The translations under genes and the position numbers were made by a program. Under the pieces are notes generated by a model that worked only from the letters and a program-made list of their open reading frames with translations, did not search any database and was not told the DNA's origin. From the IMG/VR virus record IMGVR_UViG_3300043409_000628, positions 1-31,504 of that record: a DNA stretch of 31,504 nt; one strand, given 5' to 3'. This stretch comes from a virus. Below are positions 1-31,504 of the stretch, piece by piece. The number at the start of each line of letters is the position of its first letter. The first letter of the stretch is position 1.

Positions 1-738
1 ATACTTTAAAAGTTCAACATAAAATTGAGGTGTGCCGCCCGATGATGACATATTAAAGAACATCTCAAAGTTCCATGCCCCACCCGGTATTTCTAGTCGA
101 TTTGGATTAGCTACATCTGTTAAAAATTGAGCAATTAACCCGTTCCCTGTTAGATTAAAATTTGTTCCCGCCCCGATAACGGCAACATTTGCCATTTGCT
201 TATAGGTGGCTACCGATGCGTTTACAGAACCGTTTAAATAATAGTAAACAGATGATCCACCCGACCCTGTTGACGGGAACGTGGCTAATTGCCCATCCCC
301 GCGTATATACTGGGTTGCTGTACCTGCGCCTGTTATATCAATAGTACCGCTTGAAGTGATAGGAGAATTACTAACTGTAAATGCAGAAGGTACACTTAAC
401 CCAACCGATGTAACTGTGCCACCATTATAAGTAGCTAATGAACCGTCACCTCTTATATATTGGCTTGTATCCCCTGCACCTGTTACTTCTATAACACCGC
501 TTGAAGTTATTGGAGAATTTGTAACAGTAAAACCAGACGGCATAGATAAGCCAACAGAACTAACGCTACCTGTTATATTAGCTTTAATAATATTAACCTC
601 TACCAAACTTGGTGTAACATTTATAGTTACATCTTCATCGAATTTAGTTACTAAAATATCAACTACGGTACTTCCGCTTGTATTTACAGTTACATCATCA
701 CTACAACTATTTACGATAATATCTATGTATTCGCTCAT
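1..738 (-). CDS. Tail fibre / receptor-binding protein, N-terminal part (C-terminus beyond the left edge)
   Basis: An open frame of 246 codons runs from ATG at 738 to the window edge with no stop. It starts MSEYIDIIVNSCSDD. It holds two 50-residue repeats (about residues 60-160) of the pattern SVGLS-P--FTV-NSPITSSG-I-(V/I)TGAG--(S/T)QYIRGDG-LAT, a repeat common in fibre proteins of Bacteroidota phages. A domain with YYYLNGSVNAS and later WNFEMFFNMSSSGGTP follows. The start codon overlaps the stop of the gene before it (ATGA), so they are translationally coupled. It probably forms a trimeric fibre at the tail tip. It may be the same gene as the frame entering at 31504, but a direct join of the ends is out of frame. 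The family call is firm; the receptor is unknown. Confidence 0.8.
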   Translation of the reverse strand, partial: MSEYIDIIVNSCSDDVTVNTSGSTVVDILVTKFDEDVTINVTPSLVEVNIIKANITGSVSSVGLSMPSGFTVTNSPITSSGVIEVTGAGDTSQYIRGDGSLATYNGGTVTSVGLSVPSAFTVSNSPITSSGTIDITGAGTATQYIRGDGQLATFPSTGSGGSSVYYYLNGSVNASVATYKQMANVAVIGAGTNFNLTGNGLIAQFLTDVANPNRLEIPGGAWNFEMFFNMSSSGGTPQFYVELLKY

Positions 739-1079
739 ACAGTAACCTCATTTAAGATATTAAACATTCCTTTAATATATGTCTTTACCGTATTATCTTC
801 AAAAGTTATTTGTATATCGTAAACGTAGTTATGTACCGGTATATCGATTATTTGCTCATTTATTTTAAACTCTCCAGCGGCTCCATCTGTGATAGTTATA
901 CCGTCACTCGCAACGCTTGTTAACGACAAAATTGCTGCGCTATCTTTGTATGATTTTTTTAACTGCATTTTAATTACAGCATCTGACAAATCTACATCAA
1001 TCGAATTTATTTGAAGTTTAAAAGCAACCTCATTAAAGGTGTCACCTTTTGTATTATCAAAGTTAAGGCTTGCGCTCAT
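735..1079 (-). CDS. Small structural protein, probably baseplate/fibre-adaptor domain
   Basis: A 114-aa acidic protein rich in beta-strand residues, lying between the connector gene and the fibre and overlapping the fibre start by ATGA. Its pattern (FDNTKGDTF near the N-terminus, then AVIKMQLKK, ITITDGAAGEF and YDIQITFEDNTVKTYIKG) resembles short all-beta proteins that attach fibres to phage baseplates (BppU N-terminal-like). No catalytic motif and no signal peptide are seen. The role is inferred from position and fold style only. It could also be a head-decoration or neck protein. Confidence 0.6.
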   Translation of the reverse strand: MSASLNFDNTKGDTFNEVAFKLQINSIDVDLSDAVIKMQLKKSYKDSAAILSLTSVASDGITITDGAAGEFKINEQIIDIPVHNYVYDIQITFEDNTVKTYIKGMFNILNEVTV

Positions 1080-1185
1080 CTGTTTTTATTTTAGTTAGGT
1101 ATGTTTTTAACTTTTCAATGTTTTTATCTTTTGGCTTATAAGTACCACCCCGAAAATTCTGCTGATTTGTCTGGGTACATATCAC
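1063..1185 (-). CDS. Candidate small overlapping ORF, 40 aa (GTG start)
   Basis: A frame in the gap between the connector gene (ends 1136) and the next gene (starts 1079) stays open from GTG at 1185 to TAA at 1063-1065. It encodes a basic peptide ending in EKLKTYLTKIKTDERKP, with the segment NFRGGTYKPKDKN before it. It overlaps both neighbours, and its stop lies just inside the next gene, as in translational coupling. The composition looks like a real short protein rather than a shadow, and it would explain an otherwise empty gap in a tightly packed operon. There is no ATG, so the start is uncertain and the gene may not be real. Confidence 0.3.
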   Translation of the reverse strand: MICTQTNQQNFRGGTYKPKDKNIEKLKTYLTKIKTDERKP

Positions 1186-1636
1186 CGTTTGAGTTTGTGT
1201 TATATTCAGGATATTTGCTTTGCTCATAACATATAAAGTCTAAAAATCTACGTGTGTAATGCTCGGCTATACTGCGTTGCTTTTCTACTAAAAAATCTAT
1301 CTCCGATTTATCTACATTCTCGCTACTTTCGCTACCATGCTTATATACTCCCTTGTTACCGATTGTGTACGCTGCAAAGGGTAAGTATTCAACCATTGCC
1401 CAATGTATCGTCATAGGCTTTATATACGTGTTTAAAAGGGTTGTATAATCGCTTGTTAAATCGTCTGCAATTATTCCAGCGTTTATCTTGTCAAATAGCT
1501 TTGTTCCTAAATAATTTTGGATATGCGTGTCCTGTGCAATCTTTACAAATTGTATAAATTTATCTGTATCGGTATTGCCGTTTAAGGCAGTAAATTTTAC
1601 CACCTCATCCCTTGTTACTAATAATGCTATTGCCAT
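1136..1636 (-). CDS. Head-tail connector-like protein (DUF6712-like)
   Basis: A 166-aa mostly helical protein. Features include an N-terminal VTRDEVVKFTALNGN segment, HIQNYLGTKLFDKI, then HWAMVEYLPFAAYTIGNKG and a C-terminus ending in GWYL. This pattern, from memory, matches a Bacteroidota phage family (DUF6712) that occurs next to the portal gene. Helical proteins of this size beside a portal are normally head-completion adaptors (gp6/YqbG type) that dock under the portal ring. It lies 9 bases after the portal gene in the same operon. The family name is recalled and was not checked by a search. The adaptor function is inferred. Confidence 0.65.
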   Translation of the reverse strand: MAIALLVTRDEVVKFTALNGNTDTDKFIQFVKIAQDTHIQNYLGTKLFDKINAGIIADDLTSDYTTLLNTYIKPMTIHWAMVEYLPFAAYTIGNKGVYKHGSESSENVDKSEIDFLVEKQRSIAEHYTRRFLDFICYEQSKYPEYNTNSNGDMYPDKSAEFSGWYL

Positions 1637-1645
1637 TATACTTAA

Positions 1646-3382
1646 TTATTTAGGTAAAAAGCCTTTATTCGGCATATCAATCGGTCTTGTATAAACCAAA
1701 TTATTATTAGTAGGCAAAATTTCGCCCTCTTTCCTCGCCTCCGCAGGTGTAACCTCATTTTTATTATTTTGTGGTTTTAAATATTGTATGCGCCTATACG
1801 TTTCACGTGTCCAAAAATGATGACAAGCGCCACCGCCTTTGTATAAAAAAATATCATAAGTATCTGCACCTCTCGGTCCCCAACCTTCGTTCGTACTTGG
1901 GTTGTTACCCATTTGTATAATGTCCTCTTTGCGATATAATTTATTAACCGCTAACATTCTTTTGCAAAATGGTCGTGTGTTATCGCTTACACCGCCTGTG
2001 TATCTATAACGGCTTACAAAAAAAGTACCGTCTTGTTCACTTGTTACGTTTGGTCGTGCTACACCAGTTGTAACAAATTGCCAAACTTTAGATAATAAAG
2101 ATTTTTTAGGGTTATTTAATAGGTTTAATTCAGCATCTAAATCAGCCTCATCCTCATAGTTTACTGCCCTGCTATCTACTAACTCCCATTCGTTCTCATC
2201 CAATACTTCACCGTAGCTTTCTAAATCTAAAGTATCTAAATGCTTTGAAAGTTTCACACCAGTTTCCTGTTCTTTAGTTTGCGCATCCAGCGTAGGGGTT
2301 AAATCGGTAAATTCTAACGGCTGTAAGGTTTTAAAGTAAAGGTTAAGGGTTATACCATTAAACGCTAAAATCTTGTCTAAAGCGTCTGTAATGGCTTCCT
2401 GAATAGGTCTAATAACCATATTGTCAAATAGTGTGCTTGCGTTCTTTAATTCGTCTGCGTTTGAACTAAAACCGCCACCATTTGGTATTCCAAAAAGTAA
2501 CCCTGATGTTACACCATGACCTAACATTATCTTTGCCCTACTCTCGTCACTTAAATACTGGTAATGGTCGGGTGCGTTATCTAAAGGTATATTTTCAACG
2601 GTTGTCTTTTTGGTCTCATCATTATTAAAAGCAACAATTAATTTTAAACCATTTTGCCCTGTTAATTTCTTATTTACATTGTTAACGATTAAACGCTGTT
2701 TATCTTCGTCAGGTACACCGTTATTGAAGTTGATAACCTTAGTACCACTAAATCCATTTTCAACATCGTTTATCAAATATTCCGATATGTTATTTTCAAG
2801 TTTGCAATAAGGGATAGCACCTGTATAATCTACGTTTGAATAATATTTTTGACCGACTGTATAATTGCCTACAAATAATATCTCTAAAGTTTTGTCACCA
2901 AATCCAAAAGCTGATATTCTTTTTGGTTTAAATTTTTTAACCTCACTCCAATTATCTGAATAATAATAGGCTTCAACATCACCCTCTTTATTGCATTTTT
3001 CTGCCCTGATTAATTGAACTGGGATATGTTCAACACCTACTATATTTTTTTTGGATTTGCTGTAAATAACCTGTAAAGAAAATTGACCTAATAATTTATA
3101 ATCGGTAACTATTTTTTTGATAACATCCTTTTTAAAAAGCATCATCATTTGCGCATAGTCATTCGGTTTTAACCTGCCGTCTGATGCGTCTAAACCTTTA
3201 CCGTAAATTAACTTAATAATTGCGTTTACAATGCTGTGATGTGTAGTTGAATTATTATAGGTGTCGATTAAAAAGGTATAATAATCGTTATTTATGCCAT
3301 ACTCAATCCATTCATTGCGATTGCTTTCTACAATAGCAGGATTTGTGTATTTATTTAACTCAATTAAATGAACATTACTCAT
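1646..3382 (-). CDS. Portal protein with a C-terminal head-morphogenesis-like extension
   Basis: A 578-aa protein. The N-terminal two thirds look like a phage portal: an early segment with EYGINNDYYTFLIDTYNNS, then AIIKLIYGKGL, KIVTDYKLLGQFSLQVIY and a long helical stem region before residue 400. The last 130 residues are different: FFVSRYRYTGG, NTRPFCKRM, RKEDIIQM, a GPRGADTYDIF segment, then KGGGACHHFWTRETYRR. This Cys/His pattern resembles capsid morphogenesis domains (Mu gpF / SPP1 gp7 type), which in other phages are separate genes after the portal. The portal forms the dodecameric DNA channel at one capsid vertex. It overlaps the upstream gene by 8 bases. It lies unusually far from the terminase genes. 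Confidence 0.85.
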   Translation of the reverse strand: MSNVHLIELNKYTNPAIVESNRNEWIEYGINNDYYTFLIDTYNNSTTHHSIVNAIIKLIYGKGLDASDGRLKPNDYAQMMMLFKKDVIKKIVTDYKLLGQFSLQVIYSKSKKNIVGVEHIPVQLIRAEKCNKEGDVEAYYYSDNWSEVKKFKPKRISAFGFGDKTLEILFVGNYTVGQKYYSNVDYTGAIPYCKLENNISEYLINDVENGFSGTKVINFNNGVPDEDKQRLIVNNVNKKLTGQNGLKLIVAFNNDETKKTTVENIPLDNAPDHYQYLSDESRAKIMLGHGVTSGLLFGIPNGGGFSSNADELKNASTLFDNMVIRPIQEAITDALDKILAFNGITLNLYFKTLQPLEFTDLTPTLDAQTKEQETGVKLSKHLDTLDLESYGEVLDENEWELVDSRAVNYEDEADLDAELNLLNNPKKSLLSKVWQFVTTGVARPNVTSEQDGTFFVSRYRYTGGVSDNTRPFCKRMLAVNKLYRKEDIIQMGNNPSTNEGWGPRGADTYDIFLYKGGGACHHFWTRETYRRIQYLKPQNNKNEVTPAEARKEGEILPTNNNLVYTRPIDMPNKGFLPK

Positions 3383-3707
3383 AAGTAATAATATTATTAT
3401 CTGTTGGTGCTATATATGTATCGCTATTTATTGTATATGTTTCGATATTTTGCGCTGTGCAAAACACTTTATCACGATGTAATAAAATATCATCGTCATT
3501 ATATATACAAAGGCTGTAAAAATGCCCCTCTTTTAAGGCTAAAATTGCTGTAAATTGTTGATAATAAGATACATTTTCAACTGAAATATTGACTATTTCG
3601 CTTGTATTTGTAGTTTCATTAATCAATAAAACCTTATTTGCAACCCCTGCACGTGTTTGTATGTACACAACCGCCTGTAAAGTGTCTATTGGTTTTAAAA
3701 TTATCAT
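3375..3707 (-). CDS. Small structural protein of unknown function
   Basis: A 110-aa protein with alternating beta pattern (LQAVVYIQTRAG, KVLLINETTNTSE, YQQFTAILALKEGHFYSLCIYNDD) and an acidic C-terminus. It is encoded between the tail-tube terminator and the portal gene and overlaps the portal start by 8 bases. That suggests translational coupling and a role in the portal vertex or neck. No known domain was recognised, and nothing points to an enzyme. It may be the first gene read after the strong terminator at 3752-3774, so it may depend on read-through or its own promoter; no TAnnTTTG box is seen in the 100 bases upstream. Confidence 0.6.
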   Translation of the reverse strand: MIILKPIDTLQAVVYIQTRAGVANKVLLINETTNTSEIVNISVENVSYYQQFTAILALKEGHFYSLCIYNDDDILLHRDKVFCTAQNIETYTINSDTYIAPTDNNIITYE

Positions 3708-3751
3708 CGGTTATATAACGTAAAAAAGACTTTTTGTTTTTTATTAAACAG

Positions 3752-3774
3752 AAAAAGGGGGCATAAACCCCCTA
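3752..3774 (-). terminator. Intrinsic terminator after the tail-tube gene
   Basis: On the minus strand GGGGG, a 6-base loop (TTTATG) and CCCCC form a 5-bp GC stem, followed at once by five T and then a mixed T-rich stretch. It lies about 30 bases after the stop of the tail-tube gene. It would separate a highly expressed capsid/tail-tube unit from the portal genes. Stem and T tract are read directly; activity is inferred. Confidence 0.8.
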
Positions 3775-3805
3775 ATCCAACTAACCAACATAAAAAATGA
3801 AATCC

Positions 3806-4333
3806 TTATGAACCTGTTACTATTGTAAAGCCAGCGGCTTCTAAAGTAGCATTTATAAAGTTAGCAGGCACAGGTTCTTGACCTGTTAAAACCAATGTAT
3901 AACCGCTAAGGTCACCCATTGCTGCACCTGTTACTATCGTGCCACCTGATACATCCATACCATGTTTTAAGCCACAGTAAAATAAGTTTCCGTTGTTATC
4001 TTCCACAATAACTTGCGGTCTGCCGTAAGATAGCAATTTAATTTGTTTGTTGTCGACAGCACTTAATTTTTTCAAAGTCAAATTTAGTGTTTGCTCAAAG
4101 AAAGTAGTACCGTTTTCACGACTTGAGGTTATAGTTTGCTCAAATGAGCTATTGCCTTTTAAGTCATATTTATAAGCAGTAGCGGAAGTTGATATTTCAA
4201 TTATAACATCTGTATCAACCGCATCGTAGTCGACTTCGGGAACAGCACCATCATTAATAAAATATACAGCTTTTAAACCGCCTGTGCTGGTTTTGCAGGG
4301 TTCAACCCTACCTAATGTTATATCACAAGCCAT
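3806..4333 (-). CDS. Major tail tube-like protein
   Basis: A 175-aa protein starting MACDITLGRVEPCK, with beta-rich content: KAVYFINDG, an acidic DVIIEISTS strand, YDLKGNSSFEQTITSS, EQTLNLTLKKLS and a C-terminal TGAAMGDLSGYTLVLTG. The size, the single beta-sandwich-like composition and strong transcription signals around it (terminators on both sides, next to the capsid gene) fit a tail tube subunit that stacks as hexameric rings. In most siphoviruses the tube gene precedes the tape measure; here it follows the capsid gene, about 2.4 kb after the tape measure. It could instead be a second capsid/decoration protein. The tail-tube call is from general similarity, not a search. Confidence 0.65.
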   Translation of the reverse strand: MACDITLGRVEPCKTSTGGLKAVYFINDGAVPEVDYDAVDTDVIIEISTSATAYKYDLKGNSSFEQTITSSRENGTTFFEQTLNLTLKKLSAVDNKQIKLLSYGRPQVIVEDNNGNLFYCGLKHGMDVSGGTIVTGAAMGDLSGYTLVLTGQEPVPANFINATLEAAGFTIVTGS

Positions 4334-4349
4334 TATTTATTTGTTTAAT

Positions 4350-4386
4350 ATTATTTAAAAATAAGAGGGGATATTTCACCCCTCTC
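4350..4386 (-). terminator. Intrinsic terminator after the major capsid gene
   Basis: Plus-strand AGAGGGG (4364-4370) pairs perfectly with CCCCTCT (4379-4385), giving a 7-bp stem with an 8-base loop. On the minus strand it is followed by TATTTTTAAATAA. It sits between the capsid stop and the tail-tube start, so it probably reduces read-through and sets the high capsid-to-downstream ratio, possibly also protecting the mRNA 3' end. Confidence 0.8.
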
Positions 4387-4392
4387 GTTAAA

Positions 4393-5349
4393 TTAATTAG
4401 CAGCGTTTGTGATACCGTAGGTAACGATGTCAGAAACAACTCCATATTGTACACCTGCGGTTAAGCGCATTACAACACGTACATTTTCTGAACCGTCAAT
4501 GTCAGCCATATCCAAAACTTTTACATCATTCATATCAGCCATTAAGCCAGTACCGAAAAATAAGTTGTCTTTAGTGGTTGCGATTGCAACACCAGAAGCT
4601 AAACCGTTAGCAACAAATAATTTAACACCGTCAAACATTAAATCGCCTAACATTTGGTTGTTACCTTGATTATTATAACCATTTGCACCAACACCACCAG
4701 CGGCAAAACCACCTAAAGCACGTGTATACGCTCTGTAAGTTGCTTGTGATATGTAGATGTAAAGATTTTCTTGACCGTAAAGAGCGGCAGGTATAGCATC
4801 AACTATTTTACCTAATTCAGCTACAACGGTTGAAGCAGCATAGATAGCAGCTGTTCCAGCAACTTCTTGAGCAGAAGGTAAGTCAGCATCTAAAGTCAAC
4901 AATCTTGTAAATCCGTCAAACTCACCAGCGTTTGAAGCTAAACCACTCCAGATGTTAGTTTCATTTTTAGCGGCAACTTTAGCAGCGATGTTAGCTACTA
5001 AGAAATCAGCAAATGATTTTGGTAAAGTATCAAATGCGCCTATGCCTTGTTCTAAAGCTAAGAAATCAGAATGAAAATCTTTTTTGCAAAGTTGTAAGTT
5101 AACTTGTAACTCTTTAGGTTGCAATATTTTCTCAGTCAATGTAACGGTTGAAGTTGCATCAAAATCACAAGTTGCATTTTTTAGGATTGCATCTGTTGAA
5201 AGTTTTTTGATAACCTCTTTGTATTTGATACCAGGTTTAACCTCGATACCGCCTTTGTCGATTGTGCTACTTGAAAGTAAAGCAGCGGAAACGATTTTTT
5301 GTTTGTACTCACCTGCGTAGGTAGTAGTAATTGAAGTAGTAGTAGCCAT
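4393..5349 (-). CDS. Major capsid protein (HK97 fold expected)
   Basis: A 318-aa protein directly after protease and scaffold genes and followed by a strong terminator. N-terminus MATTTSITTTYAGEYKQKIV, then a region with KGGIEVKPGIKYKEVIKKL, a hydrophobic middle (LPKSFADFLVANIAAKVAAKN is helical), GEFDGFTRLL, ENLYIYISQATYRAYTRALGG and a C-terminal RVVMRLTAGVQYGVVSDIVTYG. This order of spine helix and A/P-domain strands is usual for capsid proteins in XkdF-type clusters. No cleaved delta domain is obvious, in line with a separate scaffold gene. It assembles the icosahedral head. The strong gene context makes the call secure. Confidence 0.88.
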   Translation of the reverse strand: MATTTSITTTYAGEYKQKIVSAALLSSSTIDKGGIEVKPGIKYKEVIKKLSTDAILKNATCDFDATSTVTLTEKILQPKELQVNLQLCKKDFHSDFLALEQGIGAFDTLPKSFADFLVANIAAKVAAKNETNIWSGLASNAGEFDGFTRLLTLDADLPSAQEVAGTAAIYAASTVVAELGKIVDAIPAALYGQENLYIYISQATYRAYTRALGGFAAGGVGANGYNNQGNNQMLGDLMFDGVKLFVANGLASGVAIATTKDNLFFGTGLMADMNDVKVLDMADIDGSENVRVVMRLTAGVQYGVVSDIVTYGITNAAN

Positions 5350-5354
5350 TTTTT

Positions 5355-5921
5355 TTAATTAAATAATTTTGAGTAAACTTTGTCTAATGTGCTTGTCGGG
5401 CGATTTGCCGAAAATCTGAAGCCTGCACTTTTTTCTGCTTCGGGATTGTGTTTAATTGCGCTTGCACCTGCTTCGTTATCTTCAATAGATAATTCAACTT
5501 TCGCTAATTCGCTTTTTAATGTTTCATTCTCCAACTTGATAGCTGAAAATTCTTCACGTAGTTTTGCAATTTCTTCAAAGAAAGTTTCTTTGCTTACGCT
5601 TTCCACTACTCTTTTTGGTTTTGCTTCCGCCTCTACGTTAATTTCAATTGGGGCTTCGGGGGTTGCTGGTTCTTCGGGTGCTGCGTCTGAAACGCTTGCA
5701 ATAATTCCCTCAACCGCAACGGATAGCAATTTGCCATCTTCCAGCGTATAATCTCCAACTGGTAACGGTACTATGCCGTCAGTTGTAACTATACCTACTG
5801 AATAATCAGGCGCAAATTGCTCGGCTTCAATTATGGTAATTCCGTCATCCAATTTTACTTGGGCTAACTTCACCTCAATCGATAGCAATGATTTGATTTG
5901 ATTAAGTGTTTGTTTGTACAT
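5355..5921 (-). CDS. Capsid scaffold protein
   Basis: A 188-aa protein between the XkdF-type protease and the capsid gene, the usual scaffold position. The N-terminus (QIKSLLSIEVKLAQVKLDDG, then PLPVGDYTLEDGKLL) is a small beta domain. An acidic Pro/Glu linker follows (EEPATPEAP) and then a coiled coil (EEIAKLREEFSAIKLENETL and ELAKVELSIED). The C-terminus is basic/aromatic (GFRFSANRP...VYSKLFN), as expected for a helix that binds the capsid shell. It would guide procapsid assembly and be degraded by the protease. The role is inferred from position and architecture, but both are characteristic. Confidence 0.78.
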   Translation of the reverse strand: MYKQTLNQIKSLLSIEVKLAQVKLDDGITIIEAEQFAPDYSVGIVTTDGIVPLPVGDYTLEDGKLLSVAVEGIIASVSDAAPEEPATPEAPIEINVEAEAKPKRVVESVSKETFFEEIAKLREEFSAIKLENETLKSELAKVELSIEDNEAGASAIKHNPEAEKSAGFRFSANRPTSTLDKVYSKLFN

Positions 5922-5931
5922 TTGTTTTTAA

Positions 5932-6120
5932 TTAATTAACTGTTATTATTGTTCTTGGTGTATTAATGTTCACAATGCTTGATACCTCTTGTTCTTGCAA
6001 TGAGCCTATCCCCTGATTAATTAATTCACCTTTGCAACATTCTTTACTATACGTTTTACCGTCCTCGCAAAGGCACCCTCTATTTGCACCCTCGGGACTT
6101 GTATATTTGTTTTTAGCCAT
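5932..6120 (-). CDS. Small Cys-rich protein in the head operon
   Basis: A 62-aa protein with four cysteines in residues 16-29: NRGCLCEDGKTYSKECCKGE, followed by LINQGIGS. The C-C...CC spacing could bind a metal or form disulfides. It is placed between protease and scaffold and overlaps the end of the protease frame by 8 bases, so it is made together with them. Similar short proteins with the NRG-LC-E pattern occur at this place in other Bacteroidota phages as far as I recall. Function unknown; a small capsid or scaffold-associated factor is possible. Confidence 0.65.
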   Translation of the reverse strand: MAKNKYTSPEGANRGCLCEDGKTYSKECCKGELINQGIGSLQEQEVSSIVNINTPRTIITVN

Positions 6121-6688
6121 TATTTATTATTTGTTTTATTTGGTTAATTAAATCCTCATCGCTTTGCTCTTGTATTTGCATCTGCACTTTATCAGCAAAA
6201 TATCCCTCGATTGAAAATCCTTTTATTTCGCCAGCTTTTACCTTTTGCCAAACATCCTCGTTATCTACTTTCATAGAAATCATCCACGTGCCTACTGGTA
6301 AACTAAAACCGTACTTTTTAGATTTGTCAAATTCCGTATCGTCAATTATCCAACTTTCCACAACGGTCATACCGTCTATTTTAGAATTGTGTTGCAGGGT
6401 TGCGTTTGATTGATTGCCATTTTTTAAAAACAATTCAGACGCTTTTTTTACAGTTTCCTTTGAGAAAAAAACATAAAACTCATCTTTACCAAACTTTCGG
6501 TAAATCTGTTTATTAGGTATTAAAGCAGCACCCATTAAAATGCGCTTTTCGTTATCAACTTCCGCAAGTTTAATTTCTATGTCAGAAGCTAAGGCAACAA
6601 AATTACTTTCGATTGCTGGCATATCTACAACCGATACAGCATCAATTCCGTCAGTATCGTCTTGAATAATTAATTCGACTATTCTCAT
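6113..6688 (-). CDS. Head maturation protease, XkdF-like
   Basis: A 191-aa protein matching the XkdF putative serine protease family (PBSX prophage): GIDAVSVVDMPAIESNFVAL near the N-terminus, LIPNKQIYR, EFYVFFSKETVKKA, NATLQHNSKIDG, TVVESWIIDD, YGFSLPVGTWM and GEIKGFSIEGYF. His100 in LQHN and Ser159 in GFSIEG are the likely catalytic His and Ser by comparison with the family. It would cleave scaffold and mature the procapsid. It stands before scaffold and capsid genes, the standard order. The C-terminal 25 residues are an acidic helix (DEDLINQIKQIINNG). Complete length for the family. Confidence 0.9.
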   Translation of the reverse strand: MRIVELIIQDDTDGIDAVSVVDMPAIESNFVALASDIEIKLAEVDNEKRILMGAALIPNKQIYRKFGKDEFYVFFSKETVKKASELFLKNGNQSNATLQHNSKIDGMTVVESWIIDDTEFDKSKKYGFSLPVGTWMISMKVDNEDVWQKVKAGEIKGFSIEGYFADKVQMQIQEQSDEDLINQIKQIINNG

Positions 6689-6730
6689 TTTTGGTTAAAC
6701 GGTTAAATTTATTTTTGTTATATTTTGGGT

Positions 6731-8455
6731 TTATGCTATCGTTGCGGCTTTTATAATATTCCTATCTAAACTTTGCGCACTTGTTACGTCCTTACTAACT
6801 ACGTAAGCCTTAATCGGCTCTTGAACTTTAGTAACTGATTGCACCTGATTTGCTAAGCTGCCACTTGTCCCAACTACATTAAATTGAGGTGCTGCGCTTA
6901 CTGGGGCTGCACTTGTTACACCCGCTGCACCTCCGCCACCACCGTTAGGCACTTGCACCGCCATTATGTTTTTAACTGCCTTAAAACCTGTTACGGATGC
7001 GGCTAAGACAGCGGGGATAGCAGCTGGAAAGCCTAATTTTACACCTTGCGATATACCCAAATAAGTATTTATTAATGCCTGTGCTATTGCAAGTGCTTTC
7101 CCTGCGGCTGTTTGTTTACCTGCCACCTCCGACAATAACCCTAAACTGTCGGAGGCTGCCTGTGCTAATTGTATTTTTGCGTTCGCCTCCTCTTGTGCTA
7201 TTTTTATTCTTGCATCTGTGTTAGCCTTTTCTAAATCGGTTTTATCCTTTTGCAGTTTGGCATCTAAACTTAATTGCTCATCATTATATTTGCTATTTAA
7301 TAAACTAATTAAATTAGCCCTTTCGGCTTCGGTATTGGTAATTTTATCAATCTCATCTAATTCTCTTTGCTTGGCTAAATCTAATTTTTGTTGTTCGGTT
7401 ACCGCCTCCCTTGTTTGTGCATTTACAACGTATTTATTTTCTAAATCCGCTATTGCCTTGTTGTGCTCTTCAATACTTTTTAACTCATCTAAATTAATTT
7501 GTTTTAAAAATGCAAGTCTATCCTCTAATTTTAGTTTTTTATCATTGTTAACTAAATTACGTTGCTCTTCAAATCCTAATTTAGTCGCTTTTAATTGCTC
7601 ACTAATTAAATTACTTTCAGCCTGAAAAGCCTCGTCCTCTTTTTGCTTTTTTATTTTTGCATCTTCGTCATCTTTAGCTTTTTTTATTTTTGCTGCCTCG
7701 TCACGTTTAAGTTGCAACTCATCTTGATGTTTTTTCTCATCCTCTTTGCGCTTTGCTAACTCCTCTTTTTGGCTTTTTGTTAATTCCTTGCTCCCGCTTT
7801 CAAATCTTTTATTTGCATCGTCATAATTCTTTGCAAATCCCGTGACTGATTTTTTAGCGTCATCCCATGCACCGCTAAAGTCACCACCTATTAATTTTTT
7901 AATAGCACTACCTAACGCCCCTATTGATTGAAACACAGCCGTTACGGCTGAATAAACAACACTAAAGGACTTTGCAACTATTGGCAAGGCTTCAACCGCT
8001 AAATTAATTAAGATGTCAAATAACGGCTCTATGACTGTATAGACTCCGTTAAATATCTGTTCCATTTTTTGCATGATTGGTTGAAACTTTTTAACAGCCT
8101 TTTCGTTATTTTGAAAAGCCTCTACTAAGCCAGCAACCAATCCGACAATTAAACCTATTATACTTGCTTTTAATGCACCGTTAAAAGAACTGAAAGTTTT
8201 TTCAGCCCCTCTAATTGCACCCCCTAACATTCCTACGGGACCCGATGCACTTTCTAAAAACCCCGCAAAGTCGTCACTACTTGCGCTTGCATCCTTAATA
8301 GCATCATCCATATCCCGTATCTGTTGGGATATTTTATTAAACTCTGCGCTACCTGCTGCCGTTGCTTTTAATTCCTTTTTTAGCTGTTTTAAATTGTTAA
8401 CAGTTGCGGGGATATTATCGTCAACCCTTAAATTTACTACCTTTTCCTCAGCCAT
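6731..8455 (-). CDS. Tape measure protein
   Basis: A 574-aa protein with a tape-measure layout. A helical N-terminus (VNNLKQLKKELKATAAG) is followed by a Gly-rich hydrophobic zone around residues 75-115 (MLGGAIRGAEKTF, then ASIIGLIVGLVAGLVEAF) and a second hydrophobic zone (PLFDILINLAVEALPIVAKSF). A long charged coiled coil spans about residues 215-430, followed by a small-residue hydrophobic segment (AIAQALINTYLGISQG, AIPAVLAASVTG) and a Gly/Ala-rich tail. It sets tail length and helps DNA cross the inner membrane. It is short for the class, which suggests a tail under about 100 nm (rule of about 0.15 nm per residue; inference). The gene before it overlaps its start. Confidence 0.9.
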   Translation of the reverse strand: MAEEKVVNLRVDDNIPATVNNLKQLKKELKATAAGSAEFNKISQQIRDMDDAIKDASASSDDFAGFLESASGPVGMLGGAIRGAEKTFSSFNGALKASIIGLIVGLVAGLVEAFQNNEKAVKKFQPIMQKMEQIFNGVYTVIEPLFDILINLAVEALPIVAKSFSVVYSAVTAVFQSIGALGSAIKKLIGGDFSGAWDDAKKSVTGFAKNYDDANKRFESGSKELTKSQKEELAKRKEDEKKHQDELQLKRDEAAKIKKAKDDEDAKIKKQKEDEAFQAESNLISEQLKATKLGFEEQRNLVNNDKKLKLEDRLAFLKQINLDELKSIEEHNKAIADLENKYVVNAQTREAVTEQQKLDLAKQRELDEIDKITNTEAERANLISLLNSKYNDEQLSLDAKLQKDKTDLEKANTDARIKIAQEEANAKIQLAQAASDSLGLLSEVAGKQTAAGKALAIAQALINTYLGISQGVKLGFPAAIPAVLAASVTGFKAVKNIMAVQVPNGGGGGAAGVTSAAPVSAAPQFNVVGTSGSLANQVQSVTKVQEPIKAYVVSKDVTSAQSLDRNIIKAATIA

Positions 8456-8592
8456 TTTATTTGTCTTTTTACTTGTCTAAACCCTATTTTAAAAGTAGTC
8501 GGTATTTGATATTTACCTTTTGCAATCTCTATACTTTCACTTTGAGCATAATGCTCGCTTGCATTTAATAACGCTAAAATATCCTTTATCAT
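8437..8592 (-). CDS. Small protein, 51 aa, between tail protein and tape measure
   Basis: ATG at 8592 overlaps the stop of the 675-aa tail protein (ATGA), and the frame stays open to TAG at 8437-8439, 19 bases inside the tape measure gene. The peptide is MIKDILALLNASEHYAQSE, then IAKGKYQIPTTFKIGFRQ and a very basic C-terminus (VKRQIKWLRKR). Overlaps at both ends and the ATGA junction make it likely real and coupled with the tail genes. No family recognised; the basic end could bind nucleic acid or the acidic tape measure. Confidence 0.65.
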   Translation of the reverse strand: MIKDILALLNASEHYAQSESIEIAKGKYQIPTTFKIGFRQVKRQIKWLRKR

Positions 8593-10616
8593 AATGTCCT
8601 AAAATCTGTTAATAAATCTAAATCTATAACTCCGCTTGTTAAGTCAGTTGTAAACGAATTAATCACATACCGCTTATCCCTAATTACCACCCTATCATTT
8701 AACTTTAAACCTGTTAAAATACTTAAAGGCAAAACCGCTTTTATATTTATTTTACGCGCTTGTTGATTGAATATATTTGATATGTAATTGCTATAATAAT
8801 TTTGAAATAATGTGTTAGACTCTAAAGAGTCGGTAAACGTACTTTGCTCAATGCCCCAGTTGATAGTATAATTAGTACCTAATATATTTGTATCTTGCCC
8901 AAAGCAATTATAATCGTTAACTAAACTTGTTGATATGCCATTGCTCAAATAATAATCTGCGCTTTGAATAGTACCATAATCGTATAATATTATCGGTTTC
9001 GGTTTATACGGTTTTAAATCAGGCTTTAATGAATAGCCGACTTGTAAATTAGTATCTGTAAATTTTTGAAATAGCAGATTTTCAAACGGTAATTTTACTG
9101 AATATTCCGAACCGTCAACACCTACATTATAAACCAAATCCCCATATTCATTTACTGATGTCGCTTTAAAGTTTGCGTTTAAAATACTCTCGCTTTTTTC
9201 GTAATTGAAGTTGATTAATTTATAGGTTGTAACCCTATCCATATTGATGTCATCCATAATAACATATTTAGTTATATCAATAACATCACCACTATTATAC
9301 CAATCTTCTAACTGTGCTATTTTAAATATCCCTGCCGTTTCTGAATAGCACGTTAAATTAAACATCTTTAATATTCCGCTAAAGAAATCTTCCGCCTTAA
9401 TATCAGGCATATAATTAGCCACGTTTAAAGTTCCGCTATTGCTTTGCGGCGCACCTGTTGAAATCGCTATATGGTTATATACTGTCAATCCACTTACAGA
9501 AGATACTACGCTAACATCGTAATAAAAAGTTGATGTATATGTTAAGGGTGTTACACTACTTATGTAAAAAGTGTATGAGCCTATCCCTTGCGCATAGTCT
9601 AAATAAATACTGTTTAAACTTGATGTCACTAAATCTAATTCCGATACCTTAGAACCGTTAAAATAAATCATAAACTTAAACGGTGAGCCAGTTGTTGTAA
9701 AAGTTATTTCAATACCTGAATTAACTAAACCTGTACCACCAAAAACCTCATCGCCAAACTCATCATAAACCCTACCACCGTCATAATTAAATTTTGATTG
9801 ATAAACCGAAAACTTATTTGCAACCTGTGGTACATCAGGATCAATCACATCAAAGTAATTGTAAAATATTAAAGTTGGTTGCGCCTGTATAGTAATTAAA
9901 CCGTCTGCATTTTTTAGCCACAAAAAAAGTCTTCCGAACCTCACATCACTTAAAAAATCGCTATCAAAAGTAATTCCTAAATCGGCTGCAATTATTTCAA
10001 ATATCCTACTAACCCTAACGGCTGGGTATAAATCACTTGTATAAATTGGAGTTGCTGAATTGCTTATATCCCAGTTAGTAGCTGTTGTTCCGCCTGTATC
10101 ATATTGCCATACGTTTCCCGATGTTATCAAAGGAAACTTAATGTCACTATTTACATCGCCTGTTACCTTATTAGCTACATTTAAACCATTATAAGTAAAC
10201 TCTATACTGGTAAAATCAAACTCACGCAATAACCTTTCATTAAAGCCCTCTTTTAACGCTATTAAACTACCAAAAAAAGTGATAGTATAGCTTTGTATTT
10301 CAAAACCGTTCTTTAATTGCGCCTTTTCTAACTGAATTTTACCTCTCCTAAATATTACGCTATCGATTTCTACGTAAGCATCCTTTCTTATCCTCGCATC
10401 GAAACCATTTTGTAAGCTATTTTCATACCAATGCCCAAAAATTAAGTTGTTTTCATGACTTGCAGGTACTGTAAAAGACTGCGAATAGTCGGTAAATACC
10501 TTACTAATATCAGATACATCCTGAACTGAACTTGTAATACTTATTTTTTCATCATTAAATAACTCAATGCGCTTATAAACTTCGCCTATATATATGTAAA
10601 TCGCTACCGTTACCAT
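8589..10616 (-). CDS. Tail tip / baseplate hub protein
   Basis: A 675-aa beta-rich protein. The N-terminus (AIYIYIGEVYKRIELFNDEKI, then SITSSVQDVSDISKVFTDYS and SQSFTVPASHENNLIFGHWY) matches a conserved opening in tail proteins of Bacteroidota siphophages. A middle part is rich in Ser/Thr/Tyr strands. The C-terminus (LNDRVVIRDKRYVINSFTTD) resembles hub domains that close the tail tube. It starts one base inside the preceding gene (TAATG-type junction) and overlaps the next one by ATGA. It probably forms the distal tail or hub on which fibres sit. No peptidase motif is seen, so cell-wall cleavage cannot be claimed. Confidence 0.7.
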   Translation of the reverse strand: MVTVAIYIYIGEVYKRIELFNDEKISITSSVQDVSDISKVFTDYSQSFTVPASHENNLIFGHWYENSLQNGFDARIRKDAYVEIDSVIFRRGKIQLEKAQLKNGFEIQSYTITFFGSLIALKEGFNERLLREFDFTSIEFTYNGLNVANKVTGDVNSDIKFPLITSGNVWQYDTGGTTATNWDISNSATPIYTSDLYPAVRVSRIFEIIAADLGITFDSDFLSDVRFGRLFLWLKNADGLITIQAQPTLIFYNYFDVIDPDVPQVANKFSVYQSKFNYDGGRVYDEFGDEVFGGTGLVNSGIEITFTTTGSPFKFMIYFNGSKVSELDLVTSSLNSIYLDYAQGIGSYTFYISSVTPLTYTSTFYYDVSVVSSVSGLTVYNHIAISTGAPQSNSGTLNVANYMPDIKAEDFFSGILKMFNLTCYSETAGIFKIAQLEDWYNSGDVIDITKYVIMDDINMDRVTTYKLINFNYEKSESILNANFKATSVNEYGDLVYNVGVDGSEYSVKLPFENLLFQKFTDTNLQVGYSLKPDLKPYKPKPIILYDYGTIQSADYYLSNGISTSLVNDYNCFGQDTNILGTNYTINWGIEQSTFTDSLESNTLFQNYYSNYISNIFNQQARKINIKAVLPLSILTGLKLNDRVVIRDKRYVINSFTTDLTSGVIDLDLLTDFRTL

Positions 10617-11695
10617 TATAAAACATTGTTAATCAGGTCAAAATTATAGTCAAATTCAATTTCGTAGTTGATATTTCTATCATTTAGGCTACTTTTTACG
10701 TCTGCATTTTGTGTTTTAATGATAACAGGTTTGTCATCTAATAAGATAGTTTCACTTAATAGCAAATCCTGTATAACACTTGAGTAGTTTTCATTTACCC
10801 AACCTGTATTAACCTTAATGCTTTTATTACCATTGATGTTGTATCGCTTCGCTTTACCTGCATATATGTCATAGTCAATATTTGGGGCAAGGGTATTGTA
10901 CTTAGTGTTTTGAGTTACTATATTACTACTCTGTGCCTTAAAGAAATACAGGTGTTGCCACCCGCCAAAACGGTTAATAAAATAACATAATGTCGGGGTG
11001 TACTTATCCTCGCATATAGGTGTAACTGTAAAAACCTTTGTGCAAGTTAATGTTCCGTCAATGTAATACCTGATAATACATTGATTACCGTTTTTATATC
11101 GATAGTTTACCCTTGTTATTGGTATATTCAAAACATACCTACCTATACTATCATAGGTATCTGTGTGTACGTGTAAGCCATTTGATAGTTGATAGTTTAC
11201 TTCTATACTATCGCCAGCACTTAAGTCCGCATATACGTTTATATTAGGTATTACCCAAGTATCCGCATAAGGGTCATTATTTAAATAAAATTGCTCAATA
11301 CTTTTATCGGATAATATCTTAAAATTATCTAAATCATTAGATTGGTTATAGCCACCTACATAATTATTATACCCACTAAACGCCACAAAATTAACGGTAT
11401 CAATTAAAGTATATGCACCTACTGTAATTTCTTTGTATTTATAAGCCACTACGTTTGCATACATAGCGGTTGTGCTATTGTCATAACTAACATTGTTAAT
11501 GAACTCAACAATAAAAGGAGTTATGTTATACGTGTTTTTAGTCTGCGTAACAGATGAAATAGGCTTGGCTAATATGTAAGTAGCTGTCGCTGGTAAAGTG
11601 CCACCACCGCCATAAATAAATAACTCTATTTTAGTGCCTATTTGTGCTGCCTCGTCTATCTCTATAAAGTATGGACTCCTTGTATTTATTATCAT
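10616..11695 (-). CDS. Tail protein, probably distal-tail/baseplate component
   Basis: A 359-aa protein starting MIINTRSPYFIEIDEAAQIG, with many beta strands and the conserved-looking segment CYFINRFGGWQHLYFFKAQ around residues 240-260. Downstream come KSIKVNTGWVNENY and a closing IEFDYNFDLINNVL. The NRFGGWQ-FFKA pattern is one I associate with tail proteins adjacent to the hub gene in Bacteroidota phages. It is co-transcribed with and overlaps both neighbours by a single base or ATGA. Function is inferred from position between the gp10-like gene and the hub gene. Confidence 0.65.
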   Translation of the reverse strand: MIINTRSPYFIEIDEAAQIGTKIELFIYGGGGTLPATATYILAKPISSVTQTKNTYNITPFIVEFINNVSYDNSTTAMYANVVAYKYKEITVGAYTLIDTVNFVAFSGYNNYVGGYNQSNDLDNFKILSDKSIEQFYLNNDPYADTWVIPNINVYADLSAGDSIEVNYQLSNGLHVHTDTYDSIGRYVLNIPITRVNYRYKNGNQCIIRYYIDGTLTCTKVFTVTPICEDKYTPTLCYFINRFGGWQHLYFFKAQSSNIVTQNTKYNTLAPNIDYDIYAGKAKRYNINGNKSIKVNTGWVNENYSSVIQDLLLSETILLDDKPVIIKTQNADVKSSLNDRNINYEIEFDYNFDLINNVL

Positions 11696-12228
11696 TATAC
11701 GTCTTTTAAATTATAACTAATTATAGTATCAACATCTTGACCAAAAGCCTTTAATAAATCCACGTCAATATACTTTTTATATCCCGATTCAAATGGTTTA
11801 GTAAAAAACAAACTCGGCTTTATTCCCTTTTGAAATATCGACCTACTGATTAAAAATGCAGTTGATTTGTAGGTTAAAAATTTGCCTGTATCTTTATCCC
11901 TGAACTGTATGCCTTTTTGCCTAACCCATTTATCAATACTATTTGTTAAGCCTCCTTTTTTACCTGTTCCTGTGCCAAATTTAAAAGGGCTGTTTGGTGC
12001 TTTAGCTGAACTTGACTTTCCACGTACTCCCTTATCCTGATACATACCATAGTCATCCATTTGGAAACCGACAAGGGTATATTTGTCATCCTCTACTATC
12101 TCACCTTTGATACTATTGTATAACTGCTTAGTATTGTTTTTACCGCTTTTGGATAGGTTGCTTCGTGATTGCTGAATAACATAATCTCTAAACCTTTTTA
12201 TAACCGCTTGCGTTTGAGTTAATTCCAT
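11695..12228 (-). CDS. Head-tail joining / tail completion protein (HK97 gp10-like)
   Basis: A 177-aa protein. The N-terminal helix (TQAVIKRFRDYVIQQSRSNL) and the segment KQLYNSIKGEIV lead into VGFQMDDYGMYQDKGVRG, which corresponds to the aromatic-x-aromatic...G motif of HK97 gp10-type proteins. A basic linker (GKSSSAKAPNSPF, GTGTGKKGG) is followed by IDKWVRQKGIQFRD and TAFLISRSIFQKGIKPSLFF. These proteins act at the head-tail interface. It lies after the tail terminator-like gene, overlapping it by one base. The assignment rests on motif memory and context. Confidence 0.72.
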   Translation of the reverse strand: MELTQTQAVIKRFRDYVIQQSRSNLSKSGKNNTKQLYNSIKGEIVEDDKYTLVGFQMDDYGMYQDKGVRGKSSSAKAPNSPFKFGTGTGKKGGLTNSIDKWVRQKGIQFRDKDTGKFLTYKSTAFLISRSIFQKGIKPSLFFTKPFESGYKKYIDVDLLKAFGQDVDTIISYNLKDV

Positions 12229-12683
12229 TAGCAGATAGTCATATCATTAGGTATAACTAAATCAAAAGTTAATGTCCAACCCGCTAACTTATTTTCAAAT
12301 CTATCTACAAACGGCTCGGCATTAGGCACTCCGATTATCTGTATGTTTTGGCTGTACAAATCACCTCTTAAAAACTCACTTGCAAATCTGTTTGCAATTG
12401 TTAACTGCGTATTTAACACATCTAATTCATTGTCATTGCTATCAAATATATTTACAACCCCTATCTTACTCTCATCCACTATGTCCATAAATAAAATACT
12501 GATATTTAACGTAATAGTATTATCAGATAGCTGTGCATTATTAGCTATTATATGACTCAATGGGAACAAGGTTTGTTTTGCTAAATCGACCTTATAAATG
12601 TCACCTACTGTAATTGTATTAATTAACCCAGTTGATGCTAAATATTCCTTAATGCTATTTATGATATAATAGTATCCTGTCAT
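12228..12683 (-). CDS. Tail terminator-like protein
   Basis: A 151-aa protein with YIINSIKEYLASTGLINTIT, GDIYKVDLAKQTLFPLSHII and TLNISILFMDIVDES, then an NTQLTIANRFASEFLRGDLY helix and FENKLAGWTLTFDLVIPNDM at the end. The pattern of one N-terminal helix, a beta sheet and a closing LAGW strand fits gpU/gp17-type tail terminators that cap the tail tube below the connector. It begins 4 bases before the stop of the upstream 83-aa frame (ATGA-type junction). Probable but not proven. Confidence 0.65.
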   Translation of the reverse strand: MTGYYYIINSIKEYLASTGLINTITVGDIYKVDLAKQTLFPLSHIIANNAQLSDNTITLNISILFMDIVDESKIGVVNIFDSNDNELDVLNTQLTIANRFASEFLRGDLYSQNIQIIGVPNAEPFVDRFENKLAGWTLTFDLVIPNDMTIC

Positions 12684-12931
12684 TTCTTGTTTATTAACTT
12701 CATTTCAATTTCTGTTTTTTGCTTTTCAAATGTCAAAAATGTTAGGCATTGATGTAATGGTAACTTTGTGACTTCATCAAATCTTCGCAACTCTCCCTTA
12801 GCAAGCGCATAGACTGAACTATACCAGCCCCAGCGTTGCCCAAATTGTGCTGTGTCGCTAAATCCTGTACTGCCTTGTTGCTCTCCAAATAGGTCGCTGT
12901 ACTGTTCACTAATTCTATTCCTAAAGTCCAA
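12680..12931 (-). CDS. Second frame of the tail assembly chaperone-like pair (probable -1 frameshift product)
   Basis: An 83-codon frame that overlaps the 225-aa gene by 190 bases in the -1 frame. It has no ATG: it opens with TTG at 12931, right at the T9 run. The peptide looks like a real protein: FGQRWGWYSSVYALAKGELRR is split by the conserved-looking WGWY motif, then FDEVTKLPLHQCLTFLTFEK and a charged end KQKTEIEMKLINKK. This resembles the T-type part of phage G/GT tail assembly chaperones and a widespread small protein of Bacteroidota phages. Expression by -1 slippage in the T run would fuse it to the first 163 or so residues of the upstream frame; a TTG start is the alternative. The next gene overlaps its stop. 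Confidence 0.7.
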   Translation of the reverse strand: MDFRNRISEQYSDLFGEQQGSTGFSDTAQFGQRWGWYSSVYALAKGELRRFDEVTKLPLHQCLTFLTFEKQKTEIEMKLINKK

Positions 12932-13419
12932 AAAAAAACCATTGCACTTAATGCGACATCTAAAGGCATAAACTCCATAACCTCGGAGTATGTTATAGAA
13001 CTAATATACGGCTCAATGGCATACTTATCCTTTTGCTTATTTACTATTGGTCGGTATAGGATAGCCATAACCCTGTGCATGTTCTTTGTATCGGTTATGT
13101 ACGTATCTAAATCGATGTACTCCCCGCTTGTTATCTCATCTAAATTAGGTATAAACCCAAATTCTAAACCACCTAAATTAAATCGGGTTATTAGTTTTTG
13201 CTTAGTTTCAAATAAAGCTAATACCCTATTTGAAATTTCATTTATATCCTTTTGGTGCATATCCTGCACGTGCTTTAAATCCACCCCGCAAAATATCTGT
13301 ATTACCTTTTGCTGTAAGAAATTATTGTCATCATTATTTTTAGCAATCTCTAAAAATTGCTGATACTGCTTCAATGTTATCTCACTTAACTTTGTCGGTA
13401 TTGTTAATTTGATTTTCAT
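12742..13419 (-). CDS. Tail assembly chaperone-like protein, zero-frame product
   Basis: A 225-aa protein starting MKIKLTIPTKLSEITLKQYQ, followed by QKVIQIFCGVDL, GLEFGFIPNLDEITSGEYID, LDTYITDTKNMHRVMAILYR and FMPLDVALSAMVFFWTLGIE. This is a conserved protein of Bacteroidota siphophages found after the terminase. With the overlapping -1 frame that starts at its T9 run it has the layout of a G/GT chaperone pair, which coats the tape measure before tail polymerisation. The zero-frame product continues 62 residues beyond the slip site (LESNKAVQDLATQHNLGNAG...), longer than in lambda G. The chaperone role is inferred. Confidence 0.72.
   Translation of the reverse strand: MKIKLTIPTKLSEITLKQYQQFLEIAKNNDDNNFLQQKVIQIFCGVDLKHVQDMHQKDINEISNRVLALFETKQKLITRFNLGGLEFGFIPNLDEITSGEYIDLDTYITDTKNMHRVMAILYRPIVNKQKDKYAIEPYISSITYSEVMEFMPLDVALSAMVFFWTLGIELVNSTATYLESNKAVQDLATQHNLGNAGAGIVQSMRLLRESCEDLMKSQSYHYINA
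12929..12939 (-). promoter_or_regulatory. Candidate -1 ribosomal frameshift site (T9 run)
   Basis: On the minus strand the run G-TTTTTTTTT-GG at 12930-12939 lies where the 225-aa frame (GTT TTT TTT TGG) and the overlapping frame (TTT TTT TTG GAC) meet. T TTT TTT fits the X XXY YYZ slippery heptamer. The -1 frame has no ATG upstream in this stretch and its upstream codons do not look coding. A sequencing indel is a less likely explanation, since both frames are open and look functional downstream. Confidence 0.55.
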
Positions 13420-13448
13420 TTGTTATATAACGTTAATATGTTCTTTTG

Positions 13449-14612
13449 TTAGTGTATGAAATATTTGCCTGAATTTTTACCAAGTCCTATCGTTTCCATT
13501 TCGTGGTATCTGAACGCATCAATAGCGTGGTTAAACATATCAATCGGCTTGTTTAAACTAGCACCTGTTTTTTTATCCTTATCCCACGCATATTTTCTGA
13601 ACTCGTTTATTAGATTTGTGCTTTTTTTAGTCACTAAATACTCGTTATCCTGTATCGTTTGTATGCCATAGTTGATACTATCTGCGCCCTTAGTAACACC
13701 ATAGGCATTAATACCATAGCTAACTAACTCCGCTATACTTTTTGGCTCTGCACTATCACAATAACAAGGTAGTTTGGTATCAATTAGTTTAGCTATTTGG
13801 CTATTTGATAACCCTTTTTGATAACATATTTCGTTTAATATCCTTTTATCATTCCATTTATACACCTCAATTATCGAAGTCGGGTCGTTCGTATATCCAA
13901 AATCTAAACCATAACCTAATAATCTCGCCTCATCAGGTATCAAATCAATCGTATGCCAGTTGTTAAATATAACACCGTCTAACATACCTACCTGTCCCAA
14001 TCCGTAAACATTCCACCAATTAGCCCAATAACTTGAGAATTTAGCTTTATCCCTTGCCTTTTCTATTTCATTTACTATTGATAGGCTTAACGCTTCATTG
14101 TCTTTGTAGGTGAGTATTATAAAATCGCTGTCACTATCGTTTATAACCTCCGTATGAACCCAAAACTCATTAGTAGGGTTATAGTCCAAGTAGATAAATT
14201 TCTTTGTCCTGATAGCTAATTGCTGATAACTTTCAAAGGTTACATTATTACACTCATTTATAAATAATATGTCACGTCTTGCGCCCCTTAGTTTATCGGG
14301 TTGGTCTGCACTAAAAAACTCAATGTAACTACCATTACGAAAGGTGTATTTTAATGAAGATAGGTTAAATTGTTCCGACTTAAATAAATCAGTCCACTTC
14401 ATTATTTTAATAAAGTCTTTGACTGCGCCACGTTTTAAATGCGGTATGCTTTCAGATACAATAGATATTTCACTTGCAGGGTTATCGCAAGCGTAGTTGA
14501 TTAACAAGGGTATAATGCTAAAGGTTTTAGAACTCGATGTCCCGCCCTGCACTACCCTTATCCGTTTTTTTAATTTAGCAATCTTAGTCTGTGCTGTCGT
14601 TTTCTGAAACAT
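13449..14612 (-). CDS. terL: Terminase large subunit
   Basis: A 387-aa packaging ATPase/nuclease. Walker A is GGTSSSKT (residues 23-30), and Walker B is ILFINE with catalytic Glu120. SESIPHLKRGAVKDF and the KLRGARRDILF region are typical of the PBSX/Terminase_3 group. The nuclease domain shows GYGLDFGYTNDP (Asp237), CYCDSAEPKSIAEL (Asp286) and NHAIDAFRYH (Asp365), a complete acidic triad. It pumps DNA into the head through the portal and cuts concatemers. Its start overlaps the small-subunit gene by 29 bases. In most phages the portal follows at once; here it is about 10 kb away. Confidence 0.95.
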   Translation of the reverse strand: MFQKTTAQTKIAKLKKRIRVVQGGTSSSKTFSIIPLLINYACDNPASEISIVSESIPHLKRGAVKDFIKIMKWTDLFKSEQFNLSSLKYTFRNGSYIEFFSADQPDKLRGARRDILFINECNNVTFESYQQLAIRTKKFIYLDYNPTNEFWVHTEVINDSDSDFIILTYKDNEALSLSIVNEIEKARDKAKFSSYWANWWNVYGLGQVGMLDGVIFNNWHTIDLIPDEARLLGYGLDFGYTNDPTSIIEVYKWNDKRILNEICYQKGLSNSQIAKLIDTKLPCYCDSAEPKSIAELVSYGINAYGVTKGADSINYGIQTIQDNEYLVTKKSTNLINEFRKYAWDKDKKTGASLNKPIDMFNHAIDAFRYHEMETIGLGKNSGKYFIH

Positions 14613-14952
14613 CTAAATCTAATTGTTTAAAAATAGGCTTTTCAAAATCCTCATTGTTATTATGCTGCATTGATAGTTTACGCAACTCCTCATCAGTTGA
14701 TAGTAACTTCATTAAACCTATCTGTAAAGCAGGTGCATCACTTTTATACCACTTAGAACGCATTGATACTTTTATATCCGTCTTTACTTTTGTTAATGCA
14801 TCCTTTATTGTTTCCAATTTCTCCAACTCAAAATTGTAAAACGTAGCAGATGTGCAAGGTAGGTATGCTATTACATCTTGAATAAAAAACAGTTTATGTT
14901 TTTCGATTGCTGCAAGTGATTGCTGTTCTAACTTTTTTTTATCGTATGCCAT
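14584..14952 (-). CDS. terS: Terminase small subunit
   Basis: A 122-aa protein directly before and overlapping TerL. The N-terminal half (LAAIEKHKLFFIQDVIAYLP, CTSATFYNFELEKLETIKDA) is helical with a helix-turn-helix-like CTSATFYNF segment. The second half has SMRSKWYKSDAPALQIGLMK and LLSTDEELRKLSMQH, a pattern shared by small terminases that follow from the ALQIGLMKLL helix. It recognises the packaging site on the phage DNA and delivers it to TerL. It is the first gene after the tRNA on the opposite strand; the 30 bases between hold the tRNA promoter. Confidence 0.85.
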   Translation of the reverse strand: MAYDKKKLEQQSLAAIEKHKLFFIQDVIAYLPCTSATFYNFELEKLETIKDALTKVKTDIKVSMRSKWYKSDAPALQIGLMKLLSTDEELRKLSMQHNNNEDFEKPIFKQLDLDVSENDSTD

Positions 14953-14969
14953 TATTATTTATTTTTTAC

Positions 14970-14977
14970 TATATTTG
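14970..14977 (+). promoter_or_regulatory. Bacteroidota-type -7 promoter element for the tRNA
   Basis: TATATTTG matches the -7 consensus TAnnTTTG of the Bacteroidota primary sigma factor. It is placed 12 bases before the first base of the tRNA, which gives a start site a few bases upstream of the mature 5' end. No clear -33 TTTG is visible. It lies between the divergently read TerS gene and the tRNA. Confidence 0.65.
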
Positions 14978-14989
14978 TTAAAATCAAAA

Positions 14990-15059
14990 GCGATAATAGT
15001 GTAATGGTAGCACACTAACTTTCCAAGTTAGAGGAGGGGTTCAATTCCACCTTATCGCT
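14990..15059 (+). tRNA. tRNA-Gly (anticodon TCC)
   Basis: The only plus-strand gene seen. The acceptor arms GCGATAA (14990-14996) and TTATCGC (15052-15058) pair in 7 of 7 positions. The D-arm is GTGT-AATGGTA-GCAC. The anticodon arm CTAAC-TTTCCAA-GTTAG has a perfect stem and puts TCC at positions 34-36, which reads GGA glycine codons. The T-loop TTCAATT is good, but the T-stem (AGGGG / CCACC) has two mismatches and the variable loop is only about 3 bases, so the molecule is slightly degenerate. No CCA is encoded. The last 45 bases overlap, antisense, the end of the Mom-like gene. A rare-codon supply function is inferred. Confidence 0.85.
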
Positions 15060-15629
15060 CTCATTTTTTGGGTAAGGTTTTTTAATCTTATTACAAATAT
15101 TAATTAATTTTTTGTTTAAAGGAAATACATATTTATGTTTTCCAGCTTTTTTTCTTTTAGGCAAAGTTTTAAAATCAACATTCCAATTATATCTTCCCAT
15201 ATCGTGTTTCCAAACACCATTTAAATAATATTCAGTTCCGCTGCTTTCTATATTTTCAATATATACCCAGTTTGTAGCTTGGTATATAATTCCATTATGT
15301 TTTTGTCCTTTATCTGCATAGCTAAATAACAATTCAACAGTTGGGCATTCTTTTTTTATTAGCTTTATTGCTATTGATAAAACTTTGCTTGTTAATGATT
15401 GTTTACCATTTAAAGCCATTCTGTTTAATTCTAAATATTGCCCATTTTTTAAATTAAACTTAGTTGGCATATTTACAGAAGCCCCACCGCCAAAAAGAAC
15501 TACACCGCACCATTCTTTATTATCATTAAAAACAGAATATCCAACCGAATATGTAGGAACTACTTTAGAATAATGAAAATTTAAACAAGCATATTTTACT
15601 GCTTTATTTGATGCTTTAACTAAATTCAT
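15015..15629 (-). CDS. Mom-like DNA modification protein (GNAT-fold)
   Basis: A 204-aa protein resembling the Mom family of phage Mu, which modifies adenine in phage DNA to block host restriction. Visible family features: HYSKVVPTYSVGYSVFND, WCGVVLFGGGAS, GQYLELNRMAL, a helix TSKVLSIAIKLIKKE, LLFSYADKGQKHNGIIYQAT (residues 101-119) and NWVYIE. The gene overlaps the ParB-like gene by ATGA, so the two are coupled. Its last 14 residues (from SDKVELNPSS) are encoded by the complement of the tRNA, so the C-terminus probably arose when the tRNA was inserted or when the frame read through into it. The modified base in this phage is unknown. Confidence 0.78.
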   Translation of the reverse strand: MNLVKASNKAVKYACLNFHYSKVVPTYSVGYSVFNDNKEWCGVVLFGGGASVNMPTKFNLKNGQYLELNRMALNGKQSLTSKVLSIAIKLIKKECPTVELLFSYADKGQKHNGIIYQATNWVYIENIESSGTEYYLNGVWKHDMGRYNWNVDFKTLPKRKKAGKHKYVFPLNKKLINICNKIKKPYPKNESDKVELNPSSNLES

Positions 15630-16159
15630 ATTTCACCTGCTGAAACAGAAAAATATGCTTTATTATATTTTCTATCTATTAACTCTCTAATATCAATTTC
15701 TGCTTTTTGTAATTGTTCTATACTTTCAAATGTTATTTTAATTGTTGCGGGTTTATTTTTTTGCTCTCCTATTAAATCTTCAAAACCAGGCTCATCGAGT
15801 TGTTTCCAAACATCCATACCCCACTCTGTTATTAATTCATTATCCCACTCATTTGCCAAACTATCCCAGTCCCACTCACCAAATCCTACATTGTCCTTTA
15901 TAATAAATTCCTTTTGTTGCTCATCCGTTAAATCACTTGCCTTTATTATTGGCACTTCTTTTAACCCTGCTTCCTTACAAGCCTTTAATCTCATATTACC
16001 ACCCAGTACAACCATTTCATTATTAACTACAATAGGGCGAAGTTTAAGCATTGCCGGGAAGTCTTTTATAGACTTCACCAGCTTAGCAAATTTATCATCC
16101 TTTATAATTCGTGGGTTGTTCGGGTTACTTTTAATCTCTGATATTTTTACTATCTCCAT
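15626..16159 (-). CDS. ParB/Srx-fold protein linked to DNA modification
   Basis: A 177-aa protein with a ParB N-terminal-type domain: KISEIKSNPNNPRIIKDDKF, KLVKSIKDFP, a segment LRPIVVNNEMVVLGGNMRL that holds the GGNMR (GERR-like) box, and KACKEAGLKEVPIIKASDLT. Next comes a region QQKEFIIKDNVGFGEWDWD often seen in phage ParB proteins fused to or beside DNA methyltransferases. The C-terminal 50 residues (PATIKITFESIEQLQKAEID) form a small separate domain. No methyltransferase domain follows; instead a Mom-like gene is coupled downstream (ATGA). It may guide or power that modification, rather than partition DNA. Function inferred. Confidence 0.82.
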   Translation of the reverse strand: MEIVKISEIKSNPNNPRIIKDDKFAKLVKSIKDFPAMLKLRPIVVNNEMVVLGGNMRLKACKEAGLKEVPIIKASDLTDEQQKEFIIKDNVGFGEWDWDSLANEWDNELITEWGMDVWKQLDEPGFEDLIGEQKNKPATIKITFESIEQLQKAEIDIRELIDRKYNKAYFSVSAGEI

Positions 16160-16162
16160 AAC

Positions 16163-16393
16163 TTAAAAAGGTAAATCGTCATCTTCCTTAGTAGTATCAA
16201 TGCTTGCAGTCTGCACCTGTGGCTCACTTATAGCCACACTAAAGAACTTATTCCCTGCCTTACTATCCTTTACCCATAATGCAATCCTAAACTCTTTACC
16301 GTTAACATCAATCGTTCCGTTATAATCGGGTTGAGTTTCCTTTTCTTTTTTGGTGTTTTTAAAAATTGCACCGCTGTTTAATCTTTGTTCCAT
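16163..16393 (-). CDS. Small protein with an SSB-like acidic C-terminal tip
   Basis: A 76-aa protein: NSGAIFKNTKKEKETQPDYN, then GTIDVNGKEFRIALWVKDSK and AGNKFFSVAIS form a small beta barrel pattern found in many short phage proteins. The last six residues, DDDLPF, match the conserved tip by which bacterial SSB recruits replication and repair proteins. It could bind ssDNA or act as a decoy for host SSB-binding partners. It is encoded close to recombination and replication genes. The barrel-like part lacks clear OB-fold aromatic signatures, so ssDNA binding is only a hypothesis. Confidence 0.65.
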   Translation of the reverse strand: MEQRLNSGAIFKNTKKEKETQPDYNGTIDVNGKEFRIALWVKDSKAGNKFFSVAISEPQVQTASIDTTKEDDDLPF

Positions 16394-16414
16394 TTTTATG
16401 TTGTTTTTAGTTAG

Positions 16415-16792
16415 TTAATACTCATTATATATTTTACGTAATTCTGCTATGGTATCTCGCCAGCAACTTTCGCAATTTGTTGGCTCTAATTGCATATTAA
16501 ATATGTTTTTATAAATATCTGTTAATTCTCTTTGCTGTATTATACTTACCGTATTTTTTAGATTTTTAAAAAAGTTGTCCAAATAATTAAAGTCATCTTC
16601 ACTTAAACAATTAACTTTTTTATATGGAAAGATTTTGTTTAATAATTCTTTGCGCTTATCGCATCCACAATCCTCACCTGCTATAAATTTAGCCAGCGCA
16701 TCTATTCCTGTCGCTTCGGTTATCTTTGCAATGGTATCACCTAGTCCAGCGGATTGTTTTTTTGATGTTCTTTTTTTAGTTTTAGTTTGCAT
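16415..16792 (-). CDS. Conserved Cys-containing phage protein, unknown function
   Basis: A 125-aa protein. A basic N-terminus (KTKKRTSKKQSAGLGD) is followed by TIAKITEATGIDALAKFIAG, the motif EDCGCDKRKELLNKIFPYKK, NCLSEDDFNYLDNFF and a C-terminal NCESCWRDTIAELRKIYNEY. Two Cys pairs (CGC and CESC) plus one more Cys suggest a metal site or a redox pair. I recall this GEDCGCD-RKE pattern in many Bacteroidota phages, always of unknown function. It overlaps the sigma-like gene by 52 bases. Confidence 0.65.
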   Translation of the reverse strand: MQTKTKKRTSKKQSAGLGDTIAKITEATGIDALAKFIAGEDCGCDKRKELLNKIFPYKKVNCLSEDDFNYLDNFFKNLKNTVSIIQQRELTDIYKNIFNMQLEPTNCESCWRDTIAELRKIYNEY

Positions 16793-17103
16793 TTGTTTAT
16801 TGTATTATAAATAGATGTAAAACTGATTTTAGTTTCTCTTGACAGTTTACGCATACTCATCCCTGCATTAGCATACAGTAAAAATAAATCTCTGTCATAC
16901 CATTCAAAGGTATTAATAAATTGTTTAAGTGGCTCAATGTCTTGTTTTTGGTAATCTTCGTCAACTAGATTAAGGCTCTCGCTTATTTCAACCATGTCAA
17001 CTTTTTTACGGTGCAAATCCATTGTCAGGCTGCGTAGCGTTAAATAAAAGTAGCTATCGTTTACTTCCCTGCCGTTTACTTTGATATACGCTTCCATAAC
17101 CAC
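16741..17103 (-). CDS. Sigma-70-like regulator (start lost to a frameshift; true N-terminus lies upstream)
   Basis: The 120-codon frame starts at a GTG. Its C-terminal part, FEWYDRDLFLLYANAGMSMR then KLSRETKISFTSIYNTINKC, is a region-4-like helix-turn-helix. Reading upstream in the same frame gives a region-2-like segment (FKKHKQWIAIVKSFGEVNYA, then EDVVMEAYIKV) that is open back to a stop at the A8 run but has no ATG. An ATG at 17206, just after the RusA stop, reads MTTFIKK and joins this frame if one base of the A8 run is skipped. So the intact protein is probably about 153 aa, made by +1 slippage, or the run has an indel. It would redirect host RNA polymerase to phage promoters; function inferred. 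Confidence 0.7.
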   Translation of the reverse strand: MVMEAYIKVNGREVNDSYFYLTLRSLTMDLHRKKVDMVEISESLNLVDEDYQKQDIEPLKQFINTFEWYDRDLFLLYANAGMSMRKLSRETKISFTSIYNTINKCKLKLKKEHQKNNPLD

Positions 17104-17206
17104 ATCCTCGGCATAATTGACCTCGCCAAAACTTTTGACTATCGCAATCCATTGTTTGTGTTTTTTAAATAGCTTTTCGATGACTTTTTTTTATAAATGT
17201 AGTCAT
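17104..17206 (-). other. Displaced N-terminus of the sigma-like gene, with an A8 frameshift point
   Basis: ATG at 17206 opens MTTFIKK and then runs out of frame at eight A (minus strand; plus T8 at 17185-17192), meeting a stop 13 codons on. From the A8 run onward the frame of the sigma-like gene reads KVIEKLFKKHKQWIAIVK, a convincing sigma region 2 start. Either a programmed +1 slip, a true mutation or a homopolymer sequencing error explains the break. Confidence 0.6.
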
Positions 17207-17210
17207 TAAT

Positions 17211-17618
17211 TTAGTAAACAACTATTTTCGGAAGATAACCCCATAACTTTGTTGTCCTACCATCATATATAAAAGCGTCATCCTCTACAAAGGCATCTTG
17301 AAAGGCTTTTAATAAGTTATCCCGATCAGGTCGTTGTTTGTGCGGTTTGCCGTCCATTAAGAATTTCTTTTTACTACTCCAATACTTCGGCATCTCAATT
17401 ACAAAGCAGATATTTAAGATTGGTTCTAATTTATACCCATTGATTAAGCATTGTTTTTTTAACTCATCCTTAAATTTAAAGTATTTATGCACGCACATAC
17501 GCTGTCGCTGTCTTGGATTTTTATGGTTTATATCTAATTTCCATTTGTCCGACTGTGTCATGCGTGGCGCTGATACAGGCTCAATGTAAAACACATACCT
17601 TTCGTGTTTAATATCCAT
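17211..17618 (-). CDS. rusA: RusA-family Holliday junction resolvase
   Basis: A 135-aa protein from MDIKHERYVF; an earlier ATG at 17642 would overlap the gene before it by 13 bases and is less likely, as family members start close to the YIEPVSAPRMTQ segment. Motifs: PVSAPRMTQSDKW, KPHKQRPDRDNLLKAF (Asp98, Asp100) and DAFVEDDAFIYDG (Asp113 and Asp114 of the second acidic cluster), with Lys104 and Lys124 also conserved in type. RusA dimers cut four-way junctions; in phages they process recombination and replication intermediates before packaging. Full length for the family. Confidence 0.9.
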   Translation of the reverse strand: MDIKHERYVFYIEPVSAPRMTQSDKWKLDINHKNPRQRQRMCVHKYFKFKDELKKQCLINGYKLEPILNICFVIEMPKYWSSKKKFLMDGKPHKQRPDRDNLLKAFQDAFVEDDAFIYDGRTTKLWGYLPKIVVY

Positions 17619-17629
17619 TATGTTATAGT

Positions 17630-17851
17630 TTAAAGTCCACATTGTACACGTAATAAACTATCGTTACTACCTCTAACCGATAACATCATTGCCAAACTAT
17701 CCCTGTTATTGGTTTCAATAGGCTTATAAATCCTATAATCATAATCGGAGTCTTGTATAATTTCAGGCTTCGCAAAGTATTTAATTATCAGCATTATGAT
17801 TAATAACCAAATGACTAATAATACAATTAAAATGTAGCTTAATTTATTCAT
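17630..17851 (-). CDS. Small single-span membrane protein
   Basis: From MNKLSYILIV the protein is 73 aa with one very hydrophobic segment (residues 4-24, LSYILIVLLVIWLLIIM and on) followed by KYFAKPEIIQDSDYDY and a soluble, polar C-terminus. An earlier ATG at 17887 would add 12 residues but overlap the end of the preceding gene by 23 bases. The topology is N-in/C-out if the positive residues after the span do not override it. No family recognised; a host-envelope-directed early protein is possible. Confidence 0.6.
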   Translation of the reverse strand: MNKLSYILIVLLVIWLLIIMLIIKYFAKPEIIQDSDYDYRIYKPIETNNRDSLAMMLSVRGSNDSLLRVQCGL

Positions 17852-17864
17852 AATTTTTAAAGTT

Positions 17865-19445
17865 TTATAAAGTTGTGTATTTTCCATTGATTAAATTTAT
17901 GTGAGATGCTTTACCATTTGGGTATAATATTACATTTGAGTGCATCCAACTTGTTGCACCGTTGTTATACCCTAACCGTTTATTTGTTAATGTGCCGACC
18001 ACTACGCTACCGTCTTCCCTTGCAGGTGTATGCGAGTGCGCTGTGATTGTCTTTGTGTTAAGGTTCTTAAACTGGGTAACGCTGCCCCTACTTCCGTTAA
18101 CACCGATATGTCCATGCTGTGATAACTCCCAGCCATTAACTCGGTAGCTACTATTCAATCCCAAACATTCAGCGTTGTTAGTACTTTCATTTATTACGTA
18201 TTGAATAATTCCGTTTGGTGCTAAATCATTTGCCACAATGTTTGCATATTTTAAATATGCTTTCCTGTTACCTGATTTGCGCCAGTCATTTGATTGTAGC
18301 CACCTATCCAAAAAGTCATCGTGATTTGAACTGATTATTAAAAAGTTTAAATCTTTATTATCATTTAAAAATCCAATTACGTTTTCAATTTCAGCCTCTA
18401 AATTATTTTCTCCAGTTTGCTCGTTTCTTAACTGCGCAAAAGGGTTTTTTAATTCGTGGTGATTAACACTTTTACCGTCAAAAATATCGTGCAAAACTAT
18501 TTTATTAACCTTTAATTTACGTGCTATATTAAGCGACTGCTCTAAATTAATCTCGCTGTGACTGCCATAATGCAGGTCGCCAAATACCATAACAGGGTAA
18601 TTCTCTACAACCTTAATACATTCGCCATTATCTACAAAGGTATCTAAATCATAAAATGAACCGTCATCTGAACATTGCACCTGTCGCAAGTGGTAAATGT
18701 CACCGTCTAACTCAATGATAACAAATCCGTAGGTGTGGTGAAATTCCGACTTTGCACCTATTTTAGTATCGGTATAATTTGGTATTGTTACCGAACCTGT
18801 CGTAAGTAGTAATTTATTAGGGTAATCATCTAGTACAGGTAGTGATTTTAAATGCACCCGCGGGTGACCTAATATACAGCTTTCTAAAGCTGTTATTGAA
18901 TTTAACCCACTTAGCGGAGTTGATGCGGTTGGCTGTATCTTTATATCTCCTAATATACAAAGGTTTTCGTGTATTTTTTGCCTATTTGCATCTAAATAAG
19001 GTATCAATTTAGCATCCCAAAACACTTTATTTTTATCTTTTTTCTTTTGATTTTCGCTTGCCTCTAAACTGCTCGGGTTTTTATAACGACCTGCTATTAC
19101 GTGTATATCAGCATCTATAAAATCAGCATAACTCTTTATATTTTCAAAAAATTGCTCGTTTATTTTGGTTTCTGCTTGCGCCCATGTTATGATAAAACGC
19201 TGTTTTTCGTTGTTAAATACCTTGTTTTTTGCATTTATAAAGTCTACATCGTTCTCAACTTTATTTAAATTGTCATCATTTGGGTAAAACCGCCTGTAAT
19301 TCTTTTCTACATAGCTATTGTCTGCTAAATTAAAATGCTCGCACATCTTTTTCGCTGCTGATGTGACATTCATACCCTTATCAATTAAATCTTTTACATA
19401 CTGCCTTGCAGTATCTGTAAAGTATGGAAACCATTTTTCTAACAT
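17865..19445 (-). CDS. Calcineurin-like metallophosphoesterase, T5 A1-like
   Basis: A 526-aa protein. The N-terminal 60 residues look DNA-binding (TSAAKKMCEHFNLADNSYVE). The phosphoesterase motifs are in the C-terminal half: GDLH (289-292), HDIFDG (319-324), SNHDD (373-377), QHGHIG (443-448) and AHSH (469-472), so the two-metal site is complete, with HD replacing the first GD of the usual GDxxD block. The long N-terminal part with WAQAETKINEQFF and VIAGRYKNP and the motif set resemble the T5 pre-early protein A1, needed for host DNA degradation and second-step DNA transfer. Here it lies in the replication block, so a nuclease role in replication or recombination is also possible. Confidence 0.8.
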   Translation of the reverse strand: MLEKWFPYFTDTARQYVKDLIDKGMNVTSAAKKMCEHFNLADNSYVEKNYRRFYPNDDNLNKVENDVDFINAKNKVFNNEKQRFIITWAQAETKINEQFFENIKSYADFIDADIHVIAGRYKNPSSLEASENQKKKDKNKVFWDAKLIPYLDANRQKIHENLCILGDIKIQPTASTPLSGLNSITALESCILGHPRVHLKSLPVLDDYPNKLLLTTGSVTIPNYTDTKIGAKSEFHHTYGFVIIELDGDIYHLRQVQCSDDGSFYDLDTFVDNGECIKVVENYPVMVFGDLHYGSHSEINLEQSLNIARKLKVNKIVLHDIFDGKSVNHHELKNPFAQLRNEQTGENNLEAEIENVIGFLNDNKDLNFLIISSNHDDFLDRWLQSNDWRKSGNRKAYLKYANIVANDLAPNGIIQYVINESTNNAECLGLNSSYRVNGWELSQHGHIGVNGSRGSVTQFKNLNTKTITAHSHTPAREDGSVVVGTLTNKRLGYNNGATSWMHSNVILYPNGKASHINLINGKYTTL

Positions 19446-19447
19446 TT

Positions 19448-19645
19448 CTATATTGTTATCTTGCCTAATTTAAAGCCGTTTAAGACACGTTCGCGTTTCA
19501 GGGTTATATATTCCCCTTTATCGCTTTTAAAGCTGTCTAAGGTGCTTAAAACAGCCCCATTTGCCTTGCTACCTATCAATGTCCATTCCTTATTGTCAAA
19601 AAACATCTTATTTGTCATATAACTACCGTCTTGTTTTAAAATCAT
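19448..19645 (-). CDS. Small conserved phage protein, unknown
   Basis: A 65-aa protein: DNKEWTLIGSKANGAVLSTL, then DSFKSDKGEYITLKRERVLN and GFKLGKITI. The pattern of a WTLIG strand and a final KRE-VLNG-K helix looks like a compact alpha/beta protein. An internal ATG at 19618 is a possible alternative start. It sits between primase-helicase and the A1-like gene with gaps of under 10 bases, so it is co-translated with replication proteins. No function can be assigned. Confidence 0.6.
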   Translation of the reverse strand: MILKQDGSYMTNKMFFDNKEWTLIGSKANGAVLSTLDSFKSDKGEYITLKRERVLNGFKLGKITI

Positions 19646-19654
19646 ATTGCTGTT

Positions 19655-21445
19655 TTAAAATGCTAAATCGCTTGGGTAAATCTCGCCACCGTTTTGCATG
19701 GTGTATGTTTCATTGTTAATGCAAGGTATGTAATTTTTATATTTATCAATCAAATTAGATTTTTGGGGTTGCTCACCTCGTAAGTGATAACGACCTGACG
19801 GTTTGTGATAATCAAACTCGACCTCCGCCCCTATCTCTCCCTGAAAGGTGTACTTTGTTTTTAAATTTCTAAACTTCGTATAATCTCCCTCGCTAAAGTT
19901 TCGGTAAATACAAAAACCGTCGTGCGTTTGGTTTCTAAAATCTGCGCTACCTGATACATCGTAAAGAGTTGGTTCCTCGTACATACCGTCATCCTTTTTC
20001 TTCATTTTGGTCGGGTGTGCAATTACAATTATTAAAACATTATGCTGTTGTGCAAATTGAGTTAATCTCGATAAAGTCCTATTGATGTTTTCAAGCGTTG
20101 TTTTGGTATTGTTATGCTCGACCTTATTCCACGCATCCACAACAAAAATATTTATACCAAAAGTTAAAATCTGTTCTTTGAATTTGTCAAATAACCAATC
20201 CCAATGCGCATATTCGCCACTATCGGGGCTAGTCAAATAAATCTTTTGATTTGCCCATTTATGGAAAGTCATTAAATCTTCCTTTGTTGCCCTGCTTTCA
20301 TTTTGAATATCTAAAAAGTAATTTTTACCTATTACCTTTTGCACAAATGTAGAGTAGTGTAATTCTAAAGGCTGATGCTCGGGGCTGAAAAAACTTGCCT
20401 TTATATCGTTTTCCAAAACATAATTTAAAACCATCCATTCCGTAAAATTAGACTTTCCATGCGAGGGTATACCGGTGCCTACACATAAGTGACCAAACAT
20501 TAATTTAAAGATGTTATTCAAAGGCTTTAGCATAGGATTTTTAAACTCTAAACAGTTTGGTAACCCGCTATCATACAAGTCAATCATTTTATCGATCAGG
20601 TCATCGCTTGTAAATGTTCCTGATACTGGGTATTTCTTTGTTTGTCGTATCGTTTCTGTTAAAACTCCGTTTACTAAATCTTCATTTGCATCTTTACCAG
20701 TAAATAAAATACGCTCGCATCTATACTTTCCTAAGCGCTGAACTATCTTATCAGCTACATTGTTACCGCTCTCATCATTATCGGTTGCTATATAAAACTT
20801 CTTAATGTCCTTTATATATTTTTCAGAATTAACCCAATAGTTGTCATTATCGTTTGCACCGTTCGGTATTGATATGACATTGAATATCCCGATTTGATAT
20901 AACGCTAATACATCAAATTCGCCCTCTACGATGTACGCACTATCTTCACCTATTACAGCATTAATATTATAAAAAATAGGCTTTCCGCTTTTACTTTGGG
21001 TAAACTTTTTATTTGCTGACCTGTATTTTTTGTTTACCAAAGTTTCACCCTCAAAATAATTAAAAACAATATTTGTAACCTCATTTTCGAGTGCGGGCTG
21101 ATAATATTTTTCTTCGCTTATGTTAAAATGTTTTAATGTTAGTTGGGTTATGCTTCGTGTTTCCTCACAATACTTTACCAACTTATCGGATAACTCGGTA
21201 TAGTTTCGCCATTCCTGTTTTGGTAAAATGTAATTTTCAGTTATCATTGCTTTCTCCACGCTGTCACGAAAAAATAAAGCGTTGCAACCATCGTTAAAAC
21301 ATTTACCTGTTCCGTTGTTATGCCAAATATTTAAACTCTTATCGCTTTTGTTTTTTCTCGTATCTGTGCAAATCGGGCATTTGATTTTTTCTGTACCTGA
21401 TGTTTTGCGTAATTCTAAAATATTCCAGTTTTGTATGTTGTTCAT
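19655..21445 (-). CDS. Primase-helicase (T7 gp4/Twinkle type)
   Basis: A 596-aa protein from MNNIQNWNIL; this ATG lies 1 base after the previous stop, while an ATG at 21487 would overlap by 41 bases. The N-terminus has a zinc finger (Cys23, Cys26, Cys49, Cys54: CPIC...CFNDGC). A TOPRIM domain follows (YIVEGEFDVL with Glu174; IATDNDESG with Asp222/Asp224). The C-terminal RecA-type helicase shows Walker A GIPSHGKS (325-332), SPEH (356), Walker B IFVVDAW (Asp437) and VIAHPTKM. It unwinds the fork and makes primers. The zinc finger is complete, so primase activity is expected. No DNA polymerase gene is seen in the window, so the host polymerase or a gene outside is needed. Confidence 0.92.
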   Translation of the reverse strand: MNNIQNWNILELRKTSGTEKIKCPICTDTRKNKSDKSLNIWHNNGTGKCFNDGCNALFFRDSVEKAMITENYILPKQEWRNYTELSDKLVKYCEETRSITQLTLKHFNISEEKYYQPALENEVTNIVFNYFEGETLVNKKYRSANKKFTQSKSGKPIFYNINAVIGEDSAYIVEGEFDVLALYQIGIFNVISIPNGANDNDNYWVNSEKYIKDIKKFYIATDNDESGNNVADKIVQRLGKYRCERILFTGKDANEDLVNGVLTETIRQTKKYPVSGTFTSDDLIDKMIDLYDSGLPNCLEFKNPMLKPLNNIFKLMFGHLCVGTGIPSHGKSNFTEWMVLNYVLENDIKASFFSPEHQPLELHYSTFVQKVIGKNYFLDIQNESRATKEDLMTFHKWANQKIYLTSPDSGEYAHWDWLFDKFKEQILTFGINIFVVDAWNKVEHNNTKTTLENINRTLSRLTQFAQQHNVLIIVIAHPTKMKKKDDGMYEEPTLYDVSGSADFRNQTHDGFCIYRNFSEGDYTKFRNLKTKYTFQGEIGAEVEFDYHKPSGRYHLRGEQPQKSNLIDKYKNYIPCINNETYTMQNGGEIYPSDLAF

Positions 21446-21446
21446 G

Positions 21447-22043
21447 TTACAAGACGTTATTAAAAGTTTTGGATTTTGCTTTGTCAATAAATGGCAAGGT
21501 ATTTAATAATTTTGACTTCCAATTTGTAATTTTTCTATCGTTACCATCTTTCCAATCATTTACAACCCAAGCATCGTATTTTCTTTTTAATGCTACCTTA
21601 CAAATATTTTGGTCAATCGATAAACTGTAATTTAAAAACTCATCAAAAATTGGTATATATATATCTTTCTCTTTCTCTTTCCCTTTCTCTTTCCCTTTCC
21701 CTTTCCCTTTCTCTTGTAGGCTAGGGGTATTTGAAATATTTTTTACCCCTACTGGAGGGGGTACTGATACCCCTACGGCAGGGGGGTATATTTCGTCTGT
21801 TTTTGCTTCTAAAATTATACCAGTTTTAAACTCAAATCCTTTCACCTGCGCATCTATACTATCGGTTTGGCTGATATATGCAAACTTAGCCATACCCTTT
21901 AATACGGTAGGTTTAACACCCTGAAATTGCCTGTCTAATAAAGCATCTATAAAAGCAACCTTATCTTCTATATTTTCAAGTTCGTTATATACATCGTAAT
22001 ACGACCTGTAAAAATTAAACCCTTTACGTTTTGTTAGCTTCAT
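21447..22043 (-). CDS. Replication initiator / helicase-loader-like protein (DUF6291-like N-terminus)
   Basis: A 198-aa protein with two domains. The N-terminus (FYRSYYDVYNELENIEDKVA, FIDALLDRQFQG, GMAKFAYISQTDSIDAQVKG) matches a domain common in Bacteroidota phages (DUF6291 as I recall). A Pro/Gly segment (GVSVPPPVGVKN) and a Lys/Gly/Glu low-complexity linker follow. The C-terminus (KRKYDAWVVNDWKDGNDRKI, then TNWKSKLLNTLPFI) is like phage O/DnaD-type loaders. It stands directly before the primase-helicase, which it probably loads on the origin. The linker DNA itself contains iteron-like repeats and a 52-base purine tract. The gene is preceded by a structured leader RNA. Function inferred. 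Confidence 0.75.
   Translation of the reverse strand: MKLTKRKGFNFYRSYYDVYNELENIEDKVAFIDALLDRQFQGVKPTVLKGMAKFAYISQTDSIDAQVKGFEFKTGIILEAKTDEIYPPAVGVSVPPPVGVKNISNTPSLQEKGKGKGKEKGKEKEKDIYIPIFDEFLNYSLSIDQNICKVALKRKYDAWVVNDWKDGNDRKITNWKSKLLNTLPFIDKAKSKTFNNVL
21664..21788 (-). other. Candidate replication origin inside the initiator gene
   Basis: On the plus strand, TACCCC (21744-21749) pairs with GGGGTA (21758-21763), and TACCCC (21768-21773) with GGGGTA (21783-21788): two tandem inverted repeats about 24 bases apart. A third GGGGTA is at 21724-21729, and an AT-rich stretch (21729-21745) lies between it and the first pair. Beyond this comes an uninterrupted 52-base pyrimidine tract (21664-21715; purine on minus). 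Iterons, an AT-rich segment and their place inside an initiator gene are the layout of the lambda origin in gene O. Origin function is inference. Confidence 0.5.
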
Positions 22044-22054
22044 AACTTTTTTGT

Positions 22055-22143
22055 TAAAAAAAAACCCTTACAGACTTCAAGCGGGGCATCGCTATCCATC
22101 TGTAAGGGTAATAATATCTTTTAAACTCATGCCCGAGTTCCAA
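22055..22143 (-). ncRNA. Structured leader RNA or small RNA with kissing loops, ending in an intrinsic terminator
   Basis: Minus-strand transcript between a -7 box and a T9 run. Hairpin 1: AACTC-GGGCAT-GAGTT (22124-22139). Hairpin 2: an 11-bp perfect outer stem, ACCCTTACAGA (22099-22109) with TCTGTAAGGGT (22064-22074), enclosing an inner hairpin AGCG-ATGCCC-CGCT (22080-22093). The two loops, GGGCAT and ATGCCC, are perfect complements and can kiss. Hairpin 2 runs directly into T8-T9, so it is an intrinsic terminator. The ATG of the initiator gene is 12 bases further on. It could be an independent 90-base RNA or an attenuator for the replication genes. Confidence 0.75.
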
Positions 22144-22148
22144 CCTTG

Positions 22149-22156
22149 CAAATATA
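22149..22156 (-). promoter_or_regulatory. Bacteroidota-type -7 element of the kissing-loop RNA
   Basis: TATATTTG on the minus strand, a perfect TAnnTTTG, begins 4 bases after the stop of the upstream gene and points into the structured RNA. The start site should fall near 22143. No -33 TTTG is evident. Confidence 0.65.
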
Positions 22157-22159
22157 ACA

Positions 22160-22432
22160 CTAAATATTTAAAATCACCTTTTTATTTTTTGTCATGCTGT
22201 TTAAAATTTTAACTTTATTTTCAATCGCAAACGCTGATTTTCCTGTGAGTGACATTAACCTATCAACGTCATTAACATTATTTACCAGTAGCCAAATTTC
22301 GTGCATAGTCCAATAATCTGAATTGCTTTTATCCCACTCTTTTTGAATATCATTTGCAAGTTTTAACCTGCCTCCTGCTAACTCTATCCGTAGATTAAAC
22401 TCATCAAATAAGTTAGCTAAACTATCGTTCAT
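22160..22432 (-). CDS. Small early protein, unknown function
   Basis: From MNDSLANLFDEFN the protein is 90 aa; an ATG at 22471 would overlap the preceding gene by 32 bases and codes for an unlikely leader. It is helical: LRIELAGGRLKLANDIQKEW, DKSNSDYWTMHEIWLLVNNV, DRLMSLTGKSAFAIENKVKI and a basic end (SMTKNKKVILNI). The middle part could be a DNA- or RNA-binding helical bundle, but no family is recognised. Directly after its stop comes the promoter of the structured RNA. Confidence 0.6.
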   Translation of the reverse strand: MNDSLANLFDEFNLRIELAGGRLKLANDIQKEWDKSNSDYWTMHEIWLLVNNVNDVDRLMSLTGKSAFAIENKVKILNSMTKNKKVILNI

Positions 22433-22439
22433 ATTTTTT

Positions 22440-23066
22440 TTATCTATTTGAATCATAAAATGCTTTAGCAAATCCCTGACTACACATTGACCTTATATCA
22501 GCATCACATTTAATATGTTCTTTTGCCCATTGCATTTCAGGTATTAAATCAACGGCAGATTTGTGTAAATAAACCAATCCCGGTTTTGACCTGCCCGGTC
22601 TTACATATAGGCTGTCAATTTTAGGGCAATCACTCCAATTATTATAAACTCTTTCAGGTTTGTTAAAATTGCCCCACAATGCTGTTTTCTTAGTCCAAGG
22701 ACTACCGAATTGCCACGGTTGGTAAACGAATATAGGTTTACCTAAAAACTCTTTTAAACGCCCATTAAATGGATTTTCAATAATTGAAAAATGAGGGGTT
22801 GCTTCATTTATAATACGTTTACAATGATTAACTAAAAACATACCCTTTTTTAAATTACCAATTTTATCAAAGCCATTAGCTGTACTAAATTCAGTACATA
22901 CTGGATTTGCTATTATACCATATACATTTTTAGGTGGTGTATAGTTTTCAACTCCTATTTTTTCACCTATCATTATAACATTATATTCTTTTGTATTTTT
23001 TTGATAAAATAAACTATCGCTTCCTAAATCAGCGCATAAGTGTAGAATTATTTTTTTATCGCTCAT
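22440..23066 (-). CDS. Small cytosine-C5-methyltransferase-like protein
   Basis: A 208-aa protein with degenerate C5-methyltransferase features: motif I-like LHLCADLGSDS (residues 9-18), motif IV-like NPVCTEFSTANG with Cys57 (PVC where PPC is usual), motif VI-like IIENPFNGRLKEFLGKP (Glu97), and then YQPWQFGSPWTKKTALWGNF, common in compact phage members. No target-recognition domain or motifs IX-X are visible and the length is about half of a typical enzyme. It may be a compact DNA modification enzyme or a relative acting on another substrate. Its promoter is not obvious. Confidence 0.7.
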   Translation of the reverse strand: MSDKKIILHLCADLGSDSLFYQKNTKEYNVIMIGEKIGVENYTPPKNVYGIIANPVCTEFSTANGFDKIGNLKKGMFLVNHCKRIINEATPHFSIIENPFNGRLKEFLGKPIFVYQPWQFGSPWTKKTALWGNFNKPERVYNNWSDCPKIDSLYVRPGRSKPGLVYLHKSAVDLIPEMQWAKEHIKCDADIRSMCSQGFAKAFYDSNR

Positions 23067-23099
23067 ATCGTTTGTAATTTAATTTTATTATGTATGCTA

Positions 23100-23116
23100 A
23101 CCACTCATTTAGTGGT
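23100..23116 (-). other. Intergenic hairpin
   Basis: ACCACT (23100-23105) and AGTGGT (23111-23116) form a perfect 6-bp stem with a 5-base loop, 3 bases after the stop of the 81-aa gene. The sequence that follows on the minus strand (AGCATACATAATAAAATT) is AT-rich but lacks a T run, so it would be a weak terminator or an mRNA 3'-end stabiliser. Confidence 0.45.
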
Positions 23117-23119
23117 AAC

Positions 23120-23365
23120 CTATTCTGCGGATAGCAGGTGCTTTGTATATTTAATTTTCTCTTCATTGTATCGTTTTGTTAGCCTCACCGTTACGTTATA
23201 CTGCCTGTTTAATTCAAAAGTCATATCATTCCTTGTACCAAATATGTGGTAATATTCGGAGTTCATAATTGACTTTTCTTTTTTACGGCTCTTTTCAATT
23301 AATGCCAGCACATAATTTAACCTTTGTAACTGCATTTTTTCGGTAATAATCTTTTCAGTTGTCAT
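23120..23365 (-). CDS. Small helical early protein behind a conserved promoter
   Basis: An 81-aa basic, mostly helical protein (MTTEKIITEKMQLQRLNYVL, ALIEKSRKKEKSIMNSEYYH, NRQYNVTVRLTKRYNEEKIK). It is the first gene after early promoter A; the ATG lies 12 bases beyond the promoter palindrome. No domain recognised. Small basic early proteins in phages often act on host transcription or replication, but nothing in the sequence proves this. Confidence 0.6.
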   Translation of the reverse strand: MTTEKIITEKMQLQRLNYVLALIEKSRKKEKSIMNSEYYHIFGTRNDMTFELNRQYNVTVRLTKRYNEEKIKYTKHLLSAE

Positions 23366-23377
23366 GTTTACTTCCTT

Positions 23378-23411
23378 TTTGTTAAAACAAAGATACTAAC
23401 AAATACTAACA
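23378..23411 (-). promoter_or_regulatory. Early promoter A: -7 box, palindrome and upstream hexamers
   Basis: On the minus strand the -7 box TATCTTTG (23388-23395) overlaps the palindrome TTTGTTTTAACAAA (23378-23391; arms TTTGTT and AACAAA). The hexamer TGTTAG occurs twice upstream in a 10-base tandem, the further copy exactly 10 bases from the box. The same box and palindrome recur at 26655 and 27511. The palindrome sits at the transcription start, a typical repressor position. Confidence 0.75.
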
Positions 23412-23427
23412 TATTATAATTTAATTA

Positions 23428-23459
23428 AAATTATTTTATAACTACCTGATAATTAAATA
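23428..23459. repeat. Upstream regulatory repeat, copy 1
   Basis: A 32-base segment matching 27572-27603 at 30 of 32 positions, the core reading TATAACTACCTGATAATTA. Both copies lie upstream of an early promoter (32 bases from the -7 box here, 43 in the other). It may be an activator or repressor site, or the trace of a duplicated promoter region. Confidence 0.7.
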
Positions 23460-23468
23460 CTTTATTTT

Positions 23469-23494
23469 TAACTAAGGCGATTTCGCCATAATTA
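23469..23494 (-). terminator. Possible weak terminator hairpin
   Basis: GGCG-ATTT-CGCC (plus 23476-23487) is extended by about six more A-T and G-U pairs after one mismatch. It lies 23 bases after the stop of the zinc-ribbon gene. Only a broken T stretch follows on the minus strand, so termination may be partial. The rest of 23366-23516 holds promoter A and the upstream repeat. Confidence 0.45.
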
Positions 23495-23516
23495 GATTTT
23501 ATCTATCTTTTCCATT

Positions 23517-24026
23517 TTATTGTTTGAGGTTTTTAAGTTCTTTGCCTACTAGACAGTAATAAAGGTTTTGTAGTTGGTAGACTGTTTTTATAAAATTAAG
23601 GCTAAATATATTTTCCATAAAAATATCAGATAGTTGAGGGTAAAATTCATCTTTAGTTTGAATTAAAAAAAGCGTCTTATCGTTGCCTAAAGAAATAAAA
23701 TGGTCGCCGTTAATCGTTTTTTTGAACCCTAAGTTTATAAGCCACTCCTCGTTTAGGGGGATGCCGTCAACGTGGTCATAGGTCATTGCCTCAAAGTCAT
23801 CGTATTGCTCAGGCGAAAAGTTTCCGTCAAATGGATTTTCGCTTAGAAAACCTGGATTTTCTTTTAATACCGAATAAACATTTAGCTTACCCTGCCCACC
23901 TTGATACCAACAGGTAGTGCAAGTATATTGGTCATCACTATACATATCAATACATTCAGGGCATAGCACGTACGTTTCCTGCAATTTTGATATTACCAAA
24001 CCTTTTATCTCATCTAAGTTTTCCAT
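23517..24026 (-). CDS. Zinc-ribbon protein with a conserved Bacteroidota C-terminal domain
   Basis: A 169-aa protein. The N-terminus has a zinc-ribbon pair, CPEC (residues 22-25) and CTTC (36-39). The C-terminal 80 residues (IPLNEEWLINLGFKK, GDHFISLGNDKTLFLIQ, then NFIKTVYQLQNLYYCLVGKE) match, from memory, a domain with the VHQLQNLYFALTGEEL-type signature, very common in proteins of Bacteroidota phages and hosts. Function unknown; the ribbon suggests nucleic acid or protein binding. A weak hairpin and promoter A follow. Confidence 0.72.
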   Translation of the reverse strand: MENLDEIKGLVISKLQETYVLCPECIDMYSDDQYTCTTCWYQGGQGKLNVYSVLKENPGFLSENPFDGNFSPEQYDDFEAMTYDHVDGIPLNEEWLINLGFKKTINGDHFISLGNDKTLFLIQTKDEFYPQLSDIFMENIFSLNFIKTVYQLQNLYYCLVGKELKNLKQ

Positions 24027-24051
24027 ATCCTTATCTATTGTTAGTGGTGGG

Positions 24052-24255
24052 TTAAACTATTTTTGTTATGCGCTTAATAGGTATCAAGTAAATATCATTC
24101 ATGCAATTATCTTCTTCAAATATTGCCTTGTTACTCGATGTAACACCGTCAAAAAAACCTGATATATTACGTTGCGTATCTTTACCGCTAAAATAAGTTA
24201 CCTTATAAAAAACACCTTTTTGTAAGTCTAATGCTTCAAACTTTTGTAATTCCAT
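24052..24255 (-). CDS. Small early protein, unknown
   Basis: A 67-aa protein, MELQKFEALDLQKGVFYKVT then YFSGKDTQRNISGFFDGVTS and a closing DIYLIPIKRITKIV. It has the pattern of a small SH3-like beta barrel (KGVFYKVTYF, ISGFFDGV, IYLIPIKRI). No enzyme motif. It lies between the zinc-ribbon and Cys-repeat genes. Confidence 0.55.
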   Translation of the reverse strand: MELQKFEALDLQKGVFYKVTYFSGKDTQRNISGFFDGVTSSNKAIFEEDNCMNDIYLIPIKRITKIV

Positions 24256-24316
24256 AATCTTAGTTTCCTTTCACCCTGTTTTAGGCGATGCGTTTAAATG
24301 GTTTTTTTATTGGCTA

Positions 24317-24353
24317 CTATCCGTTTAATTTACTCTCATGGTTTAAAGGATAG
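24317..24353 (-). other. Hairpin after the Cys-repeat gene
   Basis: CTATCC-x-TTTAA (plus 24317-24328) pairs with TTAAAGGATAG (24343-24353): 11 bp with one bulged base and a 14-base loop. On the minus strand it begins 2 bases after the stop codon, and the loop contains ATG AGA GTA AAT TAA, a 4-codon frame. No T run follows, so this is more likely an mRNA 3'-end structure or a leader element of the 67-aa gene than a terminator. Confidence 0.5.
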
Positions 24354-24354
24354 G

Positions 24355-24978
24355 TTAATTAATATCTTCCAATTCAGCGCACCTAACAATATCAGCCATA
24401 GCAATTTCGTTAGTTTCATAAAACCTATTTGGCGATACTCTTATCTTGCTTGATGCTTTGTAAATTTGCATAGCGGCAAAGGCTGTAGATGTTTTTTCTT
24501 CTAATTCATAGCCCTCTTTACCTGCTAAGTTAACCACCCATCCAGCCCTGCAATGTGTAGTATCGCAAGTATGCCATGTTCCCATATTTAGGGCATTTGG
24601 GTTGTTAACGGCGTTTAATACTTTAGCGTGGATATTTTCTATTACGGGCACTATAAAAGCAGGTTTATTACCACTACAATTCCTACAATAACTACAATAA
24701 CTACAATCACTACAACCACTACAACCACTACAACCACTACAATCACTACAATTCCTACAATTCCTACAACCACTACAATTCCAACAACCACTACAACCAC
24801 TACAATTCCTACAACCACTACAATTCCAACAATCACTACAATTCCAAGACGCTTGATTAGTTTCGTTATTGGCTTCGTAATTTGGATTTTTATCTGCAAA
24901 TATTTGCGATACACCGTTAAGTATCTTGTCGGCTCTATGTAAGAACTCCGAGTAGTTTTTGTATATTTCTGTTTTCAT
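24355..24978 (-). CDS. Protein with a perfect 19-cysteine CxxCxx repeat
   Basis: A 207-aa protein. An N-terminal helix (EFLHRADKILNGVSQIFADK) is followed by 19 cysteines at exact 3-residue spacing from Cys47 to Cys101, with Ser/Asn/Gly/Asp/Arg/Trp/Tyr between. The C-terminal domain (GTWHTCDTTHCRAGWVVNLA, EEKTSTAFAAMQIYKASSKI, MADIVRCAELED) is a known-looking phage domain with the pattern W-TC-TTHCRAGW. The Cys tract could form a tight triangular beta-helix or bind many metal ions. The DNA is a 9-base minisatellite, so repeat number is likely variable. Function unknown. Confidence 0.72.
   Translation of the reverse strand: MKTEIYKNYSEFLHRADKILNGVSQIFADKNPNYEANNETNQASWNCSDCWNCSGCRNCSGCSGCWNCSGCRNCRNCSDCSGCSGCSGCSDCSYCSYCRNCSGNKPAFIVPVIENIHAKVLNAVNNPNALNMGTWHTCDTTHCRAGWVVNLAGKEGYELEEKTSTAFAAMQIYKASSKIRVSPNRFYETNEIAMADIVRCAELEDIN
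24676..24840. repeat. 9-base minisatellite in the Cys-repeat gene
   Basis: The plus strand is built of 9-base units such as ACTACAACC, ACTACAATC and CCTACAATT, in register with the codons for Cys-Ser-x and Cys-Arg-Asn. About 18 units follow each other with little drift, as expected from slippage or recombination. Unit changes are mostly at the third triplet, so Cys and the spacing are held by selection. Confidence 0.8.
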
Positions 24979-25017
24979 AATCTTTTTTTGTTTATAGTAT
25001 GGTTAAAGAGGGGTTGG

Positions 25018-25473
25018 TTAAAAAGTTATTACAATACTATCCTTAGTAAATTCGCTACCTACCTTGCCAACTTCTATCCCCTCGCTATCATAAATAGCAT
25101 CTTTACTCTTAGTTGCAACCTTTACAAGTTCCTTGCGTTGTTTTAAAGCATCTTCTAATTCAGCTACTTTCCAATCCTCGCTATATTTAAGACGTTCTGC
25201 GCCACTTTTATTAGTAAATGATACTCCATTATATGTATCGCTATTACCTATCACTATACGCTCTCTAAATACCTTTTCTGCGGCATCTATTACGGCTTTA
25301 AGTTTGACAATATTAGAAAAAACCTTTATAGTCGATACTGCACCTTTTTCAAAAATATCACTTGCAAGCTTTATGCCTGTCGCTTCGGCATCTTTTTTTG
25401 TAAAGTTATGGTCATACATTACCTCCATATCTTCCGCCTGCATTTTTAAAAACATTTTGCTACTCAAACCCAT
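25018..25473 (-). CDS. Conserved protein paired with the ERF annealing protein
   Basis: A 151-aa charged helical protein: KMFLKMQAEDMEVMYDHNFT, KKDAEATGIKLASDIFEKGA, KLKAVIDAAEKVFRERIV, then GVSFTNKSGAERLKYSEDWK and ALKQRKELVKVATKSKDAIY. The start at 25473 overlaps ERF by 14 bases; ATG at 25455 is the alternative. I recall similar proteins beside single-strand annealing proteins in phages, where an exonuclease or a modulator would be expected. No nuclease motif is seen here. Confidence 0.6.
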   Translation of the reverse strand: MGLSSKMFLKMQAEDMEVMYDHNFTKKDAEATGIKLASDIFEKGAVSTIKVFSNIVKLKAVIDAAEKVFRERIVIGNSDTYNGVSFTNKSGAERLKYSEDWKVAELEDALKQRKELVKVATKSKDAIYDSEGIEVGKVGSEFTKDSIVITF

Positions 25474-26065
25474 TGTATTTAATTTTTAAGTCGTTTGAAA
25501 CTGTATATTTTTTTTCTACATCCTCAATAGTATAACCGCCTTTAATGGCTTTCTCTATTATCTCTCTTGTTGCTATTTGTTTTAACGCTGGGGCTGGTAC
25601 TTGTACAATATCAGCTTGTTTTCTATCAGGGTTATCAATATCATCCTCATCAGTTGCAATGTGAAAGTATTTTAGCAAAAAATATCTTTCCGCATAAGTT
25701 AATGCAGAACCAACTCCCTTATCCCAGTCGTTTTGTCCATTTGCACCAAATAGGTTTTCGTCTTTCTCTCCTGTTTGAGTATCTATCCATGTGAAGCGCA
25801 TCATAACCTTTGATAGTATTTCACTTTTATTTCTTGGGGCATTCGATGCAGCGCCTACGATATAATCTTGCCTAATATTTTCTATTGATAAAATTTCCTG
25901 CTTAAGTAAAATACCTAATTCATTCATAATTGGCTTTATTTCGCTTAATACTTTATCACCTGTTACGTAGCTATATGTAAGTGCTTTTTTATCCTTACCT
26001 AAACCATTTACTTTAGTTTGGATTTTAAGAAGTTTTTGATAAATGTTTGATTTTTCAGTTGTCAT
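25460..26065 (-). CDS. erf: ERF-family single-strand annealing protein
   Basis: A 201-aa protein. The N-terminus (NIYQKLLKIQTKVNGLGKDK, ALTYSYVTGDKVLSEIKPIM, ELGILLKQEIL) and the core KGVGSALTYAERYFLLKYFH, IATDEDDID (residues 116-144) match ERF recombinases (GSA-TYARRY-L motif with DDD). These proteins form rings and anneal complementary strands, circularising phage DNA or repairing breaks. No 5'-3' exonuclease is visible. The C-terminus (KGGYTIEDVEKKYTVSNDLK) is a small extra domain. Works with RusA and the SSB-tailed protein in this phage by inference. Confidence 0.9.
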   Translation of the reverse strand: MTTEKSNIYQKLLKIQTKVNGLGKDKKALTYSYVTGDKVLSEIKPIMNELGILLKQEILSIENIRQDYIVGAASNAPRNKSEILSKVMMRFTWIDTQTGEKDENLFGANGQNDWDKGVGSALTYAERYFLLKYFHIATDEDDIDNPDRKQADIVQVPAPALKQIATREIIEKAIKGGYTIEDVEKKYTVSNDLKIKYNGFE

Positions 26066-26078
26066 GTTAGTTATTTAA

Positions 26079-26282
26079 TTAATTAGTTCTAAATATTAAA
26101 AGTTTGTCATTTTTTTTATGCGTTGTGAATTTCATTCCTGTTTTTTTTAACCTGTTAATATATACATCAAATATTTTACGTTTAGTGATGTCAACCTCTA
26201 AGGCTTCATTTCCTTTTTTTAAAGCTTCTAACAGCGTTGCGTATCGCTTTCGTTCGGGGGGGTTGGCTTTTATTATAATCAT
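26079..26282 (-). CDS. Small basic early protein, unknown
   Basis: A 67-aa basic protein (MIIIKANPPERKRYATLLEA, LKKGNEALEVDITKRKIFDV, YINRLKKTGMKFTTHKKNDK). The N-terminal strand, two helices and a basic end would suit nucleic acid binding. It starts with an ATGA overlap on the small membrane protein gene, so they are coupled. No family recognised. Confidence 0.55.
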   Translation of the reverse strand: MIIIKANPPERKRYATLLEALKKGNEALEVDITKRKIFDVYINRLKKTGMKFTTHKKNDKLLIFRTN

Positions 26283-26389
26283 ATATCTTCAAATTTTTTA
26301 CCTAAATAGTCGATTAGTATTACTATGCAAAATAATAGTAAAATTGGTATTGCAAAGAAAAGTAGTGTTTCGGTAGTTTGTTGTCCCAT
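26279..26389 (-). CDS. 36-aa single-span membrane peptide
   Basis: ATG at 26389 opens MGQQTTETLLFFAIP, continues with a very hydrophobic span (ILLLFCIVILIDYLG) and ends KKFEDI at TGA 26279-26281. The stop overlaps the next start (ATGA), and the gene fills a 108-base gap exactly, so it is probably real. The topology is one helix with a short basic/acidic cytoplasmic tail. It may modulate the host membrane during early infection; function unknown. Confidence 0.65.
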   Translation of the reverse strand: MGQQTTETLLFFAIPILLLFCIVILIDYLGKKFEDI

Positions 26390-26390
26390 A

Positions 26391-26642
26391 TTATTTTTTT
26401 ATTTCTAAAAGTGTTACATCAATTTTAAACTTATTTGCTATCTCTTCAAGTGTTAGCCGAATTCTTGGTCTTTTATCTTCAATAAGCCCATAGCTATTTT
26501 GAAAATAAATTTGGTCTCCGTTTTTATCAAATTCAGTCCTAAACCAACCAGCTTTATTTTCATAATATATCAAATTGTTATTTTTATTCATTATTTCAAA
26601 AGGAAACTCTGTTATGTTTAACTGTTCTGCTATTGTTTTCAT
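26391..26642 (-). CDS. Small early protein behind promoter B
   Basis: An 83-aa protein from MKTIAEQLNITEFPFEI. A longer frame from 26699 would read through promoter B and is not credible. The middle part (NLIYYENKAGWFRTEFDKNG, DQIYFQNSYG) is a pattern of YYE--GW---E-D--G--IYF that I know from many Bacteroidota proteins. The C-terminus (LTLEEIANKFKIDVTLLEIK) looks like a helix-turn-helix. It lies 12 bases from the promoter palindrome, as in unit A. Confidence 0.65.
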   Translation of the reverse strand: MKTIAEQLNITEFPFEIMNKNNNLIYYENKAGWFRTEFDKNGDQIYFQNSYGLIEDKRPRIRLTLEEIANKFKIDVTLLEIKK

Positions 26643-26654
26643 GTTATTTTTCTT

Positions 26655-26698
26655 TTTGTTAAAACAAAGATAATAATAAATACTATCTAATACTAACA
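26655..26698 (-). promoter_or_regulatory. Early promoter B: -7 box, palindrome and upstream hexamer
   Basis: On the minus strand, -7 box TATCTTTG (26665-26672) and palindrome TTTGTTTTAACAAA (26655-26668), identical to promoters A and C. TGTTAG is at 26693-26698, 20 bases upstream of the box, and AGATAG 10 bases upstream. The promoter lies against the stop of the 83-aa membrane protein gene. The 32-base upstream repeat is absent here. Confidence 0.72.
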
Positions 26699-26702
26699 TT
26701 AA

Positions 26703-26954
26703 CTATCTAATTGCTACGAATTTTATGTTTAATAAATCCTTGCATTTATAGCGTAGTAATGATATGTTATTATCAGTTGCTATAACTTTACCGTTATGTT
26801 CAGCTTGCCAATATTTAATCGGCTTGTACTGCTTTTTATTAACTGGGGGCACTTGGTATGCTTTCATAAATTTAAGTCTTAAAAGTGTGATAATTAAAGA
26901 TGTCAGCGTAACTATATATATAATGGTTGCGGCTATTTGTATGTAGATTATCAT
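26703..26954 (-). CDS. Small membrane protein
   Basis: An 83-aa protein with an N-terminal span (IIYIQIAATIIYIVTLTSLI, then ITLLRLKFMKAYQ) and a basic soluble part (KKQYKPIKYWQAEHNGKVIA, LLRYKCKDLLNIKFVAIR). Its start overlaps the stop of the next gene upstream (ATGA). No family recognised. With the 36-aa and 73-aa proteins it is one of three small membrane proteins in the early and replication region. Confidence 0.6.
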   Translation of the reverse strand: MIIYIQIAATIIYIVTLTSLIITLLRLKFMKAYQVPPVNKKQYKPIKYWQAEHNGKVIATDNNISLLRYKCKDLLNIKFVAIR

Positions 26955-27217
26955 TTGTGTAAGTCGTTTAAATATTGTTTAATAATAATAAAGTTATTTT
27001 CCGCTAAGTATGTTTTTGCATCTACTGCTATATGCTCGACATCTGTTTTGGTATGGTTAAAATATTCCAATATATTTAACTCATTTTTTTCAATATAATC
27101 AAGTAGTATTTGCAACCTTATATCTAAGGTTGCATCCTTACCCAACTCGTTGCTATACTCTACTTCGTACCCTTTTTTTGATTTGTTGATGTCGTAAATT
27201 TCTATTTGATTTTTCAT
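26951..27217 (-). CDS. Small acidic early protein, unknown
   Basis: From MKNQIEIYDINKSKKGYEVE the protein is 88 aa; an earlier ATG at 27244 overlaps the preceding gene by 11 bases. The rest is helical (DIRLQILLDYIEKNELNILE, EHIAVDAKTYLAENNFIIIK). No domain recognised. Part of the operon transcribed from promoter C. Confidence 0.55.
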   Translation of the reverse strand: MKNQIEIYDINKSKKGYEVEYSNELGKDATLDIRLQILLDYIEKNELNILEYFNHTKTDVEHIAVDAKTYLAENNFIIIKQYLNDLHK

Positions 27218-27233
27218 TTGTTTAGTTTTTAAA

Positions 27234-27488
27234 TTAGTTGCCAAAAATTATTCTAACCCCTGCTATACTGCAAGTCCATATAGCATATTTTGTTATTCTT
27301 CCGTAATATTTACTAAGTATAAAAGCGGATGCCTCAATCGTTTCAATAGTTGGTTTAGTATTGTAAGAATTATTAACTGTTTGGTTATATAAACCTAAAT
27401 TAAATAATTCAACCCTATCTGCCCTATCAAGTTCAATTACTTGTTTAAAATAATTAATGTTTTTTGATTCTGTTTGTATTAATTTCAT
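27234..27488 (-). CDS. First gene behind promoter C, unknown
   Basis: An 84-aa protein (MKLIQTESKNINYFKQVIEL, DRADRVELFNLGLYNQTVNN, TIEASAFILSKYYGRITKYA, IWTCSIAGVRIIFGN). The C-terminal third is hydrophobic but too short and polar for a sure membrane span. The ATG is 22 bases after the promoter palindrome. No family recognised. Confidence 0.55.
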   Translation of the reverse strand: MKLIQTESKNINYFKQVIELDRADRVELFNLGLYNQTVNNSYNTKPTIETIEASAFILSKYYGRITKYAIWTCSIAGVRIIFGN

Positions 27489-27510
27489 GTTTTTAGTTTT
27501 TTAATTCCCT

Positions 27511-27544
27511 TTTGTTAAAACAAAGATAATTCCTTTTCCTAACA
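27511..27544 (-). promoter_or_regulatory. Early promoter C: -7 box, palindrome and upstream hexamer
   Basis: On the minus strand, TATCTTTG (27521-27528) and TTTGTTTTAACAAA (27511-27524). TGTTAG (27539-27544) lies exactly 10 bases upstream of the box, as in promoter A. The sequence between differs from A and B, so the three shared parts are under selection or recently copied. Confidence 0.75.
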
Positions 27545-27571
27545 TTCCAAACAAATAAGATAAATAAATAT

Positions 27572-27603
27572 AAATTATTTTATAACTGCCTGATAATTAG
27601 ATA
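27572..27603. repeat. Upstream regulatory repeat, copy 2
   Basis: Matches 23428-23459 at 30 of 32 positions (core TATAACTGCCTGATAATTA). It lies between the stop of the 63-aa gene and promoter C, 43 bases from the -7 box. Confidence 0.7.
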
Positions 27604-27605
27604 GA

Positions 27606-27797
27606 TTATTTTTCTAATTCACTTAACCAAAGTTGTAAAACTCCAATAGATTTTTCTATTTCCTGCTTAATTGGGTCTTTTTTACCGCCACGCTCTAACC
27701 TTTTAACCACATCAAATAGATAAGCGTTCCAATTACGCTCATTCGCTACCTTATAAAGTGAGCCTTTATCGTTGTTGTAGTATTTTGGCAATTCCAT
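27606..27797 (-). CDS. Small early protein, unknown
   Basis: From MELPKYYNNDKGSLYKVANE the protein is 63 aa; a frame extended to 27875 would be translated from the terminator hairpin and is rejected. NAYLFDVVKRLERGGKKDPI, KQEIEKSIGVLQLWLSELEK complete it. The pattern YYN-KGSLY--A---NAYEFDVVKRL--c-KKG is one I recall from short proteins of Bacteroidota phages. It is read from the promoter of the leader RNA upstream if the terminator is bypassed. Confidence 0.62.
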   Translation of the reverse strand: MELPKYYNNDKGSLYKVANERNWNAYLFDVVKRLERGGKKDPIKQEIEKSIGVLQLWLSELEK

Positions 27798-27807
27798 AGC
27801 TGTATAA

Positions 27808-27870
27808 TAAAAAAACCGTTGACAAGTTCGGGGGCTTATCAACGGTAAAAGTGAGTATTTTAACATAAAC
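27808..27870 (-). ncRNA. Second short leader RNA ending in an intrinsic terminator
   Basis: On the minus strand ACCGTTGA (27839-27846) and TCAACGGT (27815-27822) form a perfect 8-bp stem. The 16-base loop has an inner AAG/CTT pairing and the C-rich tip CCCCCGAA. Seven T follow. A TATATTTG -7 box lies about 30 bases before the stem, so the RNA would be about 60 bases long. The ATG of the 63-aa gene is 10 bases after the T run. This is the same arrangement as at 22055-22156: promoter, C-rich-loop terminator, gene. Confidence 0.65.
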
Positions 27871-27874
27871 ATCA

Positions 27875-27882
27875 CAAATATA
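27875..27882 (-). promoter_or_regulatory. Bacteroidota-type -7 element of the second leader RNA
   Basis: TATATTTG on the minus strand (perfect TAnnTTTG), 12 bases after the u-spanin stop. The same octamer drives the kissing-loop RNA and the tRNA. No -33 TTTG is evident. Confidence 0.62.
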
Positions 27883-27894
27883 GTAATTAAACTA

Positions 27895-28347
27895 TTAAAA
27901 GAAATATTTTTTTATCAAATAAACTAAACCTGCTATTATCATTATATATAAATAAACCCAATAATTAGCCTTTTTATCAACCTGCTTTTCAAATGTTTTG
28001 GTGCTTATATCCTTTTTAACCTGTACAACCTTTTGAATTGACTGCAAAACAACTGATTTGCTGGTATCTATTACGTTTTTATTAGTCTTTTTAAACCTGA
28101 TAATAGCGTTTTTAAACTCTTTACCGTCTATAAATATAGATTTTGTGCTATCAATGGGTAGTATTTCAATCTCATTTGTCTGCTCGGTTATATAAATAGC
28201 GTTATTTTTAATAGATATACTGTCCTTTTTTTCAGTAACTACGCTATCTATATGCGTTTTAATCTCCGTTTTGCTTATAGCTACTTTTCGGGATGCGCAC
28301 GATACTAAAAAAATACTAATGAATAGGGTCGTATATCGTATCACCAT
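27895..28347 (-). CDS. Unimolecular spanin (u-spanin)
   Basis: A 150-aa protein with an N-terminal lipoprotein signal (YTTLFISIFLVSC, lipobox LVSC with Cys17 followed by ASRK) and a C-terminal transmembrane helix (YWVYLYIMIIAGLVYLI, residues about 129-145, then KKYFF). A periplasmic part rich in Ile/Val/Lys/Thr lies between. This is the layout of T1 gp11-type u-spanins: lipid anchor in the outer membrane, helix in the inner membrane. They fuse the two membranes as the last step of lysis. The gene follows the endolysin and overlaps its end by 32 bases, as Rz genes do. Confidence 0.85.
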   Translation of the reverse strand: MVIRYTTLFISIFLVSCASRKVAISKTEIKTHIDSVVTEKKDSISIKNNAIYITEQTNEIEILPIDSTKSIFIDGKEFKNAIIRFKKTNKNVIDTSKSVVLQSIQKVVQVKKDISTKTFEKQVDKKANYWVYLYIMIIAGLVYLIKKYFF

Positions 28348-28780
28348 TTTTTCTTTTACCTCTTAATGTTTGCTTTCTATTCTTACCTTTTACGTACGAT
28401 ACGTGAACCCAGTCAGGATGCAAATTATCTCCAAACTCCCAAATTAACTGGTCATAATCTAAGTTAGTTTTAATGTAGTCAAATACCATTTTATTTGTTA
28501 CTCCACTACCTGAATTGTCCATATCGATATCAATAGCATAGCCTTTACAATGCTGCGACGTGTCCTTGCTTCCAATACTTTGATTTAGTTTAATTGACCT
28601 ATAACCGCTACTTATGTAAATAGGGCATTTAAAATCGTTCCTAATAGGCTCAAATATATGTTCCGCTAAATCTTTAAGGTTTGCAATAACTCCCTCGCTT
28701 GGTGTGTTATCTATACCCTTTCGCTTTGCAGTATTACTGTTTACTAATTCCGATAAATCTAAATGCTCACTAATTTTCAT
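28316..28780 (-). CDS. Endolysin, M15 peptidase (Peptidase_M15_3)
   Basis: A 154-aa protein with the M15 zinc peptidase motifs: SGYRS (residues 58-62) and SIKLNQSIGSKDTSQH, His77 and Asp84 in SQHCKGYAIDID, and WVHVSYV (His126). His77, Asp84 and His126 are the expected zinc ligands. It cuts cross-links in peptidoglycan (D-Ala-type carboxypeptidase or L-Ala-D-Glu endopeptidase; which one is unknown). There is no signal peptide, so it depends on the holin. It overlaps the holin gene by ATGA. Confidence 0.9.
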   Translation of the reverse strand: MKISEHLDLSELVNSNTAKRKGIDNTPSEGVIANLKDLAEHIFEPIRNDFKCPIYISSGYRSIKLNQSIGSKDTSQHCKGYAIDIDMDNSGSGVTNKMVFDYIKTNLDYDQLIWEFGDNLHPDWVHVSYVKGKNRKQTLRGKRKNGDTIYDPIH

Positions 28781-28998
28781 TTGCTTTTATATTTATTTAT
28801 TAACTCGGTAACTGCCTCAATAGTTGTAAGTCCTAAAGATACAGCACTAAGGGCAAAAGTTGCCCAAACTAAACTCTCAATCGGGTTTTTAGTTAAGGTA
28901 TAAAACAATGTAAATGCACCCGATATACCAACAAGCCTTTTGCTTGATGTATTTTTATCGTTGCCTAAAAAACCGCTTAACCAGTTAAAGAATTTCAT
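28777..28998 (-). CDS. Holin
   Basis: A 73-aa protein with two hydrophobic segments: LVGISGAFTLFYTLTK (about residues 22-37) and SLVWATFALSAVSLGLTTIE (about 43-62). The N-terminus (KFFNWLSGFLGNDKNTSSKR) is amphipathic and the C-terminus basic (ELINKYKSK). Size, spans, and the position just before the endolysin fit a class II holin that times lysis. The stop of the preceding gene and its start overlap (TAATG). Confidence 0.8.
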   Translation of the reverse strand: MKFFNWLSGFLGNDKNTSSKRLVGISGAFTLFYTLTKNPIESLVWATFALSAVSLGLTTIEAVTELINKYKSK

Positions 28999-29285
28999 TA
29001 TTTTTTTGTTAAAAAATCTGTAATGAACTTAAAAAAGCCTAACCCAACTAAAGTGACTAATGCGTAAAAGTATGACTTGTATTTTTTTAAGTCACCCTTA
29101 ACTACGTTTAATTCGTATTGCACGTTTTTAAATTCAGATATTAAACCGTTTGCTGTTTTGTCTAAGGGGTTACCTGCAAGCAAAGTATAAACGTCTTTTA
29201 GTAGTGCTTTCGTTTCGCCTACTTCTATTTTGATATCCTCTAATTCTTTAGCCATTAATTGAAGCCTAACATTTTCAGTCATCAC
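28998..29285 (-). CDS. Coiled-coil membrane protein of the lysis cassette (XhlA-like)
   Basis: A 95-aa protein with a long coiled coil (RLQLMAKELEDIKIEVGETK, ALLKDVYTLL, ISEFKNVQYELNVVKGDLKK) and one C-terminal transmembrane span (YFYALVTLVGLGFFKFITDF). This is the design of XhlA-type proteins, which act with the holin. Two adjacent ATG codons make the start uncertain by one residue. A second holin or antiholin is another possibility. Confidence 0.7.
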   Translation of the reverse strand: MMTENVRLQLMAKELEDIKIEVGETKALLKDVYTLLAGNPLDKTANGLISEFKNVQYELNVVKGDLKKYKSYFYALVTLVGLGFFKFITDFLTKK

Positions 29286-29292
29286 AGAATTT

Positions 29293-29445
29293 TTAATTGA
29301 CCTCTGTCGCTTCTAAGACTTCGGCTGGCTTTAATGTTTGTACGGCTTTTAATACCATAGCGGCATCTTCTAAACCTAATAAACCACCTTTTTGCGCTAA
29401 TAAAGCGACTTGAATTAATACGTTAATTGCTTCTTGTTGTTCCAT
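29293..29445 (-). CDS. Small 50-aa protein before the lysis cassette
   Basis: ATG at 29445 opens MEQQEAINVLIQVALLAQKG, followed by GLLGLEDAAMVLKAVQTLKP and a closing AEVLEATEVN at TAA 29293-29295. It is helical and acidic with no membrane span. It fills a 200-base gap between the fibre and lysis genes. Similar short helical proteins occur in this place in other Bacteroidota phages, from memory. Function unknown. Confidence 0.72.
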   Translation of the reverse strand: MEQQEAINVLIQVALLAQKGGLLGLEDAAMVLKAVQTLKPAEVLEATEVN

Positions 29446-29487
29446 TTTTTGTTTGATTAATTAATTTTTATAAATATATGATAATTT

Positions 29488-31504
29488 TTAATAGCCCTCT
29501 AATGTTATCCATCCGCCACCACTCGTCCCCGATATAGTTATATGGGTTGCATCAGATGTTGGCGTAACCGTTCCTGTAGTTGCGTAAGAAAGCATCGGGT
29601 TGAATGTAAAGGCTACAGGGTATGTATATGTCAGAAGGGTACTAGTAAGATTATTGACATAAATTATCACCTTTTTATAGCTACTACCCTGAAATGGCAT
29701 ACTGCATATAATTGACCCCGATGTACTCCCACTTACCGTTGTTTGGGTTGCTGTTGAATTTATATTAGTTGCCGTTACACTACCACTAAAAGTGGCTGCA
29801 CCTGTTGATGCGATACGTATACGTTCGGTATCTGATGTATATAAAATTATATCAGCACTTTCCCTATTAATAATCAGTAAATCACTACCGCTTAATTGTA
29901 TTCTGGTACCGTCTGTTGAAGTTGCCCCTGTTGTTGAATTTTGTAATTGTAAATGTGCGCTACCGTAGATATTTAATAATGCAACAGGGCTTGTAGTTCC
30001 TATGCCTACGTTACCATTATTTAACAGCGTTAATTTTTCTGTTAATGTTGCAGTATTGCCAGCTATTCCACTTGGTCCTGTGTACCATCTATAATTTCCA
30101 TTTTCAATTTGATAGTTATTCACATAACCGTTAGCCCTGTATTTAACACTAGTTCCATCATAATAGCCATTGTCTATTATTAAATTATTACCATTTCCAA
30201 CTGGCTGAAATTCTAAAGTTCCAACCCTTAGCATACTATTTGTTGTGTTTATTCCAAATAGTAATTGTCCTGTAAGTGTACCACCTGTCAATGGTAAATA
30301 ACCACTTAAAGCAGTGCCATAATTAGGTATATTTAAGGTTGCGCCAACTAAAGTAGCTGCCCCGCTTGAGCCTGTTGTAGTCAAGCTAAGTGTAGCCTGT
30401 TTATTATTAAATGTGTTCCAATCTGTGCTGCTTAAATACCCATTTGCTGCCGTTGCTGCCTGTGTAATACTAATTGCGCCAGTTGTGTTATTATAACCTA
30501 TAGGTGCTGTTCCTGATAACGCTGTTAATGCTATATAAGACGAACCGTTTGTTATTTGATTATTATTTGTAGGTATGGTTATAACACCTGTCGTTGAGTT
30601 ATATGCACCGCTTCCCGCTGCAAAGGATAAAGCAGACCTTGCGCTTGCGTTTGAAAAATAAAGATTTGTTGAACCCTGCGAAACATTATCAGTTGTCAAA
30701 CTAACTGCGCCAGTTTGTCCATTTACTGAACTTACACTATCGCTATTGTCTACCTTATTCCACGCTGTACCGTTATAAATTGCCCAATCACCTAATGACC
30801 AATCAGTTACACCATTTAAATTAGTTGAACCACTTGTACTAACTACGTAGTAAGTCCCTTTAGTGCCTACACTACTGGTAAGCGTTGGACTATTTGTACT
30901 TGCGTTCCATACACCTGCATATATAGTTGAACCAATTAAGCCATTTATTTGATTTTGTAATTTACCAAAACCTGTTAAAATGCTATCGGTTGCCGTAACT
31001 GTTCCGCCTGTAATGTTTATACCTGTTAAGACCTTGCCTATAACGGCTGAATTTGTAAGCGTTATAGTTGCCGCCCCTGCACCTGAACCAGTTGCCTCAC
31101 CTATTAACGATGTAATGTAATTACCTGCGGGTTGTTTACCATTAAAAACATTCCAATCTGTGCTATTTAAATAGCCGTCTATTGAACTTGTCGATACTGG
31201 TATTGAAATAGTATTTGTTGACCTTGATAATGGACTTGTAAAACTTAATGCGCTTTCTTTACCGTTAAAAGTTGACCAATTTGCCGAAGTTAATAACCCT
31301 CTATTGCTTGCGCTTGCACTTGGTATATTAAAAGTGTGTGTTTCTGATGTGCTTGAAATGTTAAAATCGCTTCCGCTTGTACCGACTGCTAAATATTGAT
31401 TGTTTGATGTCAACCCATTTATAGCAGATATTCCGCCCGAAAATGTGGTAGTTATCTGACAAAGGCTGTTATCCTCTGTGTGTAATGTGGCAGTTCTTCC
31501 GCCT
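29488..31504 (-). CDS. Tail fibre protein, C-terminal part (N-terminus beyond the right edge)
   Basis: The frame is open from the edge (first full codon at 31503) to TAA at 29488-29490; the TTG at 31413 sometimes taken as a start has open, coding-like sequence before it (GGRTATLHTEDNSL, SGGISAING). At least 671 residues. It contains three copies of a motif of the type GYLSSTDWNTFNNKQ, SSVNGQTGAVSLTTDNVSQG, then SGYLPLTGGTLTGQL and GNVGIGTTSPVALLNI, all typical of fibres in Bacteroidota phages. No intramolecular chaperone (S74) domain follows; it ends SGGGWITLEGY. It recognises the host surface. It may be the rest of the frame at 1-738. Confidence 0.82.
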   Translation of the reverse strand, partial: GGRTATLHTEDNSLCQITTTFSGGISAINGLTSNNQYLAVGTSGSDFNISSTSETHTFNIPSASASNRGLLTSANWSTFNGKESALSFTSPLSRSTNTISIPVSTSSIDGYLNSTDWNVFNGKQPAGNYITSLIGEATGSGAGAATITLTNSAVIGKVLTGINITGGTVTATDSILTGFGKLQNQINGLIGSTIYAGVWNASTNSPTLTSSVGTKGTYYVVSTSGSTNLNGVTDWSLGDWAIYNGTAWNKVDNSDSVSSVNGQTGAVSLTTDNVSQGSTNLYFSNASARSALSFAAGSGAYNSTTGVITIPTNNNQITNGSSYIALTALSGTAPIGYNNTTGAISITQAATAANGYLSSTDWNTFNNKQATLSLTTTGSSGAATLVGATLNIPNYGTALSGYLPLTGGTLTGQLLFGINTTNSMLRVGTLEFQPVGNGNNLIIDNGYYDGTSVKYRANGYVNNYQIENGNYRWYTGPSGIAGNTATLTEKLTLLNNGNVGIGTTSPVALLNIYGSAHLQLQNSTTGATSTDGTRIQLSGSDLLIINRESADIILYTSDTERIRIASTGAATFSGSVTATNINSTATQTTVSGSTSGSIICSMPFQGSSYKKVIIYVNNLTSTLLTYTYPVAFTFNPMLSYATTGTVTPTSDATHITISGTSGGGWITLEGY

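Follow-up and report, generated by a model that had tools for sequence, protein, structure and literature searches.

The minus strand of the window, which is a whole 31.5-kb viral record from IMG/VR, carries at positions 22055-22156 a member of an apparently undescribed class of phage RNAs, in which two hairpins are joined by pairing between their loops and the second hairpin is at the same time an intrinsic terminator. That the class folds into such kissing hairpins is, judged from its members' sequences, close to certain. As to function, we consider it somewhat probable that the element is a promoter-proximal, cis-acting attenuator leader braced by the kissing loop, from which an RNA of about 90 nt would be released. 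All of the evidence comes from comparative sequence analysis.

A small ORF (22160-22471, minus strand) stops directly before the element's TATATTTG, a promoter element of the Bacteroidota −7 type (TAnnTTTG) at 22149-22156. Nine nucleotides separate the promoter G from hairpin 1 (AACTC-GGGCAT-GAGTT, 22124-22139), with which the transcript is predicted to begin and which presents the first kissing word, GGGCAT, at 22129-22134. Behind a 14-nt A/T-rich spacer (22110-22123) follows hairpin 2, the terminator hairpin, at 22064-22109 (fold z of −5.95). Its lower stem of 11 perfect base pairs (ACCCTTACAGA/TCTGTAAGGGT, 22109-22099 with 22074-22064) encloses an apical hairpin, AGCG-ATGCCC-CGCT, at 22093-22080, with a 4-bp stem (22093-22090 with 22083-22080) and the second kissing word, ATGCCC, in a 6-nt loop (22084-22089); the first word is its exact reverse complement. 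Every part named in the original prediction is present base for base. To them we add a purine-rich 4x4 internal loop, GGAU/UGAA (5′ strand 22094-22097, 3′ strand 22076-22079), which lies between lower stem and apical hairpin and is found again in relatives. Hairpin 2 runs into T9 (22056-22064), the first T of which forms the last base pair of the stem. This run is the U tract of an intrinsic terminator and the expected 3′ end of the RNA of about 90 nt, and the ATG of the downstream gene follows 12 nt later at 22043-22041. The predicted fold of the element contains both hairpins and has an energy of −31.5 kcal/mol, compared to −17.0 ± 3.2 for shuffled sequences (z of −4.6).

Relatives of the element were sought on viral contigs, starting from 80 relatives of the 198-aa protein encoded downstream and 80 primase/helicase entries with 80 loci per scan, a sample biased toward relatives of these two replication proteins. 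An initial, loosely defined descriptor picked up A/T-rich chance matches by the hundred, and promoter-anchored, control-calibrated versions took its place. With the kissing descriptor, the fetched loci gave 103 elements at a score of at least 38, and none was found in dinucleotide-shuffled or in reversed sequence. Loop complementarity was ignored in a separate set of 106 distinct elements, selected by promoter, best hairpin and strong T-tailed hairpin. Exact loop-loop complementarity of at least 6 nt was present in 72 of them, whereas 200 permutations of the second hairpins gave 5.6 on average and 11 at most; this control is conservative, because words common to relatives inflate the permuted count. 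The kissing-blind set holds 54 distinct kissing words. The median energy of the loop duplex was −11.0 kcal/mol, compared to −3.9 for permuted pairs.

Covariation was analyzed in 24 members of one subfamily, which were aligned by sequence only, the structure being read off a single member, L086. In this alignment 95.5% of the cells are paired, with 98.3% and 94.4% for the kissing helix segments, and both-sided changes occur in 7 of 8 kissing pairs and 8 of 12 lower-stem pairs. None of 500 shuffles reached any of five measures. When the partners were slid by 1 to 3 columns the pairing fell to about 40%, a comparison in which the L086-derived structure somewhat favours the true over the slid versions. 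On an almost invariant terminator stem, the loop pairs GTGAGAAG/CTTCTCAC, GTGAGACG/CGTCTCAC, GTGGAAAG/CTTTCCAC, GTGAGATG/CATCTCAC and GGAGAGAG/CTCTCTCC are found. The compensatory changes in both loops that had been proposed as support for the kissing pair are therefore seen, and a search for the opposite case, homologues with stems kept and loops unpaired, did not bear it out. A covariance model of the subfamily, built with the window excluded, recognized the window element with 33.3 bits (E of 0.0034 in 305 kb). In five members (L167, L183, L184, L204, L230) the stem of hairpin 1 is lost and the pairing between the 5′ word and the terminator loop is kept, giving a pseudoknot-like leader; because these few members keep the pairing without the stem, it is the pairing, and not the hairpin-1 stem, that appears essential.

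The other parts of the element were each assessed in scans that did not select for them. In a promoter-blind kissing scan, TAnnTTTG lay at most 32 nt upstream of 101 of 147 unique matches, compared to 0 of 32 in reversed sequence and a background of 2.7%, which supports the proposal that the element has a promoter of its own. In these matches hairpin 1 most often begins 4-7 nt after the promoter G. With the layout of Bacteroidota promoters, this distance would make hairpin 1 the first part of the RNA to be transcribed. A scan without T-tract or hairpin-1 condition found at least five T in the eight nucleotides after the hairpin in 74 of 112 matches (control 3 of 17), in agreement with the assignment of a terminator, and a hairpin-1 stem in 87 of 113 (control 3 of 18). 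Between the lower stem and the apical loop, stacked G.A/A.G mismatches occur in 39 of 79 elements, against 9.8 (maximum 22) with shuffled flanks. The internal loop types include GGA/AAA, UGAA/GGAU and its reverse, and AGUA/GAAA, and we describe this loop as G.A-rich only. A bulged-G/loop-E motif was rejected as a universal part, AGUA/GAA being found in just 12 of the 79 elements in either orientation. A hammerhead-like core, of which some relatives carry a UGAUGA..GAAA look-alike, was dropped because its core letters are not kept.

After reduction to less than 93% identity, 93 non-redundant elements from phage contigs remained, with a common layout of Bacteroidota-type promoter, start-site hairpin, spacer of 10-40 nt, T-tailed terminator hairpin with complementary loop and, 5-63 nt further on, a start codon. 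The median length is 89 nt, and an A/T-rich spacer motif occurs in 41 of the 93, where 8 would be expected. Searching the whole collection with a pattern of promoter plus spacer motif gave mostly chance matches and a handful of elements, some of them without hairpin 1. Three cultured phages carry the element, unannotated in each. Flavobacterium phage hattifnatt9-1 has three copies, one each before gp44-gp46, the gp34 helicase and the gp41 HNH gene, and their starts on the plus strand of the record are at 9358, 13299 and 14334; in Flavobacterium phage elemoA (7-9A) it stands before gp20-gp19 ('replication protein')-gp18, and in Cellulophaga phage phi19:1 before gp030, with its start at 10353. 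In phage 6H the element was looked for and not found. Among named phages, neither a DNA-level search with a 400-nt region of the window nor tblastn with the 198-aa protein retrieved a relative; the primase query did. When the subfamily model was run with strict filters on 295 other Bacteroidota genomes, a weak test for distant subfamilies, no cellular match was obtained, and the one match in that search was a phage contig. Promoter type and named relatives point to Bacteroidota as the probable hosts.

The gene behind the window element (21447-22043, minus strand) encodes the 198-aa protein, which has a DUF6291-type N terminus and is most likely a replication initiator or helicase loader; relatives have DnaD-like, Lin1244-type or 'replication protein' genes in this position. 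A CTTTCC low-complexity repeat at 21660-21714 (plus strand, codons on the minus strand) encodes its Lys/Gly/Glu-rich linker (EKGKGKGKEKGKEKEK). The next gene (19655-21487, minus strand) is a primase/helicase with Toprim and DnaB-like domains according to Pfam and PHROGs. Of the initiator relatives 37 of 65, and of the primase relatives 48 of 67, are preceded by an element at a distance of at most 2-2.5 kb; in about 30-40% of the relatives none was detected near initiator or primase. The replication-gene match that had brought in the locus was on the same strand as the element in 105 of 107 elements. Where the downstream ORF was read, its ATG lay −9 to 63 nt after the hairpin. This gene is often an initiator, and unrelated types share the place, namely DUF6291-type, DUF7833, Lin1244-like, DnaD-like and primase-polymerase proteins. 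Other elements precede genes for a helicase, ERF, RecT, an N6/N4 methylase, an HNH or GIY-YIG nuclease, or endonuclease-VII-like and PAPS-reductase-like proteins. The element stands before several kinds of DNA-metabolism genes and not the initiator alone, so that the proposed location before replication genes holds, but is not specific for Rep. Three loci (L121, L289, L302) have near-identical modules from promoter to terminator with differing sequence behind them, as if the module were exchanged as a unit.

The spacing of the hairpins bears on whether the loops pair within one molecule or between two. The spacer has a median length of 17 nt and stays below 26 nt in 73 of the 93 elements. Of the 20 longer ones, 10 contain a hairpin of at least 6 bp, against 2.0 expected, which leaves these 10 with a free length of about 10-20 nt. 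This conserved length of the bridge is most easily understood if the loops pair within the same molecule. The optional third hairpin in the spacer (about 6 bp, mostly with a 4-nt loop) is variable in sequence with its stem kept (L009, L012, L020, L103, L111, L124, L215, L216). Where several copies occur in one genome, each loop matches its own partner over 6-9 nt and those of the other copies over at most 5.

For an attenuator leader acting in cis, these features suggest the following course of events. Transcription would start next to hairpin 1, and the kissing helix could form once the terminator loop has emerged from the polymerase, with about 20 nt still to be transcribed to complete the terminator stem; the median distance from the kissing word to the end of this stem is 20 nt. 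In the finished fold both stems and the kiss would be present together. Most polymerases would stop in the T run, setting free the RNA of about 90 nt, and some would read on into the initiator and primase/helicase genes, whose transcripts must cross the terminator because the gap of 12 nt, or 5-63 nt in relatives, leaves no room for another standard promoter. By acting on the speed or quality of terminator-hairpin formation at the exit channel, the kiss could set the read-through fraction. We infer from sequence the production of the RNA, its termination and the change of read-through by the kiss. The kiss might help or hinder the terminator, and an effect on termination is not implied by the sequence, because the kiss does not obviously exclude the terminator. 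An intrinsic terminator between promoter and gene, as in classical attenuators, is present. A classical antiterminator was rejected, since an alternative upstream partner for the 5′ arm of the terminator was not above shuffles (paired fraction of 0.38, compared to 0.43 with shuffled upstream sequence). Because the hairpins and the kiss can coexist and the 5′ arm lacks an alternative partner, the leader would not be an attenuator of the usual either/or kind, such as those of trp or pT181. Two further observations count against the attenuator reading, namely the loss of the hairpin-1 stem in some relatives that retain the pairing, and the 30-40% of relatives in which no element was detected near initiator or primase.

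Several other readings were weighed against this one. That an ordinary promoter and terminator happen to have matching loops is hardly credible. By itself a match of 6 nt would be no great surprise, as about 5% of permuted element pairs reach it, and the promoter-terminator leader at 27882 in the window has no loop match; but family-wide covariation rules out coincidence for the class, the class model also recognizes the element in the window, and because the whole family keeps the loop pairing the match in the window is beyond chance as well. A stand-alone, trans-acting small RNA of the phage, with the kiss folding its roughly 90 nt into a compact body and the gene behind it read from upstream transcription, is unlikely, yet leads the alternatives, ahead of a put-like antiterminator and a protein-operated switch. 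The element is a complete unit from promoter to terminator, near-identical copies stand before different genes, and stand-alone small RNA genes squeezed in among the tightly packed genes of a phage would have much the same appearance. It is, however, always only a few nucleotides from a start codon, its loops are consumed by internal pairing, and the conserved bridge length favours pairing within the molecule. In a variant of the trans-acting reading, the released RNA would occupy the nascent hairpin 1 and feed back on read-through, each copy having a private loop address, as the mutually orthogonal loops of copies in one genome would provide. That the released RNA acts back in this way on hairpin 1 of the phage's newly made transcripts, controlling the dose or timing of replication, seems rather improbable to us; if it were so, loop words would be diversified between phages like plasmid incompatibility groups, and one genome could run several non-interfering channels.

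It is quite improbable that the folded RNA binds its own polymerase and renders this and later terminators ineffective, as put elements do. The putL and putR RNAs of HK022 are short RNAs of two stem-loops directly after phage promoters that suppress termination and are likely cis-acting (PMC9378689). The element resembles them in standing with two stem-loops after the promoters of replication genes, in its probable action in cis, in having several copies per genome and in size, 70-100 nt with a median of 89 nt compared to about 70 nt for put (PMC9378689). In contrast to put RNAs, which are not themselves terminators and have neither a U tract nor loop-loop pairing, the element has both, with T9 after hairpin 2 and a T tract family-wide; put sequences are also more highly conserved, and an effect on downstream terminators is not readable from the sequence. 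Still more doubtful is a leader that acts through a phage or host protein, which would recognize the kissing body together with the G.A-rich internal loop and thereby switch termination, translation or the decay of the RNA. The excess of stacked G.A mismatches at a fixed place and the A/T-rich spacer motif would suit it, but the internal loop is of several types in both orientations, and a purely structural part would fit too.

Among other known RNAs, the closest layouts are those of the put RNAs and of the repZ leaders of IncI-alpha/IncB plasmids, and the element may work like either. In repZ, as described in the references in PMC10724649, a leader pseudoknot switches translation and antisense Inc RNA competes with it. 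Both there and in the element a 5′ hairpin loop pairs with a distant partner, which in the plasmids sets the synthesis of the replication protein, and the loops are strongly diversified; the element's partner is the loop of a terminator, whereas repZ control needs an antisense RNA. The likeness to RNA control of plasmid Rep that had been proposed applies to the place before a replication gene, which holds in the window and is shared in relatives with other genes. It does not extend to an antisense promoter of the plasmid type, none being seen on the plus strand between 21508 and 24057 by a consensus test for TAnnTTTG. We file the element under neither put nor repZ, because in each case a defining feature that was tested does not hold.

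Attenuators of the pT181 type, which work by a countertranscript and mutually exclusive helices, have, like the element, a terminator within a replication-gene leader; the countertranscript and the exclusive helices were not found here. In the packaging RNA of phi29, complementary loops pair between molecules into rings. This RNA and the ROOL/GOLLD RNAs are alike to the element in that one short phage RNA has two complementary loops whose letters are free as long as the pairing is kept; they differ by pairing between molecules into rings, whereas the spacer of the element favours one molecule, and the element stands before replication rather than packaging genes. A riboswitch was rejected, since there are no highly conserved nucleotides of a ligand pocket and the sequence varies almost everywhere between subfamilies, among which only the pairing, the G.A character and the A/T-rich spacer recur. 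A type III toxin-antitoxin RNA was also rejected, as no tandem repeats were seen by reading and the downstream genes are those of replication, recombination and nucleases. At the curated threshold, Rfam 15 gave no match to the window element or to the loci of 11 relatives, and chance-level matches only at a loose threshold, consistent with the view that no named RNA family has this layout. Nor was a description of the layout found in the open-access full texts that were searched; one may exist elsewhere.

Across dozens of phage lineages, cultured Flavobacterium and Cellulophaga phages among them, a terminator hairpin would belong to a conserved tertiary fold. The class suggests that Bacteroidota phages control their entry into replication by an RNA device and not by a repressor alone. 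Its dozens of interchangeable, orthogonal loop pairs offer a natural way to examine the effect on termination of tertiary contacts made by a terminator loop, and could double as synthetic regulators.

Elsewhere in the window, a second promoter-terminator leader runs from 27882 to about 27788 on the minus strand before a small ORF (TATATTTG ... ACCGTTGA-16 nt-TCAACGGT-T7). Nothing in its 5′ part is complementary to the loop of the terminator, so that this leader offers a natural kiss-free comparison in the same genome. Three near-identical promoters, TATCTTTGTTTTAACAAAAAG, at 27528, 26672 and 23395 (minus strand) are followed shortly by an ATG, with no attenuator. A string common to them, TTTTAACAAAAAAG, is also found after the kissing terminator at about 22059-22046 and may be a shared translation-start motif. 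Finally, a tRNA-Gly (TCC) gene at 14990-15060 lies on the plus strand, opposite to nearly all genes, with a TATATTTG of its own just upstream.
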